A stretch of 59,905 bases of DNA, taken from NCBI GenBank assembly GCA_902500755.1, contig CABVRV010000009.1, forward strand, positions 1 through 59,905, written 5' to 3'. How positions within the stretch are numbered: the stretch's first letter is position 1; each line of letters starts with the position of its first letter. Position numbers and translations under genes: made by a program. The notes below the pieces were generated by a model. It ran no database searches, was not told the origin of the DNA, and saw nothing but the letters and a program-made list of their open reading frames with translations. This document shows positions 1 to 59,905 of this stretch, piece after piece. The DNA is from an uncultured Nitrospira sp. (GTDB lineage: Bacteria > Nitrospirota > Nitrospiria > Nitrospirales > Nitrospiraceae).

Positions 1-292
1 CGCCGAGGATGGCCCAACCCAGCGTTGCCATACCCTCACCGGGTCGCATGAAGTCAGCCGCAAAGGAGAGGCCGGCGGCGATCCAGAGGAGGACAGCGAG
101 GAAGTGGGTGAAATGGCGCACGAGTCCACGGAGGGGGGAATAGCGATCCGGCTCGACGAGAACATTCAGTCCGTATCGAGCCAATCGCCGTTGAGCCTCA
201 TCGAAAGACAGGCCACCGTTGCCGGTGTCCAGTCGCTTCAGCACATCTTCGATCGGAAGCCGGTGAATGTCGCGATGACTGAACTCAGGCAC
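1..292 (-). CDS. Cation-transporting P-type ATPase, N-terminal part (runs off the window)
   Basis: Reading the minus strand from a GTG at 292 gives about 97 codons with no stop to the window edge. The product begins with the cation-ATPase N-terminal domain pattern: a helix with a leucine-rich L-x-x-L-D-T core, then GGLSFDEAQRRLARYGLN, then a basic stretch and the start of the first membrane helix. Such pumps (PMCA/SERCA/MgtA-like) move Ca2+, Mg2+ or other cations using ATP. The catalytic DKTG site lies outside the window, so the ion is unknown. The start overlaps the 3' end of the upstream stress-protein gene by 8 bp, suggesting translational coupling. Confidence 0.7.
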   Translation of the reverse strand, partial: MPEFSHRDIHRLPIEDVLKRLDTGNGGLSFDEAQRRLARYGLNVLVEPDRYSPLRGLVRHFTHFLAVLLWIAAGLSFAADFMRPGEGMATLGWAILG

Positions 293-1190
293 GGGCGCCT
301 CGCACGATCAAGACAGAACAAGAGGCATGTCTCAGCAAGCTTTCAGACACGCTGCCGAGATGGAGCCGCTCGGTCTTGGTCAAATCACGAGCGCCGATGA
401 CCAGCAACTGGTCATGATTGGCCTCAATACATTTCACGATGGTATCGATCACGTGATTCATCTGGATCTGTGTGACGACGGGGTAGCCTTCTTTGATGAA
501 ATCGTCCCGCAGGCCGTTGACCAGCGCTGTGGCTCGTTCCATGACCGGTTGCTTCAATTCGGCCAGCTGTGATTCGGACAAGTAGCGTGCCGCGAAGTCC
601 GTGACGGGACTTTCAACCGAGGTCAGAATCGTGACGGTGGCGGATTCTGGAAGGATGCGTGATCGAAGAAACTTGGCGGCCGCCCGCGACGGTTTGGAAT
701 CATCGACCGCAAGGGCAACATGGAGAAGGTGTGGCATCGGCTGTTTCACGACCAAAACCGAACAAGCAGCCGTCGATGCCACCTGCCGTGAGACGCTTCC
801 CAACAAGAATCCCTGAATGTCGCTCAAGCCGCGCGACCCCATAACGATCAGACTCGCCTTCAATCGTCGCGCGTGTTTTACGATCGTGTTTGCAAGTGGG
901 CCGTGAGCCAAGATGGTCTGGAGTTTGGTACGCGGTGCAGTAGTCGCCTGGCCAAGGGCAACGCGGGCTGCTCGTGCCGCATCTCGAAGAAGAATGCCGC
1001 CGACTTTTTCCATGGCGGCTAGTGCGCGGCGCTCGCCGAGGGCATTCTTGCCTGTAAGCGATTGAAGAGCGGGTTTATCAACCACATGCAACAACGTGAC
1101 ATGCTCGGGTTTGCGGCAGGCAAGTGCCTCAAGCGCTTGAAGCCCCCACTGCGAATACTCCGATCCATCGACGGCACATAAGATCCGCAT
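285..1190 (-). CDS. Tandem-domain universal stress protein
   Basis: This 301-residue protein has two UspA-like domains. The first starts at the N-terminus (MRILCAVDGSEYSQW) and ends near residue 150 with GSRGLSDIQGFLLGSVS followed by CSVLVVK. The second ends with GARDLTKTERLHLGSVS and CSVLIVRG. The G-2x-G-9x-G-S ATP-binding signature is clear in domain 1 and degraded in domain 2 (GARDL). Tandem USPs are cytoplasmic proteins linked to starvation, redox and respiratory stress. It is the first of five USP genes in the left 22 kb. A P-type ATPase starts inside its 3' end, so the two probably share an mRNA. Confidence 0.9.
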   Translation of the reverse strand: MRILCAVDGSEYSQWGLQALEALACRKPEHVTLLHVVDKPALQSLTGKNALGERRALAAMEKVGGILLRDAARAARVALGQATTAPRTKLQTILAHGPLANTIVKHARRLKASLIVMGSRGLSDIQGFLLGSVSRQVASTAACSVLVVKQPMPHLLHVALAVDDSKPSRAAAKFLRSRILPESATVTILTSVESPVTDFAARYLSESQLAELKQPVMERATALVNGLRDDFIKEGYPVVTQIQMNHVIDTIVKCIEANHDQLLVIGARDLTKTERLHLGSVSESLLRHASCSVLIVRGARA

Positions 1191-1458
1191 GATCGATTCC
1201 CCTCCTTGCTTGATGGGATGTTGCGGAAAACGTTCCAGGTATCAGACCTGCATCGGATGTGCCTGTAGGATGGAGAGAGATAGACGAAGAATCTCTCATC
1301 TCTCAAAGAGTTGGGAGTGGAGTTCCTGCTTTGGTCGATCAGGATGTTGAGGCATTTTGCAGCAGAGGTAGTGGCAGCACTGTGGTGATTGGCGTCAGTG
1401 AGCGCGAGTCTCGTGACTTGAAGATGAAAGAAGACGGCGCTTCCACTAAGGAGGGGCG

Positions 1459-1911
1459 ATGAAAAAGACGACGAAAACGAAAAAGGTACAGGTCGTCAAG
1501 GTCAAAGACTTCGATTCTATGACAGTCAGCCAGGTCATGGAGAAAGAAGTGCAATTCGTCCGTATACGGACGAAGGGAGATGTGATTGCCTCCCTCATGA
1601 TCGAAGGTTTCGGGGCCGTTCCGGTCGTGGAGAACGGGCGTAAACTGGCCGGTATCGTCAGCGAACATGATCTCTTGGCGGCCGTCGATGATGGTCATCC
1701 GCTTGGCGCTGTTTCGGCAAAGGACATCATGACCGCTAACCCCTATTCAGTCCGGCCTGAAACGACACTCGGAACGTTGGTGCATGTGCTGCGCGCAAGC
1801 GATTTGGTGCGTGTCCCCGTCGTGAACGAGAAGGATACGCTGATCGGCATCATTGCCAGACGCGATGTCTTGCGAACCTATCTGGCCACTGGAGGGAGAC
1901 GACAACAGTGA
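1459..1911 (+). CDS. CBS-domain pair protein
   Basis: This 150-residue protein has a lysine-rich N-terminus followed by two CBS domains. Each domain begins with a V-x-x-(V/I)-M type element (TVSQVMEKE; SAKDIMTANP) and ends with G-I-(V/I)-S/A-x-x-D-(L/V)-L. Stand-alone CBS pairs bind adenosine nucleotides and act as energy sensors or partner regulators. The strong ribosome-binding site AAGGAGGGG lies just before the ATG. A second CBS gene starts 7 bp after the stop, so the two form an operon, probably of duplicated genes. Confidence 0.88.
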   Translation: MKKTTKTKKVQVVKVKDFDSMTVSQVMEKEVQFVRIRTKGDVIASLMIEGFGAVPVVENGRKLAGIVSEHDLLAAVDDGHPLGAVSAKDIMTANPYSVRPETTLGTLVHVLRASDLVRVPVVNEKDTLIGIIARRDVLRTYLATGGRRQQ

Positions 1912-1918
1912 GGAGTGT

Positions 1919-2353
1919 ATGAGACAAACTGAATTCTTCATGAAGGCCTGCGACCCGAAAACCTTGACCGTAGGACAGCTCATGCAAGACGCGGTCACGC
2001 GATGCACGACGCGCACCGACGCCTCGACCATTGCCCATCTGATGACTCACCGAAACTACGGGAGCTTGCCTGTTGTAGATGAGGAGGGGACGTTGGTTGG
2101 GATCGTCACCGAATACGACCTGCTGCAGGCCATGCTTGAGGGGCGAGATCTTCGGAAGATTCTTGCCACGGAAATGATGTCGGTCCATCCCGTGGCCGTG
2201 ACCGAAGATCAAACGCTCGCCCAAGTGGCCGACCTGTTCCAGGATCGCTATTTAACCCGTGTGCCGGTGGTACGGAACAACAAGCTGGTCGGAATTCTGG
2301 CTCGGCGCGATTTGCTCTTCGGCTATGTGAAGGCGTCGCAGTATTGGTCCTGA
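1919..2353 (+). CDS. CBS-domain pair protein, second copy
   Basis: This 144-residue protein has two CBS domains: LTVGQLMQDAV to GIVTEYDLLQAM, then LATEMMSVHP to GILARRDLLFGY. The start MRQTEFF is chosen because AGGAG sits directly before its ATG and because it leaves a 7-bp gap to the preceding CBS gene; an in-frame extension upstream would overlap that gene. The pair may form a heteromer sensing adenylate charge. That role is inferred from the family and no target protein is visible next to them. Confidence 0.87.
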   Translation: MRQTEFFMKACDPKTLTVGQLMQDAVTRCTTRTDASTIAHLMTHRNYGSLPVVDEEGTLVGIVTEYDLLQAMLEGRDLRKILATEMMSVHPVAVTEDQTLAQVADLFQDRYLTRVPVVRNNKLVGILARRDLLFGYVKASQYWS

Positions 2354-2410
2354 TGGCGTCAGATTGAGTTGGCTCGGAATACCGCGAGGTCTACGCTCAG
2401 AAACTTTCTC

Positions 2411-2728
2411 TTAAATGATGATTTCGCAGGGCTGAAGAAAGACTTTCAACGGGATTTCACGGTCGTCATGTCCCTGGACATGTTTGGCTCGAATCTCCTT
2501 TAGGGCGGCCACAATCTGTGGCAAAAAAGAAGATTCATAGCCGAGTGCGACCATAAAGAGCGTATTGGTATTCTGGTTCGTTGGCGGATTGGAAGCAGTC
2601 ACGGTCCCGGTGACGCCACGGCCTCCCACGCCTGAAATCACGGTGTATCCTTTGATCCCTAGTTTGTGAAACAGGGCAACGATCTCTTCCTCAAACCTCT
2701 TCCCACACACAATGTGCAGCATCTTCAT
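2411..2728 (-). CDS. PII-like (nitrogen-regulator fold) small protein
   Basis: This 105-residue protein begins MKMLHIVCGKRFEEEIVALF. It has the PII-like layout of beta strand, helix, then a glycine-rich T-loop-like stretch (GYTVISGVGGRGVTG) and a C-terminal strand. The classical PII signature tyrosine loop is not recognisable, so it belongs to the wider PII-like superfamily and should not be called GlnB or GlnK. Such trimers usually bind nucleotides or bicarbonate and control a transporter. The start was set at the internal Met because the fold begins there; a 21-residue upstream extension is not PII-like. It stands alone on its strand. Confidence 0.65.
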   Translation of the reverse strand: MKMLHIVCGKRFEEEIVALFHKLGIKGYTVISGVGGRGVTGTVTASNPPTNQNTNTLFMVALGYESSFLPQIVAALKEIRAKHVQGHDDREIPLKVFLQPCEIII

Positions 2729-2939
2729 GATAGTCCTCGTCGTCGTTATTCTTGTGCTCGGGACAATCGGTGAATCAGCGTACCACAACAAGGGAAATCC
2801 TTAAAGAAACACTGGCGTGCATTCCGCGGATACGGCAGACCTTCCCAGGAGTCGCTTGCGCCACTAAGGAGACTTCGCTATATAGAGGTGCAACGACAGC
2901 GCCTCGCCCACTCTTTGCGCCGAAGGAGGAATCGTATTT

Positions 2940-3380
2940 ATGAACAAGATCCAGGTTGGAACTGGGCTGATTGGCATCGCTTGCCTATTAGGAGCGGTTG
3001 GCTGCGCATCGGGAAGGGGTGCGATGCAGCCGGTATCAGAACAATCACCAGTGTCGGTCACGACCGAGACGGTCTCTGCGACGCCGGCCGAAGCTCCTAC
3101 TGACACACTCGCGGATTCGCTACATGTGTGTCTGGCACGGATTCCAAGCGATTCCAGTAATGGAGCGAAGATGGTGGCTGAGCAGAGCTGTCAAGACAAC
3201 GAAGACTTCCGTCAAGGTGTGGTCGGAACAGCCGTCGCAAAAAGCGGTGGTCGCGCATCCGCCGGAACGCAGGGTGATTCGCTCGATGCCTGCATGGCCC
3301 GCATCCCTGAAGACGCCACGGCCGGTCAACAGATGCTGGCGGAAGAAAGCTGTAAGCGCGATCAGCTCATGCACCACTGA
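2940..3380 (+). CDS. Lipoprotein with a duplicated Cys-containing motif
   Basis: This 146-residue secreted protein has a signal peptide ending in a lipobox (LLGAVGC), so it is probably a periplasmic or outer-membrane lipoprotein. After a Thr/Ser/Pro-rich linker there are two related units. Each reads D-S-L, three residues, a C, three residues, I-P-x-D, about ten residues, then M-(V/L)-A-E-(Q/E)-S-C. The units (about residues 59-88 and 113-140) are separated by a Gly/Ala linker. The two cysteines per unit could form a disulfide hairpin or bind a ligand. The ribosome site is GGAGG just upstream. I do not recognise a named family. Confidence 0.75.
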   Translation: MNKIQVGTGLIGIACLLGAVGCASGRGAMQPVSEQSPVSVTTETVSATPAEAPTDTLADSLHVCLARIPSDSSNGAKMVAEQSCQDNEDFRQGVVGTAVAKSGGRASAGTQGDSLDACMARIPEDATAGQQMLAEESCKRDQLMHH

Positions 3381-3815
3381 GCAGCCAACCAAGGCCTCCG
3401 GAAGCCAGTTGATTTTAAGATAACTCAGGTGTTCATCTTTTTATCATGGTTCCGTGATGATGTGTCCGCTTGGCTTTTCTTCCCCTTGACCGCACTCGGT
3501 TCAATCTCTGCCATTTTCATTTCAAGAGAATGGCTGTACCGTAGATAACACCAAGTCCACCATTGCCGTGTTGAACTTGGCTGGTTCTTCGGCCGGCGGT
3601 TCATGGCCGGATTCTTCGAACCAGAGGAGTGTTTTTGACCGAGCCTGCAAGACATCTGCTCCATGATGATGATCGGCCCGCCGGGCTTCTCTTCTCCCTC
3701 ACTCCATTCCGCCACGGCCTGCGCCATCTCTTCCAATCGCTGAGCAGCTCGGCCAAATACCGTGTCGGCGCTTGCCCGCTGCCACACCGGTGAGCAGTTC
3801 CACCCTTCTTGCAGG
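3381..3815. other. 435-bp gap with only one weak reading frame
   Basis: Between the lipoprotein and the cytochrome gene there is no gene I can support. A minus-strand frame at 3425-3787 has a piece, EGEEKPGGPIIIMEQ, that vaguely resembles the end of the neighbouring S30AE frame (EGEEKQRGYIMMEP). The rest is low-complexity and unlike a folded protein. It may be a relic of a duplicated S30AE 3' end. Confidence 0.3.
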
Positions 3816-4247
3816 CTACTTCACTTGTAGCCGATGCAAGTAGTCGACAAGCGCGACCAGCTTGTTATGCACGACCGCGTCCTTTAGTCCATGAATTTGT
3901 ATGTCTCCGAGCATAACGTCTGGCACTTGCCTCCGGTAGTCCCGGCCCCACACTGGCATCGCACGCGGGCCATGGGCTGCTACTTCTTGACGCCCGTCGA
4001 TGATTTCATAAACGCGCTGAGCCGGAAACACGCCGTCATTTCTCTTGGCGAGAGCTGTCAAGTCCGCCGCTTTCGTTCGAAAGCTCTCCGAGAGCGGGCC
4101 GTCACCTTTCCCACCAAGACCGTGGCAACTTGCGCAGTTCGACTCGTATTCGGCCTTTCCCCAATCGGGGGCCGATTGCGCAGGAGTTTCGTTCGGAATA
4201 AGAAATAACCCAAGCGCAATCAGCAAAGACCCGATTGATAGTTTCAT
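3816..4247 (-). CDS. Periplasmic class I cytochrome c
   Basis: Translation from the ATG at 4247 gives a 143-residue protein with a signal peptide (MKLSIGSLLIALGLFLIP then PAQS) and one haem-binding CASCHG. A distal Met is available in AMPVWGRDY. The length and C-terminal helix LVALVDYLHRL fit a single-domain cytochrome c used for electron transfer in the periplasm. GGTGGA lies 5 bases before this ATG and GGAGG a little further up. The upstream S30AE frame is continuous with it (see the overlapping entry). Confidence 0.8.
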   Translation of the reverse strand: MKLSIGSLLIALGLFLIPNETPAQSAPDWGKAEYESNCASCHGLGGKGDGPLSESFRTKAADLTALAKRNDGVFPAQRVYEIIDGRQEVAAHGPRAMPVWGRDYRRQVPDVMLGDIQIHGLKDAVVHNKLVALVDYLHRLQVK

Positions 4248-4643
4248 GTGTTCCACCGTGACCTCCATCCATGGGAGAAAACCTGAACAATGGAATACCT
4301 TCGGCTCCATCATAATGTATCCTCTCTGTTTCTCTTCCCCTTCACCGAAGACGACCTCGGTCCCATCCTCCAGTTGTTTAACGGCATGAAAGGCAGTTCG
4401 AATGGCTTCTTCGAAGGTCTTGTCTTCCTTACGGGCAGTCAGGGTATGCCGTCCCGGCAGAGTGATCACGACCAGTGCTTCGGCCACGTTCGCAATTTTC
4501 TTGTGATGCCGATTCTCGGTCAACGTGACTCGGCCGTGAATCAAATCCTCATGCCCTCGTTGTAAGTCATCCATGCGAGATTCAATCTCGGTTTTCCACC
4601 GAGGAATCATGGCGACATTCCGGCTTTCAATCTCGAGTTCCAT
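3816..4643 (-). CDS. S30AE ribosome-hibernation domain in a frame that runs through into cytochrome c
   Basis: The open frame of 275 codons starts MELEIESRNVAM. Its first ~115 residues match the short HPF/YfiA (S30AE) family: two strands, a helix with EIESRMDDLQ, then strands and the helix FEEAIRTAFHAVKQLED. Such proteins bind the 30S subunit and inactivate ribosomes in stasis. No stop follows. The same frame continues through a second start at 4247 into a signal peptide and a haem-binding domain. A cytoplasmic ribosome factor fused to an exported cytochrome makes little biological sense, so I read this as two genes in one frame, the first lacking its own stop. A frameshift near residue 92 is possible. 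Confidence 0.6.
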   Translation of the reverse strand: MELEIESRNVAMIPRWKTEIESRMDDLQRGHEDLIHGRVTLTENRHHKKIANVAEALVVITLPGRHTLTARKEDKTFEEAIRTAFHAVKQLEDGTEVVFGEGEEKQRGYIMMEPKVFHCSGFLPWMEVTVEHMKLSIGSLLIALGLFLIPNETPAQSAPDWGKAEYESNCASCHGLGGKGDGPLSESFRTKAADLTALAKRNDGVFPAQRVYEIIDGRQEVAAHGPRAMPVWGRDYRRQVPDVMLGDIQIHGLKDAVVHNKLVALVDYLHRLQVK

Positions 4644-4917
4644 TGTGCTTCCAACCTTCTAGGCCGCGTCGGACCTCTGTATAGATTGTTGGATCAGCAA
4701 ACGATATGCCGCTGGGGAAGAACCGAGGATTCACGGAGAGAGAGTAAAAGTTGATATTTCGTGATCACCGGTGTCGACGGCCGGTTTGATGTGATGCATT
4801 TTTCCCCAGTGCAGCTGGAACGGGTGGAGCTCAATGCGACAGTGTGTTTATCCTCAGCAGCCTTTCCGAGCTCTTGGAAGTGAGCTGCCGGGAACGTGAA
4901 TTGCGAGGGATCTCGGC

Positions 4918-6006
4918 ATGCGGATATTAAGTAAACCTGCCTTGGAGCGCTACCTACAGGCTCGCTTCGGCTCGTCGGTACGACTGTTGTCTTACGGAGT
5001 CATCGGGAAAGAGAGTTCGAAAGGAGAGCAAAAACGTTATGGGTATGGCACGCCGGTTAAATTGACCTTCCAAATCGGGCGTCGAGTTCAATCTGCCGTG
5101 CTCGAAACGATGAAGCCGGGCCCATTCGGGCACGAACACATGGCGGATCGCGCCCAAGCGATGTTGTGGGACTACGACTCCTATAGACGCCTTCCGCGCC
5201 ATGTGAAGGCGCTCGATGTGGGGGCATTCGACGCCAAGCAGATGCTCTTTTCTCTCGCGGAAGCCCGTGAGTTCTTCGTGCTGAATGAATGGACTGACGG
5301 GGTGTGCTATCACGCGGATCTCGAACGATTAATGAAAAGCGGAGCGCTGCGCAAGCTGGATCGACAGCGAACAGTCACGCTGGCGCGTTACCTGGCTCAG
5401 GTCCACGCCACGAAACGACGGGACGCAGATTTGTACAAGCGCCGGTTGCGCGAATTAATCGGCCACGGCGAATGCATCATGGGATTGACCGACAGCTATC
5501 CCAGGCGCTGCGGTTTCATCACAGACGATCTGTTACGAACGGTGGAGGAGGCCTGTAACCGGTGGCGGTGGCGCCTCCGTGATAAGACCAATCGGCTGTC
5601 CCAGGTTCACGGGGATTTCCATCCCTACAATGTCTTGTTCCGTACCGGGACGGATTTTGCGGTGTTGGATCGGTCGCGAGGAGAATGGGGTGAGCCGGCC
5701 GACGACATCACGGCCATGACGATCAACTATCTGCTCAACTCGCTGATCAGCCACGGAAAGCTTCAGGGGCCGTTCGAGTTCCTCTTTCGATCGTTCTGGG
5801 AGACATACCTGGAAGCCAGCGGCGATAAGGAAATCACGGAAACAGCTGCGCCGTTCTTTGCCTTTCGCGGCCTGGTCGTGGCCAGCCCGCTCTGGTATCC
5901 CAATCTGTCGATCGACATCCGGCGCAAACTCTTTCGCTTCATTGAAAACGTTCTCGACTTACCGCGTTTCGAACCGGAGCGGGTAAATAAGTACTGTGGA
6001 CTCTAG
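4918..6006 (+). CDS. APH-type (aminoglycoside phosphotransferase fold) kinase
   Basis: This 362-residue protein has the APH/choline-kinase signature: the catalytic loop VHGDFHPYNVLF near residue 240 and the metal-binding LDRSRGEWGEPADD about 20 residues on. A lysine/glutamate-containing N-lobe precedes them (VLETMKPGPFG). The family phosphorylates small hydroxyl compounds such as sugars, amino alcohols or antibiotics, and the substrate cannot be told from sequence. An APS-kinase-like gene follows after 25 bp, so the two likely act together. The GAGGG before the start supports the ATG at 4918. Confidence 0.75.
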   Translation: MRILSKPALERYLQARFGSSVRLLSYGVIGKESSKGEQKRYGYGTPVKLTFQIGRRVQSAVLETMKPGPFGHEHMADRAQAMLWDYDSYRRLPRHVKALDVGAFDAKQMLFSLAEAREFFVLNEWTDGVCYHADLERLMKSGALRKLDRQRTVTLARYLAQVHATKRRDADLYKRRLRELIGHGECIMGLTDSYPRRCGFITDDLLRTVEEACNRWRWRLRDKTNRLSQVHGDFHPYNVLFRTGTDFAVLDRSRGEWGEPADDITAMTINYLLNSLISHGKLQGPFEFLFRSFWETYLEASGDKEITETAAPFFAFRGLVVASPLWYPNLSIDIRRKLFRFIENVLDLPRFEPERVNKYCGL

Positions 6007-6031
6007 GGGGCTCTCACTCATTCGTTGACCA

Positions 6032-6580
6032 ATGACGATCGATGCTCAATCAAAAGCTTTTGCGATCTGGCTCACCGGCCTGCCGGCCTCCGGAAAGAGC
6101 ACGATTGCCGCTGCACTGAAACCGCGACTTGACGCGCTGGGGTCATCCGTCGAAGTCCTGGAATCCGATACGGTCAGACGAATCCTCACTCCGACGCCGA
6201 CCTATTCACCAACGGAGCGGGATCTCTTCTACCGGGCCCTCGCCTTCGTGGGCGCAAGGTTGGTTTTTCATGGCGTCACCGTGATCTTCGATGCGACGGC
6301 CACAAAGCGCGTGTACCGGGACTTTGCTCGAAGCCTTATTCCGACGTTTATCGAGGTAGCAGTAGAGTGCCCATTAGAACTGGCCATGCAGCGAGACTAC
6401 AAAGGGACCTATCAGCGAGGGCAACGTGGTGAATCATCGACGGTTCCTGGACTACAAGATCCGTACGAGCCGCCGCTGAATCCTGAGCTGAGTATAGATA
6501 CGACAAGGATTTCTGCGAAAGAAGCAGCCAGGGAGGTCATAGACCTCGTCACGGCGACAAGAAGGATTCGCAGTCAGTAG
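6032..6580 (+). CDS. Adenylyl-sulfate-kinase-like P-loop kinase
   Basis: This 182-residue protein has a Walker A motif GLPASGKST near residue 17 and the CysC-like order of motifs: ESDTVRRIL, a FDATATKRVYRDFAR region, and VECPLELAMQRDYKGTY. CysC makes PAPS from APS. No other sulfate-assimilation gene is nearby, and the partner is an APH-type kinase, so phosphorylation of another small molecule is equally possible. The 3' end overlaps the convergent histidine kinase gene by 7 bp. The ribosome site is weak. Confidence 0.7.
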   Translation: MTIDAQSKAFAIWLTGLPASGKSTIAAALKPRLDALGSSVEVLESDTVRRILTPTPTYSPTERDLFYRALAFVGARLVFHGVTVIFDATATKRVYRDFARSLIPTFIEVAVECPLELAMQRDYKGTYQRGQRGESSTVPGLQDPYEPPLNPELSIDTTRISAKEAAREVIDLVTATRRIRSQ

Positions 6581-8139
6581 AGAGGAACACGGTCTTTCTC
6601 GATTAATTTCGGGGTTGTGACAGCTCCCGGATCGGATGACGGTATCCATGCGTGCACTTCTGTCCCATATCTGAGGCGGGTGCGGATGCGGAAGGTTCCG
6701 TTCAAGAGGCGAACTCGCTCTTCCAAACTGAGAAGCCCCAGCCCACGAGCTGGCACTCCAGCCAAATCTTTAACAAACCCCTTCCCATCGTCTTGGATGC
6801 AGACGCCGACCCCAGCGAAGGTACCCAGCAATCGCACAACAACCTTCGATGCCTCTGCGTGTTTGAGGATGTTTTGCAGAGATTCCTGCGTCACGCGGTA
6901 CAGGCAGGTGGCGATGTCGATCGGGATGACCTGAGGAACAGCTCGCAACTCAAACTGCGTAGGCAGCCCTGAGCGTCGACGGAACTCATCGGTGTGGTCA
7001 TGAATTGCGGCTTCTAAGCCCAAGTGTTCGAGCTGTGGCGGATGAAGTCGGTAGGCAAAGTTGTGAATATCGTCGGCGAGTTGTCCAGCTGCTTCCTGCA
7101 CGGCACGCAGGCGAGGCAGCAACGCCGTTTTGGGACGGCACATATGTTCCAGCGAACCTACATCGACCGCCAGGGCGGCCAGTCGTTGGGTCATATCGTC
7201 GTGGAGTTCGCGGGCAATCCGCTGCCGCTCTTGATCCTGTGCCTTCAGCAGTTTGGTTGAGAGATCCTGCAAGCGAGCATGGTACCGTTCCAACTCACGT
7301 TGCTTCTGCCGGAGCGCTTCCTCGGCCTTCTTCCGTTCCGTGATGTCCCGGACAATGGCCGAACATCCGATGATCTGACCGTCAAGCGTCTTGACGGGAA
7401 AGATCGTCAGAGACACCGGAACAAGGCTCCCATCTTTTCTCTTGCGTTCGGTGACAATGTCCTGAATCAGTTCTCCCCGCAACGCTTGAGCGACGCTCAC
7501 TTCGACTTCGCCGGTACGGTGAGCCGGGACGAGTAGATTGATCGATTGCCCGAGAATTTCTTCCGCCGAGTACCCGAACACTTGCTCGGCTGCGGGATTC
7601 CACGCGACCAACACTCCGTCCTTGATGTTCATGATCGGATCCGTCGACGACTCGACGATCGCCGCCAGGCCACGTATCTTGGATTCCGCACGCGTCCGCT
7701 GCTCAGCCTCTTGCCGTGCAATCGCCTGAGTCCGCTCAAGCTCGAAGGTGCGCAGGGCAAACAGCTTTCCGCCCCAGAGGCTTGCCCAGAGGGTGAGCAG
7801 GGCCATGGTTCGGTCTGCGAGAGAGAATGTAAACAGACTTCCGGACGGCGAAACAAAGAAGCCGGCGAAAATAAGCACCGAGCACACCCCACCCAGGACG
7901 AACGCAAACCGCCACCCTCTCAACCAGAGATAGGCTAAACAGACCGGCACATAGAACATATAGACGGCGAATCCAAGCGGAGTGACCCAGTCGAGCCCGA
8001 AAATTACAGTAACCGCGAGGAGCAGCTGTAGCGGGATCCGAGGAGGCGGTAGGGTGGTCGTCTGGGATGCATCGCGTTCATGTGGTGCTGAGAGCCATTC
8101 CCTGAATTCGTTCCAGCGAAGTGTAGTAGAAAGACTCAT
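6574..8139 (-). CDS. Membrane PAS-domain sensor histidine kinase (NarL/DegS type)
   Basis: This 521-residue protein starts MSLSTTLRWNEF. About four hydrophobic helices lie in the first ~140 residues. A PAS domain follows (AAIVESSTDPIMNIKDG to AIVRDITERKKAEEAL), then a coiled linker, a HisKA_3 dimerisation helix with the phospho-accepting His in ARELHDDMTQRLAAL, and an HATPase domain with QESLQNILKHA, DDGKGF and GLGLLSLEERV. It would phosphorylate a LuxR-type response regulator, but none lies next to it, so it is an orphan here. The longer upstream frame has low-complexity sequence and was not used as the start. Confidence 0.87.
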   Translation of the reverse strand: MSLSTTLRWNEFREWLSAPHERDASQTTTLPPPRIPLQLLLAVTVIFGLDWVTPLGFAVYMFYVPVCLAYLWLRGWRFAFVLGGVCSVLIFAGFFVSPSGSLFTFSLADRTMALLTLWASLWGGKLFALRTFELERTQAIARQEAEQRTRAESKIRGLAAIVESSTDPIMNIKDGVLVAWNPAAEQVFGYSAEEILGQSINLLVPAHRTGEVEVSVAQALRGELIQDIVTERKRKDGSLVPVSLTIFPVKTLDGQIIGCSAIVRDITERKKAEEALRQKQRELERYHARLQDLSTKLLKAQDQERQRIARELHDDMTQRLAALAVDVGSLEHMCRPKTALLPRLRAVQEAAGQLADDIHNFAYRLHPPQLEHLGLEAAIHDHTDEFRRRSGLPTQFELRAVPQVIPIDIATCLYRVTQESLQNILKHAEASKVVVRLLGTFAGVGVCIQDDGKGFVKDLAGVPARGLGLLSLEERVRLLNGTFRIRTRLRYGTEVHAWIPSSDPGAVTTPKLIEKDRVPLY

Positions 8140-8404
8140 TTTTCTGGTAGAAGTCGAACCGGAGTAGCCGAAAAATAATAACGTTTCCCAACATATCTGG
8201 CAAGGGCAAGGTTCTGAGAGAGAACTAGGGCTTGGCGATCGAAGCGGGAGGCAGCGTGGCGGACGGTCCACAACCTTCCACGTGTGAGAATCTTATGAAG
8301 CGCGTGTCAATCCTGAAGCCAGGAGTGACACGGCATCGGGTAGGGTGGAAGGAGCGAAACAGGTCTTTCTCAGATAAATCGCCAGCAGCTTGTCTTGGCG
8401 GACT

Positions 8405-9263
8405 TCAATTCCGGTATTCTTGGAAAAATATCTCGTCAATGTCGTAGGATCGTTTGGGAACGAGACCGAGCTCGTGTTGTTCGAACATTTCAACGAGAGC
8501 TTCCCCATCTACAAGTTCAATCGGTGGAACTCCATCCCGTCTCGCCTCCTTCTTAGCTTCTAGCGTAAAAGTTCCCGTTGTAATGATGAGCCCTTTGTCG
8601 GCGCGTCCCTGCATGGCGCCGCGAAAGTCACGGACTTGCGAAGGAGTCACTGCTCCTTGGTATCGCTTGCATTGAAAAAGCACGTTGAAACTGACAAAGG
8701 GGTTAACTTTCAAAGTCCCTATGCCGTCGATCCCTCCGTCTCCACTCTTGCCAGTTACCGTGACTTGTTGGAAGCCTGATTCTCGAAGCAGCCGTTGAGT
8801 GAGCCTTTCAAATCCCCCTGGTGGCAATGACTTGATTACTTCAAGCAGCGCAGCACTATGATCCTTGGGCTCTTCTTCATCGGGAATATCCTCATCGCGT
8901 TGCTGCGTGTCTGATACTTTCCCCTTCTTGAGGCGATTGGCCAGAACGGACTTGAATATGTCGAATGCATTGAGGGTTGAAAGATCCACGGACATCCCTT
9001 TATCCGTGAGATTCCAGACTCCCCACTTCGATGATCCAAGATACCCGGGTCCACACGAGATACTGACGTGCCCAGTGAACCTGGTTCTTTACTCGGGAAA
9101 GTCCGTTCTTATTGACGGCTTGTTGCTCTGTTTCTGTGACTTGAGCCGCTTCCAGAGACCGGTCGACTATCTCTGACGCTGTTCCAGACCCTCCGAGGGT
9201 TCTCATAACCTGAATGATCGGGTGAAAAAACCGGATGAATTCTGGACCTTTGTTCTGCCTCAT
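8405..9263 (-). pseudogene. mrr: Mrr-type restriction endonuclease, single-base frameshift
   Basis: Two adjacent frames together make one Mrr protein. 9263-9050 encodes the winged-helix N-domain (starting MRQNKGPEFIRFF). 8995-8405 encodes the catalytic domain, with the PD-(D/E)xK elements GDGGIDG and FQCKRY and the helix VRDFRGAMQG. Removing one base from ACCCGGGT at 9043-9050 restores continuity through KWGVWNLTDKG to the second frame. The length (859 bp) is one more than a multiple of three, as expected. Mrr cuts DNA carrying foreign methylation. Either the gene is inactivated or the base is an assembly error. Confidence 0.85.
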
Positions 9264-9316
9264 CTGGCCTCTCTGGTTAACTATCGCAAAAGCCTGCGGA
9301 GGGTGTCGATTGTGTT

Positions 9317-9439
9317 CTAAGGTGAACGTGTTGTGACCGACAGCTTCGCTATGAGCGCGCCTTCTTCAAGAGAAAATGGTATGGCTCCCCTATCTTCAAA
9401 TTGGTGTTCAAGCTCTTCAAGTAATTCGGCGTCGGCCAT
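9317..9439 (-). CDS. Possible 40-residue hypothetical protein
   Basis: A short minus-strand frame starts MADAELLEELEHQFED and ends with LIAKLSV and a few more residues. It has an acidic helical N-terminus but no recognisable family, and the ribosome-binding site before it is poor. It lies between the mrr relic and a decayed antitoxin, a region full of gene fragments, so it may itself be a remnant. Confidence 0.25.
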   Translation of the reverse strand: MADAELLEELEHQFEDRGAIPFSLEEGALIAKLSVTTRSP

Positions 9440-9526
9440 GTTTAACATTGCGGAGATAATATAGGGTCGTTATTAAATCTCATCTGAAGGACTTCTGCAA
9501 ATAGCGCTCGAACTATGTAGGTTGGT

Positions 9527-9780
9527 ATGCCGCAAGTGGATAAGTTTGTCTCTGTCAGGGAAGCCAAGAACAAGCTATTGGATTTGATCCGGCGCATGAA
9601 GCACAAACAGGAAATCGATACAATCAAGCTGGCGTTCCGTCAGCAGTGCTGCTGAGCATGGGCCAGTTCGAGGTCTTATGGAGGCAATCAAAATCCTTAG
9701 CGATTAAAAGGTGATGTGAGGGCTCCGTCGATCGTTGAAACAGGTAGAGAAAGCGCAACGGGTATTAGACGATAGGGTGT
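9527..9780 (+). pseudogene. Decayed copy of the Phd/YefM-type antitoxin gene
   Basis: This stretch is clearly homologous at the DNA level to the intact antitoxin at 10069-10347. Both begin ATGCCGCAAGT and share the stretch for LLDLIRRMKHKQE. The copy has a short deletion after the KQE codons, then in-frame stops and several substitutions, and ends near the place where the toxin gene should start. No toxin gene follows. It is the left part of a decayed tandem duplication. Confidence 0.85.
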
Positions 9781-9812
9781 TTCCCAGTACCGCAACCAAG
9801 CCTTCATAGTAG

Positions 9813-9932
9813 ATGCCGCGCAAACCATCTTCCCGCATCTTCCGCCACCTGTTCTAACGTGCCCGGATCTTCAAAGAGGTGTGTGGCACCGGGGACGATG
9901 ATCCACTTCTTTTCACAGATCAGCAAGTTGGA
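9813..9932 (-). pseudogene. Remnant of the dienelactone-hydrolase 3' end
   Basis: About 120 bp matches the 3' end of the intact hydrolase gene (10654-10780), in the same orientation and at roughly three quarters identity by eye. Shared blocks include CTTCTTTTC and GGGGACGATGA. It sits directly after the decayed antitoxin copy. The duplicated segment therefore originally contained antitoxin, toxin and hydrolase, and has since lost the toxin and most of the hydrolase. Confidence 0.8.
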
Positions 9933-10068
9933 GGGCTTTTGCTCTACCTGCAGCTGACCTGGTCTATCCTTGGCTGGACATTTTCAGAGCTTCGGTGCCA
10001 TCAACTTGCTTGTCAGCATTCACACAAGCCATTATAATAGCCATTAAGGTAGCCTATTTGAGGTTCTT

Positions 10069-10347
10069 ATGCCGCAAGTCGATGAGTTTGTCTCGGTGAG
10101 CCAGGCAAAAAATAAACTGTTGGATTTGATCCGACGCATGAAGCACAAGCAGGAGATCGTTGCGATCACGCGCGACGGCGTTCCGTCAGCAGTGCTGCTG
10201 AGCATGGACCAGTTCGAGGGGTTGATGGAGACCATTGAGATTCTCAGTGATCAGAAGTCCATGCGCGGGATTCGTCGGTCGTTGAAACAGGCAGAGAAAG
10301 GACAGTGGGCCTCTCACGAGGCGGTATTTGGCCGTGATACCCAGTGA
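10069..10347 (+). CDS. Phd/YefM-family antitoxin
   Basis: This 92-residue protein has the Phd/YefM N-terminal layout: a short strand, a helix with SVSQAKNKLLDLIRRM, and ITRDGVPSAVLLSMDQFEGL. The acidic, flexible C-terminus normally wraps the toxin. The N-terminal part binds operator DNA, so the pair is probably autoregulated. The stop overlaps the toxin start by 4 bp (GTGA). A decayed copy lies 540 bp upstream. Confidence 0.87.
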   Translation: MPQVDEFVSVSQAKNKLLDLIRRMKHKQEIVAITRDGVPSAVLLSMDQFEGLMETIEILSDQKSMRGIRRSLKQAEKGQWASHEAVFGRDTQ

Positions 10348-10640
10348 AAGCGTATCGGGCACGTTATTCTAAGGAAGCGGCTGAGCGAATCCGAAAACTT
10401 CATCCTCAAGTCAAATGTGAAATCAGGCAGGGTATCAAAGAACTCCTCATAGCTCCACTTGCCGGGCATGCACTTCAGTTCGAATTAGCTGGGCTATGCG
10501 CCTATCGTATCCGGACGTATCGAGTCATCTATCGGCTCAATGATGACGAATCCTGCATTGATGTCGTTTTTGTGGGACCACGTCGAAACGTTTACGAAGA
10601 GCTGAGAACTCTCCTCCTGTCAGAGCCTGGAAGAAATTAA
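10344..10640 (+). CDS. RelE/ParE-family toxin
   Basis: This 98-residue protein starts at a GTG overlapping the antitoxin stop. It has the RelE/ParE fold pattern: SKEAAERIRKLHPQVKCEI, then GIKELL, and the strand-rich core YRIRTYRVIYRLNDDE followed by VVFVGPRRNVYEE. RelE-like members cleave mRNA on the ribosome and ParE-like members inhibit gyrase. The Arg-rich core and C-terminal R-R-N-V-Y are typical of RelE-type mRNases, but the target is not certain. Confidence 0.85.
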   Translation: MKAYRARYSKEAAERIRKLHPQVKCEIRQGIKELLIAPLAGHALQFELAGLCAYRIRTYRVIYRLNDDESCIDVVFVGPRRNVYEELRTLLLSEPGRN

Positions 10641-10653
10641 ACTTCTTCCCGCG

Positions 10654-11295
10654 TCACGATAGGTATCGCACGAACCATCTGCTCGCCTGTTCCGCTACCT
10701 GCTCCAACGTGCCTGGTTCTTCGAAGAGGTGCGTTGCGCTGGGGACGATGACCAACTTCTTTTCGCAGGTCAGCAAATCGTACGCAGACTGGTTCATCTC
10801 AATGACTGGTTCATCGCAGCCTCCAACGATCAGCAGGGTTGGGGCCCGGACTGACGGCAGGTAGGATTCGGCCAAGTCCGGTCGGCCTCCTCGTGACACG
10901 ACGGCCTTGATGTTCGATGGCGCTCGCGCGGCGGCTTGCAGGGCTGCTCCGGCTCCGGTGCTCGCGCCGAAATAGCCGATGCTCAAATTGTTCGTTCTTG
11001 GCTCCGCTTCCAACCAGCCCTTCGCCAGGAGCAATCGGTCTGCCAGCAGATCAATATCGAACACCTTTCTCCGATCATCCGCTTCCTCTTCGGTCAATAA
11101 ATCCAGCAGCAACGTGGCGAGCCCGTCTCGCTGTAACTGACGGGCGACGAAATTGTTGCGCGGGCTCAATCGCCCGCTGCCGCTTCCATGTGCAAAGACG
11201 ATCACGCCACGAGGACCGGAGGGGAGTCCGAGGATGCCTTCAAGGACAAGTGCCCCTCTTGTGATCCTGACGCTGTGCTCATGACGTGACGTCAT
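10654..11295 (-). CDS. Alpha/beta hydrolase, dienelactone-hydrolase family
   Basis: This 213-residue protein has the nucleophile elbow GASTGAG (Ser near residue 111), an oxyanion-type FAHGSGSGR near residue 34, an Asp in GGCDEPV and a catalytic His in SATHLFEEPG. The family hydrolyses lactones or small esters, and no substrate is indicated. The gene overlaps the upstream pentapeptide-repeat gene by 4 bp, so the two are co-transcribed. A relic of its 3' end lies at 9813-9932. Confidence 0.8.
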   Translation of the reverse strand: MTSRHEHSVRITRGALVLEGILGLPSGPRGVIVFAHGSGSGRLSPRNNFVARQLQRDGLATLLLDLLTEEEADDRRKVFDIDLLADRLLLAKGWLEAEPRTNNLSIGYFGASTGAGAALQAAARAPSNIKAVVSRGGRPDLAESYLPSVRAPTLLIVGGCDEPVIEMNQSAYDLLTCEKKLVIVPSATHLFEEPGTLEQVAEQASRWFVRYLS

Positions 11296-12719
11296 CGCAT
11301 CTCTTTCTTAAGGGAACTGCAGGGAGCCGGACGACTGAGTCCAGATGGCAATTGCGTTTGGTCGTCGACGCAGGCGGCGTTGAGTTGTGTCTGCGTGAGA
11401 CCGATGGCCGACGAAAGAACGGCGCCTTTGAAGGTCGCACGGCGTAGGTCCGATGAGTCGAGCCGAGCGCCGCTCAGATCGGATCCGGTGAAGGTGGCAT
11501 CTTGAAGATTGGTCTCTTGAAGATTGGTCTGGGTCAAGTTGGAATAGCTGAAATTTGATCCGCGAAGATCTGCGCCAACGAAGTTAGCCGAATCCAGATT
11601 GGCCTTGCTGAATTGGGTGTGCCGGAGAGAGGACTTCGGAGCGTAGATTTCGCTCAAATCGCCGTTTGTAAAGTTGGTATGCGATCCCTTGGCTCCGATC
11701 AGGACTGCGCGGTTGAGATGAGCACCCTGGAAATCGGCGTTGTCGAGCACAGCGTGGTAGAGAATGGCCATACGGAGCGTCACCGAATGTGCATTCGCCT
11801 TCACCAGGGCGGCCTCTTCCAAGTTGGCTCCTTCCAAGTCGGCGTTACGGAGGTCGGCGCCCTGAAGACCGGCGTACCGCATGTCCGTACCGCGTAGAAT
11901 GGCGCCCTTTAGGTTGGCAACGCGCAAGTTCGTTTCGTCCAAATAGGCGCTTTCCAAGTCAGCTTCGACCAGCCGGGCCCCTTCCAGTTGTGCATGGTCC
12001 AGTAGAGCGCCCTGAAGGTTGGCGCGAGAGAGATTCGCGTTAGTTAGGATCGTACGACGCAGGTCGACGCCTGTCAGATCGGCATTCACCAGGATGGCAC
12101 CTTTCAGTGTCGCTCCATAAAAATACGCCTCGACGAAGTTGCCGTCAGTCAAATCGGCAGAGGTAAGATCAGCGCCTTGCAATTGGGCACGCTCGAACGC
12201 GGCCTCTTTCAACTTGGCGCCACTAAGGGCGGCATCAAAAAGAGCCGCTTCGTCACCAATGGCACGGGAGAGATTCGCACCTGCGAGCCGGGCACGTCGG
12301 AGATCGGCGCCCGAAAGGTTACTGTCTTCGAGTATGGTTTTGGAAAGGTCAGTCCCAGCAAGGCTCGCTTGAACGAGGGTGGCCAGAGACAGATTTGCCT
12401 GCCACAGCACGGCGCCTTCGAGATCAGCCCGTTCAAGATTCGCTTCGGAGAGTGCTGCCCGGCTCAGGTCAGCTTGGCAGAGTTCTAGGCGCTTAGCGTT
12501 GGAGTTACCCCGATATTCCACCCATCGTTCGTGCGAACGCACGAGGGCTTGCAGCGTTTTAGCTGGCACGGACTTCTTCTTGTAGAGGCTTTTGCAAAGA
12601 GGAACTGCCGGTGAGGTTGGTTGGGAAGCTGAGGGATTGGCAGCCTCAGTTTCTGTGACGGTGAGTGCACTGAGGATGACAATGCTCACACAGACGGTCG
12701 GTAGGAAAGAACGCGTCAT
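11292..12719 (-). CDS. Exported pentapeptide-repeat protein
   Basis: This 475-residue protein has a signal peptide (MTRSFLPTVCVSIVILSAL to TEA). From about residue 75 nearly to the end it is made of A-(D/N)-L-x-x pentapeptides (for example LSRAALSEANLERADLEGA), about 70 tandem units. These fold into a right-handed quadrilateral beta helix. With a signal peptide it is likely periplasmic and may act as a scaffold or surface-binding module; the gyrase-mimic role of MfpA/Qnr proteins does not fit an exported product. The hydrolase gene overlaps its stop. Confidence 0.85.
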   Translation of the reverse strand: MTRSFLPTVCVSIVILSALTVTETEAANPSASQPTSPAVPLCKSLYKKKSVPAKTLQALVRSHERWVEYRGNSNAKRLELCQADLSRAALSEANLERADLEGAVLWQANLSLATLVQASLAGTDLSKTILEDSNLSGADLRRARLAGANLSRAIGDEAALFDAALSGAKLKEAAFERAQLQGADLTSADLTDGNFVEAYFYGATLKGAILVNADLTGVDLRRTILTNANLSRANLQGALLDHAQLEGARLVEADLESAYLDETNLRVANLKGAILRGTDMRYAGLQGADLRNADLEGANLEEAALVKANAHSVTLRMAILYHAVLDNADFQGAHLNRAVLIGAKGSHTNFTNGDLSEIYAPKSSLRHTQFSKANLDSANFVGADLRGSNFSYSNLTQTNLQETNLQDATFTGSDLSGARLDSSDLRRATFKGAVLSSAIGLTQTQLNAACVDDQTQLPSGLSRPAPCSSLKKEMR

Positions 12720-12844
12720 ATTGTGTCTCCTTTGATGTTAGAAGCTACGATCGACTGTCTGAGCTAGGCTCCGCAAGGCTGGAGAAATCCGAACGTCGTA
12801 GGCTGGCGCAATATCAAGGGCTCGCAGCGATTCTCAAAGCTGTC

Positions 12845-13042
12845 TCAGTTGCGCAGCCGTAGGTCCCGCAGTTCGGCCAAGCCAGGCGATGAGGCAACGC
12901 GATAGCCTCCCTTCATCACGGATTGGAGCAGCGGTTCACCGGGTAGTTGATCGTTGAGCGTCGTGATGATGTCGTAATCTAAACGCCCATCCCCCGAATG
13001 ATACCGATAGACCTGTTTGCGGCCGAGGCAGGTGGCGTTGTT
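12845..13042 (-). pseudogene. Orphan coding fragment without a start
   Basis: The minus strand is open for 65 codons from a TAA at 13043-13045 to a stop at 12845. It translates to a protein-like sequence including CLGRKQVYRYHSGDGRLDYD and the continuing LPGEPLLQSVMKGGYRV. There is no plausible start codon. A different-frame ATG overlaps the stop of the cytochrome gene as ATGA. A frameshift could join that start to this fragment, making it the third gene of the operon. I do not recognise the family. Confidence 0.4.
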
Positions 13043-13054
13043 TTACCGCCGCGC

Positions 13055-13447
13055 TCATCGCGCCTGTTCTGACAGCCGGCGAATGTACGCCACGACATCC
13101 TGCATCTCTCCGTCGGTGAGCTGCCCGCGCCACGCATGCATCGGGCTGAAGACGACGCCGTGCTCGATCGTCCGTAGTAATTCTTCGTCTGATTTCAGGA
13201 ACGATTGAAACCGTTGAAAATTGGCCGGGGGGACTTTCAAGGAAGCGGCGACAGGTCCGTCGCCTCGACCAGTAGGGCCATGACAGTTCTGACAGTGACG
13301 TTCATACACGGCTTTGCCCCGGACAAGGTCGGAAGGATAATCTTGAGCGTACAGAAGGGATATCACTGGACCGCTCACAATAAAGATGCCGAGGAGTCCT
13401 GCTGCAAACAGCCGATGTCGTATGTGTTGCCGCGGGGCGGTGAGCAT
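13055..13447 (-). CDS. Periplasmic class I cytochrome c
   Basis: This 130-residue protein has an N-terminal hydrophobic export segment (RLFAAGLLGIFIVSGPVISLL), a haem-binding CQNCHG followed by the GRGDGP turn, and a candidate distal Met in FSPMHAWRGQ. The C-terminal helix is MQDVVAYIRRL. These features match small electron-shuttle cytochromes. The start at 13447 removes a 33-residue upstream extension that overlaps the zinc-ribbon gene. The FmdB-like gene ends 4 bp upstream, so the two are in one operon. Confidence 0.85.
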   Translation of the reverse strand: MLTAPRQHIRHRLFAAGLLGIFIVSGPVISLLYAQDYPSDLVRGKAVYERHCQNCHGPTGRGDGPVAASLKVPPANFQRFQSFLKSDEELLRTIEHGVVFSPMHAWRGQLTDGEMQDVVAYIRRLSEQAR

Positions 13448-13451
13448 GGTG

Positions 13452-13616
13452 TTAACTCTTCTTTGTGGTGTGGGCGATGAATGGGCTAAAAAGTTGTTGC
13501 AGCTTCTTGCTTCCGCAGGCCGGGCATACCACCTCACCTCGCTCATGCTCCTTCAACGTCACCACGATCAACGATTCCTTCCCGCAATTGAGGCACTTAT
13601 AGTCGTACATCGGCAT
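13452..13616 (-). CDS. FmdB-type zinc-ribbon protein (54 residues)
   Basis: This small gene starts MPMYDYKCLNCGKE and has a second CPACGS 24 residues later, giving the CxxC...CxxC zinc ribbon of the FmdB/putative regulatory family. Family members of about 50-110 residues bind one zinc; their role is unproven. AGGGACG precedes the ATG at a good distance. The TTA stop lies 4 bp before the cytochrome c start, indicating co-expression. Confidence 0.8.
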   Translation of the reverse strand: MPMYDYKCLNCGKESLIVVTLKEHERGEVVCPACGSKKLQQLFSPFIAHTTKKS

Positions 13617-13635
13617 GGTGCGTCCCTTTCGACAA

Positions 13636-14499
13636 TCAGCCGAAAATCATGAGTGGATAGGTTCCCTGGTGCAACAGCGCATGTGACACGCTGCCGAGCA
13701 CCATGCGGGTCATGCCGCGGCGCCCGCGCGATCCTACGAGGATCAGATCCGTATTCGATGTCTGGGCTTGCTCCAGAATTCCGTCAACCGGAGTGCCCAA
13801 CGTGGTCGCGATACGAGTTTGGTAGCCATATGGTTTGAGCTTGGCGGCAATTTCATCGAGGAAGTCCTTTCCTGTTCGGAGAGAATGGGTTTCCATGTGC
13901 TCGGCCGAAACCGCATCTACCGGCCAGGGTGGCCTGGTATGGGGGAGAACGGTGAACAGGGTAATCGTGGGGGGATTACGAAAGGGTTTCTGTTGCAGGA
14001 AGGAGAGGGCATGGTCTGCATCATGGCTGCCTTGCAGGGGAAGCAAGACATGTTGAAGCGCTTTCAAGGGGCCCGGAAGAATCAGTTTCGCGCCAGTCCC
14101 GAATGTCAGCACTCGGTGGGAGACACTTCCAACGAGCCGTTCCTTGATCGGTCCAAGGCCTCGGGCACCCAAGAGAATGAGATTTATCTTTTGTTGTTCA
14201 GCCAAGGCCACGATCTGATCCACCGGAGATCCGACGACCAAATGCTTTGTGACTGGTCCGGAATCTAGTGGCAGCAGAGACACGATGCGATCCAACAAAC
14301 GAGTCCCGTCGTCGCGCATGTTTCGCTCGACCGTTTCATACAGTTCCTGCGACACTTCCGGCATCATCATCGGATAGGCCGGCCTAGGGACATCGAGCAC
14401 GTGCAGGAGATGCAGTTCCTCGGCACGAACCAGATATTTCAGGGATCGCACCGCCTCATATGAGTTGTCGGAACCATCAACGGCGAGCAAGAGTTTCAT
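13636..14499 (-). CDS. Tandem-domain universal stress protein
   Basis: This 287-residue protein starts MKLLLAVDGSDNSYEAV. Domain 1 ends with GARGLGPIKERLVGSVSHRV and domain 2 with GSRGRRGMTRMVLGSVSHALL followed by YPLMIFG. Both ATP-binding signatures are well kept. The open frame extends far upstream antisense to the MgtE-like gene, but the USP fold and the AGGGTG before this ATG fix the start. The MgtE-like gene lies 47 bp upstream on the same strand, suggesting joint expression. Confidence 0.9.
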   Translation of the reverse strand: MKLLLAVDGSDNSYEAVRSLKYLVRAEELHLLHVLDVPRPAYPMMMPEVSQELYETVERNMRDDGTRLLDRIVSLLPLDSGPVTKHLVVGSPVDQIVALAEQQKINLILLGARGLGPIKERLVGSVSHRVLTFGTGAKLILPGPLKALQHVLLPLQGSHDADHALSFLQQKPFRNPPTITLFTVLPHTRPPWPVDAVSAEHMETHSLRTGKDFLDEIAAKLKPYGYQTRIATTLGTPVDGILEQAQTSNTDLILVGSRGRRGMTRMVLGSVSHALLHQGTYPLMIFG

Positions 14500-14546
14500 A
14501 GGCGTCACCCTCAGGCTATGGTTTTGCTGATCCGCTCCATCATGAA

Positions 14547-15503
14547 TCACATGGGCAGTAAGGCCGTCGCGATCATCAAATAGATCCCCACGCTCAAAAT
14601 GTCTTGGACGACCGTCGCTACCGGTCCGCTGGCCAGGGCCGGATCTGCTCCGAGACGCGCCAATCCCATCGGCAGGAGGCTGGCCATAATTGTGGCGACA
14701 ACGGCAGTCACCCCCAGTGAGGCGCCCACCACCACCGCCAAGGCCGGATGGCCGTTCCAGATCCACAATCCTCCGCTTGCGACAACTGCGACGATCGCTC
14801 CGATGGATACGCCGATCACCGATTCTCTCGCCAATTGCTCCCACAACGCGACTTCTCCGTAGGCCAACCGACGAACCAAGACGGTTTCGGTTTGGGTCCC
14901 GACGGCATCGGCCATATACACCACCAATGGTAGAAAGAACGCGAGGGCCACTTCGCGCCTCAACGAGGCTTCGAATGCCGATGCCACGCCACCGGCCAAG
15001 AATCCTCCGCTCAGGCCGACCATCAACCATGGCAGGCGTGCGCGCACGGCGGTGAGCGTCTGCTGAACGGTGAGCGACAGATGGAGATGATCCATTCGGC
15101 TCACACCGCCCATCCGCAAAAAGTTGTCCACATGTTCCTCATGAAGCAACGCCAACAGCCGCCCGATAGGAATGGCGCCCAATAACCGGCGGTGGTTGTC
15201 GATGACAGCAACATCGGCATCGTGGCGTTCAACGGCACGCAACGCGACCGTTTCAGCTTCATCCCCGGGAAGCACCTCGATTGGAGACGAACCTTCGAGT
15301 TCGGCCAAGTGAGTCTGTTCCGTTGCCTGGAGCAGCCGCTCAATCGGCACCTGGCCGACCAATGTCGCCTGATCATCGACAAGGTAGATATGGCCTATTT
15401 CCTCCCATGTCTGGCCTCGAAGTGCCGCGATCATGTCTCCGACTGTGCGGTGTTTGTCGCTCCGTGGAATGTCTACAGTCATCAGGTCTGCCGCAGTCGT
15501 CAT
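14547..15503 (-). CDS. MgtE-like divalent-cation transporter lacking the full N-domain
   Basis: This 318-residue protein has a CBS pair (about residues 1-130, with VAVIDNHRRLLGAIPIGRLL) followed by the SLC41/MgtE membrane domain. The entry helix is RLPWLMVGLSGGFLAGG. The conserved loop reads MADAVGTQTETVLVRRLA where most family members have G-N-x-G-x-Q. Four or five membrane helices follow. Classical MgtE carries an extra N-terminal helical domain, missing here. The family moves Mg2+ or Co2+. The start at MTTAAD is supported by GGGGCGAG and by a small ORF ending just upstream. Confidence 0.8.
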   Translation of the reverse strand: MTTAADLMTVDIPRSDKHRTVGDMIAALRGQTWEEIGHIYLVDDQATLVGQVPIERLLQATEQTHLAELEGSSPIEVLPGDEAETVALRAVERHDADVAVIDNHRRLLGAIPIGRLLALLHEEHVDNFLRMGGVSRMDHLHLSLTVQQTLTAVRARLPWLMVGLSGGFLAGGVASAFEASLRREVALAFFLPLVVYMADAVGTQTETVLVRRLAYGEVALWEQLARESVIGVSIGAIVAVVASGGLWIWNGHPALAVVVGASLGVTAVVATIMASLLPMGLARLGADPALASGPVATVVQDILSVGIYLMIATALLPM

Positions 15504-15519
15504 CTCGCCCCGTTTGATC

Positions 15520-15615
15520 TCATTGACAATCTGTGGGACAGAAAAAAACAAAATAGATCACGATTGCCACACCTAACCCCACGGCTCCAAGCAGAAGCCA
15601 CTGTGCGCGTGTCAT
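15520..15615 (-). CDS. 31-residue single-pass membrane peptide
   Basis: A short frame starts MTRAQWLLLGAVGLGVAIVI, continues with an aromatic-rich stretch and ends CPTDCQ. This is one hydrophobic helix with a short C-terminal tail bearing two cysteines. GGGAGG lies 4 bases before the ATG, an excellent ribosome site. The stop is 16 bp before the MgtE-like start, so it looks like the first gene of that operon. Function unknown; small membrane subunits often stabilise transporters. Confidence 0.55.
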   Translation of the reverse strand: MTRAQWLLLGAVGLGVAIVIYFVFFCPTDCQ

Positions 15616-15924
15616 CGTTCCTCCCAATGCCTGTTAGACGGTATTCAGCAAGTCTAATGCCGCCATGTATCACTGTGAACTGGTGGCTGAAATAGAGCGG
15701 TGGAGGATTGGGATTCGGGTAGATGACGCTTTCTGCTACAGGAGGCGAACGACCGCTGTAGCAGAGATCCACTACTTCAGGAGGCGGATCTATGACCGAT
15801 AGCCGACCATGTAGGAGCAAACAACGTCAAATCTTTGAATATCCCTGAGCCCTTGACCATCACGCACGTTCTGTGATGAGTGGCACCGCGTTTGCTCAAA
15901 TCGGGATCAGGAGGATCGTTTACG
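15616..15924. other. Divergent intergenic region with a 9-bp inverted repeat
   Basis: This 309-bp stretch separates the minus-strand MgtE operon from the plus-strand USP/cupredoxin operon and must hold both promoters. It contains an inverted repeat TCTGCTACA ... TGTAGCAGA with arms 15732-15740 and 15757-15765 and a 16-base spacer, a possible operator. No gene is seen. Confidence 0.4.
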
Positions 15925-16425
15925 GTGCGAGATTCGAATCTCTTCGATACCATCCTGGTTCCGGTTGATTTCTCTCCTTGCTCAGATGAGGCGTTCCGAG
16001 TGGCATGTCAGATGGCGCGTCTTTGCGGGGCGGCGATGCTGATCTTGCATGTGATCGATACCAGCGCCCTTGCCGCGTTCAATCGAATAGGTTTGCTTGC
16101 CGTCCCGTCCGAGGCTACCGCACAGCGCCGCCGATTACGCCACCATGCTCGCTTGAATGTCCGTCGATTGTTGGAGTCGAAGGAGGCCGAGACGGTAAAG
16201 GTCACTCGCATGATCGTGGAAGGGGCACCGTTTGTTGAGATCGCGAAAGTTGCGCGCACGGGGAACATTGATTTGGTGGTGATGGGGAGCTACGGCGGCC
16301 GGTCCGGCAGCGTGGATAAGATTTTCTTCGGGAGCACAGCAGAAAAAGTCGTTCGCACGGCGGGTTGCCCGGTATTGACCGTCCCGATTCCGGTATCCGC
16401 TTCTCAACGGGGAGCGTCGCGTTGA
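15925..16425 (+). CDS. Single-domain universal stress protein
   Basis: This 166-residue protein starts at a GTG with AGGAGG 9 bases upstream. The N-terminal strand FDTILVPVDFSPCSDEAF and the C-terminal GSYGGRSGSVDKIFFGSTAEKVV followed by CPVLTVP form one complete USP domain with the ATP-binding G-x-x-G...G-S. It heads a run of three same-strand genes (USP, cupredoxin, tandem USP) spaced by 19 bp and a 4-bp overlap. Confidence 0.88.
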   Translation: MRDSNLFDTILVPVDFSPCSDEAFRVACQMARLCGAAMLILHVIDTSALAAFNRIGLLAVPSEATAQRRRLRHHARLNVRRLLESKEAETVKVTRMIVEGAPFVEIAKVARTGNIDLVVMGSYGGRSGSVDKIFFGSTAEKVVRTAGCPVLTVPIPVSASQRGASR

Positions 16426-16444
16426 CGAGTAGAGGGAGGAGACT

Positions 16445-16876
16445 ATGACCCATGAGCAACATCGTGTGCAGTGGCGGCTGTTAGGAACGGTTCTTTCTGT
16501 GGCGTGCCTGGCCTGGATCTGTAGCGGGATCCTTCTTGCGCAATCTGAACAGATGGTGGATGTGACCATCAAGGATTATAAGTTCGTGACGAAGCAGAGT
16601 ACGTTGCGACTGGGGTTCCCCACAGTCATCAAGGTACGGAATGAAGACGCGGAGCGACACGATTTTAGTTCAACCATGTTTGAGGGGATTCCGACTCAGA
16701 TCGAAAAGGACGGCGTCATCGTGTACGGCCGTGGTGTGGGGGGTGTCTTCCTCGACCCGAAACAGGAGGCGACTATTCGGTTTGACATGACACGACCGGG
16801 TCGGCACGTCTTTCGATGCTCCATTCACCCGACGATGAGCGGCGAGTTGCTTTTACTCAACGCGGAGGCAGTGTGA
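16445..16876 (+). CDS. Exported cupredoxin-like copper protein
   Basis: This 143-residue protein has a signal peptide (LLGTVLSVACLAWICSGILL then AQS). The cupredoxin fold shows the usual copper ligands: a His in ERHDFSS, and the C-terminal loop FRCSIHPTMSG giving Cys, His and Met. This type 1 copper layout points to a periplasmic electron carrier. GGGAGGAG precedes the ATG. The stop overlaps the GTG start of the following tandem USP. Confidence 0.82.
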   Translation: MTHEQHRVQWRLLGTVLSVACLAWICSGILLAQSEQMVDVTIKDYKFVTKQSTLRLGFPTVIKVRNEDAERHDFSSTMFEGIPTQIEKDGVIVYGRGVGGVFLDPKQEATIRFDMTRPGRHVFRCSIHPTMSGELLLLNAEAV

Positions 16877-17886
16877 CTCTGTCTAAAAGTGAGCTGAGAA
16901 TTCTCCTGGCGACCGACGGGTCGCAGGGATCGGTGGTTGCGGAGGACTATGCCTTTGCGCTGGCCCGATCATGGGGCGCCTCGCTGAGCGTCATGACTGT
17001 GTTGGAGTCCCCACCAGGGTTTGATCCGGAGAATCCCGTCAATCAACTGTATTTGACTGAGCTGATGAAACAGGCTACGAGCGCGCTGGTCACGCTGAAA
17101 GCACGGGCGGTCGATCGCGGCATTTCCGTTCACACGAGGATTGCCACAGGTATCCCAAGCGAGGAAGTCCTTTCAGCGGCGACTGGGGAAGATCCGGATC
17201 TCATCATCGTGGGCACGCGAGGGAAAACTGGCTTAGCCCATGTGTTGCTGGGAAGTACGGCCGAACGGATCATTCGGGGAGCGCCCTGTCCGGTTCTGGC
17301 CGTGCGAGGCGAAGATCCAGGCAGGAGGCTGGTTGAGCAAGGCCGACGTGACCCTGCTGATCTCGATCGGATTCTGGTGCCGGTCGATTTTTCCGACTGT
17401 TCGCTCGATGCCCTGGAGTACGGGGCGTTAGTCGCCCAACGATTGAAGGCCTCGGTGAAGATCCTTCATGTCCTAGAGCCGGTCTCATATGGACTAGACT
17501 TTACGCTCCCGCATAGGGAAAAACGGGAGTCGATCAGGATGGCGTACACGAAACGATTATCGGAGCTCGTCTCGGCGCTTGCTACTGCCGGTGTCCCATC
17601 CGAATCCCTGATCGTGGGCGGACTGCCGACTGATTCTATTCTCGATGCGGCTCGGACGCAGCCGGCTGATTTGATCGTGATAGGAACTCATGGACGCCGC
17701 GGCTTATCTCATGCGTTGTTCGGCAGTATTGCGGAGTCAGTCCTTCGGAAATCTTCGTGCCCTGTTCTGACGGTCCGGAGCCTGAAATTTCGTCCTGGCC
17801 ATCGGCGTGTCGTTTCAGATCGGTCCCATCAACCAACGTGTAACCGAGGAACACGTCATGCGAACGAGCGTCAAATCGACCAGTAA
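16873..17886 (+). CDS. Tandem-domain universal stress protein
   Basis: The GTG start at 16873 overlaps the cupredoxin stop by 4 bp and is preceded by GGAGG. The 337-residue product has two USP domains: ELRILLATDGSQGS to GTRGKTGLAHVLLGSTAERI and CPVLAVRG; then LDRILVPVDFSDCS to GTHGRRGLSHALFGSIAESVL and CPVLTVRS. Both ATP signatures are intact. About 40 C-terminal residues after the second domain look non-globular and overlap the next gene by 29 bp, so the natural stop may have been lost by a small change. Confidence 0.87.
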   Translation: MTLSKSELRILLATDGSQGSVVAEDYAFALARSWGASLSVMTVLESPPGFDPENPVNQLYLTELMKQATSALVTLKARAVDRGISVHTRIATGIPSEEVLSAATGEDPDLIIVGTRGKTGLAHVLLGSTAERIIRGAPCPVLAVRGEDPGRRLVEQGRRDPADLDRILVPVDFSDCSLDALEYGALVAQRLKASVKILHVLEPVSYGLDFTLPHREKRESIRMAYTKRLSELVSALATAGVPSESLIVGGLPTDSILDAARTQPADLIVIGTHGRRGLSHALFGSIAESVLRKSSCPVLTVRSLKFRPGHRRVVSDRSHQPTCNRGTRHANERQIDQ

Positions 17887-18083
17887 AGGGAAAGCCAAAT
17901 CCTCCTCACTCGCAGGTGTGATTGGGAGGCCTATCGAGTTACCGGACGGAATGTGGGACCGCATCTCGCGGAAAGCCTATGAACTCTGGCTGCAGCGAGG
18001 TTGCCAAGAGGGGGAACGCCATCCGCGATTGGCCTGATGCAGAGGAAATCGTCATGGAAGAGATTCATGAAGCTCGCGAGTGA
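17858..18083 (+). pseudogene. DUF2934 protein, frameshifted in a run of five G
   Basis: The start has GAGGA 7 bases upstream. The first frame encodes MWDRISRKAYELWLQRG, the typical DUF2934 core, but after the G run at 18010-18014 it goes out of frame and stops at 18037. Dropping one G restores NAIRDWPDAEEIVMEEI up to a stop at 18083, the normal end of the family. The total length is one base more than a multiple of three. DUF2934 proteins are short and of unknown function. The lesion could be natural or an error in the homopolymer. Confidence 0.75.
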
Positions 18084-19458
18084 CCAGGCGGCCGGGTTTT
18101 GGACTCCGAGACCTCCGTCCCTCGATACGGTGCTCGCGCGGCTTGAATCGCTGTCGCGCAAGCCAACATTTGCTCTGCAGCGGGAGATGGGGCTGGCGAG
18201 AGCCCTCAGACCCTACTTGGGAGGTGGTGCCGCGAGAATTGTCGCGCCGCTTGCACAAGAAACTGAGCTCGCCAACCTCTCGCTCATCTGCGATTTCTAT
18301 CCTGAAGACGGCCAGTTGTCGCTCATCGAACAACTGAGGGACGTCATCACAGAACATATCCCAGATGAAGAGCGGCGGTGGCTCGATCCGCTGAAGCATT
18401 CTTATCTCGATCTGTTGGAACTCACCTCTGTACCGAAGGCTGAGGAAGCGCTTACAGTGCAATCGCTTGGAGATCGAACCTCGTACGTGGTGCCAGGCGT
18501 TGAATCCCTCAACGATGCTGCGGTGGGCCAAGTATTGTTGACTCGCGTGGCTCGAGACCCTGATGCCGGCACATCAGGTAAAGCGGTATGGTCCGGCTGC
18601 GGCATCATCCTGCCACCGGCTGATGCCACCGCGTTGATCGAGATCACCACAGAATGGCGCCGAGAGATGGAGGTGAGTTCCGGGTCCTTTGGGTTAGGGG
18701 AGTGGCAGGAGTTCGCCAAACGCTTTGGGTATATGTTGCTCTGGGCGTTCGCGCAACTCCGCATGGACGCGTTGGTGGACGCCGTCAGCCACATTCGCTA
18801 TCGCTGTCCCGATGGCCAGCCCTATTTCTATGCCGTAGCCCTGTACGACCACCACGAGTATCGCTCCTTTGTCGATGGGTTGTCCGAGATGAACGAGCTT
18901 GAGTCGGAGAAGTCGGCGTCTTCGGCTGAAAGACAAGGCCCAGCTGGAACGTTCCCACCGGCGCGCACATGGGTCCAGCGGGATGGAAACGAAGGGTCCG
19001 ACCGTATTGTCGCCAGGGTGACGTTAACGTCGTCTCAGCTGATGGTGGAATGCGACGGACCTGAGCGGCTTGACCAGATCAAACATCGACTTGCGGCTAC
19101 GTTTGGGTTTTCACTGCATTTCCGCGATGAGACGCTCGCGCCACCGGTCAGGCAACTCTCGAGAGCCGAGCTCATGTCCGATGAACCGCCCACGTTGGTC
19201 GTGATGGGTGAAGAAGACCGCAAGCTGCTCAATCAGTTTCTGGAGAAAGCCTATTTGGAGTGGTCGGATCAACCTCATCTCGCGCTTGGTGCTCAGACCC
19301 CTCGACATGCGGCTGCGTCTCCGGATTTGCGGGGGAAGGTGGGTGAGTTGATCGAGGAAATGGAGCAGCATGATCTGGGCCATCAACGATGTGGCCAACG
19401 CGCCTTCAATTATAATCGCCTTCGCGGGCATGTAGGACTGGAGGAAAAGCCTGAGTGA
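18067..19458 (+). CDS. Uncharacterised 463-residue protein with a C-terminal P-x-L-x-L-G-x-x-T-P motif
   Basis: The ATG at 18067 is chosen because GGAAGAG precedes it; it overlaps the DUF2934 3' end by 17 bp. The protein is soluble with no signal peptide. The middle includes GDRTSYVVPGVESLND. The C-terminal ~50 residues (LNQFLEKAYLEWSDQPHLAL then GAQTPRHAA and RGKVGELIEEME) resemble a short helical tail seen on several uncharacterised bacterial proteins and MbcA/ParS-like domains. I cannot name the family with confidence. Confidence 0.65.
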   Translation: MKLASDQAAGFWTPRPPSLDTVLARLESLSRKPTFALQREMGLARALRPYLGGGAARIVAPLAQETELANLSLICDFYPEDGQLSLIEQLRDVITEHIPDEERRWLDPLKHSYLDLLELTSVPKAEEALTVQSLGDRTSYVVPGVESLNDAAVGQVLLTRVARDPDAGTSGKAVWSGCGIILPPADATALIEITTEWRREMEVSSGSFGLGEWQEFAKRFGYMLLWAFAQLRMDALVDAVSHIRYRCPDGQPYFYAVALYDHHEYRSFVDGLSEMNELESEKSASSAERQGPAGTFPPARTWVQRDGNEGSDRIVARVTLTSSQLMVECDGPERLDQIKHRLAATFGFSLHFRDETLAPPVRQLSRAELMSDEPPTLVVMGEEDRKLLNQFLEKAYLEWSDQPHLALGAQTPRHAAASPDLRGKVGELIEEMEQHDLGHQRCGQRAFNYNRLRGHVGLEEKPE

Positions 19459-19582
19459 CCCATGGTGCCAATAAAGCGGTCTACTATTGCCCTTGATGTG
19501 AGCAGTACGATCCACAACCGCACCGCTTGCCTCTTGCTGAAAGGGAGTATACAACCAAGTCGAAGACTATAGAAGAAAGTGA

Positions 19583-20863
19583 ATGGCGGTTGGGAAACAG
19601 CGTAGGGAGAAACAGGTGACGGAGCAGCGAACGATAGTCGGGATTCTCGTCGGTGGCGGGCCTGCCCCTGGGATCAATAGCGTGATCGGCGCAGCCACGA
19701 TTCGTAGTATTCTTGGAGGCTCGGACGTCCTCGGGATCATCGATGGGTTCAGGTGGCTCATGGAGGGGGGTACCGGACAAGTGCGACCGCTCTCGATCGA
19801 GGAGATCAGCCGAATCCATTTTCGTGGTGGATCCTATTTGGGCACCTCCCGGGCCAACCCGACGAAAAGTACGGAGTTGCTCGACAACGTCTTGTTCTCG
19901 CTGTCGCGGCTTGGCGTCACACGGTTGATGACGATCGGTGGGGATGACACCGCATTTTCAGCTATGAAACTAGAGGAGCGATCGGGGGGTCGTCTACAAG
20001 TCGTTCACGTTCCCAAGACGATCGATAACGATTTGGATCTTCCTTATGGTATTCCCACGTTCGGGTTTCAGACCGCCCGTCACATCGGAGTTGAGATCGT
20101 GAAGAATCTCATGGTTGACGCCCGCACCACATCACGCTGGTACTTGGTCGTGACGATGGGGCGTAAGGCCGGGCATCTAGCATTGGGTATCGGAAAGGCG
20201 GCCGGCGCCACGCTGACGATCATTCCGGAAGAGTTTGGAGACCGTCCGGTGAGGCTCCAACGGGTCGTGGATCTCTTGATAGGGGCCATCATCAAGCGTC
20301 GGGAACAGGGTCTAGCCGATGGGGTAGCGGTGTTGGCAGAAGGGTTGATCGAAATTCTTGATCCTCATGATCTGGGTGGCTTGGAGCATGTTGAGAGAGA
20401 CGAGCACGGTCATATACGCATGACCGAAGTGGATGTGGGCGACGTCTTGCGGCGGGAACTGACGAAGCAGCTTGATTTGTTGGGCTTGTCTACGACGCTT
20501 GTGGCGAAGAACGTCGGATATGAGCTCCGTTGCGCCGATCCGATCCCATACGATATCGAGTATACGCGTGATCTTGGATATTGCGCCGCGCAGTATCTAT
20601 TGGACGGGGGAACGTCGGCCATGGTTTCGATTCAGAATGGGCGGTTCACTCCCATACCATTCAAACAGATGGTGGATTCCTCCACCGGACGAACCAAAGT
20701 CAGGATGGTGGATATCGATTCACAGTCCTACCAGATCGCTCGGCAATACATGATTCGGCTCACGAAGGATGATCTAAGCAATCCGGACCTGCTGGGTCGA
20801 TACGCCGCGATGAGCGGCCTGCCCATAGAAGGGTTTAGAGAACGGTTCAGGGCAGCGCACTGA
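19583..20863 (+). CDS. pfp: Phosphofructokinase, PPi-dependent type by motif
   Basis: This 426-residue PfkA-superfamily enzyme has the phosphate-donor loop GILVGGGPAPGINSV, GGDDTAFSAMKLEE and the catalytic PKTIDNDLDLPYG. In ATP-using PFKs the second motif is GGDGT. The Asp-Asp here together with the Lys in PKTIDND is the pattern of pyrophosphate-dependent enzymes, which run reversibly between fructose-6-P and fructose-1,6-bisphosphate. A GTG at 19616 with GGAG upstream is an alternative start. It lies among stress-protein genes. Confidence 0.85.
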   Translation: MAVGKQRREKQVTEQRTIVGILVGGGPAPGINSVIGAATIRSILGGSDVLGIIDGFRWLMEGGTGQVRPLSIEEISRIHFRGGSYLGTSRANPTKSTELLDNVLFSLSRLGVTRLMTIGGDDTAFSAMKLEERSGGRLQVVHVPKTIDNDLDLPYGIPTFGFQTARHIGVEIVKNLMVDARTTSRWYLVVTMGRKAGHLALGIGKAAGATLTIIPEEFGDRPVRLQRVVDLLIGAIIKRREQGLADGVAVLAEGLIEILDPHDLGGLEHVERDEHGHIRMTEVDVGDVLRRELTKQLDLLGLSTTLVAKNVGYELRCADPIPYDIEYTRDLGYCAAQYLLDGGTSAMVSIQNGRFTPIPFKQMVDSSTGRTKVRMVDIDSQSYQIARQYMIRLTKDDLSNPDLLGRYAAMSGLPIEGFRERFRAAH

Positions 20864-20913
20864 ACACACGAGGCATATTTCGTCGAAGAATAAATGGGTG
20901 AGGGATATCCAAC

Positions 20914-21771
20914 ATGAAGATTCTAGCGGCGACGGATGGCTCAAAATACGGCAGATGGGCGATTGAATGGTTGGCGGACGTGCCGTTTATCGTGCAGCCG
21001 GTTGTTCGTGTCCTGCACGTTGTCGACGTGGCCAGTGTTCGGGCTCCGTTCATGGTCCAACCGATCATTGTCGGGGCGGAGCGCTACATCCAGTCGGAAG
21101 TAAACCGGATGGAGAAGGCCGCCAAGATGGCGAAAGAAGAGTCGGTCGCCTTGCTGGCCAAGTTAGGCTTGAATGGAGGGGGCACGGTGGAGCGAGGGGC
21201 TGTGGCCGGGACAATCATGAAATATGCGCAACGTGGAGCGACCCTTCTATCGATCGGCTCTCGTGGGCTGGATGCCTTAGATCGCTTCATGCTGGGCAGC
21301 GTCTCCAATCACGCCATCCACCACGCGCCGTGTTCTGTTCTTGTGGTGAAAGAGCGTCCTCGTCCCGTCAGACGCGTCGTTCTAGCGATCGACGGGTCGG
21401 CTGCGTCTGACAAGGCCCTTCGGTTTCTCGTGCGCCAGATCAATCCAACACCCGATGCTCCGGATCGCGAACCGGTGCTGGTCACCGTGGTGCACGCGAT
21501 GCCCTACTTGAAGTATCCAGAGGTAAAAGAGGCTGGAAAACGATTGATGCGGCGATATGGAGAGAAGCTTGCGAGCGCGGGCTTCCAGATCCGGGAGGCT
21601 CTGAGGCTAGGAAAACCGGCCGACGAAATTCTGACCGTGGCTAAACAGGAGAAGGCTGATCTGATTGTAACTGGAGCCAAAGGGCTCGGCGCGATCCGTC
21701 GCGTACTGCTCGGTAGTGTATCCACCCGTGTCGTTCAACATGCCCATTGCGGAGTGCTTGTGGTTCGCTGA
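20914..21771 (+). CDS. Tandem-domain universal stress protein
   Basis: This 285-residue protein starts MKILAATDGSKYGRWAIEWL with AGGGA upstream. Domain 1 ends with GSRGLDALDRFMLGSVSNHAI and CSVLVVKE. Domain 2 runs from RRVVLAIDGSAASDKAL to GAKGLGAIRRVLLGSVSTRV and CGVLVVR. It resembles the USP at 285-1190 in overall design. It follows the PPi-PFK gene after 50 bp on the same strand. Confidence 0.9.
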   Translation: MKILAATDGSKYGRWAIEWLADVPFIVQPVVRVLHVVDVASVRAPFMVQPIIVGAERYIQSEVNRMEKAAKMAKEESVALLAKLGLNGGGTVERGAVAGTIMKYAQRGATLLSIGSRGLDALDRFMLGSVSNHAIHHAPCSVLVVKERPRPVRRVVLAIDGSAASDKALRFLVRQINPTPDAPDREPVLVTVVHAMPYLKYPEVKEAGKRLMRRYGEKLASAGFQIREALRLGKPADEILTVAKQEKADLIVTGAKGLGAIRRVLLGSVSTRVVQHAHCGVLVVR

Positions 21772-21877
21772 TTGCCGAACCTAGGAAATGACCCAAGAGA
21801 TGGGGTTGACGGGAAAGACTAAAGCGCAATAGACTACCCCCCTCGCCGACTAACTATTAGGGAGAGAGGGGGGTTGT

Positions 21878-22555
21878 ATGTCAGCACTACCGAAGATCGA
21901 CCAGGACTCACTCCCTGATCGTTTGGTGACAGGGCTTTCAAAAATCGGTTTGGCAATGAAGAGCCGAACCTGGAGACGAAAGGGGCGACAAGGCATTGGC
22001 CCCTTACAAATCCAAGTGCTGACGTTTCTCCGGTCACGTCCGAACCATTCGGCGACGGTTTCGACAATTGCTCGGGAACTCTCCGTCAAGCTACCCACGG
22101 CCTCTGAGGTCATCCGAACCCTTGAACAAAAGCGGTTGGTCAGACGGCGACGCCGTGAAGTCGACAACCGTGTCGTGACCGTGCATCTGACCGCATTGGG
22201 GGCTAAAGCGGGTCATGTGGAAAACCGATGGCCTGAGATCTTGGCGTCGGCGACTGAAAATCTGTCGACGCAAGAACAGGTCGCCCTTCTCACGGCGCTT
22301 GTGAAACTGATTCGCGCGCTTCAGTTACAAGGAGAAATTCAGGCCGCGCGGATGTGTGTTTCCTGTGAACACTTCAGTCCACATGCCCATGGCGAATCGG
22401 ATGTGCCTCATCACTGTGGCTTCTACAACGTCGCATTTGGAGATGAGGACTTCCGCCTTGATTGCCCGGAATATGTGGAAACTTCCGAGGTGGATTCTCA
22501 CCAGACGACCAATTCTTCTGAATCGGCGAAGGTGGCCCAATCTATTCTGGTTTGA
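21878..22555 (+). CDS. MarR-type regulator with a Cys/His-rich tail
   Basis: This 225-residue protein has a winged helix-turn-helix: GPLQIQVLTFLRSRP, STIARELSVKLPTASEVIRTL and the wing RRRRREVDNRVVTVHLT. After the dimerisation helices the C-terminal region has a CVSCEHFSPHAH segment, an HHCGFYNVAFG segment and a DCPEY, enough Cys and His to bind a metal or Fe-S cluster. A redox- or metal-sensing repressor is a reasonable inference. The start is preceded by GAGAGAGGGGGG. No obvious target operon abuts it. Confidence 0.8.
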   Translation: MSALPKIDQDSLPDRLVTGLSKIGLAMKSRTWRRKGRQGIGPLQIQVLTFLRSRPNHSATVSTIARELSVKLPTASEVIRTLEQKRLVRRRRREVDNRVVTVHLTALGAKAGHVENRWPEILASATENLSTQEQVALLTALVKLIRALQLQGEIQAARMCVSCEHFSPHAHGESDVPHHCGFYNVAFGDEDFRLDCPEYVETSEVDSHQTTNSSESAKVAQSILV

Positions 22556-22577
22556 GCGTGGACGCTCACAGGTGCAG

Positions 22578-23135
22578 TTACTGCGCTGATTTCTCCGTTT
22601 GCTTGATGTAGAAGCGGCGGTCCTCCTCAATCTTCCCCGTCAGGTCTTTCAAAGCCAACCGTAGGGCTGCTTCGATAGGGACACGGTCGGAATCCGTTAC
22701 CCATCGTACTGATGAACCCGCTACGGTGTGTTCAGCACGATATGAGTTGACGGCTTGTTCCGCCTCACTCATCTCCCCTTGTAGGACGATCCGGTAATGA
22801 TAGAGACCTTGTCGGGAGGTGAGGAATAGTTTGCTGGCCACGCGAAGCGTGAAGTCACCTGGCTCACCTGAAACCGATGCAAAGGTACCGCGTTGTTGTA
22901 GATAGCCCAAGATTGCCTGGGTGAGATCGGACTGCGACCATTTCAGCAGCGTGATGCCTGGTCTATGGTCAGCGCCTTCCAGTGAGGGAGGGCTGACAAT
23001 GAGCTGAAGGCTTTGCGGAATGCTGACGGATGAAGGTTCGTCCGGAAGCGGCGCCACGTGAATTCTGTGGACACAGCTTGTGCATGCTACCCATAGAGAT
23101 AGTAGGAGAACTACGAACGGAATTGGGAAAGACAT
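22578..23135 (-). CDS. Putative lipoprotein, 185 residues
   Basis: The N-terminus MSFPIPFVVLLLSLWVAC is an export signal ending in a lipobox-like L-W-V-A-C. The mature part is rich in strands, with LTQAILGYLQQRG and FTLRVASKLFLTSRQGLYHY, which recall periplasmic lipoproteins of the ABC-transport/assembly type. The family is not recognised. It is 49 bp downstream of another lipoprotein gene on the same strand, so the two may form an envelope operon. Confidence 0.6.
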   Translation of the reverse strand: MSFPIPFVVLLLSLWVACTSCVHRIHVAPLPDEPSSVSIPQSLQLIVSPPSLEGADHRPGITLLKWSQSDLTQAILGYLQQRGTFASVSGEPGDFTLRVASKLFLTSRQGLYHYRIVLQGEMSEAEQAVNSYRAEHTVAGSSVRWVTDSDRVPIEAALRLALKDLTGKIEEDRRFYIKQTEKSAQ

Positions 23136-23184
23136 ATGCAGTTAAAAAGGGGAAATGTCCTCACCGGAGCCACAATATCAACGA

Positions 23185-23676
23185 TTAGGGAGTCAATCCA
23201 GGAGCTGGCCCTGACACGATCTCCAAGTCTTTCAAGGCTCGAACGGCCTGTTCCCGGTACGCGCGTTCTGCCGAGTCTGTATATGTATCGATCACCCGTT
23301 GATAGGATGCGCGAGCCCTCTCTGGTTGCTCCTTGATCGCGAAGTATTGCCCCAAGGCAATCCAGTTTTGAGCGGCCGTTTCTCGAGCTGTTTTCATCAG
23401 AGCGAATTCACGCTCGACCTGCGTGGTCCCTTGCACTTGCCCCCGCTTCCTGGCCGTTTCCGCCATCTGATCGGCCATGACTTCGATCTGCTCATTTTCG
23501 TGAACCGCGGCACCCACACGATTGGCCTTGAGGTGACCGTAGAAGTCTTCAACGTGAGTTTTGATGACGTCGGCTCGCCGTTGATATGAGTCTGGCGCAC
23601 AACCGGACATGATCAATACGAACAGTGCCATGACACATGTTGCTTGGAAAGAGAAGCGATGAGGCGCGATCAACAT
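23185..23676 (-). CDS. Helical lipoprotein with a TPR-like end
   Basis: This 163-residue protein has a signal peptide with lipobox LIMSGC. The rest is helical: a long amphipathic region (FYGHLKANRVGAAVHENEQ) and a C-terminal helix pair NWIALGQYFAIKEQPERARASYQRVIDTY reads like one TPR unit. GAGGG lies before the start. It probably works in the envelope with the lipoprotein encoded just downstream. Family not named. Confidence 0.65.
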   Translation of the reverse strand: MLIAPHRFSFQATCVMALFVLIMSGCAPDSYQRRADVIKTHVEDFYGHLKANRVGAAVHENEQIEVMADQMAETARKRGQVQGTTQVEREFALMKTARETAAQNWIALGQYFAIKEQPERARASYQRVIDTYTDSAERAYREQAVRALKDLEIVSGPAPGLTP

Positions 23677-23916
23677 GGACCCTCGTGGGTGAAAGTCTAA
23701 GGGCGTTTCGAACTGTTGGAGTCTAACACAGGCCTTCCCATGCGAACACTAACCCCATCGGTGGGGATTTTGAATAGTTTCTCTGATTAGGCCGACTGCA
23801 GAGGAGAAGCCACTTGAACCTCTCACGATCGCTGCGCTATCTTAACACCCGATTTCCAGGTGACGGAGAGTCTCGCGGAAGTAAAGGGTGGGCCTTCGAA
23901 AAAGGAGGAGGATGAT

Positions 23917-24342
23917 ATGGGCAAGAGCTTAAAAGGGACAAAGAGTCACGACAATCTCAAGCATGCGTTTGCAGGAGAATCACAAGCCAACCGTCGGTAT
24001 CTGTATTTTGCTCGTCGAGCGGATATTGAAGGCTATCCTGACGTTGGTGGACTCTTCCGAGATACCTCGGAGGCAGAAACCGGCCATGCCTTCGGCCACC
24101 TGGATTTCATGAAAGAGGTCGGCGATCCAGCCACGGGTGTGCCGATGGGCAACACGGATGCGAACCTCAAGTCCGCGATCGAGGGCGAAACCTACGAATA
24201 TACCCAAATGTATCCCGGGATGGCGAAGACCGCTCGGGACGAAGGGTTCCCTGAGTTAGCCGAATGGTTTGAAACGTTGGCGAAAGCCGAACGATCTCAC
24301 GCCAACCGGTTTCAGAAGGGGTTGGATAGTCTGAAAGCCTAA
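23917..24342 (+). CDS. Rubrerythrin, di-iron domain only
   Basis: This 141-residue protein has the four-helix di-iron ferritin-like domain with two E-x-x-H-type pairs: [45 protein letters not shown] and [14 protein letters not shown]. The C-terminal rubredoxin domain of classical rubrerythrin is missing. Such proteins reduce hydrogen peroxide, needing an outside electron donor. The ATG is preceded by AGGAGGAGGATG. The next two genes (Fe-S CCG protein, DUF3501) are its usual partners. Confidence 0.88.
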
Positions 24343-24364
24343 AAGCCTGGGTATCAGCGCACGT

Positions 24365-24421
24365 TCAGCGGTCAGTTTTCGGCGACGCGGCGTGAATCCG
24401 TCGGCGAAGACTGGCCGCTGA
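24365..24421 (+). promoter_or_regulatory. Long hairpin between the rubrerythrin and Fe-S protein genes
   Basis: Arms at 24365-24387 and 24399-24421 can form a 23-position stem (20 Watson-Crick pairs, two G-U, one mismatch) with an 11-base loop. It occupies most of the 100-bp gap and is followed by GTTTTC. It could be a partial terminator or an RNA-processing or stability element setting unequal expression of the two genes. Confidence 0.6.
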
Positions 24422-24442
24422 TCGTTTTCGGAGAGATGAATT

Positions 24443-25717
24443 ATGAAAGGCCTCAGTCTCATCCAACCGATCGACGCCAGACAGCTGGAAAAGGAAACTT
24501 TACGGATCTACGAGGTCTGTGATGGGTGCCGACGCTGCTTCAATCTGTGCCCCTCGTTCAACACCCTGCTGGATCGGATTGACGTGTATGAAGGCGATGT
24601 TGCCAAGCTGACCCCCGGCGATCACCAGCAGGTCGTCGACGAATGTTACTACTGCAAACTCTGCTTCAACCATTGCCCGTATACTCCGCCGCATCACTAT
24701 GAAATCGATTTCCCCCATTTGATGGTGGCGTGGAAGAAGCGCCTGGCGGCCGAGCGCGGCGTCCGATGGCGGGATCGACTGCTCATCATGACGGATATGA
24801 TCGGGAAATTGGGGAGCGCGACCGCCTCGATCACGAACAGCTTATTGGGCAACCGATTCGTGCGTCGCATCCTGGATCGCGTGATGGGAATTCATCAAGA
24901 CCGTCGGCTTCTGCATTTTTCACGCGAGACGTTTCCTCGTTGGTTCGGCCGTCGAGCCAAGACGACTCCTGCCGATCCACCAGTTCGCAAGGTCGCGCTG
25001 TTTGCCAGCTGCCTCGTAAACTATCAAGCAACGGATGTCGGCAAGGCGACCGTGCAAGTGCTGGAGAAGAGCGGGGTTCATGTCGTGGTGCCGCAGCAGA
25101 GCTGTTGCGGGATGCCAAGCTTTGATATCGGCGATACCCAAGCGATTCAACAAGCTGCGCGAAGCAACGTTGCGTCATTGCTTCCGTGGGTACTCGATGG
25201 TTACGATGTCGTGGTCCCTACCGCCAGTTGCAGCTTGATGTTGAAACGTGAATATCCGGAGCTTCAGCGTGATGAGCGGACCAAACAGGTCGCCGAGCGG
25301 ACCTTCGATATCTGCGAATATCTCATGGAGATGAAGAAGGCGGGTCATCTGGCGACTGATTTCACGATGAAGCCTGGGCGAGTCGCGTATCAGATTCCTT
25401 GTCATCTGAGAGATCAGAATATTGGGTTTAAATCCAAGGAACTCATGGAGTGCGCCGGCGCGCAGGTCGAGGTCATCGAACACTGTTCGGGACATGATGG
25501 CGCATGGTCGGCTAAGACAGAGTTCTTCTCACTGTCGATGAAAATCGCCGGGAAGGCCGTCCGCGCAATCGAGCACGCCCAACCTGACCTTATCGCCTCG
25601 GATTGTCCACTGGCCGGATTGCAGTTGGATCAAGCTCGAGGATCGGCGCATGCGCCTGGCAAAACCGTCCTGCATCCGATACAGGTTGTCCGCAACGCGT
25701 ATGGGTTGCCTGTGTAG
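24443..25717 (+). CDS. Heterodisulfide-reductase-like Fe-S oxidoreductase (two 4Fe-4S, two CCG domains)
   Basis: This 424-residue protein has two ferredoxin-type cluster sites, CDGCRRCFNLCPSF and CYYCKLCFNHCPYTPP, near residues 27-80. Two cysteine-rich CCG domains follow: FASCLVNYQATD with QQSCCGMPSFDIGD, and PCHLRDQN with HCSGHDG. This is the GlpC/HdrD-like design for electron transfer to a quinone, thiol or partner protein. Together with rubrerythrin it may deliver electrons for peroxide reduction. The DUF3501 gene follows 57 bp on. Confidence 0.85.
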   Translation: MKGLSLIQPIDARQLEKETLRIYEVCDGCRRCFNLCPSFNTLLDRIDVYEGDVAKLTPGDHQQVVDECYYCKLCFNHCPYTPPHHYEIDFPHLMVAWKKRLAAERGVRWRDRLLIMTDMIGKLGSATASITNSLLGNRFVRRILDRVMGIHQDRRLLHFSRETFPRWFGRRAKTTPADPPVRKVALFASCLVNYQATDVGKATVQVLEKSGVHVVVPQQSCCGMPSFDIGDTQAIQQAARSNVASLLPWVLDGYDVVVPTASCSLMLKREYPELQRDERTKQVAERTFDICEYLMEMKKAGHLATDFTMKPGRVAYQIPCHLRDQNIGFKSKELMECAGAQVEVIEHCSGHDGAWSAKTEFFSLSMKIAGKAVRAIEHAQPDLIASDCPLAGLQLDQARGSAHAPGKTVLHPIQVVRNAYGLPV

Positions 25718-25774
25718 CGGAGATAGTAAGGAGTTCGACCTTATCCGTACGGGCCAAACAATGTGAAACATTTG

Positions 25775-26371
25775 ATGAAGCCACTTAAGACAGACGACCT
25801 CATCTCGATCGAAGAGTATGATCGGCAGCGCGCGTCGTTTCGGGCGAGCATCATCGCACTGAAACAGCGGCGCCGGATTTCTGTTGGTCCGTTGATCACC
25901 CTTGTATTCGAAAACCGGGATACGCTCAGGTTTCAGGTTCAGGAAATGATTCGAGCTGAAAGCATCGTCGATCCGGTCAAGGTTCAGGAGGAACTGGATG
26001 TGTATAATGCATTGCTGCCGGATCCCGACGAATTGAGCGCAACCCTCTTGATCGAGATCACAGAAGAGGCGAGGATAAAGGATAAACTCGATCAGTTCAT
26101 GGGGTTGGATCATGGTAACAAGGTCTCGATTATTGCCGATGGTGAAGCGGCCTTCGGCGAATTCGAGGGCGGACGAAGTCATGAAACGAAAATCAGCGCC
26201 GTTCATTTCGTGAGGTTTCGACCGACTGCCTCGATGAAACGAACCTTTACGGACCTGACTCGTCCGGTGAAGATTCGAGTGGACCACGGTGGGTACCAGC
26301 AGGAAGTTTCTGTTCCGGGTACGATGAGGGAAGAATGGCTCGCTGATTTGAAAGGTAGTGCTGAGTCTTAA
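25775..26371 (+). CDS. DUF3501 family protein
   Basis: This 198-residue soluble protein starts MKPLKTDDLISIEEYDRQR and contains ISVGPLITLVFENRDT, RFQVQEMIRAE and FVRFRPTASM, matching DUF3501. The family repeatedly neighbours rubrerythrin and CCG Fe-S proteins, and its function is unknown. A GTG 12 bases upstream is an alternative start with no better ribosome site. The 3' end overlaps a copy of a dispersed TGCTGAG-type repeat. Confidence 0.85.
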   Translation: MKPLKTDDLISIEEYDRQRASFRASIIALKQRRRISVGPLITLVFENRDTLRFQVQEMIRAESIVDPVKVQEELDVYNALLPDPDELSATLLIEITEEARIKDKLDQFMGLDHGNKVSIIADGEAAFGEFEGGRSHETKISAVHFVRFRPTASMKRTFTDLTRPVKIRVDHGGYQQEVSVPGTMREEWLADLKGSAES

Positions 26372-26436
26372 GTGCTGGGTGCCAAGTTTTTAGCGTTTGA
26401 CCAATCTGTTTCATAACTGAGCACTCAAGCCTCAAC
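26357..26436 (+). repeat. Dispersed TGCTGAG / CTCAGCA repeat, copy 1
   Basis: The stretch starts with AGTGCTGAGT and AGTGCTGGGTGCCAAGT and ends with CTGAGCACTCAAGCCTCAAC. The left part reappears almost identically at 29041-29070 (GTGCTGGGTTCCAAGT) and the right part near 29095-29118. The two halves are partly inverted relative to each other, so the element could fold as a hairpin. It overlaps the DUF3501 stop codon. Confidence 0.6.
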
Positions 26437-26447
26437 ACAGAAGAACT

Positions 26448-27200
26448 ATGTCATTGGTTTTACTGACCAAACGTATCGAGTTTGCCGCTGCGCATCGCTA
26501 TACGCGGATGGAGTGGGATGAAGCCAAGAATCGCGCCGTGTTCGGCCACTGTTACAATCCTCCCGCGCATGGACATAATTATTTGCTGGAAGTGACAGTC
26601 GCGGGTGAGATTGACCCCAAGACGGGAATGGTCGTCAACCTGTTCGATCTCAAGCGGGTCCTTCTCGATATGATCGAGGAATTCGACCACAAGAACCTGA
26701 ACCTCGATATGCCATACTTCAAGGACAGAATCCCCACATCAGAGAATTTTGCGCATGTGCTGTGGGCGAAGTTGGCCACGCAACAGGCTATCGGGACCCT
26801 GCATACCCTTCGGTTGTGTGAAGATGAAGATCTGTATGCCGAGGTCACGGCAGCAGATGGTCGGGAGATAGCCGCCGTTACGAAACGGTATACGTTCAAC
26901 GCTGTCCAAGGCAACCATCAAGGACGAGATTGGGATTGTTTTGTGACGGTGAGGGGACGGATCGATTCCATGACGGGCATGGTGACCGATATCGGGGCAT
27001 TGGATCGACTGGTGCAGGAAAGAATTGTCAACAAATTCGATCGACAGGATCTCTGCCAGGTGCTCGGGTCTGATACGGTGAGGGGAGAAACGCTCACCAA
27101 GACCATCTGGGACCGTCTCATTGAACAACCCGCAGGTGGAACCCTCCACAATGTCCGCCTCGTCTCTAATCGCGACCTCTCTTTTGACTACGCGGGCTGA
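26448..27200 (+). CDS. Double-domain 6-pyruvoyl-tetrahydropterin synthase / QueD-like protein
   Basis: This 250-residue protein holds two PTPS/QueD domains. Domain 1 (1-~120) keeps the zinc and active-site pattern: an early His in FAAAHRY, GHCYNPPAHGHNY and a late E in LCEDED. Domain 2 (from YTFNAVQGNHQGRDW to LVSNRDLSFDY) keeps the fold but lacks the Cys and the H-G-H, so it is probably structural. QueD converts dihydroneopterin triphosphate to carboxytetrahydropterin on the queuosine path; PTPS acts in pterin synthesis. The single-chain duplication is less common. Confidence 0.8.
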   Translation: MSLVLLTKRIEFAAAHRYTRMEWDEAKNRAVFGHCYNPPAHGHNYLLEVTVAGEIDPKTGMVVNLFDLKRVLLDMIEEFDHKNLNLDMPYFKDRIPTSENFAHVLWAKLATQQAIGTLHTLRLCEDEDLYAEVTAADGREIAAVTKRYTFNAVQGNHQGRDWDCFVTVRGRIDSMTGMVTDIGALDRLVQERIVNKFDRQDLCQVLGSDTVRGETLTKTIWDRLIEQPAGGTLHNVRLVSNRDLSFDYAG

Positions 27201-27399
27201 GCAGAGGGGCTCACTTCCTTCAATTTCAACACTCCACCACTCGTCCACCAACAGTCCGGGGCGTCTATCGATGGACCTCGCGGCGGTGCCCGATCTTCAC
27301 CACCCCAACGAGACGGGGGGCGAAGTCCTGCCGTTGCTCCACTCCCTAGAGTTTGCTCATCCGCGCATGCTAAACAGAGATTCAAGCTTGCGAGGAGCC

Positions 27400-27576
27400 A
27401 TGAGTGCGACGGGTTCGTTGATCATCGGGATTGTAGGGGCGCTGATGTTTCTGATCAGCCTGTTCGCGTTCAGTCAACGCAATTGGAAAGGCGGCTTATA
27501 TTGGTTGCTATCCGGCGTGGGGCTCATCGCGTTCTTGACCTACATGGACAAGCCGTCTTCAAGTTTCTGGCCCTAA
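27400..27576 (+). CDS. Small membrane protein, 58 residues
   Basis: The start MSATGSLIIGIVGALMFLIS is preceded by GAGGAG. It has two hydrophobic segments (LIIGIVGALMFLISLFAF and GLYWLLSGVGLIAFLTY) joined by a short basic loop QRNWKGG, so it is a hairpin in the membrane. A long upstream extension of the frame is low-complexity and not used. Function unknown. Confidence 0.6.
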   Translation: MSATGSLIIGIVGALMFLISLFAFSQRNWKGGLYWLLSGVGLIAFLTYMDKPSSSFWP

Positions 27577-27598
27577 CGGGTTCCGAGGAGATGTTCAA

Positions 27599-28066
27599 TC
27601 AGTGCGCCGGTTGCTTGTGCCGGTGCTGCTTTTTTTCTCCTGAGGGTGCGGATTGGCTTTTGGTCTGGCGAAGAGTGAAGCGAGCGGCGTGAGCTTCCTG
27701 TTCGGGCATCTTGATGAAGACGATGATCCCGGTATCCGGGTTGATCGTAAAGGTTCCGGTTCCCTTCAGCATGTTCTCTCCGGACGGTTCCAACTCAACC
27801 TGAGTGCGGGCTTTTTCGGTTCCATGTTGGATGGTGGCTTTCGCTCTCGCGCCATCAGTCCGGATGCCCTTGTCCGAATGATCCGTCACGTACAGGGTCA
27901 GTTCTCCGTCCATGGCGACCAGTTCAAGGTGATAGGGGCCGACGGTGAGCGCTTGTCCACCGTGGGGGGCCGTGACAGGCCCGGAATCTTTTGCTTTGTG
28001 GGCGGTAACCGGCACTGCCCCGAGGAGTATTGCACACAGCGCGATAGAGCCCAGCAGATGTTTCAT
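27599..28066 (-). CDS. Exported PHGGQ-family protein
   Basis: This 155-residue protein has a signal peptide (LLGSIALCAILLGAVPVTA). The mature part has APHGGQALTVGPYHLELV, LTLYVTDHSDKG and IIVFIKMPEQEAHAARF, and a basic, His-containing C-terminus (KKQHRHKQPAH). It is a clear paralogue of the next gene. The beta-rich domain with conserved His residues suggests periplasmic metal binding or handling, as inference. AGGAGAAAGG precedes the start. Confidence 0.7.
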   Translation of the reverse strand: MKHLLGSIALCAILLGAVPVTAHKAKDSGPVTAPHGGQALTVGPYHLELVAMDGELTLYVTDHSDKGIRTDGARAKATIQHGTEKARTQVELEPSGENMLKGTGTFTINPDTGIIVFIKMPEQEAHAARFTLRQTKSQSAPSGEKKQHRHKQPAH

Positions 28067-28124
28067 GATCCTTTCTCCTAGAAAGTCGGCTTCATCACAT
28101 TATTACAGTGGCTGATGTTGAATG

Positions 28125-28613
28125 TCAGTGTTTCGGCGGATGGTGATGATGGTGATGCTCTCCACCGTCGGTTTTCGATGGATCCTCCTGAGGTTTCTTG
28201 CTCGGGTCTGGTTTTGGCTTGAGCGGCATGAAACGAGCGGCGTAACCCTCCTGATTCGGTAACTTCATAAACACAATCACGACGGTACTCGGAATCAGCG
28301 AAAAGTTGCCAGATCCTCCGAGAATATTGCTTCCGACCGGGTGCAAGTTTACCTGTGTCTTCGTTGATCCGTTCTCGATGTTAGCCTTTGCCAAGCCGCC
28401 GTCGACGCTAATGGGGTTGTCCGCGTGGTCCGTGACGTAGACCGTCAGGTTTCCATTCTTGGCGACCAATTCCATATGGAAAGGCCCGGTCATGCGCAAC
28501 TGCCCCCCATGGGGCGCCTCGACGGATTCGAAATACTCATCGGTATGCGCCCACGTAGGCACCGTCGGGGCCAGGAGTGCAATGAATACCAGGCAACGAG
28601 CCAGCTTGTTCAT
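28125..28613 (-). CDS. Exported PHGGQ-family protein with a natural polyhistidine tail
   Basis: This 162-residue paralogue of the downstream gene has signal peptide LVFIALLAPTVPTWA and the shared blocks APHGGQLRMTGPFHMELV, LTVYVTDHADN and VIVFMKLPNQEGYAARF. The C-terminus is Pro/Lys-rich and ends with six consecutive His residues plus P-P-K-H. That tail should bind Ni, Cu, Zn or Co tightly. GAGGCGG lies upstream of the ATG. The pair arose by duplication and is probably expressed together. Confidence 0.7.
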   Translation of the reverse strand: MNKLARCLVFIALLAPTVPTWAHTDEYFESVEAPHGGQLRMTGPFHMELVAKNGNLTVYVTDHADNPISVDGGLAKANIENGSTKTQVNLHPVGSNILGGSGNFSLIPSTVVIVFMKLPNQEGYAARFMPLKPKPDPSKKPQEDPSKTDGGEHHHHHHPPKH

Positions 28614-28708
28614 CTTTGATCCGCCTCCTCACTCGCGCGTCACTCAGCGCGGCTGCTCTCGGTTGTGGAAAGGCTTGCTCAGACCACTTAACTCAGAGGG
28701 GCATCGCG

Positions 28709-29038
28709 CTACCTAAGCAAGTGGTCTGAAATGAGTGCGACGAGTTCGGCCGGCTCGACGACTCCTTCGCGCGTCAGTACTAACGTACCATGCGCGAAGA
28801 AATGAGTGGTGGGGTACGTTTCAAACGTGTGGGTCTTTTTAATTTCTCGACAGCGTCCTGGTACATGCATCTTGGCCTTCCCGACCTTCAGCTCGGGAAA
28901 CTTCGCAGCGACTTCTTCGAGTATCGGGTCATAGGCTTTGCATGGTTCGCAGGTGGCCAAGCCGTACACGACGACCGCACCGGCACTGTCGGTGAATTCT
29001 TTGTAATTGGCGTCGCTGACGTCGAGGACTGTGCTCAT
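28709..29038 (-). CDS. Thioredoxin-like protein with a CEPC site
   Basis: This 109-residue protein starts MSTVLDVSDANYKEF and has the thioredoxin fold with active site LATCEPCKAYDPILEEVA, a TYPTT segment carrying the cis-Pro, and C-terminal helix LVALISDHLL. It lacks a signal peptide, so it acts in the cytoplasm. It lies just downstream of the peroxiredoxin gene on the same strand and could recycle it. The repeat element at 29041-29118 sits between the two genes. Confidence 0.82.
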   Translation of the reverse strand: MSTVLDVSDANYKEFTDSAGAVVVYGLATCEPCKAYDPILEEVAAKFPELKVGKAKMHVPGRCREIKKTHTFETYPTTHFFAHGTLVLTREGVVEPAELVALISDHLLR

Positions 29039-29040
29039 GG

Positions 29041-29118
29041 GTGTGCTGGGTTCCAAGTGCTGAGTGCTGAGGTGGAAAGGTTCAATCCTCTCGGCTCAGC
29101 ACTCAACGCTCAGCACTA
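29041..29118 (+). repeat. Dispersed TGCTGAG / CTCAGCA repeat, copy 2
   Basis: The left half, AAGTGCTGAGTGCTGAG, is nearly the reverse complement of the right half, CTCAGCACTCAACGCTCAGCACT, separated by about 25 bases, so a long hairpin is possible. Heptamer units CAGCACT recur within it. It fills the whole gap between the thioredoxin and peroxiredoxin genes and matches copy 1 at 26357-26436. Confidence 0.65.
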
Positions 29119-29120
29119 AC

Positions 29121-29591
29121 TTAGTTCAGCTTCGAGAGCGCATCGAGAATCTCTTTATCCTCGCGCGCAGTCTTGATCTCCTGCACCTTCACATAGGCGA
29201 CCTTGCCGTGCTTATCGACGATGACGGTCGCGCGCTTGGAGCAATTGAGCGGCTCGAAATAGAGACCATAGGACTTCGCGGTCGTCCGGTGCACGTCCGA
29301 CAGCAGGCGGTGTTTCAGGTCCAGGGAGTCTGCCCACGCTTTGTGGGAAAAGAAGCTGTCGCAGCTGACGCCGAACAGCTCGGCGTTTGCAGACTGAAAC
29401 TTGGGGAAGTCGTCGGTCAGACACTTGTTTTCGCCCTGGCAGACAGGGCTCCAATCCAGCGGATAGAAGCAGAGCACGACGTTCTTCTTGCCTTTATAGT
29501 CGCTCAGCTTCACGTCCTTCTGGTCTTGATCCTTCAGGTTGAAGTCCGGTGCCGTATCGCCCGCCTTGATTTCCGGTGCTACGTCGCTCAT
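29121..29591 (-). CDS. AhpC/TSA-type peroxiredoxin
   Basis: This 156-residue protein has the peroxidatic site [13 protein letters not shown] (Cys near residue 50), where most 2-Cys enzymes have F-T-F-V-C-P-T. C-terminal cysteines occur at [10 protein letters not shown] and [13 protein letters not shown]. The fold and length fit peroxiredoxins that reduce hydrogen peroxide using a thioredoxin. AGGAGG lies 6 bases before the ATG at 29591. A good promoter is visible upstream. Confidence 0.87.
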
Positions 29592-29677
29592 CACAAACCT
29601 CCTTATAGAACTGTATGGGTAATTGCTGGACTGAGGTCTCGAGTCGGAAGGACCCCACTGCCTAATACGCTTAAACT

Positions 29678-29706
29678 TTGTAACCTGTGTTTTTAAAGCT
29701 TGTCAA
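29678..29706 (-). promoter_or_regulatory. Candidate sigma-70 promoter for the peroxiredoxin gene
   Basis: On the minus strand TTGACA (29701-29706) is followed after 17 bases by TTACAA (29678-29683). The leader to the peroxiredoxin start would be about 80 bases. The -35 is perfect and the -10 is moderate. Confidence 0.5.
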
Positions 29707-29765
29707 CAGCCTCTGAAGGTCCGACACAGGTTGCGGGATGATAACACGTTGAGTAGACGAGGAAA

Positions 29766-30518
29766 TCAGGAATTTCTCAGCTCTCGAAATCCCAACATCC
29801 GTCCGGCAGGCGCCGCAGTCCGATAGTTCCTGATTTGAATCGACCGACCAAGCTGGGGAAGATCGAGCGATGTTCCAACTTTCGGAGAATGTCCCCCCCG
29901 CAGTAATTCGCCGGCTGATGCTAAGAGGATGTCCTTGGCAGTACTCTCGGAGAGTCCCCTATTGGTGAATAGTTCAACCTCATCCAGTCCGAACTTGCTC
30001 AATCCCAACGAGTACGACCACACCCGATCGCCGTGTGAAGCGTCGTCATGCACGATCGACAGATGGTCGTCCAAGACAAAACTTGCGAGTGCGCGCTGCT
30101 GCCAGTCCGACGGATTGATGTACGCTTGCGTGATGACATCGTACGCCGTACCTTGTGACAGCAGCGTCAAGCAACGGGCAAGGCGTGTCGCAAGCAGGAT
30201 CGTATCGGGCATGTCCCGAGGAGAGGCAAGCGATGGGGCGATGGCACCCATGATCTCGTGTTCCCAGGCCAGCTGTTTCATGACTTCAGCGACATGACTC
30301 ATCGGCAACGGCAGCACCACATGGGCCGACCAGGGCCCATGCGTGGCCTGCCAGGATTCAGCCGACCCCTCTTCATGATGGATGACCAGAGGACCACCGT
30401 ACTCACGGTCAAAGAGGGCTTTGACCTCATCAGTCGCAGGAGCCGTACCCCGATAGCCGAGAAAGTAGAGTGGTGGGCGTTTAGCGGACGGCTTGGGAGC
30501 TTTTTTTCTAATTCTCAT
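29766..30518 (-). CDS. Uncharacterised 250-residue protein
   Basis: The start MRIRKKAPKPSAK is chosen because it lies after the typA stop; an upstream in-frame Met would overlap typA. The product is soluble. It contains LYFLGYRGTAPATDEVK, SWQATHGPWSAHVVLPLP and DEVELFTNRGLSESTAKD, which together look like a DUF4261-style domain, but I am not sure of the family. It follows typA after 19 bp and is likely co-transcribed with it. Confidence 0.6.
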   Translation of the reverse strand: MRIRKKAPKPSAKRPPLYFLGYRGTAPATDEVKALFDREYGGPLVIHHEEGSAESWQATHGPWSAHVVLPLPMSHVAEVMKQLAWEHEIMGAIAPSLASPRDMPDTILLATRLARCLTLLSQGTAYDVITQAYINPSDWQQRALASFVLDDHLSIVHDDASHGDRVWSYSLGLSKFGLDEVELFTNRGLSESTAKDILLASAGELLRGGHSPKVGTSLDLPQLGRSIQIRNYRTAAPAGRMLGFRELRNS

Positions 30519-30537
30519 GCTGAGAATCGTCTCAGAA

Positions 30538-32394
30538 TCATTTTCCGGCTTTCCGTGCCTTTCGGCGGTCATCCGGGTTCAATAAGCGCTTGCGGAGACG
30601 GAGGTTTTGCGGCGTGACCTCGACCAGCTCATCGGCTCCGATGTATTCCAACGCGAACTCCAGCGTCATTTCGCGCGGAGGGGTGAGAACCAAGGCCTCG
30701 TCGGAACCCGATGCCCGCATATTGGAGAGGTGCTTCTCCTTGCACACATTCACATCGAGGTCTTCATCCCGGCTGTTTTGGCCCACGACCATTCCTCGGT
30801 ACACCTCGACGCCTGGACCAATGAACATGGCGCCACGCTCCTGAGTCATGAAGATGGCATACCCTGTGCTCAGACCATCTTCGTAGGCGACCAATGAACC
30901 ATGCGGGGCCACGATCAAGTCCCGTTCCTCGGCCGGTTCGTACGCCGTGAAGACATGGTGCATGATGACGGTTCCTCGGGTCTTGGCCAGCAGCACGTTC
31001 TTCAGCCCCATGATGCCACGGGTTGGGATATGGTATTCGAGGTGCATTTCACTGGTGCCGACATCGGAATGAATGAGCCGCATGTGGCGCATTTCACCAC
31101 GGCGCTTCCCGATTTCCTCGATGACCGTGCCTTGATAGGTCTCCGGCACCTGGATGGTCAACTCCTCGTACGGCTCCATGACGGCGCCGCCCTCACGATG
31201 GAGGATGACTTCCGGTTGCGAGACTTGCAGCTCGTATCCTTCCCGTCGCATCTGTTCGATCAACACGGAAAGATGGAGTTCACCTCGGCCTGCCACGAGG
31301 AAGCGATCCGCGCTGTCAGTCTCATTCACGCGGAGCGACACGTTGGTCTCGAGTTCCTTAAAGAGGCGCTCACGCAAATGGCGTGATGTCAGGAACTTCC
31401 CCTCCCGCCCGGCGAAGGGGCTGTTATTCACGGAAAACGTCATCTGAACCGTCGGCTCATCGATTGTCACGCGCGGAAGGGCAACCGGCTTGTCGGCATC
31501 GGCGATGGTATCGCCGATGCTCACTTCATCGAGCCCTGCCACCGCGACGATTTCGCCTGCCGCCGCTTGTTCGCTGTCGGCTCGATCGAGGCCCGAATAC
31601 ACCGCGAGGTCGGATACCTTACCGGGGATCTGTGCGCCGTTTTTGCCGAGCACCATGACATTCTGCCGCCGGGCAATGGAACCGGACTGAATCTTGCCGA
31701 TCCCCATCTTGCCTTTATAGGGATCTTGCACGAGGGCCAAGACGAGGATTTGGAGCGGGGCGTCGGCATGAATGGCCGGAGCAGGAATCTTCTCCAATAC
31801 GGTATCGAGCAGCGGGACAATGTCGGTTCCCGGCTTATTAACATCGAGCGTGGCGATCCCTTTGATTGCCGACGTGTAGACGATGGGAAAATCGAGTTGT
31901 TCGTCCGTGGCCCCTAAGTGGACGAAGAGGTCGAAGGTGCGGTTGACCACATCGTCGATGACCGCATCAGGCCGATCGATCTTGTTGATGACGACAATAG
32001 CTTTATGTCCAAGCGCCAAGGCTTTCCGCAACACGAACGTCGTTTGCGGCATGGGGCCTTCTTTCGCATCGACCAATATCAACACACCATCCACCATGCG
32101 GAGCGTGCGTTCCACTTCACCGCCGAAATCGGCATGGCCCGGCGTATCGACAATGTTGATTTTCACTCCGTTGTAGATGACGCTGGCGTTCTTAGCGCGG
32201 ATCGTGATCCCTCGCTCCCGCTCTTGGTCCATCGAGTCCATGATGCGCTCACCCATGTCGTCGATCTTGCGATGGACATGGGTTTGGCGGAGCACAGCAT
32301 CGACCAGGGTTGTCTTGCCGTGGTCAACGTGAGCGATGATGGCGATATTCCGGATATCGTTCCGGCGGTCATGCGGGGCGCGTACTGTCGACAT
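30538..32394 (-). CDS. typA: Ribosome-binding GTPase TypA/BipA
   Basis: This 618-residue translation-factor GTPase has G1 [15 protein letters not shown]2 around [11 protein letters not shown]3 [14 protein letters not shown] and G4 [12 protein letters not shown]-like domains follow, with the TypA-specific C-terminal domain near the end ([15 protein letters not shown]-like tail). TypA binds the 70S ribosome under stress or low temperature and helps large-subunit assembly. The gene has its own promoter and an intrinsic terminator in the leader. Confidence 0.95.
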
Positions 32395-32417
32395 GATGAC
32401 GAGATTTCCTTATTGAC

Positions 32418-32447
32418 AAAAAAAAGACGCCTCCTCAGTGAGACGTC
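32418..32447 (-). terminator. Intrinsic terminator in the typA leader
   Basis: On the minus strand GACGTCTC (32447-32440) pairs with GAGGCGTC (32433-32426) through an ACTGAG loop and is followed by eight T (32425-32418). The typA ATG is only 24 bases after the T run, and the best promoter is upstream of the hairpin. The terminator therefore lies within the typA leader and could act as an attenuator, besides ending transcripts from the response-regulator gene. Confidence 0.7.
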
Positions 32448-32453
32448 CTGAAT

Positions 32454-32483
32454 AGTATACTCGAACTCTATCGCCTCAAACAA
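32454..32483 (-). promoter_or_regulatory. Candidate promoter for typA
   Basis: On the minus strand TTGTTT (32483-32478) and TATACT (32459-32454) are 18 bases apart. The -10 is close to consensus. Transcription would begin near 32447, right at the first base of the terminator hairpin. Confidence 0.5.
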
Positions 32484-32603
32484 GCGAAGGATGGGACCCC
32501 GCGTAGAGAACGGCTCAGCCTCTATTGTCTGTCAATCGGGTGGATGAGAAGAGCGATATGCTCGTTGCGTGTGTTTAGTTTTTCAATCTGAGACAGGATC
32601 CGA

Positions 32604-33032
32604 TCAAGGCTGTGCAACTTCAGGCGTGGGTTGAGTGCTAGGTTTCGGTATGAAGGATGCCACGGTCCGTAGAAGATGTTCCGGTGAAAAGGGTTTCTTT
32701 AAATATTCCGTGGCTCCAAGAGTGGTCGCTTCGACAATCGATTCTGGGCGTCCGTTGGCAGTCAGCATGATGATCGGAACCCGCTGCCATTCCGGTGTCG
32801 ATCGAATGGCGCACAGGACCTCTAAACCCGACAAGGAGGGCAGTGAGATGTCGAGCAATATCAAGTCGGGAGGCTCGCTCGTTTCCGTCAGGTGTGTGGC
32901 ATTCCTCCCATCAGGGGCATGTCGGACCGCATAGCCGTGACGTTCAAGGATGAACCGTACCAAGCAGGCCGTGTCGTCGTGATCCTCGATCATGAGCACC
33001 GTCGGCACAGAAGAGTTCGATGCTGTACCCAT
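32604..33032 (-). CDS. Single-domain response regulator (CheY-like)
   Basis: This 142-residue protein is one receiver domain: acidic pair MIEDHDDTACLVRF, phospho-acceptor Asp in LILLDISLPSLSG, Thr in IIMLTANG and Lys in EYLKKPFSPEHLL. A short Pro-rich tail follows with no output domain, so it works by protein contact or in a phosphorelay. Immediately upstream is a broken HPt gene that was probably its partner. AAGGAG precedes the ATG. Confidence 0.88.
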   Translation of the reverse strand: MGTASNSSVPTVLMIEDHDDTACLVRFILERHGYAVRHAPDGRNATHLTETSEPPDLILLDISLPSLSGLEVLCAIRSTPEWQRVPIIMLTANGRPESIVEATTLGATEYLKKPFSPEHLLRTVASFIPKPSTQPTPEVAQP

Positions 33033-33041
33033 CAGGTCTCC

Positions 33042-33220
33042 TTACACGATCTTTGTTGAGTCGAATCCGTAACTTCCTCCGGCGCCGTTCATCCCGTGCG
33101 TCACGACACGACCGTTTCAAAATCCTGGGCGGTCAGGGCTTCCCGCATCGTCACGACTTCATTCTTGCGGTCGGTCCGGAATTTCGGCACAAGCGGCTCA
33201 AAGGAGGCATCGATATGCAC
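33042..33220 (-). pseudogene. Broken histidine phosphotransfer (HPt) domain
   Basis: From a GTG at 33220 the minus strand reads VHIDASFEPLVPKFRTDRKN followed by EALTAQDFETVVS, then a stop at 33101-33103. A shift of frame there gives HGMNGAGGSYGFDSTK, which is the conserved HPt box with the phosphorylated His. That second frame stops early, just before the response-regulator start. HPt domains relay phosphate to response regulators, so loss of this one may have orphaned the neighbouring receiver. Confidence 0.65.
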
Positions 33221-33471
33221 GAGTTCTTTGCCTTGAGCATCTACCTCTTAAGGCTGCGCGTGTTCCATGAATGTTTTCCCGATCAGGCTGGTATCGGTCG
33301 TTTCTCCCTGATTCTTGACAGGGATGTCTGGCAGTTTGTCAACAAACTGCCAGAAAGCTAAATGCTTTTTCCCGCTGAGATGCATGCGATCAGTGTCTTG
33401 CTTGAGTTTTCAGAAAACGCATTGTAAGGTCTTGCGTACCTCAAACTCACGCTCACAGGACTCCAGACACG
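33221..33471. promoter_or_regulatory. Upstream region of PBP1A with a 13-bp-arm palindrome
   Basis: Arms at 33327-33339 (TCTGGCAGTTTGT) and 33342-33354 (its exact reverse complement) are separated only by CA. There is no T run on either side, so it could be an operator or a bidirectional stop between the divergent response-regulator and PBP1A genes. No gene is seen. Confidence 0.55.
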
Positions 33472-35886
33472 ATGCCGAGAGACGATCGATTTATCGAGAT
33501 GATTCAAAAGCCGCCACGCCGCCATCTGCGTCGGTGGCAGGTCATGCTGATCGGTCTGGTCGCTGTCACCATCCTCGGCGCGACGACTGTCGCGGGGGTC
33601 TTGTGGCATTTTGCGAATGATCTCCCATCACTCGACCTGCTTCAGAACTACCAACCCAGCTTGGTCACCACCGTCTACTCGGATGATGGGCAATCCATCG
33701 GGCAGTTCTTCATCGAGCGGCGTATCCTGACGCCACTGGCTGAAATTCCCAAGACGCTCACGCAGGCGGTGATCGCCACGGAGGACGCGCGGTTTTTTGA
33801 GCATCCAGGATTGGACTACATTGGGATGTTGCGAGCCGCGTGGACTAATATTCGGCACGGCGGGAGAAAGGTGGAGGGCGCCAGCACGATCACGCAACAA
33901 TTGGCGCGGTCGTTGTTTCTGTCGTCGGAGCGTTCCTATGAGCGGAAAATTCGCGAGCTCATCTTGGCTTACAAGATGGAAGCCGTCTCGGGGAAAGAGC
34001 AGATTCTTGAAACCTATCTGAACCAGATCTATTTTGGCCAAGGGGCTTATGGGGTAGGCTCAGCAGCACGCTCCTATTTCGGGAAAGACATCAGGGATCT
34101 GACTCTTGCGGAATCCGCCTTCTTGGCGGGACTGCCGAAATCCCCCAGCCGGTTTTCTCCGTTCACGGCCTATGAGCTGGCGAAGAAGCGGCAAGAGCAT
34201 GTGCTCGGTCGAATGGAGGAAGTTGGCTTTATCACGGCAGCGGAACGGGAGGCGGCTGTACATGAGCAGCTGAAATTCCACCGACCCGGAAGCGAGCATC
34301 TCGCCCCGTACTTCGTCGAGTACGTTCGTCAATTACTTGTGGCGAAATACGGGGAGTCGATGGTGTACAAGGGTGGTCTCCAGATCTACACGACGTTGAA
34401 CATCGAGATGCAGAAAGCAGCGGAGGCCGCGTTTCTGAATGGAGTCCGGGAGTTGGATAAACGGGAAGGGTGGCGAGGGCCTCGTCGCACCGTCGACCTG
34501 GCGACGTTCCAACCGTCGGAGTCGACCTCAACGGATCAGTCGTTGAAGACGGGGAGTTTGGGGGAAGGGGTCGTCCTAAAGGTCGCCAAAGATCACTATG
34601 TGGTTCAAGTCGGCGCGTTTACTGCGAGGCTGGCGTTTGATGACATGGCGTGGGCCAAGCGGATGCTCAAAGGATCGGATCCCGCGGTGGACTTCATCGT
34701 CAACCAGAATGTGAAACAGATCCTGAAACCGGGAGATGTCATCGAAATTGGGATCAAGAAGATGACGAAAGAGGGGATCCAGCTCACTTTGGAGCAGACC
34801 CCCATCGTCGAGGGAGGCTTGATTGCGATCGATCCAATGGTCGGTGCGATACGCGCGATGGTGGGCGGGTATGATTTTTCCCGCAGTGAGTATAATCGTG
34901 CCGTCCAAGCCCATCGACAGCCCGGATCCGCGTTTAAACCCCTCATTTACGCCACCGCGATGAGCCAGGGGCTAAGTCCGGCCACGCAGATCCTTGACGC
35001 TCCGGTGGTGTATGAGCAGGAAGAGGAAGACAAGATCTGGAAACCAGAGAACTATGGACGGAGATTCCACGGCATGGTGAGTCTCCGCGATGCGCTGGCG
35101 CAGTCGCACAATCTGGCGACGGTTCGGTTGTTGGACAAAGTCGGGGTGAAGAACGTGGTCGAGTTCTCGCGAACGGTCGGAGTCACGAGTCCGCTTCCTG
35201 CCGATCTGTCTCTGGGGCTCGGCTCCTCCTCGGTCGGTTTGATGGAATTGACCTCGGTGTACGGCGTGTTCTTGAATCAGGGGATTCGGGTGGAACCGTA
35301 TGCCATCAAATTGGTCAAGGATAGCACGGGAAAGACGATCGAGGCGGTTGAACCAGATCCTCGTGAGGTCATTACGAAAGAAACCGCGTATCTGATCGCC
35401 AACATGATGGAAGATGTCGTGCAGAAGGGAACGGGACAGGCTGCAAAGGCTCTGGGGCGTCCAATCGCGGGAAAGACCGGCACGACCAACGACTACCTCA
35501 ATGCCTGGTTTATCGGAGGCACACCGAACTTGGTGACCGGCGTGTATGTCGGGTTCGATGACCGTCGTTCCCTGGGTCCGAGTGAGACCGGCGCGCGGGC
35601 GGCCTTACCGATCTGGATGGCCTTTGTGAAAGAAGCGCTCAAGCAACTTCCCGTGGTCCCGTTCGAAATTCCGGATGGCGTGACATTCGTCAAAGTTGAC
35701 TCCGCGACAGGTCTTCTGGAGTCGGAGCAGGGAGCAGATGGAGAAGGTGAAAACGGAACGGTGGAGCTTTTCTCAAAAGGCAGTGAGCCCACCCAAGCCG
35801 TCCAGCGACGAGTGGACCCCACCGACTTCTACAAGATGGATCAAATTCCCGAGAGGCAACCGACGGAGGAGCGAGATGTGGAATAG
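33472..35886 (+). CDS. mrcA: Class A penicillin-binding protein 1A
   Basis: This 804-residue bifunctional peptidoglycan synthase has one N-terminal membrane anchor (VMLIGLVAVTILGATTVAGV). The glycosyltransferase domain has AVIATEDARFFEHPG and EGASTITQQLAR. The transpeptidase domain has RQPGSAFKPLIYA (Ser nucleophile), SHN in AQSHNLATV and KTGTTNDYLNAW. The acidic, low-complexity C-terminus is normal for the family. It builds and cross-links glycan strands in the periplasm. It stands alone on its strand; iscX is convergent 5 bp away. Confidence 0.95.
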   Translation: MPRDDRFIEMIQKPPRRHLRRWQVMLIGLVAVTILGATTVAGVLWHFANDLPSLDLLQNYQPSLVTTVYSDDGQSIGQFFIERRILTPLAEIPKTLTQAVIATEDARFFEHPGLDYIGMLRAAWTNIRHGGRKVEGASTITQQLARSLFLSSERSYERKIRELILAYKMEAVSGKEQILETYLNQIYFGQGAYGVGSAARSYFGKDIRDLTLAESAFLAGLPKSPSRFSPFTAYELAKKRQEHVLGRMEEVGFITAAEREAAVHEQLKFHRPGSEHLAPYFVEYVRQLLVAKYGESMVYKGGLQIYTTLNIEMQKAAEAAFLNGVRELDKREGWRGPRRTVDLATFQPSESTSTDQSLKTGSLGEGVVLKVAKDHYVVQVGAFTARLAFDDMAWAKRMLKGSDPAVDFIVNQNVKQILKPGDVIEIGIKKMTKEGIQLTLEQTPIVEGGLIAIDPMVGAIRAMVGGYDFSRSEYNRAVQAHRQPGSAFKPLIYATAMSQGLSPATQILDAPVVYEQEEEDKIWKPENYGRRFHGMVSLRDALAQSHNLATVRLLDKVGVKNVVEFSRTVGVTSPLPADLSLGLGSSSVGLMELTSVYGVFLNQGIRVEPYAIKLVKDSTGKTIEAVEPDPREVITKETAYLIANMMEDVVQKGTGQAAKALGRPIAGKTGTTNDYLNAWFIGGTPNLVTGVYVGFDDRRSLGPSETGARAALPIWMAFVKEALKQLPVVPFEIPDGVTFVKVDSATGLLESEQGADGEGENGTVELFSKGSEPTQAVQRRVDPTDFYKMDQIPERQPTEERDVE

Positions 35887-35891
35887 CTCGG

Positions 35892-36104
35892 CTACGATTT
35901 CGAATCCTGATACTCTTCATGCCACGCCATTTGAATTGTTTCTAAGATTTTCTCGTTCGACTTCTTCGGGTCGTCCTTAAAGTCCGACAGCGCCACGATC
36001 CAGGCATGCATGTCGGTGAAGCGTACGGTCAGCGGATCCGTCTCAGGGTGTTCTTCGACCAACCGTATTGCGATATCTTCTGCGTCTTGCCACTTCAGCT
36101 CCAT
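35892..36104 (-). CDS. iscX: Fe-S assembly protein IscX
   Basis: This 70-residue acidic protein starts MELKWQDAEDIAIRLVEEHP and continues with DPLTVRFTDMHAWIVALSDF, matching IscX (YfhJ) in length and sequence. IscX binds IscS and tunes sulfur transfer and iron delivery. It is the last gene of the isc operon here, 39 bp after hscA. Confidence 0.9.
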   Translation of the reverse strand: MELKWQDAEDIAIRLVEEHPETDPLTVRFTDMHAWIVALSDFKDDPKKSNEKILETIQMAWHEEYQDSKS

Positions 36105-36143
36105 GGTGTCCTCATGGTCTTACCGGTCGTGGTGTGTGGTGAA

Positions 36144-37961
36144 TTACACGTCGGATACTTTCTTCCCGTGCAGACTTTTTTTGAGCGAATCGTCCAGCAT
36201 CACGACGTTCAAGTGTTTCGCAGCCTGTTCAAGATCCGCCATGCGCGCACGGATGAGACGAGCATCGGTACCGTCTTTCGCTGTGGAGAGTAGCGCGAGC
36301 GCCGTACGAATGCCATTCACCTCCTCGGTGGACGCTAGATGTCCTGCTTCGGCCAGAGATTTCTCGGTCGTCTTGACCAACGCGTCGGCGTCCAATCGAG
36401 CTTCGATCAACTTCCGAGCGCTGACGTCCTCAGCGGCGAATTTGAATGAGTCTTCGATCATCCGCTCCACTTCCGTATCGGACAATCCATAAGACGGTTT
36501 GACCTCGATCGACTGACTTTGCCCGGTCCGCATATCCTTTGCGGTCACGTTCAAGATGCCGTTCGCGTCGATCAAAAAGGTCACCTCGATGCGGGGTACC
36601 CCTGCCGGAAGCGGCGGCACTTTGAGGCGGAATCGCGCCAGGCTCCGGTTGTCTTTGACGAGCTCGCGCTCGCCCTGCAGGATGTGGATGTCTACCCCGG
36701 TCTGGCCGTCGACATAGGTGGTGAACATTTCCTTCGCGCTCGCTGGAATGGTCGTATTCCGGCGGATCAGACTGCTCATGACTCCGCCCATCGTTTCAAT
36801 GCCGAGAGACAGGGGCGTTACGTCGAGCAGCAGCATATCTGTCGTTCCGCCGCTCAGGATATCGGCTTGCACAGCCGCTCCGAGCGCGACGACTTCGTCC
36901 GGATTCAAATGGCAATGCGGAACCTTTCCGAACAGCGCTTCGACGCGTTGCCGGACCAATGGCATGCGGGTGGAGCCACCCACTAACACCACTTCGTCGA
37001 TATCGTTCGGCGTAAGGCCGGCATCTTTTAACGCGATGCGACAGGGCGCTAAGGTACATTCGATGATCCTTACCACGAGAGACTCAAGCTGATCGCGTGT
37101 CAGCTCTCTGGTAAAGCGTCCTTTGTCCTCCGGGAGCTCGATGGTGATCTCGGTTTTGAGCTCATCAGAAAGGCGTATCTTGGCTCGCTCGGCTTCTAAC
37201 CGGATAGCCTGCATATGATCGGGGTAACTGCCGATATCAATCCCACGCTGGTCTCGTATTTCTTCCACAAACAGATCGACCAGAACCCGATCGAGATCAT
37301 CTCCGCCAAGGTGGGTGTCGCCGTTAGTCGCCAGCACTTCAAAGATGCCGTCTTTCAACTTCAGGATCGAGATATCGAATGTTCCGCCGCCGAAGTCATA
37401 GACGGCGATCGTCCCTTGCGTTTTTTCCTGAAGCCCATACGCGAGCGAGGCGGCGGTCGGTTCATTGATGATCCGGAGCACTTCCAACCCCGCGATCAGG
37501 CCCGCATCCTTTGTGGCCTGTCGCTGGCTGTCATTGAAGTAAGCTGGAACGGTGATGACGGCTTTCGTAAGGCTTTCGCCGAGGTGCGCCTCCGCGCGCC
37601 GCTTCAATTCTTTAAGGATCATGGCGGAGATCTGCGGCGGCGAATAATTCTTTGGGCCCAAACGGATTCGGATCACACCTCCGGTTTCACTGAGATGGTA
37701 GGGGAAATAGGCCAACTCGCTTTGAACATCCACCAGCCCTTTTCCCATGAACCGTTTGACGGAATAGACGGTGCGTTCAGGATTCCGCGTCAAATGCTCC
37801 CTGGCGGAATCTCCGACGATCAAACCATTGTCCGTCAAGGCGACGACTGATGGCACCATCGTCCGACCGTGTCGGTCAGGCACGACGCAGGGTTGATCGT
37901 CCTTCATGTAGGCGATCAGTGAATTAGTCGTGCCCAGGTCGATGCCGACTATGCGTGCCAT
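36144..37961 (-). CDS. hscA: Hsp70-type Fe-S chaperone HscA
   Basis: This 605-residue Hsp70 has the ATPase domain start GIDLGTTNSLIAYM, phosphate loops IAVYDFGGGTFDISIL and VVLVGGSTRMPLVRQRV, the linker LLLDVTPLSLGIE and a substrate-binding domain. The N-terminal loop lacks the extra segment of Gram-negative DnaK, as in HscA. Placement directly after hscB supports HscA, which releases clusters from IscU. DnaK proper would be expected beside grpE/dnaJ, which are absent. Confidence 0.9.
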   Translation of the reverse strand: MARIVGIDLGTTNSLIAYMKDDQPCVVPDRHGRTMVPSVVALTDNGLIVGDSAREHLTRNPERTVYSVKRFMGKGLVDVQSELAYFPYHLSETGGVIRIRLGPKNYSPPQISAMILKELKRRAEAHLGESLTKAVITVPAYFNDSQRQATKDAGLIAGLEVLRIINEPTAASLAYGLQEKTQGTIAVYDFGGGTFDISILKLKDGIFEVLATNGDTHLGGDDLDRVLVDLFVEEIRDQRGIDIGSYPDHMQAIRLEAERAKIRLSDELKTEITIELPEDKGRFTRELTRDQLESLVVRIIECTLAPCRIALKDAGLTPNDIDEVVLVGGSTRMPLVRQRVEALFGKVPHCHLNPDEVVALGAAVQADILSGGTTDMLLLDVTPLSLGIETMGGVMSSLIRRNTTIPASAKEMFTTYVDGQTGVDIHILQGERELVKDNRSLARFRLKVPPLPAGVPRIEVTFLIDANGILNVTAKDMRTGQSQSIEVKPSYGLSDTEVERMIEDSFKFAAEDVSARKLIEARLDADALVKTTEKSLAEAGHLASTEEVNGIRTALALLSTAKDGTDARLIRARMADLEQAAKHLNVVMLDDSLKKSLHGKKVSDV

Positions 37962-37986
37962 ATCAAAGATGCTGAAACGTGTGTCA

Positions 37987-38709
37987 TCAGGCGATCGTTG
38001 CTGCCAGATCGTTGACGATGTTGTTGACGTAGGTTCGGTTTGACAGTAAATCGCGCATGTGTTTCAAGATTCGATCCCGCTCTGCCCTTGCCTGGCTCGT
38101 GGCTTCTCCTCTGTCCTGTAGCTCATCCCAGTCTGTAAAGAGCTGCTGAAGTTGTGACTCCATTTCTTCACGGCGCCGTTCCAGCGTCTGTTGCTCCCCT
38201 TGGAGCATGGCACGGAGCCGATGGCCCTCGTCGGAATCATGATCCGAGGCCCGGTACTGATCCAAGGTATCTTGTAGTTCCAGGATTTCCTCGAAGAGGT
38301 CGGCTGGAGGAGACGTTCGGATATCTTTGACCGAGCCGGCTTCAAGGGCCAGGAGGTACTCCGCTCGTTGTATGGGATCACGAAGCGTCCGATAAGCCGT
38401 ATTGAGCACGGCGGCGTTGCCCAGGCTGATCGTTTGTTCGGTCGGACTTTTGGTTTGATAAAAGTCAGGGTGAAAGGCTCGGCTCAATTCGTAGAACTTC
38501 GCTTCCAGCTTTTTGGGGTCTAAGGTGAGGCGACGAGGGAATCCGAGACAGGTGAAGTAGTCGGTGTCTTTCGAAACCGGCTGGACTTTCACGCATCTCT
38601 CGCAGAAGTATTCCCCCGACATCTCGGATTGACAATGCCAGCACATGCTTCTGGCCATCTGCAGCTGGCGGCGGGTTTCCGAATGGGTAGAGGATTGATC
38701 GTGAGCCAT
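37987..38709 (-). CDS. hscB: J-domain co-chaperone HscB with an N-terminal zinc finger
   Basis: The 240-residue protein has a CWHCQSEM...FCERC zinc finger at residues ~22-40, as in mitochondrial HscB/Jac1 and some bacteria. The J-domain follows (DYFTCLGFPRRLTL to the HPD in SRAFHPDFYQTKS), then the C-terminal three-helix IscU-binding domain (EEILELQDTLDQYRAS). It delivers IscU to HscA. The start at 38709 is uncertain; an internal Met before the zinc finger is also possible. Confidence 0.9.
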   Translation of the reverse strand: MAHDQSSTHSETRRQLQMARSMCWHCQSEMSGEYFCERCVKVQPVSKDTDYFTCLGFPRRLTLDPKKLEAKFYELSRAFHPDFYQTKSPTEQTISLGNAAVLNTAYRTLRDPIQRAEYLLALEAGSVKDIRTSPPADLFEEILELQDTLDQYRASDHDSDEGHRLRAMLQGEQQTLERRREEMESQLQQLFTDWDELQDRGEATSQARAERDRILKHMRDLLSNRTYVNNIVNDLAATIA

Positions 38710-38766
38710 AAAGAAATATCCGGCATGACACGCGCCATGCTTCGTCGGGATCTCCTGTGTTTTGAA

Positions 38767-39123
38767 TCAGGCGGAGAACGATTCCCCGCAGCCGCAGGTC
38801 TTGTTGGCGTTTGGGTTGATGAACTTGAAGTTTCCGCCCATTAGGTCCTTTTGATAATCCAATTGCGTGCCTTGGAGATAGATCGCGCTCTTGGCGTCGA
38901 TGATCACTTTCACACCGTCGATCGCATAGATTTGATCATACTGCCCGATCTTGTCATCGAAATTAATCGTATAGCTCAAGCCGGAACAGCCTCCTCCCTT
39001 CACCCCAAGACGTAGTCCGCCTTCTTCGATCCCTTGCACATTGATCAACCGCTTGACTTCCTTCAACGCCGAATCGGTCAGCGAGATGATCGGAGCCTGA
39101 GTCTCTACGTTGGTTGTATCCAT
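38767..39123 (-). CDS. iscA: A-type Fe-S carrier (IscA/ErpA)
   Basis: This 118-residue protein has the three conserved cysteines: GGGCSGLSYTI and the C-terminal TCGCGESF. The preceding ISLTDSALKEVKRL is typical. A-type carriers accept clusters from IscU and pass them to target enzymes. It sits between iscU (22 bp) and hscB (57 bp) on the same strand. Confidence 0.92.
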   Translation of the reverse strand: MDTTNVETQAPIISLTDSALKEVKRLINVQGIEEGGLRLGVKGGGCSGLSYTINFDDKIGQYDQIYAIDGVKVIIDAKSAIYLQGTQLDYQKDLMGGNFKFINPNANKTCGCGESFSA

Positions 39124-39144
39124 GGGAAACTCCCTTCGTAAACG

Positions 39145-39543
39145 TTACTTGGTGTCGGTCGACTGGGCGTCAGTCTTCTTCTGATAATCGGTCAAGGCCG
39201 CTTTGATGGCATCTTCCGCGAGGACGGAACAGTGAATTTTCACCGGGGGAAGATTCAACTCTTGAACGATGTCCGTATTCTTAATCTTCTGAGCTTCTTC
39301 AATTGTCTTTCCCTTCAGCCATTCAGTGGCCAAGCTGGAGCTGGCGATGGCCGAACCGCAGCCGAACGTCTTGAATTTGGCATCGACGATCGTATCGTTC
39401 TGCACCTTGATCTGTAGCTTCATGACGTCGCCGCACTCCGGGGCTCCCACCATCCCGGTGCCCACGCCTTCCTCGTCTTTCTTAAAGCTCCCCATGTTGC
39501 GGGGGTTGTTGAAATGATCGACGACTTTATCGCTATATGCCAT
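39145..39543 (-). CDS. iscU: Fe-S scaffold protein IscU
   Basis: This 132-residue protein starts MAYSDKVVDHFNNPRNMGSF and has the scaffold cysteines in GAPECGDVM, FKTFGCGSAIASSS and KIHCSVLAEDAI, plus the HscA-recognition LPPVK. The polar tail after Tyr is short. It assembles [2Fe-2S] clusters with IscS. It follows iscS after 28 bp. Confidence 0.95.
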   Translation of the reverse strand: MAYSDKVVDHFNNPRNMGSFKKDEEGVGTGMVGAPECGDVMKLQIKVQNDTIVDAKFKTFGCGSAIASSSLATEWLKGKTIEEAQKIKNTDIVQELNLPPVKIHCSVLAEDAIKAALTDYQKKTDAQSTDTK

Positions 39544-39571
39544 GGTGTCCTCCGAAATATAAGTATCTCAG

Positions 39572-40789
39572 TTAGTGCGCTGCCCATTGCACGGATTTTA
39601 AGTCCACGCCTTCTTTTGCCATTTCATAGAGCGGGGACATTTCCCGCAACTTGGTGACGATCTCGATAACCTTTTTAATCGTGTAGTCAATCTCTTCGTC
39701 GGTGTTGAAACGGCCCAAGCCGAAACGAATCGATGAGTGGGCGAGCTCCGTACCGACGCCGAGCGCCCGCAGTACATATGAGGGCTCCAGCGTAGCCGAC
39801 GTGCAGGCCGACCCGGATGAAAGGGCGATGTCCTTCATCCCCATAAGTAACGACTCGCCTTCGACATAGGCAAACGAAATGTTGAGGTTCCCCGGTAGAC
39901 GGTTCGTCGGATGGCCGTTGAGGTAGCTTTCTTCAAGGGCGGCCATAATGTCGGTCTGGAGGCGGTCGCGCATCTTGCTGAGCCTGACCGCATCCGTGGC
40001 CATCTCTTGCTCACAGAGCTCACAAGCCTTTCCGAATCCGACGATCAATGGGACCGGCAGGGTGCCGGAACGCATGCCACGTTCGTGTCCTCCCCCGTCC
40101 ATCTGGGCCGCGATCCGAACGCGCGGGTTTCGTTTTCTGACGTAGAGCGCACCGACTCCCTTGGGACCGTAGATTTTATGGGATGTAAAAGACATGAGAT
40201 CAATACCCATGGCTTGGACATCGACGGGAATTTTCCCGACGCCCTGCGTCGCATCGCAATGAAAGAGGACACCTTTCGCTTTCGCAATCTTGCCGATCTC
40301 CTGGATAGGATTGATCGTGCCGATTTCGTTGTTGGCCAGCATGACCGAGATCAGGATCGTCTTATCGGTGATCGCATTCTGCACATCTTGAGGATTCACC
40401 ATGCCGTACTTATCGACCGGCAGATAGGTCACAGTCGCCAGCCCTTTGGCTTCAAGGGACTTGGCAGTATCGAGCACGGCCCGATGCTCCGTAGACGAGG
40501 TGATGATATGGGTGCCTTTTTCCTTGTACATCTCCAAGGCACCCTTCAGCGCCAGGTTGTCTGACTCAGTGGCGCCGCTGGTGAAGACGATTTCTTTGCC
40601 GTCGGCGTTGATCAGCTTCGCAATCTGCTTTCGGGCATGCTCCACGGCTTCTTCCGCGGCCCACCCGAAGGCGTGGTTGCGGCTGGCGGCATTGCCGAAT
40701 TTCTCGACGAAATACGGCAGCATGGCCTCCAGGACTCGCGGATCCATGGGAGTGGTGGAATGGTTATCGAGGAAAATGGGAAGCTTCAT
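39572..40789 (-). CDS. iscS: Cysteine desulfurase IscS
   Basis: This 405-residue PLP enzyme has the fold-type I features: [17 protein letters not shown], the His/Lys site in [19 protein letters not shown] (Lys bonded to PLP) and the catalytic loop Cys in [18 protein letters not shown]. It takes sulfur from cysteine for Fe-S clusters and tRNA thiolation. Two adjacent ATGs (40792 and 40789) overlap the iscR stop, with AAGGAG just upstream; the spacing slightly favours the second. Confidence 0.95.
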
Positions 40790-41259
40790 CATTCGACTCC
40801 TTGTGTCGAGGGAGATTGAATCGTAATCAGGGGTGTGCCACCCAGCATATCTCCCAACGTCATGTTGTTCAGTAACTGGTAGATGCTGTCTTGGACTTTC
40901 AACAGCGGTGTGCGAATGTTGCAATGTTCACGCTGCATACAGAATTCTCCCTCTTTTTCATGGGAGCAGTCTGTGATTCCTAGGGGACCTTCGATACTTT
41001 CCAGGATCTGCGCGATGGTGATCTGTCTGGCGCTTCGAGCCAGAAGATAGCCTCCCTTCGGGCCGTTGTGGCTTTCGATCAAGCCGTTTTTTGAGAGAAC
41101 CTGGAGGACCTTGGCCAACAACTCCAGGGGAATGTTGTATTCCTCAGCGATCTCTTTGGTATTCACCACACGACCAGGAGTGATATCGCCGAACTGGACC
41201 GACGCGATATGCTGTAAGGCCATGAGGGCATAATCAGCTTTTTTAGAAATCTTCAACAT
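40789..41259 (-). CDS. iscR: Rrf2-type [2Fe-2S] regulator IscR
   Basis: This 156-residue protein has a winged helix ([15 protein letters not shown] with [23 protein letters not shown] and [10 protein letters not shown]). Three cysteines lie in [17 protein letters not shown], the [2Fe-2S] ligands of IscR. Cluster-loaded IscR represses its own operon. It is the first gene of iscR-iscS-iscU-iscA-hscB-hscA-iscX. Confidence 0.93.
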
Positions 41260-41277
41260 TGCTATTGCCGATCGTTC

Positions 41278-41306
41278 AGATCGGAGACTATAATGATCTC
41301 CGATCT
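41278..41306 (-). promoter_or_regulatory. Operator-like inverted repeat before iscR
   Basis: A perfect repeat AGATCGGAGA / TCTCCGATCT (arms 41278-41287 and 41297-41306, 9-base spacer) lies 18 bp upstream of the iscR start. The spacer carries TATAGT on the minus strand, a possible -10, so a bound regulator would block RNA polymerase. It is the likely IscR site, although it does not match the E. coli type 1 sequence letter for letter. Confidence 0.55.
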
Positions 41307-41393
41307 ATATGGTCGGATAAAGACTAGCACGCAGATTTCTCTGATGTCAAGGCAGGGCGAGCGTTAAGCAATGGCTTAGAAAGGAATCGGTAC

Positions 41394-41810
41394 ATGGGCG
41401 GGACTAACCCTTATATTGAGAAGACGGATTATGAGCTGCCAAAAGTTTCGTATACGCTCAAATTTATTCAACCGAACGGGGATTCGACGACCGTCACCGT
41501 CGACCCCGAAAAACTTCCCTATGGAGAGACCGGCCTCCCCGGCAGCATTCTGGACATAGCGATGGGACACGGAGTAGATCTGGAGCATGTGTGTGGTGGG
41601 GTCTGCGCTTGTTCAACCTGCCATGTCGTCGTGAGGCAGGGGCTGGAATCTTGTAATGAAGGCACGGACGATGAATACGATCAGTTAGATGAGGCGCCTA
41701 TGACGACGCTCCAATCGCGCTTAGGATGCCAATGTGTCCCCAACGGGACGAAGGATGTCGTCGTTGAGATTCCCGCCGTGAACAAGAATCTTGTAAGAGA
41801 GACGCACTAA
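41394..41810 (+). CDS. fdx: ISC-type [2Fe-2S] ferredoxin
   Basis: This 138-residue adrenodoxin-type ferredoxin has cluster ligands in EHVCGGVCACSTCHVVV and a fourth Cys in RLGCQCVPN. The preceding ILDIAMGHGVDLE is typical. It supplies electrons to cluster assembly on IscU. It is divergent from iscR with a shared 134-bp control region; the usual place is at the end of the isc operon. AAAGGAA precedes the ATG. Confidence 0.9.
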   Translation: MGGTNPYIEKTDYELPKVSYTLKFIQPNGDSTTVTVDPEKLPYGETGLPGSILDIAMGHGVDLEHVCGGVCACSTCHVVVRQGLESCNEGTDDEYDQLDEAPMTTLQSRLGCQCVPNGTKDVVVEIPAVNKNLVRETH

Positions 41811-41893
41811 AGTCCAGCAACGTCCGTCGCTAGGCATGTTGGAGTGGTGATACGCGAGAAGAGTCTAGCCATGAAGGGATCCCGAATAGCGAC

Positions 41894-42598
41894 TCAGTCG
41901 TACGTCTCGATTTTCACCTCCTTCCGATCGTAACCCTGTTCCATAAAGTAGGCGCGGAGCGGACGGACAAAGGCTTTCGTTCCGCAGAGCAGGGGCACCG
42001 CTTTTGGCTGCCCCATGATCATTGGTGCAAGCATCGTCAGCGTTTTCTCGACGGCGTCCGCCTCGCCATTCTGAGCGACCAGGGGAAGGTAGCGGAACGA
42101 GGGCTGCTGCATGGCCATGGTGAGCCATTCCTGATGAAATAAGCTCTCTTCTTCGCTCGGGGCCACCGCAATCAAGAGGACCGGCGTGTGAGTTTTTGAA
42201 ACAAACACCTGCTTGAGGAGGCATCGTATCGGCACAAGTCCGGTATAGCGTCCAATGAGCAGTAATTCTCGATCGAGGGCTTGAGGAAGAATGAAGTTTC
42301 CATACGGGCCCGAGAGGAAGATTTCATCTCCCGACTTCAGTTGGTAGAGATAATTGGAGCCAAGCCCGCCTGGAACACGGTCGAAGACCAGGGTCAGCTC
42401 ACCATAGGGCGATGAGGGGTCGGCCATGGAGTATGCACGATTGAGCGGCGGTTTAGGTCCCACCGGAAGCTTGAGGGAAACCCATTGCCCAGGCTGAAAG
42501 GAAATTTTTGTGGTCTTGGGTTTGACCACCAGTTGGCGCACGTGAGGCGTGAGGTCGGTCACGGAAAGCACTGTGGCAGGTTGCGTCAGTTCCGCCAT
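41894..42598 (-). CDS. Ferredoxin-NADP reductase-like flavoprotein
   Basis: This 234-residue protein has the FNR fold: FAD-binding NRAYSMADPSSPYGELTLVF and the NAD(P)-binding part starting with FLSGPYGNFIL and LLLIGRYTGLVPIRCLL. A C-terminal PLLCGTKAFVRPLRAYF follows. The length indicates a reductase without a fused ferredoxin. Convergent placement next to fdx suggests it could reduce that ferredoxin, as inference. Confidence 0.82.
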   Translation of the reverse strand: MAELTQPATVLSVTDLTPHVRQLVVKPKTTKISFQPGQWVSLKLPVGPKPPLNRAYSMADPSSPYGELTLVFDRVPGGLGSNYLYQLKSGDEIFLSGPYGNFILPQALDRELLLIGRYTGLVPIRCLLKQVFVSKTHTPVLLIAVAPSEEESLFHQEWLTMAMQQPSFRYLPLVAQNGEADAVEKTLTMLAPMIMGQPKAVPLLCGTKAFVRPLRAYFMEQGYDRKEVKIETYD

Positions 42599-42726
42599 GA
42601 AGATCTCTGATTATCGTCATAGCAGAAGCTGTCTGGAGATGGAAGGACCGGCGCGATGTACAAGGATTTTCGCAGCATGGTATAGATGTCGCCATCGAAT
42701 CCATCTCGTAAAGGAACAACACCGTT

Positions 42727-44142
42727 ATGAACCAGGTCCGTGTCCGATTCGCTCCCAGCCCGACGGGATTTCTTCACATTGGAGGAGTGCGTACGGCTCT
42801 CTTCAACTGGCTTTTTGCGCGTCAGCAACAGGGTGTCTTTATCCTTCGCATCGAGGATACCGACCAGAGTCGCTCAACAGATGAATCGATTCAAGCTATC
42901 CTCGATGGGATGAAGTGGGTCGGCCTCGATTGGGATGAAGGTCCGTTTCGCCAAACAGACAGGATGGACCTGTATCGCAGCCATGCCATGAAGCTATTTG
43001 AGGCTGGGCATGCGTACTGGTGTGTGTGCAAGGCTGAAGAGTTGGAGGCTCGGCGAAAAGAAGCAGAAGCCAAGGGGGTATCGCCTCGGTATGACGGTCG
43101 CTGTCGTAATCTGGGGATCACACATCCGCCTGGAGATGCCGCCCTTCGGTTCAAGGCCCCGCGAGAGGGGCAGACGATTGTCGATGACTTGATTAAAGGA
43201 AAGATCGAGTTCGACAATACCATCTTGGATGATGTGATTATCCTTCGATCGAACGGCTATCCGACCTACAATTTTTCCGTCGTGGTTGACGACGCTTTGA
43301 TGCGCATTACCCACGTCGTGCGGGGAGACGACCATCTCACGAATACGCCACGGCAGATTCCGATATTCGAAGCGCTGGGGTTTGCCGTTCCGCGCTTCGG
43401 ACATCTGCCGATGATCTTGGGACCAGACAAAACACGGCTTTCCAAACGCCACGGTGCCACTTCGATCATGGCCTACAAAGACATGGGGTATCTTCCTGAT
43501 GCGATGGTCAACTATCTAGTCCGACTCGGCTGGTCGCACGGGGATCAAGAACTCTTTACACGGCAGGAGCTGATTGAAAAGTTTTCCTGGGATCATGTGC
43601 AAAAGTCGGCGGCCGTTTTCAATCCTGACAAACTCTTGTGGATGAACGCCGAACACATCAAAACGAGTCCACCGCACGAGGTTGCGCAAGCGCTCGCGCC
43701 GTTGTTAAAGCAAGCGGGGTTACAGAAGGAAGTCGAGGTCGTTTCGGACGAATGGCTTGCACGGCTGGTGGTGTTGGTGAAAGAGCGGGCGAAGACGTTG
43801 GTCGATATGGTGGATTGGGTCAAGCCCTATTTCGGGCACGAGGTCCCGTTCGAGGCGGAGGCAGCCAAGAAATTTCTGACGCCCGCAACTGTTCCATTGC
43901 TGCAGAAACTGCTCGCTCGCTTCGAGGCATTTCCAAGTTTTTCCAAGCCAGCGTGGGAAGAGAGCTTCAAGAAGCTTGTCGAGGACGAGGGCGTGAAAAT
44001 GGGCGCGGTAGCCCAGCCGGTTCGTGTTGCGTTGACCGGGCGAACGGCAAGCCCAGGCCTCTTCGAGGTCATGGAGGTTCTTGGTCGAGACCGCACCTTG
44101 TTTCGGCTCCGCCAAGGGATCGAGCGCGCCTCCATAGGGTGA
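42727..44142 (+). CDS. gltX: Glutamyl-tRNA synthetase
   Basis: This 471-residue class I enzyme has the HIGH-like APSPTGFLHIGGVRTALF and the KMSKS-like TRLSKRHGATSI. FILRIEDTDQSRS and YPTYNFSVVVDDALMRITHV follow the family. It charges tRNA-Glu. Because a GlnRS gene is also present (47344-49047), GluRS need not mischarge tRNA-Gln. Two tRNA-Gln genes follow 70 bp downstream. Confidence 0.95.
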   Translation: MNQVRVRFAPSPTGFLHIGGVRTALFNWLFARQQQGVFILRIEDTDQSRSTDESIQAILDGMKWVGLDWDEGPFRQTDRMDLYRSHAMKLFEAGHAYWCVCKAEELEARRKEAEAKGVSPRYDGRCRNLGITHPPGDAALRFKAPREGQTIVDDLIKGKIEFDNTILDDVIILRSNGYPTYNFSVVVDDALMRITHVVRGDDHLTNTPRQIPIFEALGFAVPRFGHLPMILGPDKTRLSKRHGATSIMAYKDMGYLPDAMVNYLVRLGWSHGDQELFTRQELIEKFSWDHVQKSAAVFNPDKLLWMNAEHIKTSPPHEVAQALAPLLKQAGLQKEVEVVSDEWLARLVVLVKERAKTLVDMVDWVKPYFGHEVPFEAEAAKKFLTPATVPLLQKLLARFEAFPSFSKPAWEESFKKLVEDEGVKMGAVAQPVRVALTGRTASPGLFEVMEVLGRDRTLFRLRQGIERASIG

Positions 44143-44212
44143 AGGGTTGCTCTTGCCAAACCCGCGTTGATCTTGACGAAATTACGAGTGATATATTACT
44201 GTGAACTCCGGT

Positions 44213-44286
44213 TGGGGGATCGTCTAGCGGTAGGACGTCAGTCTCTGGATCTGACTACCTAGGTTCGATTCCTAGTCCCCCAGCCA
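44213..44286 (+). tRNA. tRNA-Gln, anticodon CTG
   Basis: A full cloverleaf of 74 nt: acceptor TGGGGGA with TCCCCCA, discriminator G and encoded CCA. The T arm has GGTTCGATT. The anticodon loop CTCTGGA gives CTG, reading CAG codons. The last anticodon-stem pair is a T-T mismatch. Its acceptor and T arms are identical to the next tRNA. Confidence 0.93.
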
Positions 44287-44339
44287 AAATCTTTCCCACG
44301 CCTTGCTCTTCAGCTCGATGTCTCGGTTCCGTACCGCGC

Positions 44340-44413
44340 TGGGGGATCGTCTAGCGGTAGGACGCCGGCCTTTGGAGCCGGCTACCTAGGTTCGATTCCT
44401 AGTCCCCCAGCCA
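44340..44413 (+). tRNA. tRNA-Gln, anticodon TTG
   Basis: A full 74-nt cloverleaf with the same acceptor and T arms as the preceding tRNA-Gln. The anticodon arm is CCGGC CTTTGGA GCCGG with anticodon TTG, reading CAA. CCA is encoded. It lies 53 bp after the first tRNA; the two are a tandem duplication that diverged in the anticodon arm. Confidence 0.94.
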
Positions 44414-44631
44414 ATTCTACTTGTTTCTACCCTGTCAGCTGCCACACCCCCTTTTCTGGATTCTTGATGAGAATATGAGATCATGATGTAACACGGGAAC
44501 GGTCATGAAGAACCATCTGTATTCGATATTGTGCCTCGTGATGTTGCCTGCCGTAGCGGACTCTGGATCGTGCAGATCCAAGGGAGAAGCCACTGCTTTA
44601 AATCACATGCGGGTATGCTACAGTAGACCTA

Positions 44632-44856
44632 ATGGACTACAAACACATCATCACAATCGAATCGGGCAAGCGCGGCGGACGTCCTTGTATACGTCGAATG
44701 CGCATCGCCGTTGCCGATGTGCTCGGGTGGCTGGCGTCCGGCATGACGCATGAACAAATCCTGAGCGATTACCCCGAACTCACTGAGGAAGACATTCGTG
44801 CCTGCCTGGCCTACGCCGCCGACCGTGAACGTCGGTTGGTGACCGCCGCCCAATGA
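44632..44856 (+). CDS. DUF433 antitoxin-like protein
   Basis: This 74-residue protein reads IITIESGKRGGRPCIRRMRI then VADVLGWLASGMTHEQILSDYPELTEEDIRACLAYAADRE, the DUF433 helix-turn-helix form. These proteins pair with PIN-like DUF5615 toxins. The stop overlaps the toxin ATG by 4 bp. The toxin gene is broken here, so the antitoxin may be an orphan. Confidence 0.87.
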   Translation: MDYKHIITIESGKRGGRPCIRRMRIAVADVLGWLASGMTHEQILSDYPELTEEDIRACLAYAADRERRLVTAAQ

Positions 44857-45184
44857 AGTTGTTGTTCGATCAGAACCTCAGCTTCAAACTCTGTCAACGA
44901 CTGATCGACCTCTTTCCCGGATCGAGTCAGGTTCGGCTGCTCGGTTTGGCGGAAGCCGATGATCAGGCGGTGTGGCACTAGGCTCAAGCCAAGGGCTTCA
45001 CGCTGGTTTCGCAGGACTCGGACTTTGCTGACATGGCCGCGTTGTTTGGGCCTCCGCCTCAAGTCATCTGGTTGCGCTGGGCAATCAGCCTACCGTGCAT
45101 ATCGAAACACTGTTCCGCAACCACGCCCAGGCCATCGCCTCATTCGAGCATGACCCTGCTGCTGCCTGCCTGGAGATCTACTGA
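44853..45184 (+). pseudogene. DUF5615 PIN-like toxin, broken by a stop and a frameshift
   Basis: The start MKLLFDQNLSFKLCQRLIDL and ADDQAVWH fit DUF5615, then an in-frame TAG occurs at 44979-44981. The frame resumes with AQAKGFTLVSQDSDFADMAALFG, the conserved Asp-rich core. A second shift near 45075-45080 is needed to reach TVHIETLFRNHAQAI and a stop at 45184. Two separate lesions make natural inactivation more likely than sequencing error. Confidence 0.8.
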
Positions 45185-45356
45185 GGCCATGAACCGCCGG
45201 GCAACGATTAACAAAATCGTCCGTTTCATGTTCACCGTTGAAGCCGCTAGATGATGAGCGGCCATCAATTTGATGAAAGGTCTATGACGGAAATTCAAAA
45301 AACAGGCTAAAGGAGAGCATAGCCCGCCGAGTCGCTACTTGGTTTGCTGTCGGTGA

Positions 45357-46400
45357 TTACTTCAACGACGCCATATCGATGACAAACCGATATCGTACAT
45401 CGCCTCGGAGTACCCGTTCATAGGCTTCGTTGACTTGTTGGATTGGAATCACCTCAACATCGGACTCGATCTGATGTTGAGCGCAGAAGTCGAGCATTTT
45501 CTGGGTTTCTTTGATCCCGCCGATGAGAGAGCCGGCAAGGCGTCGTCGTTTGAAAATGAGCGAGAAGGCCTGGACCGGAGTCGGCGTTTCTGGTGCGCCG
45601 ACCAAGATCATAGTGCCGTCGGTCTTGAGCAGATTCAAATAGGTGTTGTAATCGTGTGGAGCCGAGACCGTGTCGAGGATATAGTGAAAGTATCCTTGGA
45701 GCTTCGTAAAGATCTGAGCATCCGACGTCAGGGCAAAGTTTGCGGCTCCTAACCGCTTCGCGTCTTCTCGTTTGCTCTCGGACGTACTCAAGACCGTCAC
45801 CTCCGTTCCCATCGCTTTGGCGATCTTCACCGCCATATGGCCGAGCCCACCGAGGCCGACAACCGCCAGTTTGTGGTAGCGGCCGACGCCCCATTGGCGC
45901 AAGGGCGAGTAGGTTGTGATGCCGGCGCAGAGTAGCGGCGCGGCACCAGCTAATGAGAGCGCGTCAGGAATCCGAAGAACATAGTGTTCATCGACGACGA
46001 TGTAGGTTGAATAGCCGCCTTGAGTGACCTGGCCGGCTTTATCCTGTCCGCTGTAGGTCCAGACTGTGCCACCGTCGCAATACTGTTCCAGGCCCTCACG
46101 GCAGGCCGTGCACGTTCGACAAGAATCCACAAAGCAGCCGACGCCGGCACGATCCCCAACTTTGAAGGCCGTGACCGCCGTGCCGACTTGTGCGACGGTT
46201 CCGACGATCTCATGCCCAGGTACCATTGGAAACAGGGAAATACCCCATTCATTGCGGGTTTGGTGGATATCTGAGTGACAGATGCCGCAATGGGAAATCG
46301 CTATTAAGACATCGTGCGGACCGACATCGCGCCGTTCAAACAAAAACGGCTGTAACTGTTCCTTAGCGGCCATCGCCGCATAGCCTTTGGTCGGGAGCAT
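45357..46400 (-). CDS. Zinc-dependent NAD(P) alcohol dehydrogenase (YahK/CAD-like)
   Basis: This 347-residue medium-chain dehydrogenase has catalytic zinc ligands in HCGICHSDIH and PGHEIVGTV. A structural zinc loop follows (CRTCTACREGLEQYCDGG). The nucleotide-binding VVGLGGLGHMAVKIAKAMG and SLIGGIKETQ tail match the YahK/cinnamyl-alcohol group, which reduces aldehydes with NADPH. The start at 46400 is fixed by AAGGAG upstream. Confidence 0.88.
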   Translation of the reverse strand: MLPTKGYAAMAAKEQLQPFLFERRDVGPHDVLIAISHCGICHSDIHQTRNEWGISLFPMVPGHEIVGTVAQVGTAVTAFKVGDRAGVGCFVDSCRTCTACREGLEQYCDGGTVWTYSGQDKAGQVTQGGYSTYIVVDEHYVLRIPDALSLAGAAPLLCAGITTYSPLRQWGVGRYHKLAVVGLGGLGHMAVKIAKAMGTEVTVLSTSESKREDAKRLGAANFALTSDAQIFTKLQGYFHYILDTVSAPHDYNTYLNLLKTDGTMILVGAPETPTPVQAFSLIFKRRRLAGSLIGGIKETQKMLDFCAQHQIESDVEVIPIQQVNEAYERVLRGDVRYRFVIDMASLK

Positions 46401-46572
46401 GGAGGGTCTCCTTCTGTAGAACGGATGGAAGTGAGACATTAGCAAGTTCGGTCCGACTTGCCAACATCAAATGCATGGGTATCTGTCAACGACAATACGG
46501 ATCCCTCACGGGAAGATGTAGTCGAGATTCAACCAGGAAGGGGAGTGATGGTGGTCTTGCCTGAGGAGTCCC

Positions 46573-46797
46573 TCAGTCGGTCGATGAATTGCTAGCCGTA
46601 CCGTTCCCTTCGCTCTTCCGCTCATCTTGTGCGAGAGACTCCTGAATGCCTGTCTCGGTTGTGAGCGGCGGACCCGGAATACGGTATTGCTCTGCGGCCC
46701 AGGTTCCCAAATCCGAGACCTGACAACGCTCGCAACAGAATGGGCGCCAGGGGTTTCCCTCCCACGTCGTGGGTCGATGGCAGAGGGGACAGGTCAT
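46573..46797 (-). CDS. yacG: Zinc protein YacG (DNA gyrase inhibitor family)
   Basis: This 74-residue protein has CPLCHRPT and FCCERCQVSDLGTWAAE, the C-x2-C and C-x3-C zinc finger of YacG. RIPG is the usual motif that follows. YacG binds GyrB. A flexible polar tail of about 30 residues is longer than in E. coli. It lies alone between the dehydrogenase and PilZ genes. Confidence 0.88.
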   Translation of the reverse strand: MTCPLCHRPTTWEGNPWRPFCCERCQVSDLGTWAAEQYRIPGPPLTTETGIQESLAQDERKSEGNGTASNSSTD

Positions 46798-46848
46798 GGA
46801 TGGAGTGTAGCGTGGTGGCAGGATGAAGAAAAGTCATGGCGAGGTCGG

Positions 46849-47184
46849 TCAGTCTTGAGAGACTGATCGCGGTCTGGCGAGATGGAGCAACCGCTGTAAT
46901 CGGCTTCGATCCAAGTCCGTGAGGCGTAAGAACTCGACGCCGAACTCACCGTGTTTCACCCATCGAACGGCGGCGGAATGGATCGTAATCGGGACGGCCA
47001 AGTCGGTCGCATGGATCAGGAGTTTGACTCCCGTTCCAGCCGACATCGAAACCGTGCTGGTGACCGCACAGCCACCGGCAGAAATATCGAACATCGTGCC
47101 TTGGCGAATATCGGTCTGCTCGGTCATGGAAAAGAGGACCCGCAGTTCAACGGGAATTCTTGGATGTTCTCGACATTCGATCAT
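46849..47184 (-). CDS. PilZ-domain protein
   Basis: This 111-residue protein starts MIECREHPRIPVELRVLFSM. It has the PilZ c-di-GMP box in degraded form (REHPRI for R-x-x-x-R) and FDISAGGCAVTS for the D-x-S-x-x-G motif. It therefore probably binds c-di-GMP and controls a partner. GGAGGTCACC precedes the ATG; the longer upstream frame has no supporting ribosome site. Confidence 0.82.
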   Translation of the reverse strand: MIECREHPRIPVELRVLFSMTEQTDIRQGTMFDISAGGCAVTSTVSMSAGTGVKLLIHATDLAVPITIHSAAVRWVKHGEFGVEFLRLTDLDRSRLQRLLHLARPRSVSQD

Positions 47185-47343
47185 GGTGACCTCCACACGT
47201 GAGCGAAGCGTCTTATCGCATTCCGCGATCGACAGCCACTGATCTCCCTGAAGGGATAGTATAGATCGGTAGCTTCTCCATGGCACGCATTGAGGAAGAA
47301 GCTGCGCGCCGAGAGACTGCCGATCGCCAAGGCACAACGATGG

Positions 47344-49047
47344 TTAGCGGCGTGGTGTTGGTTGGGTTTTCTCAACCCTGGCCCACGCATCTTTGAGAGA
47401 CACGGTACGATTGAAGAGGAGGGACTCGGGTAATGAGTCGAGATCGACACAAAAGTACCCTTGTCGCTCGAATTGAAAACGGGAGCCTGGCGCAGCCGAA
47501 GCAAGGCTTGGCTCAACCACGCACCCGCTGAGAGTTTCTAAAGACTGAGGATTGAGTGAATGAGTCCAGTCCCGATCGGTCTGGTCTTTAGCCTCGTCAG
47601 GGAGAAGGAGCGGATGGCAGAGGCGGACGGTGGCCTTGAGCGCATGTAAGGCCGATACCCAGTGGATGGTGGCCTTCACTTTGCGCTGTTCGTGTGCTGA
47701 GCCGCTTCTTGTCTCAGGGTCGTACGTACAGTGCAGTTCGGTGACCACCCCAGTGTGAGGGTCCTTCGTCACGCTCACACATTGAATGATGTATCCATAG
47801 CGGAGCCGGACCTCTCGGCCAGGTGCGAGGCGGTAAAACTGTTTCGGCGGATCCTCACGGAAATCGTCTTGCTCGATGTAGAGTGTCCGTGAGAATGGAA
47901 CCTTCCGAGTTCCCGCGGCGGCATCTTCAGGGTTATTCACGGCGTCGAGTTCTTCGACTAGACCGTCCGGATAGTTGTCGATCACGACTTTCAACGGTCG
48001 GAGGACCGCCATGACGCGCGGTGATCGTTTGTTCAAGTCCTCTCGGATGAAATGTTCGAGCAACTGCATCTCGACGATGGCGTCGCGCTTGGCGACACCA
48101 ATGTGGTCGCAAAAGGCACGAATCGCTTCCGGCGTGACACCTCGGCGACGAAGGCCTTTGAGGGTGGGAAGGCGAGGATCATCCCAGCCGGTCACTAATT
48201 TCTTAGTCACCAATTCGAGCAGCTTACGCTTGCTCATGATGGTGGAGGTGAGGTTGAGTCTCGCGAATTCGATCTGTTGTGGACGATGCGGAACCTCGGA
48301 TTCCGCGACAACCCAATCGTACAGCGGTCGATGATCCTCAAATTCAAGGGTGCAGAGGGAATGGGTGATCCCCTCCATGGCATCAGAGAGCGGATGGGCG
48401 AAATCATAGGAGGGATAGATGCACCATGTGGATCCCGTCCGATAATGGGTCGCGTGCCGAATTCGATAGAGGATGGGGTCGCGCAGATTGATGTTCGGCG
48501 ATCCCATATCGATGGCGGCGCGTAAGACGTGAGTGCCATCGGCACACTCTCCGGCTCGCATGCGCGCAAAGAGGTCCAAGTTCTCTTCCACGGACCGAGT
48601 TCGAAAGGGACTGTTGCGACCAGGCTCTGTCAGCGTGCCGCGGTACTCACGAATGTGGTCGGATGAAAGGCTGTCGACATAGGCCTTGCCTTTCTGAATC
48701 AAGACAATGGCGAACGCGTAGAGCTGCTCAAAGTAGTCCGAGGCGTAGAACCTCTTTCCGTCCCAATCAAATCCCAGCCACCGGATGTCTTCCTGAATGG
48801 CCCGGACATACTCAGGATCCTCGGTGGTGGGATTCGTATCGTCGAACCGCAGATGACAGACTCCTGCCGGTGTCTCGTTCGCAATTCCAAAATTCAGGAC
48901 GATGGACTTGGCGTGTCCGATATGGAGATACCCATTGGGTTCGGGGGGAAATCGCGTGACGACCCGACCACCGTGTTTGCCGGATGCGCGGTCGGCGGCG
49001 ACGATGTCTCGAATGAAATTCGATGCGGTTGTGGACTCGAAAGCCAT
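47344..49047 (-). CDS. glnS: Glutaminyl-tRNA synthetase
   Basis: This 567-residue class I enzyme has the HIGH element [17 protein letters not shown] and KMSKS-like [30 protein letters not shown] and the C-terminal beta-barrel domain fit GlnRS. With GlnRS present, tRNA-Gln is charged directly and does not depend on the GatCAB route. Two tRNA-Gln genes lie 3 kb away. Confidence 0.95.
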
Positions 49048-49147
49048 CAGGAAGTTTTCTGTAGTGATCTACGTTCGGTCATGAGGACAGGCAAATCGCA
49101 CGAGGGAGTTCTATCATAGACTGGGTGATGAGAGAAACGGGGAACGC

Positions 49148-49573
49148 TTAAGCGGACGGTTCGGCGGCGGAAGGGTCCGGCGGCGGCATGACACTGAAAT
49201 CCTTTTGCGCGATGAGATGGCCTTCCATGCGCAGCCGAAATTCATAGCGCCCCGGCGCGGGAAAGATGAGCAGGGGAACGTTGATCCCGAAGTCCGAAAT
49301 CTGGAGCCGATCGCCGATGTCAATGTTGGGAAGGGTAGCTCGGCAGACGAGTTGCTCCGAGTTGAGATAGATCAAGTCGATATCGAAATGATACAGACCT
49401 TCTGCGTCGGTCAGGCAGAAGTAGAGCCCCATCTGCTGATGCTGAAACGGAAATGAAGGGGCTTGGAGATGGGTGAAAATTCCGATCAAACTTTTCTTTT
49501 TCGTTAAACTGTCTTCGATGACCTGGTCGCAGACGAGGAAGGCTTGCACGGTAGGTTTTGGAATGTCGGTCAT
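49148..49573 (-). CDS. DUF6941 family protein
   Basis: This 141-residue protein reads PTVQAFLVCDQVIEDSLTKK, SLIGIFTHLQAP and GRYEFRLRMEGHLIAQKDF, matching a small immunoglobulin-like family (DUF6941) of unknown function. It has no signal peptide and a Pro-rich acidic tail. It precedes another uncharacterised gene on the same strand. Confidence 0.7.
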   Translation of the reverse strand: MTDIPKPTVQAFLVCDQVIEDSLTKKKSLIGIFTHLQAPSFPFQHQQMGLYFCLTDAEGLYHFDIDLIYLNSEQLVCRATLPNIDIGDRLQISDFGINVPLLIFPAPGRYEFRLRMEGHLIAQKDFSVMPPPDPSAAEPSA

Positions 49574-49752
49574 GGCGCTCTTCTAGGGATACGGACTATC
49601 GACCGCCACATGGATCGTGTTGTTTTGTGGACACGAAGCCAAGCCCGCTGTGTCACGGTAGACTATGTATCTGAGCGCCCACCGCTGGCGCCGAATCAAT
49701 AAAGGGCGTCGGGGAGTTGGGCTCGAGACTCGTTGATAGAGGGGGAACCCCG

Positions 49753-50286
49753 TCACCCTAGGATGGCTGGCCCACCACGACTCTCGACGATGTCTCCAAA
49801 TAGCGTTCTTCCGGAGCCGATCCGACAGTAGTGGGGGGTGATTTCCACCTCCACTCCTCTATGCGAGTAAAACTTCCCGAACAAGAGAGCGACCTTGTGC
49901 TCCGATGTCATCGCTGCGCTGAGAACGATCCCACCGGACTGTTGATCCATCAAGCGAACCGATGGACCATCGACCGACGAAAGGCTCTGCCCGAGGTGAA
50001 CTTCGACGGCGAATCGCTCCTTCTCGTTCAACGTGAGGGCATTCCGGCGTAGATGGGCGATGCGAGTACCCTGTGCGTCGTACAGATCCAGAGTGATGAG
50101 AAACAGCCCGTGCTCACGGTTGGTCTCGATGAGGACTTGCTCTTTTTCATGAATCGTAACGACGCCGTTGGTGTTCCGGAAGATGTTGGATCCGATACAC
50201 AGCTCGATTCCCGGCCGGGTGAGGGCGCCACCCGTTGCGGCGTGACCTAATGGACCGGTTCTGCGAAACACCGCCGGTTCATCCAT
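49753..50286 (-). CDS. Uncharacterised protein, 177 residues
   Basis: The protein has ELCIGSNIFRNTNGVVTIHE, LFLITLDLYDAQGTRIAHLR and a C-terminal GSGRTLFGDIVESRGGPAI. It is beta-rich and soluble and I do not recognise the family. It is one of two uncharacterised genes on the same strand between glnS and the tRNA-Glu site. Confidence 0.65.
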   Translation of the reverse strand: MDEPAVFRRTGPLGHAATGGALTRPGIELCIGSNIFRNTNGVVTIHEKEQVLIETNREHGLFLITLDLYDAQGTRIAHLRRNALTLNEKERFAVEVHLGQSLSSVDGPSVRLMDQQSGGIVLSAAMTSEHKVALLFGKFYSHRGVEVEITPHYCRIGSGRTLFGDIVESRGGPAILG

Positions 50287-50405
50287 TCAACATCCTCGAT
50301 CCTCAGCGCCCATCGGGTCGTCCGGAGTTGGCACAGCGCAAGGGCAGCGTCATGTAAAAATTTTTTGAAAACTATGCTTTCTGGTCGTTCCTGTCAAGAC
50401 TCGCC

Positions 50406-50573
50406 ATGGCAGAGATAGACAAGTATTTTGGCCCCCTGCAAACGGCCCAGCTGGAAAGCGCCGATGTGTGCTCCTCCAGCGGGGTAGGGCTTCGTTGCAA
50501 ACCGAAAACCGCTTATGCTACGGTCCAGCTTTCGGACAGTCATCGGATGGTCCCATCGTCTAGCCTGGCCTAG
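50406..50573 (+). pseudogene. Possible 5' remnant of a PilT-like gene
   Basis: A 55-codon frame starts MAEIDKYFGPLQ and continues ESADVCSSSGVGLRCKP, loosely like the N-terminus of PilT ATPases (an A-S-D-x-H-L-x-S-G pattern). It ends inside the tRNA-Glu gene. The resemblance is weak and the frame could be chance. Confidence 0.2.
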
Positions 50574-50626
50574 GACGGAGCCCTCTCAAGGCTTAAACAC
50601 GGGTTCGAATCCCGTTGGGACCACCA
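50549..50626 (+). tRNA. tRNA-Glu, anticodon CTC (integration site)
   Basis: A 78-nt cloverleaf: acceptor GGTCCCA with TGGGACC, discriminator A and encoded CCA. The anticodon stem is GAGCC/GGCTT with loop CTCTCAA, anticodon CTC. The T arm is ACGGG TTCGAAT CCCGT. The 3' 45 bases belong to the left attachment repeat; the insertion left the tRNA intact. Confidence 0.92.
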
Positions 50627-51820
50627 CCCTTTCTCTCGCCGTTCCAAAGAGTTAGCGACCTTCACCCGTTCTGTCAATGCTTCAATCGGACTTCCATAGG
50701 ACAATCCATAGGACAAAAGGGCGTTGTGAAGCAGGGAAACGGCGGCCCGGAGCTGCTGATTCCAGCCATATCCGCCATGCGAATAGGCTGCGGTCATGGA
50801 TTCACCTCCGAGCTGATCCTGTCCCATTCCCCGCAGTCGATGCCCCAGCAATGCCGCCCGCACTTCAAGCGGAACGCCGAGATTCTGAAGCCACGTTGCG
50901 AAGGTATGACGGAGATCATGGAAGTGGAGGTCAACCACCTTCGCTTCCTTTGCCAAACGCTTCCAGAAGATGCTGAACGCGGCCGGAGTCCATCGTCTGA
51001 AGATTCTCCCGTCCACATGAGGGATCGTCCCGTGTAGGGCCGCGTAGGCGGCAGGATTGAGGGGAATTTCGCGGGGTGTCTGCTTCAGTTTGCTTCTTGC
51101 TGGCGGAAGGATCAACCACCACCCGTCATCCCGCTTGCGCATCCAGGTTCGATCGATCTCTAGGATTTTGGCTTCTCGGAGTCCAGTGTTGAGCGCGACC
51201 GTCACAATCCGCCAGAGTTCAGCCGGGTCATATTGATTCGACTGGGTCACCTTCGCCCGGCGTTCCTCTGTCTTAATCTGGATTGCCTTCAGTTCCTCGG
51301 TCGTAGCGACACGCTCGCGAGTCGTGACATCGGGCAGTTCGACTCGTTTAAGCCGGTTCTTATCCAGCTTGTCGAAGTCGACGGCGAGGTTCAGAATCCG
51401 CATCAACACATTCCACTCTCGCCTGATTGTCCAAGGCGCGGCCTTCGCAGCAAGACGAGCGGTGATGTAGGCTAGGCCGTCCTCAGCCGTGAGGGAGTCC
51501 AGCGGACGTTGGGCGAAGCGAGGGAGTAAGTGAGTCTCGATGATAGATTCCGGCCTGGCCAGGTCAAACCGCTTCTTCACATGCATGGTCTGCCAATACA
51601 GGGGCAGAAATTCTCTGAGTGTAGGTGCCACAGGTGGTACAGTTGTCGGACGCGACTCGCCTTGCTGGATTTTGGCCACCATAGCGACTGCCGCTTCCTC
51701 GGCCTGCTCTTTGGTGAGGTTGTAGCCGAGCAAGGGACGGTAGCGAAGGCCCTTCCATCGGAAGTACAGATCGAAGGCTAAGCCCTTCTTCGTCGGTCTC
51801 TTGGTGATTACATACGCCAT
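50570..51820 (-). CDS. int: Tyrosine-recombinase integrase, 3' end antisense to the tRNA
   Basis: This 416-residue phage-type integrase has an Arm/SAM-like N-domain (RWKGLRYRPLLGYNLTKEQ) and a catalytic domain with Arg in NTGLREAKILEID, His-x-x-Arg in LHFHDLRHTFATWLQNLG, the second His in LLGHRLRGMG and a Tyr in the SMTAAYSHGGYG region. The start MAYVITKRPTKKG is chosen over a frame overlapping xis. The last 19 codons are antisense to the tRNA-Glu gene, and the stop depends on chromosomal sequence beyond the repeat. Confidence 0.92.
   Translation of the reverse strand: MAYVITKRPTKKGLAFDLYFRWKGLRYRPLLGYNLTKEQAEEAAVAMVAKIQQGESRPTTVPPVAPTLREFLPLYWQTMHVKKRFDLARPESIIETHLLPRFAQRPLDSLTAEDGLAYITARLAAKAAPWTIRREWNVLMRILNLAVDFDKLDKNRLKRVELPDVTTRERVATTEELKAIQIKTEERRAKVTQSNQYDPAELWRIVTVALNTGLREAKILEIDRTWMRKRDDGWWLILPPARSKLKQTPREIPLNPAAYAALHGTIPHVDGRIFRRWTPAAFSIFWKRLAKEAKVVDLHFHDLRHTFATWLQNLGVPLEVRAALLGHRLRGMGQDQLGGESMTAAYSHGGYGWNQQLRAAVSLLHNALLSYGLSYGSPIEALTERVKVANSLERREKGWWSQRDSNPCLSLERAPS
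50582..50627 (+). repeat. attL: 46-bp direct repeat in tRNA-Glu
   Basis: From CCTCTCAAGG through the T arm and acceptor to CCACCAC. It is identical to 59851-59896. The base before (C versus T) and after (C versus A) differ between the copies, so the repeat is exactly 46 bp. Confidence 0.95.
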
Positions 51821-51827
51821 GTGTCTC

Positions 51828-52139
51828 TCAGCGATAGAGTGGGTTGCGATGGTAGACACCCGCGTTTTGAATGTCCAGAGCGTCACTCGCAGAGATATTA
51901 GGAACACTGATAGGGCCAGTGTTCGAGTGTAAGGCCGACTGACTCGGGGAAACCGCAGGTGCCGCTACGGATTCAAATTCAACACGCCCAGTTTTAAGCC
52001 ACATCTCAAGCTCATCCTGATCGAACAACAGCGCCCGCGAGCCAGGACGCCGATAACGGGGAATATCCTTCCGTTGGTACAGAGAAGACCTCGACATCCG
52101 AAGAAACTGCGCGGCTTCTTGAAGATTTAACGGTCTCAT
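51828..52139 (-). CDS. Excisionase-like helix-turn-helix protein
   Basis: This 103-residue protein starts MRPLNLQEAAQFLRMSRSSLY and continues IPRYRRPGSRALLFDQDELEMW, the HTH_17 excisionase/AlpA form in which the helix reads a site near att. A disordered tail of ~50 residues follows. It precedes int by 7 bp and is probably co-transcribed with it. It likely steers recombination towards excision. Confidence 0.82.
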   Translation of the reverse strand: MRPLNLQEAAQFLRMSRSSLYQRKDIPRYRRPGSRALLFDQDELEMWLKTGRVEFESVAAPAVSPSQSALHSNTGPISVPNISASDALDIQNAGVYHRNPLYR

Positions 52140-52892
52140 TCACGCGCTCTTGTACTCGAAAAACCCGAATTCCAATCTTTGGTCAACGGCCACCATGACC
52201 CTCTTCTCTATCCGAGAAGTTTCGCAATGCCAGGCAATTTACGAGAGCACTTCTGTACCGTCATACCATGTGCCTTAGACAAGAGATGCAGAACGCACGT
52301 GCCCGTGGCACGGTGGCACTTATGAGAGGGTTCACAATTTTTGACCATACCGAAAAGGTAGGGGGCCACAGAAAAGAAGGAAACGTTGGGTCAGATGTGC
52401 CCGAGTCCCCGCGGTACTCACCTGGGCCCTGCAGGAAGTCGGAGTCTCGGACGAGGTTATTCTGAGTCGTCGCTAGCCTGCGCTCTGCGAGGGGCTTCGG
52501 TAGCCACACAACTGAGGCACCGCGTCTGGAGACGCCGTGCCAGGTGGAGTCCAGCACCGTCGTGTCGCGCAACGCGACACGACGGTGCGGCGACAATAGT
52601 TGTCGCCCAACAGGGGGTGTGGCACGCCCGTGGCAACCGCGCCACCGAGACGGTGTCACGGATGCAGTCGTGCGTAGCCACAGATTCAGAACGTCTGTTG
52701 CGCCCCCGCTTGGGTGAGGGGCGCAACACGATGTTGAGAAGAGGCTGGTGTGTGAGTCCGGTGCCTGTGGCCGTTCATGATCGGTTCGGCTCTTCAGTGA
52801 GGATTGAGGAGCAGAAAGAAAAGGATTGATGGAGTGTTCACCTGATCGTGTACGGAAGCGCCGGTTGTTACCAAAGCGTGGAACTGGACGAC
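52140..52892. other. Non-coding region with four strong hairpins
   Basis: Inverted repeats: 52516-52541 (11-bp arms, one mismatch, loop TGGA); 52554-52588 (16-bp perfect arms, loop CAA); 52589-52607 (8-bp perfect arms, loop TAG); 52696-52728 (11-bp perfect arms, 11-base loop). GTAGCCACA occurs on both sides of the central part (near 52500 and 52674). The minus strand is open over much of the region, but its translation is Ser/Arg/Pro-rich and unlike a protein. Candidate roles are an origin, oriT or a structured RNA. Confidence 0.65.
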
Positions 52893-53231
52893 TTACCCGA
52901 GCATGGTCCGAAGGGCTTGGCGAAGCGCACTTTGATCCGTCGTGGTAAGTCGGCCCAGTTTCTTGAGGACAAGGGCTGGGTCGATGGTGGTGAGGATGGG
53001 TTTGAGCACAGACGGTTTGAGCAATCCCGCTCCCTGCCAATCTTGTATCTGCACTTCACCTACAGAGAGGGGAGAAGATTGCCGACTGGTGACCGCCATG
53101 ATCAGGAGATCAGGACGGGCCTGGTGGTAGGCCGGACTGCTGACCACGACGGCGGGACGGCGTTTGACGGCGGACTGATCCGTGAAGGGGAAGGGGACTA
53201 AGACCACATCCCCGAAGTCATAACCGGTCAT
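52893..53231 (-). CDS. PemK/MazF-family toxin
   Basis: This 112-residue protein has GDVVLVPFPFTDQSAVKRRPAVVVSS and LKPSVLKPILTTIDPAL, the MazF/PemK endoribonuclease pattern. The Arg-Arg-Pro loop and Ser/Thr positions match the RNA-cleaving site. The ATG overlaps the antitoxin 3' end by 14 bp. It may stabilise the mobile element. Confidence 0.87.
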   Translation of the reverse strand: MTGYDFGDVVLVPFPFTDQSAVKRRPAVVVSSPAYHQARPDLLIMAVTSRQSSPLSVGEVQIQDWQGAGLLKPSVLKPILTTIDPALVLKKLGRLTTTDQSALRQALRTMLG

Positions 53232-53424
53232 AGTCGGCGTCAGCGGGGTTGTCCCAGACCCGCGCCAAGGCGGCGGTGGCGAGGTGGCCGGCGGCCTGAG
53301 TCAGAGCGCGCTCTTCGGCCTGACGGTGGGCAAGAAAATCCACGAAGTCCTCCACCTCGGCTAACCGTTCGGGAGGAAGATGTCGAAGTTTTTGAAGGAT
53401 CGTCTGTTCATACGCCGTTGTCAT
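53218..53424 (-). CDS. Antitoxin of the MazF-type pair
   Basis: This 68-residue protein starts MTTAYEQTILQKLRHLPPER and continues LAEVEDFVDFLAHRQ, a short helical antitoxin of the DUF2281/VapB-like kind, with an acidic C-terminal tail ending near WDNPADADYDRL. It precedes the toxin in one operon and should neutralise it and repress the operon. Confidence 0.8.
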   Translation of the reverse strand: MTTAYEQTILQKLRHLPPERLAEVEDFVDFLAHRQAEERALTQAAGHLATAALARVWDNPADADYDRL

Positions 53425-53776
53425 CTGCGTCGCTCCAACTAAAGATCAGCCTACACGTCTCCGTCCCAAAGATCAATTCTTCGTCCGTTGCGCGCGGGAC
53501 CCGCCGAGTCAGTTCTTTGAGGATCCCGTGAGTGCTCGGTTTTGTACATATTTGACGGATTTTAAGAGGTTGGGGGGCCGAGATCTGTTTCTTCTTCCCT
53601 CTCTTCTTATCCTTATTTTAAGAGTTTGCAGGATATGGCTCTTGCCCGTAGTTGTCTTACATTATGGGTTTATCGTATTCTTGTGCGCCTGTTCTTTGAC
53701 CCTCGTACGACCGGAATCAGGCACCGGTCGGTGAGGGGCGCGGGGTGTTGCAACTGGGCTTGGTGCAGGTGAGCTG
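53425..53776. other. Intergenic region upstream of mobC with a nic-like site
   Basis: An A/T-rich stretch (about 53575-53700) lies before the mobilisation genes, the usual position of an oriT. On the minus strand 53635-53628 reads TATCCTGC, matching the IncP-type nic core YATCCTGY. A short repeat CACCG-GT-CGGTG lies near 53722. No gene is seen. Confidence 0.4.
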
Positions 53777-54328
53777 ATGGGGCAGACGGTCAAACGGACG
53801 ACGACGGTCACGGTGGATCTGGGTGAACTGAAAGCGCCCTGGCAGGCCTGGTGTGAGCTGCAAGGCGTCACGCCGAGCCACGCCCTACGGAACGCCCTTC
53901 GGCAAGCCATGCACCGGAAAGGGATCCAAGCCCCTGCACCTCGGCTGCGCGTGACTCCGAAGCAAGAACGAGCGACTGCCCGCATGGAAGTGCATCTCAC
54001 GCCTTCAGAACTCGCTGCCCTGAAGAAGATGGCCGGTCACGAAGGCTACGTGCCGACGAAATGGCTGGTGGCGATGGTGCGCACCAAGTTGACCGGGCAG
54101 CCGCAGGTCGGACAGCCGGAATTGGAGACCTTGGCCCGGTCGAATCAGCAACTGTTGGCCTTGGGCAGGAACCTGAACCAGATTGCAAAAGTCTTGAATA
54201 CCTCGCCTCAAAACAGAACTGCGTTTCGAGTCGAGGTCATCACCGAACTCTCTTGCGTGATCCAGGCCCATACGAAGAAGGTGTCCGATGTCTTACGTGG
54301 GACCGTGGAGCGTTGGCACATCCAATGA
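53777..54328 (+). CDS. mobC: MobC-type relaxosome accessory protein
   Basis: This 183-residue protein has a basic ribbon-helix-helix-like N-terminal part (VTVDLGELKAPWQAW; PSHALRNALRQAMH). The MobC signature LLALGRNLNQIAKVLNT follows, after MEVHLTPSELAALKKMA. MobC opens DNA at oriT for the relaxase. Its stop overlaps the relaxase ATG by 4 bp. Confidence 0.85.
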   Translation: MGQTVKRTTTVTVDLGELKAPWQAWCELQGVTPSHALRNALRQAMHRKGIQAPAPRLRVTPKQERATARMEVHLTPSELAALKKMAGHEGYVPTKWLVAMVRTKLTGQPQVGQPELETLARSNQQLLALGRNLNQIAKVLNTSPQNRTAFRVEVITELSCVIQAHTKKVSDVLRGTVERWHIQ

Positions 54329-55308
54329 CTCAGCCAGTCAGCCAGATTGACCAGAAGTTGGATGAGTGGGGGAGTCGGCTCTTCAATGTCTCAATGGAGA
54401 CCCTCCCACGACCGAGGTCCAGCAGGAGTGTTCGTCTGAGTTCCGCCAAGCGCGTGAGTACCGGCGGACGGTTCAGCACCTCACAGGCTCGGGCGACCTA
54501 TGTGCGGCGGAAATTACAAGCCATGGTCCGCCGCGCACCACAAGTCGTGGTGAAACTCGTCAGGGCGCCGAAAGGGATGAAGGGGATTTCGAACAACCTC
54601 ACATATATTTCACGCGATGGCCAACTCGAGATCGAGGATCAAGACGGCCAGGTGATTCACGGGAAGGATGCCGTGGCTGATCTGAAAGCCGAATGGCGCG
54701 ACGGCGGCATGCCGATCGCGGCGGACTCCACTATGCGCGACGCCTTTCATCTCGTCCTCTCCATGCCGACACGCACTGATCCGCTGTCGGTCCAACGGGC
54801 GGCGCGTGACTTTGCCAAACGGGAGTTTTCAGGGTTTCAGTACGCGATGGTCCTCCACACGTTCGAGACCGATCCGGATCCGAACCCCTCTCCACATCCA
54901 CATGTGCATCTGACGGTGAAAGCGGCAGGGCTTGATGGGATTCGCTTGAATCCGAGGAAGGCCGATCTGCAACGCTGGCGCGAGGGGTTTGCGGAAGCCT
55001 TACGGGAGCATGGCATTGAGGCCACGACCACGAGCCGAATTCACCGCACTGCCCACGAACGGTGGAAAATCCAACATCTCCGTGATCGCACGATGCACAC
55101 AAAGCAGCTCGATCGCCAGAAACGAGTGACCCACATGCCAAGGAAACAGCGCGAGGTGATGCACCATTACGAGCAGGTCCTGAGGACGCTTGCACGATCT
55201 GATCGAGGAGAGGACCGCCAGCTGGCGGCGGATTTGGTGCGCTATCTGGGAGGACGAACCCTCACTCTGAAGACGGAAAGGGACCGAGGGAACGATCGCG
55301 AACGATGA
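54325..55308 (+). CDS. MobA/VirD2-like relaxase (MOBP type)
   Basis: This 327-residue protein has a candidate catalytic Tyr in ISNNLTYISRDG, a helix in VQRAARDFAKREF, and the metal-binding motif in SPHPHVHLTVKAAG. It nicks oriT and stays on the 5' end for transfer. The C-terminal part is short and basic, with no helicase or primase domain. The start at 54325 follows the 4-bp overlap with mobC; a longer upstream frame is antisense-like and rejected. Confidence 0.9.
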   Translation: MTQPVSQIDQKLDEWGSRLFNVSMETLPRPRSSRSVRLSSAKRVSTGGRFSTSQARATYVRRKLQAMVRRAPQVVVKLVRAPKGMKGISNNLTYISRDGQLEIEDQDGQVIHGKDAVADLKAEWRDGGMPIAADSTMRDAFHLVLSMPTRTDPLSVQRAARDFAKREFSGFQYAMVLHTFETDPDPNPSPHPHVHLTVKAAGLDGIRLNPRKADLQRWREGFAEALREHGIEATTTSRIHRTAHERWKIQHLRDRTMHTKQLDRQKRVTHMPRKQREVMHHYEQVLRTLARSDRGEDRQLAADLVRYLGGRTLTLKTERDRGNDRER

Positions 55309-55404
55309 ATAATCTGCACCTGTCACCTTACCGAAGTAGAGAATGACCCCCAGAGTATCCTAAGAGGCTGCGCAGTTGAGGAATGTATTTTACTAGAAGG
55401 TCAC

Positions 55405-55433
55405 TTGACAATCCTCTACTAGTCCATTATTCT
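55405..55433 (+). promoter_or_regulatory. Near-consensus promoter for the arsenic operon
   Basis: TTGACA (55405-55410), 17-base spacer, TATTCT (55428-55433). The expected first transcribed base is at 55440-55441, which is the arsR ATG itself. The mRNA would be leaderless or nearly so. ArsR would be expected to bind over this promoter. Confidence 0.65.
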
Positions 55434-55439
55434 GGACAT

Positions 55440-55817
55440 ATGGAAATCAATGAAGCAGTCACCGCCTTTGACGCACTTTCACAGGAAACCCGCTTGCGGG
55501 TGTTCCGCCTGCTGGTGGAATACGGACAGGAAGGGACACCAGCCGGAACGCTGAGCGAAACGCTGGGTATCCCGCATAACACCCTGTCTTTCCATTTAGC
55601 GCAGATGAGCCATGCGGGACTTGTTAAATCGCGCCGTGAAAGCCGCTCGATTATCTACACGGCAAATTTCGAGTTCTTCACCGACCTCATCCGCTACATG
55701 GTCAAGGATTGTTGCCGCATGGAGTTTGCCAGCATCCGCGAGGATAAAAAGCGCGGCTGTTCTGTAATTGAAATGCCAAGTTGTTGTCCGCCTAAAGGAA
55801 AGGAGAAAACATCATGA
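55440..55817 (+). CDS. arsR: ArsR arsenite-responsive repressor
   Basis: This 125-residue protein has a winged helix: FDALSQETRLRVFRLLVEYG, LSETLGIPHNTLSFHLAQMSHAGLVKSRRESRSIIY. Cys91-Cys92, then Cys107 and Cys115-Cys116 lie in the C-terminal part. This resembles the AfArsR type, in which C-terminal cysteines bind As(III). The start at 55440 lies right after the promoter; an upstream Met would precede the -35. The stop overlaps arsI by 4 bp. Confidence 0.9.
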   Translation: MEINEAVTAFDALSQETRLRVFRLLVEYGQEGTPAGTLSETLGIPHNTLSFHLAQMSHAGLVKSRRESRSIIYTANFEFFTDLIRYMVKDCCRMEFASIREDKKRGCSVIEMPSCCPPKGKEKTS

Positions 55818-56287
55818 AACGCTTACACGTTCATATCGGTGTGGAAAGTATCGAGCAAGCTATTCCCTTTTACAGTGCCCTGTTTGGCGCACAGCCAGTG
55901 AAGACCAAAGCGGACTATGCGAAATGGTTGCTTGATGACCCGCGCGTGAATTTTGCGGTTTCGACCCTCCCCAGCAAGAAGGGCGTTGACCATCTTGGCA
56001 TTCAGGTTGATGACAATAGCGAGCTGGATGAACTTCGCGGACGGATAAAAAGCGCAGCACTCCCCGCCTTTGATGAAGGCGAAACCGTCTGCTGCTATGC
56101 CAAGTCCGACAAAACATGGGTGCAAGACCCGGCGGGTGTGGCATGGGAAACCTACCGGACGATGGAAGATGCCGAAATTTACGGGAAGAATCCGGTGATG
56201 AGCGAAAGTGCTTGTTGCACCCCGGAAACAAAGGGAACGCCTAATTGCTGCGAGCCTTCGGAAGCAACTGCCGGGTGTTGTGGTTGA
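55814..56287 (+). CDS. arsI: ArsI/CadI-type metal-resistance dioxygenase
   Basis: This 157-residue VOC/glyoxalase-fold protein has the ArsI residues: His5 (MKRLHVHIG), His60 (GVDHLGIQ) and Glu112 (VAWETY) as Fe ligands, and a vicinal Cys93-Cys94 (ETVCCYAKSDK) for substrate. ArsI splits C-As bonds of trivalent organoarsenicals; CadI-type relatives respond to cadmium. The C-terminus has extra Cys pairs (CCTPETKG, NCCEP, GCCG) for metalloid binding. AAAGGAGAAAAC precedes the ATG. Confidence 0.85.
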   Translation: MKRLHVHIGVESIEQAIPFYSALFGAQPVKTKADYAKWLLDDPRVNFAVSTLPSKKGVDHLGIQVDDNSELDELRGRIKSAALPAFDEGETVCCYAKSDKTWVQDPAGVAWETYRTMEDAEIYGKNPVMSESACCTPETKGTPNCCEPSEATAGCCG

Positions 56288-56304
56288 TGAGGGAGATTTA
56301 TTCA

Positions 56305-57387
56305 ATGGATGCTGCTCTTGCGCCAATTATTCCAAAACGACTGAACCTGTTTGAACGCTACCTGACGGTTTGGGTGGGGCTGTGCATGGTGGCCGGAATT
56401 ATCCTCGGGCAATCGGCTCCGGCTGCCGTGCAGCTTCTTAGAAGCATGGAGTTCGGTGAGGGCAGCCACGTCAATTTTCCTATCGCCGTGCTTATCTGGT
56501 TGATGATTATCCCGATGATGATGAAGGTGGATTTTGCCGCCGTGCGTAATGTCGGCAAACGGCCTCGCGGGTTGCTGGTGACACTGTTTGTGAACTGGAT
56601 TGTCAAACCGTTTTCTATGGCCTTCCTTGCGTGGTTGTTCTTCCGCTTTGTGTTTTCCGCGTGGATGACCCAAGCCGATGCCGACCAATATATTGCCGGG
56701 GCGATTATCCTTGCGGCGGCACCCTGTACGGCGATGGTGTTTGTGTGGAGCTATCTCACCGACGGCGATCCGGCTTATACGCTGGTGCAGGTGTCGGTGA
56801 ATGACCTCATCATGCTGGTACTGTTTGCGCCGCTGGTCGTGTTTCTGGTGAGTGGGGCGTCATCGCTGCACGTACCCTATGAAGTGCTGCTGTATTCGGT
56901 GCTGGCCTTTATCGTGATTCCGTTAACCATTGGGGTACTGCTCCGGCAGTGGTTTATCCGCAACCACAGCAAGGAGTGGTTTGAAAATACCCTTCTCCCG
57001 CGCTTTGCCCCTGTCACCATTATTGCGTTGCTGGCTACATTGGTTCTTATCTTTGCGTTTCAGGCCGAGAACATCAGTGGCAAGGCGTTGCATGTGGCGT
57101 TGATTGCCGTGCCGTTGCTCTTGCAGGTGTATTTCAATGCCTCGCTGACCTATGGACTCATGAAATGGCTGAAAGTGCCTTACGCCGTCGCCGCCCCCGG
57201 TGCTCTGATTGGAGCCAGCAACTTCTTTGAACTCGCGGTCGCAACTGCGATCGCGCTTTTCGGTGCGGAATCCGGTGCCACCCTCGTCACTGTGGTCGGA
57301 GTTTTAGTTGAAGTTCCGGTGATGTTGTCAGTATGCGCGGCCTGCAACCGGACACGGGATTGGTTTCCAGCGGAGGCGGCAGCATGA
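56305..57387 (+). CDS. acr3: Arsenite efflux permease Acr3
   Basis: This 360-residue membrane protein has about ten helices, with the family features LNLFERYLTVWVGLCM, the conserved Cys in AAPCTAMVFVWSYL, TLVQVSVNDL and the conserved Glu in GASNFFELAVATAIALFG. Acr3 pumps arsenite out using the proton gradient. GGGAG before the ATG at 56305 supports this start. Its stop overlaps arsC by 4 bp. Confidence 0.93.
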   Translation: MDAALAPIIPKRLNLFERYLTVWVGLCMVAGIILGQSAPAAVQLLRSMEFGEGSHVNFPIAVLIWLMIIPMMMKVDFAAVRNVGKRPRGLLVTLFVNWIVKPFSMAFLAWLFFRFVFSAWMTQADADQYIAGAIILAAAPCTAMVFVWSYLTDGDPAYTLVQVSVNDLIMLVLFAPLVVFLVSGASSLHVPYEVLLYSVLAFIVIPLTIGVLLRQWFIRNHSKEWFENTLLPRFAPVTIIALLATLVLIFAFQAENISGKALHVALIAVPLLLQVYFNASLTYGLMKWLKVPYAVAAPGALIGASNFFELAVATAIALFGAESGATLVTVVGVLVEVPVMLSVCAACNRTRDWFPAEAAA

Positions 57388-57800
57388 AACAGAAGGTTCT
57401 GTTTCTCTGTACAGGTAATTCCTGCCGCAGCCAAATGGCGGAAGGCTGGTTGCGCCACTTAGCCGGAGACCGCTTTGAGGTGGTGAGTGCCGGAACGCAT
57501 CCGGTCGGCATCAACCCTTATGCCGTGAAGGTGATGGAAGAGGCTGGCGTGGATATTTCTAAGCATGTATCAGAGCGGGTTGATTCCTATTTAGATCAAC
57601 CCTTCCACTATGTGATTACCGTCTGTGACCATGCACAGGAAAGCTGCCCGGTTTTTCCCGGCGCAGCTACCAAGCTGCATTGGAGTTTTGAAGACCCAGC
57701 GCACGCGACGGGAAGTTACGAGCAGAAATTAATCATCTTCCGTAAAACCCGCGATGAGATCGCCAGCCGGATTCGCCACTTTCTTGCCGAAGGTTCGTAG
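57384..57800 (+). CDS. arsC: Arsenate reductase, thioredoxin-coupled type
   Basis: This 138-residue LMW-phosphatase-like enzyme has the P-loop LFLCTGNSCRSQMAEGW and the two redox Cys in ITVCDHAQESCPVFPG. It reduces arsenate to arsenite, which Acr3 exports. A YnfA-family gene follows after 110 bp. Confidence 0.93.
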   Translation: MKQKVLFLCTGNSCRSQMAEGWLRHLAGDRFEVVSAGTHPVGINPYAVKVMEEAGVDISKHVSERVDSYLDQPFHYVITVCDHAQESCPVFPGAATKLHWSFEDPAHATGSYEQKLIIFRKTRDEIASRIRHFLAEGS

Positions 57801-57910
57801 CTATCTCTTTACACACGCCCAACCGCACCTTTTCCGCACCTTGACACATATTGGTCTCATGGGTGAGTTTTGCATGGACTCCCTCAGGCACGCCAAAAGG
57901 AATGAAATGA

Positions 57911-58234
57911 ATGGTTACGCTTCTGATCTATATCGCTGCGGCTGTTGCTGAAATTGCCGGGTGTTTTGCCTTTTGGTTTTGGTACCGGGAAGGCAAACCC
58001 ATCCTCTGGCTATTGCCGGGAATGTTTTCCCTCGCGTTGTTCGCATGGTTACTCTCACTGAGTCCAGCAGAGTATGCAGGGCGCGCCTACGCGGTCTATG
58101 GAGGGATTTACATCGTAACCACGCTCGGTTGGCTGTGGGTAGTGGAAGGCATCCGCCCCGACCGCTGGGATATTATCGGAGCAACGGTTTCTCTCATCGG
58201 CGCGGCCATCATTCTCTGGATGCCACGTTCATAA
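57911..58234 (+). CDS. ynfA: YnfA family membrane protein
   Basis: This 107-residue protein has four predicted helices ([70 protein letters not shown]). It matches the UPF0060/YnfA small-multidrug-resistance-like family. It is often found beside arsenic genes and its role there is unknown. AAGGAAT precedes the ATG. Confidence 0.87.
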
Positions 58235-58279
58235 TCTACTCGGAAGTGGCACACCTCCTCACCGTGTTTATATGATGAT

Positions 58280-58480
58280 TCATTCTTGACTCTGCACAGG
58301 TGGGCATTTTACCGAGCCATAAGAACAGAACACACAGCAGTCTCCATCTTTCCGCCGCAGCACCGCTTTGCATTGCGAGCATTCGTAAACCTGCAAACAG
58401 GCATCGGTGGGCATCGTTAGTTCCACAGTGTTCTGACACTGTGGGCACGTCAGAACCGATTGAAGCAGTACGTCTGCCAT
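58280..58480 (-). CDS. GDCCVxC-domain zinc/thiol protein
   Basis: This 66-residue protein has two CxxC pairs (LTCPQCQN, YECSQCKAV) and the signature DGDCCVFCSYG. In relatives one Cys of the signature can be selenocysteine; here all are Cys codons. The family commonly sits beside merT and merP and its role is unknown. The ATG follows AAAGGAG and is 1 bp from the merP stop. Confidence 0.82.
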   Translation of the reverse strand: MADVLLQSVLTCPQCQNTVELTMPTDACLQVYECSQCKAVLRRKDGDCCVFCSYGSVKCPPVQSQE

Positions 58481-58481
58481 A

Positions 58482-58775
58482 TCACTCCTTTCCGATCACC
58501 GATGGGTAACCTGCCTCGGTCGTAGCTTTCGTCATCACTTCCGGCTTAGCCTTGTCAGGATCGAAGGTCACAGTTGCAGTTTTCTTGTCATAATCTATGC
58601 TCACTGTACTCACCCCCGGCACCTTTTCGAGTGCCTTCTTCACGGTGACAGGACAAAGTTCGCACGTCATATTCTTCACGGCAAGCGTAACCGTTTCAGG
58701 AGGCGCGGCTATTGCCACGGCAACCCAACTATTCAAAAAGATGGAAACACACAACAACAGTTTTACTTTGCGCAT
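58482..58775 (-). CDS. merP: Periplasmic mercury-binding protein MerP
   Basis: This 97-residue protein has a signal peptide and one HMA domain with the metal site KNMTCELCPVTVKKALEKV; mature length ~70. KKTATVTFDPDKA follows the family. It hands Hg(II) to MerT. The internal Met at 58775 is preferred because AAAGGAT lies at a proper distance; another Met is 6 bases upstream. Confidence 0.9.
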   Translation of the reverse strand: MRKVKLLLCVSIFLNSWVAVAIAAPPETVTLAVKNMTCELCPVTVKKALEKVPGVSTVSIDYDKKTATVTFDPDKAKPEVMTKATTEAGYPSVIGKE

Positions 58776-58787
58776 CTGCATATCCTT

Positions 58788-59135
58788 TTAAGAAAGCAAT
58801 GGCGCAACCCACGGCACCGCCAGCAGGATGAGCAGCAGCACCGTAACCACCCAAAATATGCCGCGCTGGCGTTTGACTGTACGCGGGTCGGCGCATGGCA
58901 TGCCGGGGACACAAGCTAGAGGGGTTAGATAGACCTTGCGAAAGGATAGTCCCAAGAACAGCAGCGTTAACCCAATGAATACCGGGCGCAACGGTTCCAG
59001 CGCGGTTAAGTTGCTAATCCATGCCCCGCTGATGCCAAGTGCCAGTAGGACAAGTGGCGCGACACAGCATACCGACGCACCCAACGCAGTCAGCACGCCC
59101 GCTATGAGTGTTCCCTTTCCATTTCCTAAATCCAT
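58788..59135 (-). CDS. merT: Mercury transport protein MerT
   Basis: This 115-residue membrane protein has three helices. The vicinal Cys pair is in ASVCCVAPLVLLALG (helix 1) and a second pair in ACVPGMPC (cytoplasmic loop). Normal MerT length is 116. GGAGGAAAAGCT before the ATG fixes the start; longer frames would overlap the mer operator. MerT brings Hg(II) into the cell. No mercuric reductase gene is present in this element. Confidence 0.92.
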   Translation of the reverse strand: MDLGNGKGTLIAGVLTALGASVCCVAPLVLLALGISGAWISNLTALEPLRPVFIGLTLLFLGLSFRKVYLTPLACVPGMPCADPRTVKRQRGIFWVVTVLLLILLAVPWVAPLLS

Positions 59136-59175
59136 AGCTTTTCCTCCAGAACCGCTTTGTTGATTCATCCTAAAC

Positions 59176-59192
59176 CCTGTACTAAGGTACGG
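59176..59192 (+). promoter_or_regulatory. mer-type operator with divergent promoter elements
   Basis: The dyad CCTGTAC-TAAG-GTACGG lies between merT and merR. On the minus strand, TTGCTT and TTAGGA are about 19 bases apart around it, the stretched spacing typical of MerR-activated promoters. The plus-strand sequence GTACGGAAGCAAGG strongly resembles the classical mer operator. Confidence 0.7.
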
Positions 59193-59210
59193 AAGCAAGG
59201 GGTAATTTCA

Positions 59211-59621
59211 ATGGCTCAGGAATTAACGATAGGAAAGGTGGCGAAGCTGGCGGAAGTCAACGTCGAGACGATTCGCTATTACCAGCGGCGGGGACTTCTA
59301 GCGGAGCCGGACAAGCCTTATATGGGATACCGCCGCTATCCAGCGGACATGGTGAAGCACATCCGCTTCATCAAACGGGCGCAGGCTCTTGGGTTTACCT
59401 TAAATGAAGTAGCCCTTCTCATGGAATTGGAGGAAGCCCGCGCCTGTGGCAAGACCCGCGCGCTCGCTCGAGACAAGATAAACGCCATCGACCAGAAACT
59501 GACCGGACTCACAAACATGCGCAAGGCACTGGCCGCCCTTGTTCGACAATGCGACGCGGGAGAGTCTACAAAAGGGTGCCCGATAATTCACGCTCTCGCG
59601 CAAGGCGGGTTTCTCCACTGA
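59211..59621 (+). CDS. merR: Mercury-responsive regulator MerR
   Basis: This 136-residue protein has a winged helix (LTIGKVAKLAEVNVETIRYYQRRGLL), a long dimer helix, and the Hg(II) cysteines: one in EARACGKTRAL and a pair in RQCDAGESTKGC, nine residues apart, as in Tn501 MerR. MerR represses and, with Hg(II), activates the divergent merT operon by untwisting the DNA. The mRNA leader would be short. Confidence 0.92.
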   Translation: MAQELTIGKVAKLAEVNVETIRYYQRRGLLAEPDKPYMGYRRYPADMVKHIRFIKRAQALGFTLNEVALLMELEEARACGKTRALARDKINAIDQKLTGLTNMRKALAALVRQCDAGESTKGCPIIHALAQGGFLH

Positions 59622-59850
59622 CGTACATACCAGATCGCATTCCCATGCCGACCGCGCTTTCGAGCTAGGATAATGACGGACTGCGTGATGATATTGGTCA
59701 GGATGCGGAAATCATTCGGCTTGTTGGGAACGGTAGCGACCTAATCGCTGTCCTATATAGGACACGCATTCTGTAAGTCGTTGTAAATCCATATTGCTAA
59801 TCGGAAGTGTCCGAAGTATCATCTTGTTGATTTTCTTCGCTTTGGTCGGT
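59622..59850. other. Right-end region of the element with a 16-bp palindrome
   Basis: No gene is seen. The perfect palindrome TGTCCTATATAGGACA lies at 59749-59764, and TCGGAAGTGTCCGAAGT (59801-59817) holds a short direct repeat. These could be integrase-arm or excisionase sites beside attR. Confidence 0.45.
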
Positions 59851-59896
59851 CCTCTCAAGGCTTAAACACGGGTTCGAATCCCGTTGGGACCACCAC
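59851..59896 (+). repeat. attR: 46-bp direct repeat
   Basis: It is identical to 50582-50627. It contains the 3' part of tRNA-Glu from the anticodon loop to CCA and lacks the 5' half, so it is not a tRNA gene. It marks the right junction with the chromosome. Confidence 0.95.
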
Positions 59897-59905
59897 ACCA
59901 AGCTC

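Follow-up and report, generated by a model that had tools for sequence, protein, structure and literature searches.

Integrases that read across their own attachment site are known, but it has seldom been possible to tell a meaningful change of the end from a positional accident. In the integration-dependent immunity of mycobacteriophages, attP lies inside the repressor gene, and integration removes a degradation tag, thereby reporting the state of the phage. For phage Mx8 (Tojo 1996, Magrini 1999), the summary given in PMC4701971 states that integration replaces 112 residues by 13 and leaves the integrase less active, and the account in PMC6070905 describes the integrated Mx8 integrase as changed in specificity, not inactivated. 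In the passage on such cases in the Islander work (PMC4383910), the Mx8 and SSV integrases are named as extending across attP. In the present case, related elements are numerous, they use two tRNA targets, and a C-terminal tail has been lost naturally in some of them, which allows a comparative test.

Results

The window, i.e., the whole stretch of 59,905 bp that was analyzed, is one entire contig (C9) of a genome in 203 contigs. A 46-bp perfect direct repeat, present at 50582-50627 and 59851-59896, bounds an element of 9,269 bp. The first copy of this att core is the 3' part of a tRNA-Glu(CTC) gene (50549 to 50626, plus strand; ARAGORN), which is the integration target and is complete at this junction; the same copy lies within the coding sequence of a tyrosine integrase gene, int (50570 to 51820, minus strand). 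The int open reading frame spans 50570-51907 and encodes 416 amino acids from the likely ATG at 51820, including the PF00589 catalytic domain (E value, 2.7e-15) of the tyrosine recombinase (phage integrase) family. The best matches of the protein are in Nitrospira metagenome genomes. Residues R215, H301, R304, H327 and Y346, which we take to be catalytic, occupy invariant columns of the integrase alignment (A4) and all lie upstream of the att core, which starts near residue 399. Running antisense across the repeat, the int frame stops inside the tRNA gene after R-A-P-S, giving a C terminus that reads WWSQRDSNPCLSLERAPS. The last codons of this integrated form, Ala-Pro-Ser-stop (50570 to 50581, minus strand), are chromosome derived and antisense to the tRNA-Glu gene.

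An AlpA/HTH_17-like excisionase-type gene (51828 to 52139, minus strand; phrog_66) immediately precedes int, with its stop 7 nt from the int ATG and scores above the Pfam cut-off for HTH_17 and just below it for AlpA. Mobilization genes encoding a NikA/MobC-like protein and a MobA/VirD2-like relaxase lie at 53777 to 55308 (plus strand), NikA and MobC being just under their Pfam cut-offs; relaxase and integrase were both present among the 8 element ORFs scanned against Pfam. The element also encodes ArsR-like, SBF-family (SBF/ACR3-like), low-molecular-weight phosphatase-family (LMWPc/ArsC-like) and MerR-like genes, and, judging from these family names, we assume that the cargo at 55383-59621 resembles arsenic/mercury-type metal functions.

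Beyond the far copy of the repeat, the int frame reads R-TDQSEENQQDDTSDTSD and stops, adding 17 residues of which 7 are acidic and none is basic. This detached tail (17 codons plus TAG; 59797 to 59850, minus strand) is in frame with int, sits 9.3 kb from it at the opposite end of the element and adjoins it solely in a circle or tandem array. Recombination within the repeat would form a circle in which these 17 codons end int. A sequence-only reading of this locus had claimed just such an exchange, with an acidic tail of 17 residues replacing three residues in the circle form; the tail is indeed there in frame, and the letters, coordinates and lengths given in that reading were correct. Across the 119,690 start points of the window (both strands, all frames), 61% were open for 17 codons, and 21 (0.018%) combined at least 7 D/E with no K/R over 17 open codons. 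Another Nitrospira genome (KAN-bin2) carries a near-copy of the element (L007:2051-11324) with 100% integrase identity, the same tail and a similar length, which suggests a recent transfer.

The predicted junction was directly visible in a relative. Contig JAOUPN010000062.1 (15,129 bp; L018/L056) encodes an integrase 80% identical to that of the window, which reads WWSQRDSNPCLSLER-TEKDEENQQDKPLEPSDES and stops, with core and tail joined. ARAGORN found no tRNA on this contig, whose two ends share an overlap of 147/146 nt that differs by one single-base indel within an A-run. A circle of about 15 kb would give such an overlap, and a tandem array would fit it as well; this is the one element in which the free form was seen directly. 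The claim that integration changes the C terminus of the integrase is thus borne out, with R-APS in the integrated form and int joined to the tail on this contig. The same bin (listed completeness, 99%; listed contamination, 6%) includes, on a different contig, a tRNA-Glu that has one core copy and lacks a neighboring integrase of the family; the circular-looking contig and the empty site are likely to be co-resident in one organism. The roughly 15-kb, apparently circular element is satellite-like, carries genes for a terminase small subunit, a tape measure protein and primase/helicase-like functions, and shares its integrase type with the window element, which bears a relaxase. In IMG/VR, a pattern scan for free forms gave 0 matches, and a protein scan found a single close relative, which was integrated.

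In integrated copies, R-A-P-S was found at 21 of 21 int-bearing tRNA junctions (same-place loci merged), 6 of which have an int frame open for fewer than 200 codons, i.e., cut or broken. Locus L015 is cut by a contig end, and at L096 (G314) int runs into other sequence. This tRNA-Glu site (L096/L097) is an apparent accretion with two tail-bearing sites, one of them with a partial core; its full-length integrase ends SRY, and a separate stretch then reaches the tRNA. Both ends lie on the same contig, 9.3 to 16.8 kb apart, in the window, in six other elements and in one odd case. For the integrases of G028, G061 (broken), G073:C82 and G114:C116, we found no matching far end; G073:C82 and G114:C116 lie near contig ends. 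By eye, the integrase of a distant Pseudomonas phage (L214) stops ahead of a tRNA-like stretch, the ordinary arrangement.

The acidic tail is widely kept. A DNA pattern made of the core and a non-G base, and hence blind to the tail, matched 15 places in 14 of the 80 genus genomes, and an acidic tail followed at all 15. Looser patterns applied to the family (176 genomes) gave 24 AGGH and 3 AGGGD places. Behind 22 of the 24 AGGH cores stood an acidic tail of 17 to 19 residues, the exceptions being G450 (TTTNVTLV, then stop) and G459 (RKQGDV, then stop); the AGGGD places comprised one short form (G227) and two unrelated ones (G429, RDS and stop). A core-plus-tail profile found 26 sites in 25 of the 176 genomes, and a tail-only profile found 31 places in 28 of them, all of which follow a tRNA-derived core (partial at the second G314 site and decayed at G066). 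In total, the long tails, acidic and 17 to 19 residues in length, came to 28 distinct sequences (24 behind tRNA-Glu and 4 behind tRNA-Lys cores), and the distinct short tails to 6 (2 Glu, 4 Lys); the long tail is therefore kept at 28 of 34 distinct family-type sites, in Nitrospira and two related genera. The sequence-only reading had proposed, as a test that could count against it, to look for an acidic circle tail in relatives, and relatives do keep one. Neither G450 nor G459 had an integrase match at an E value of 1e-50, and G429 had only a 44%-identical match, but this control is weak in that 7 of the 28 tail-bearing genomes (G012, G025, G065, G066, G075, G297 and G326) also lacked a match at that threshold. 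Some tails are thus remnants or belong to incomplete bins; G297 and G326 have truncated integrases.

Most of the sequences compared are metagenome bins, and open 17-codon frames are common, both of which would suit an artifact, be it a real junction at another position or a tail that is open by chance. Such an artifact is nevertheless extremely improbable, given the junction visible on one contig with overlapping ends, the conserved tails at 31 places in 28 genomes and the elements with both ends on a single contig.

Sister integrases, about 54 to 60% identical, are inserted in tRNA-Lys. When integrated, they read via the tRNA into host sequence, and their ends, of 1 to 78 residues, have nothing obvious in common. 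Nine far-end cores of this group were found in seven genomes. Three far ends read STDISEINQQDDSSESSDE, STDTPEQNQQDDSAESSDEQ and RADDCEINQYDHSSDVSDE before the stop, i.e., the same tail behind a different core peptide, and a fourth long tail, TDISELNQQDHSTESSDE, was found in G056. Four others read RAPGDK or RAPGNK and stop. Extra core copies in G207 and G437 read RARHAPKNIFKINDL and SLLSSISIAS, respectively, and have unrelated flanks; the G207 copy is the best match to the int-side core, and either far end could belong to the integrase of that genome. In the integrase tree, the Glu branch and the Lys branch each include long-tailed forms. Tree and tail similarity together favor a single origin with two shortenings, although two gains would also fit the tree alone.

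A more distant family inserted in tRNA-Phe gave four free-form reads unlike the acidic tail. Two of them (L207 and L210) are basic and partly alike, both ending IRC(K/R)K, one (L209) has two residues, and one (L206) is long, mildly acidic and unrelated. Most integrated copies of this family (L194-L201, L205-L210) end VPRDRIELSTPAFSGLCS(A/T)N, and L202-L204 read on beyond tRNA-Phe differently from the other copies.

Selection on the tail was analyzed with 27 long tails over 17 codons, leaving out the two short Glu, four short Lys, later-found G056 Lys and decayed G066 forms. On a grid, the codon model fitted best at an omega of 0.4 to 0.5, with a log likelihood of -752.35 versus -760.38 at an omega of 1 (2 delta lnL, 16.05); freely fitted, it reached -751.98. 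Simple pN/pS was 0.45 in the tail frame versus 0.40 in one post-stop frame, a weak comparison that is superseded by a conditional simulation in which the number of changes per column was as observed and the choice of base was free, thus allowing for uneven DNA constraint. In this simulation the ancestor was the commonest base and the tree was built from the same 96 nt. The int frame contained 0 stops versus 9.7 expected (p = 0.0013), and both its BLOSUM amino acid similarity (p = 0.0013) and its identity to the consensus (p = 0.005) were higher than simulated, while none of five control frames (two other tail frames and three of the following DNA) showed a significant excess. An earlier simulation run gave p values of 0.005 for stops, 0.0145 for acidic residues and 0.0085 for net charge; hydrophobic residues were not significantly rare in that run (p = 0.062). 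A chance open frame was rejected on the basis of the conditional simulation and of the rarity of such an acidic composition in the window.

Two lineages with otherwise similar integrases have short tails, EVNDEENQ and ADDDEENQ in one and APGDK or APGNK in the other; the tail is thus not essential. Over codons 9 to 18, DNA identity was 0.70 between the Lys-long and Glu-long forms, and 0.38 to 0.39 between short and long forms, against a shuffled baseline of 0.35, whereas beyond the long-form stop the Lys-short and Glu-short forms still matched the long forms at 0.73 and 0.54. Conservation of this stretch, which is near random in early-stop relatives, thus goes together with its translation. As far as sequence comparison goes, the tail is shown statistically to be under protein-level constraint in the int frame. 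Because nothing but a circle or a tandem array can bring it together with int, the form under selection must be the free or tandem one, and the constraint supports some role of the tail there.

DNA motifs accompany the tail. An arm-like motif, TTTACAACGACTTACA (59772 to 59787, minus strand), and a palindrome, GTCCTATATAGGAC (59750 to 59763), have related counterparts in relatives, and in most relatives for the palindrome, at a near-fixed distance from the core; we infer that TTTACAACGACTTACA is an integrase arm site. The whole stretch could accordingly be conserved as DNA, as integrase arm or IHF-like attP sites, and be read as protein only incidentally. The near-constant spacing of these motifs, the presence of WATCAA in 21 of the 28 long tails and the similar simple pN/pS values in the tail and post-stop frames are compatible with such a reading, but it is quite improbable, because, with column rates fixed, the int frame alone shows the constraint, early-stop forms are near baseline over codons 9 to 18 while the region beyond is still similar, and WATCAA is broken in 7 of the 28. 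DNA constraint as the sole cause was rejected on the int-frame specificity and the early-stop comparison; arm-like sites do follow the tail.

Between core and arm, all six distinct short-tailed sites (L102, L119, L174-L181) contain WATCAANNNNTTR, which we take to be a full IHF-like consensus, while none of the 28 long-tailed sites does, and in both Glu short forms the stop codon lies inside this motif. With short forms in only two groups, this is weak evidence that long tail and full IHF-like site may be mutually exclusive here. That the acidic tail of the free form took over the job of a DNA-bending site, and would thus be a state-specific architectural or partner-binding component of the integration complex, removed on insertion, is a speculative and distinctly unlikely extension.

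Two AlphaFold2 runs with 14-sequence alignments gave mean pLDDT values of 57.6 and 57.9 and a pTM of 0.32, with a pLDDT of about 25 to 31 over the last 40-odd residues; these low-confidence models are uninformative on the tail. Among solved structures, no sequence matched the integrase at an E value of 0.01.

Discussion

We propose, with a probability of roughly two in three, that the tailed free form and the tail-less integrated form of the integrase differ in activity, so that integration edits its own recombinase and the tail tunes the free form. The precedent for such a switch is phage Mx8. An incoming or excised circle would make the tailed integrase, which would recombine attP with the tRNA site; insertion would exchange the tail for Ala-Pro-Ser, and the integrated copy would then make a tail-less integrase from the same upstream region. 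The tail might tune the free form by, e.g., reducing nonspecific binding to DNA or changing how protomers contact each other while attP recombines with attB, and losing the tail might favor a quiet integrated state, by analogy with phage Mx8; the model fixes neither the direction nor the size of the effect.

The selection tests fit both a specific regulatory role and a general need for a soluble, harmless end. The tail could thus be a passive by-product of a core that overlaps the end of int, selected only as a soluble and harmless ending of the free form, with no switch involved. Two lineages dispense with most of the tail, integrated tRNA-Lys copies end in unrelated host sequence of 1 to 78 residues, and the composition of the tail is generic, acidic and polar, all of which would be expected of a by-product. 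On the other hand, the identity of the tail to its consensus, beyond similarity or charge, exceeds simulation, the motif is common to diverged int lineages with different tRNAs, and it is kept at most of the family-type sites. We therefore regard a passive ending as rather unlikely, though deserving real weight.

The tail could also be a degradation tag that makes the free-form integrase short-lived, comparable to the tagged repressor of the mycobacteriophages, in which the addition or removal of a C terminus by integration is a known logic. Known degradation tags have hydrophobic, LAA-type endings, whereas 27 of the 28 long tails end in a polar or acidic residue or proline, and one ends in valine. 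The lack of a hydrophobic last residue in these 27 makes a degradation tag less likely, and we consider it improbable.

According to the comparative test, selection here acts on a protein segment that can be joined to the integrase solely while the element is free (or in tandem). The self-editing of a recombinase by its own reaction is thereby open to direct testing, and the result suggests that annotations made on integrated elements may miss the true C termini of integrases.

An att site inside the integrase gene is an arrangement of a kind already known. In the SSV-type suicidal integrases of archaea, the att site is likewise within the integrase gene, but integration splits it into two parts that are reported as inactive in the section of PMC8371274 concerned; in the present integrase the tail alone comes off and the catalytic domain remains intact. 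We thus rejected an SSV-type suicidal integrase, with R215 to Y346 all remaining upstream of the core. In the streptococcal ICEs in rumA, as in the present elements, the integrase gene receives a different 3' end upon integration, but, as summarized in PMC4701971, they use a serine integrase and a protein-gene target, and that summary does not mention a conserved free-form tail.

Mycobacteriophage integration-dependent immunity also places attP in a coding sequence and edits a C terminus by integration. In that system attP is in the repressor gene, whereas here the core is in int and the tail has no LAA-like ending, and we rejected this kind of immunity on these two grounds.

As far as it is described in the sources cited above, Myxococcus phage Mx8 shares with the window element an attP inside a tyrosine integrase gene and a C terminus that is replaced upon integration. 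The core within int and the exchanged C terminus place the window element with those of the Mx8 kind, the free form being seen directly in one relative and inferred for the window. Where the Mx8 integrase loses 112 residues and gains 13, that of the window loses 17 and gains 3, at a tRNA and on a relaxase-bearing element. A literature search, with subscription journals mostly outside its reach, found no report naming a conserved free-form integrase tail. For Mx8 there are activity data; here the evidence is the conservation seen over many elements and at two tRNA targets, and, as far as searched, a conserved free-form tail common to both targets and a test of its selection as protein are new.
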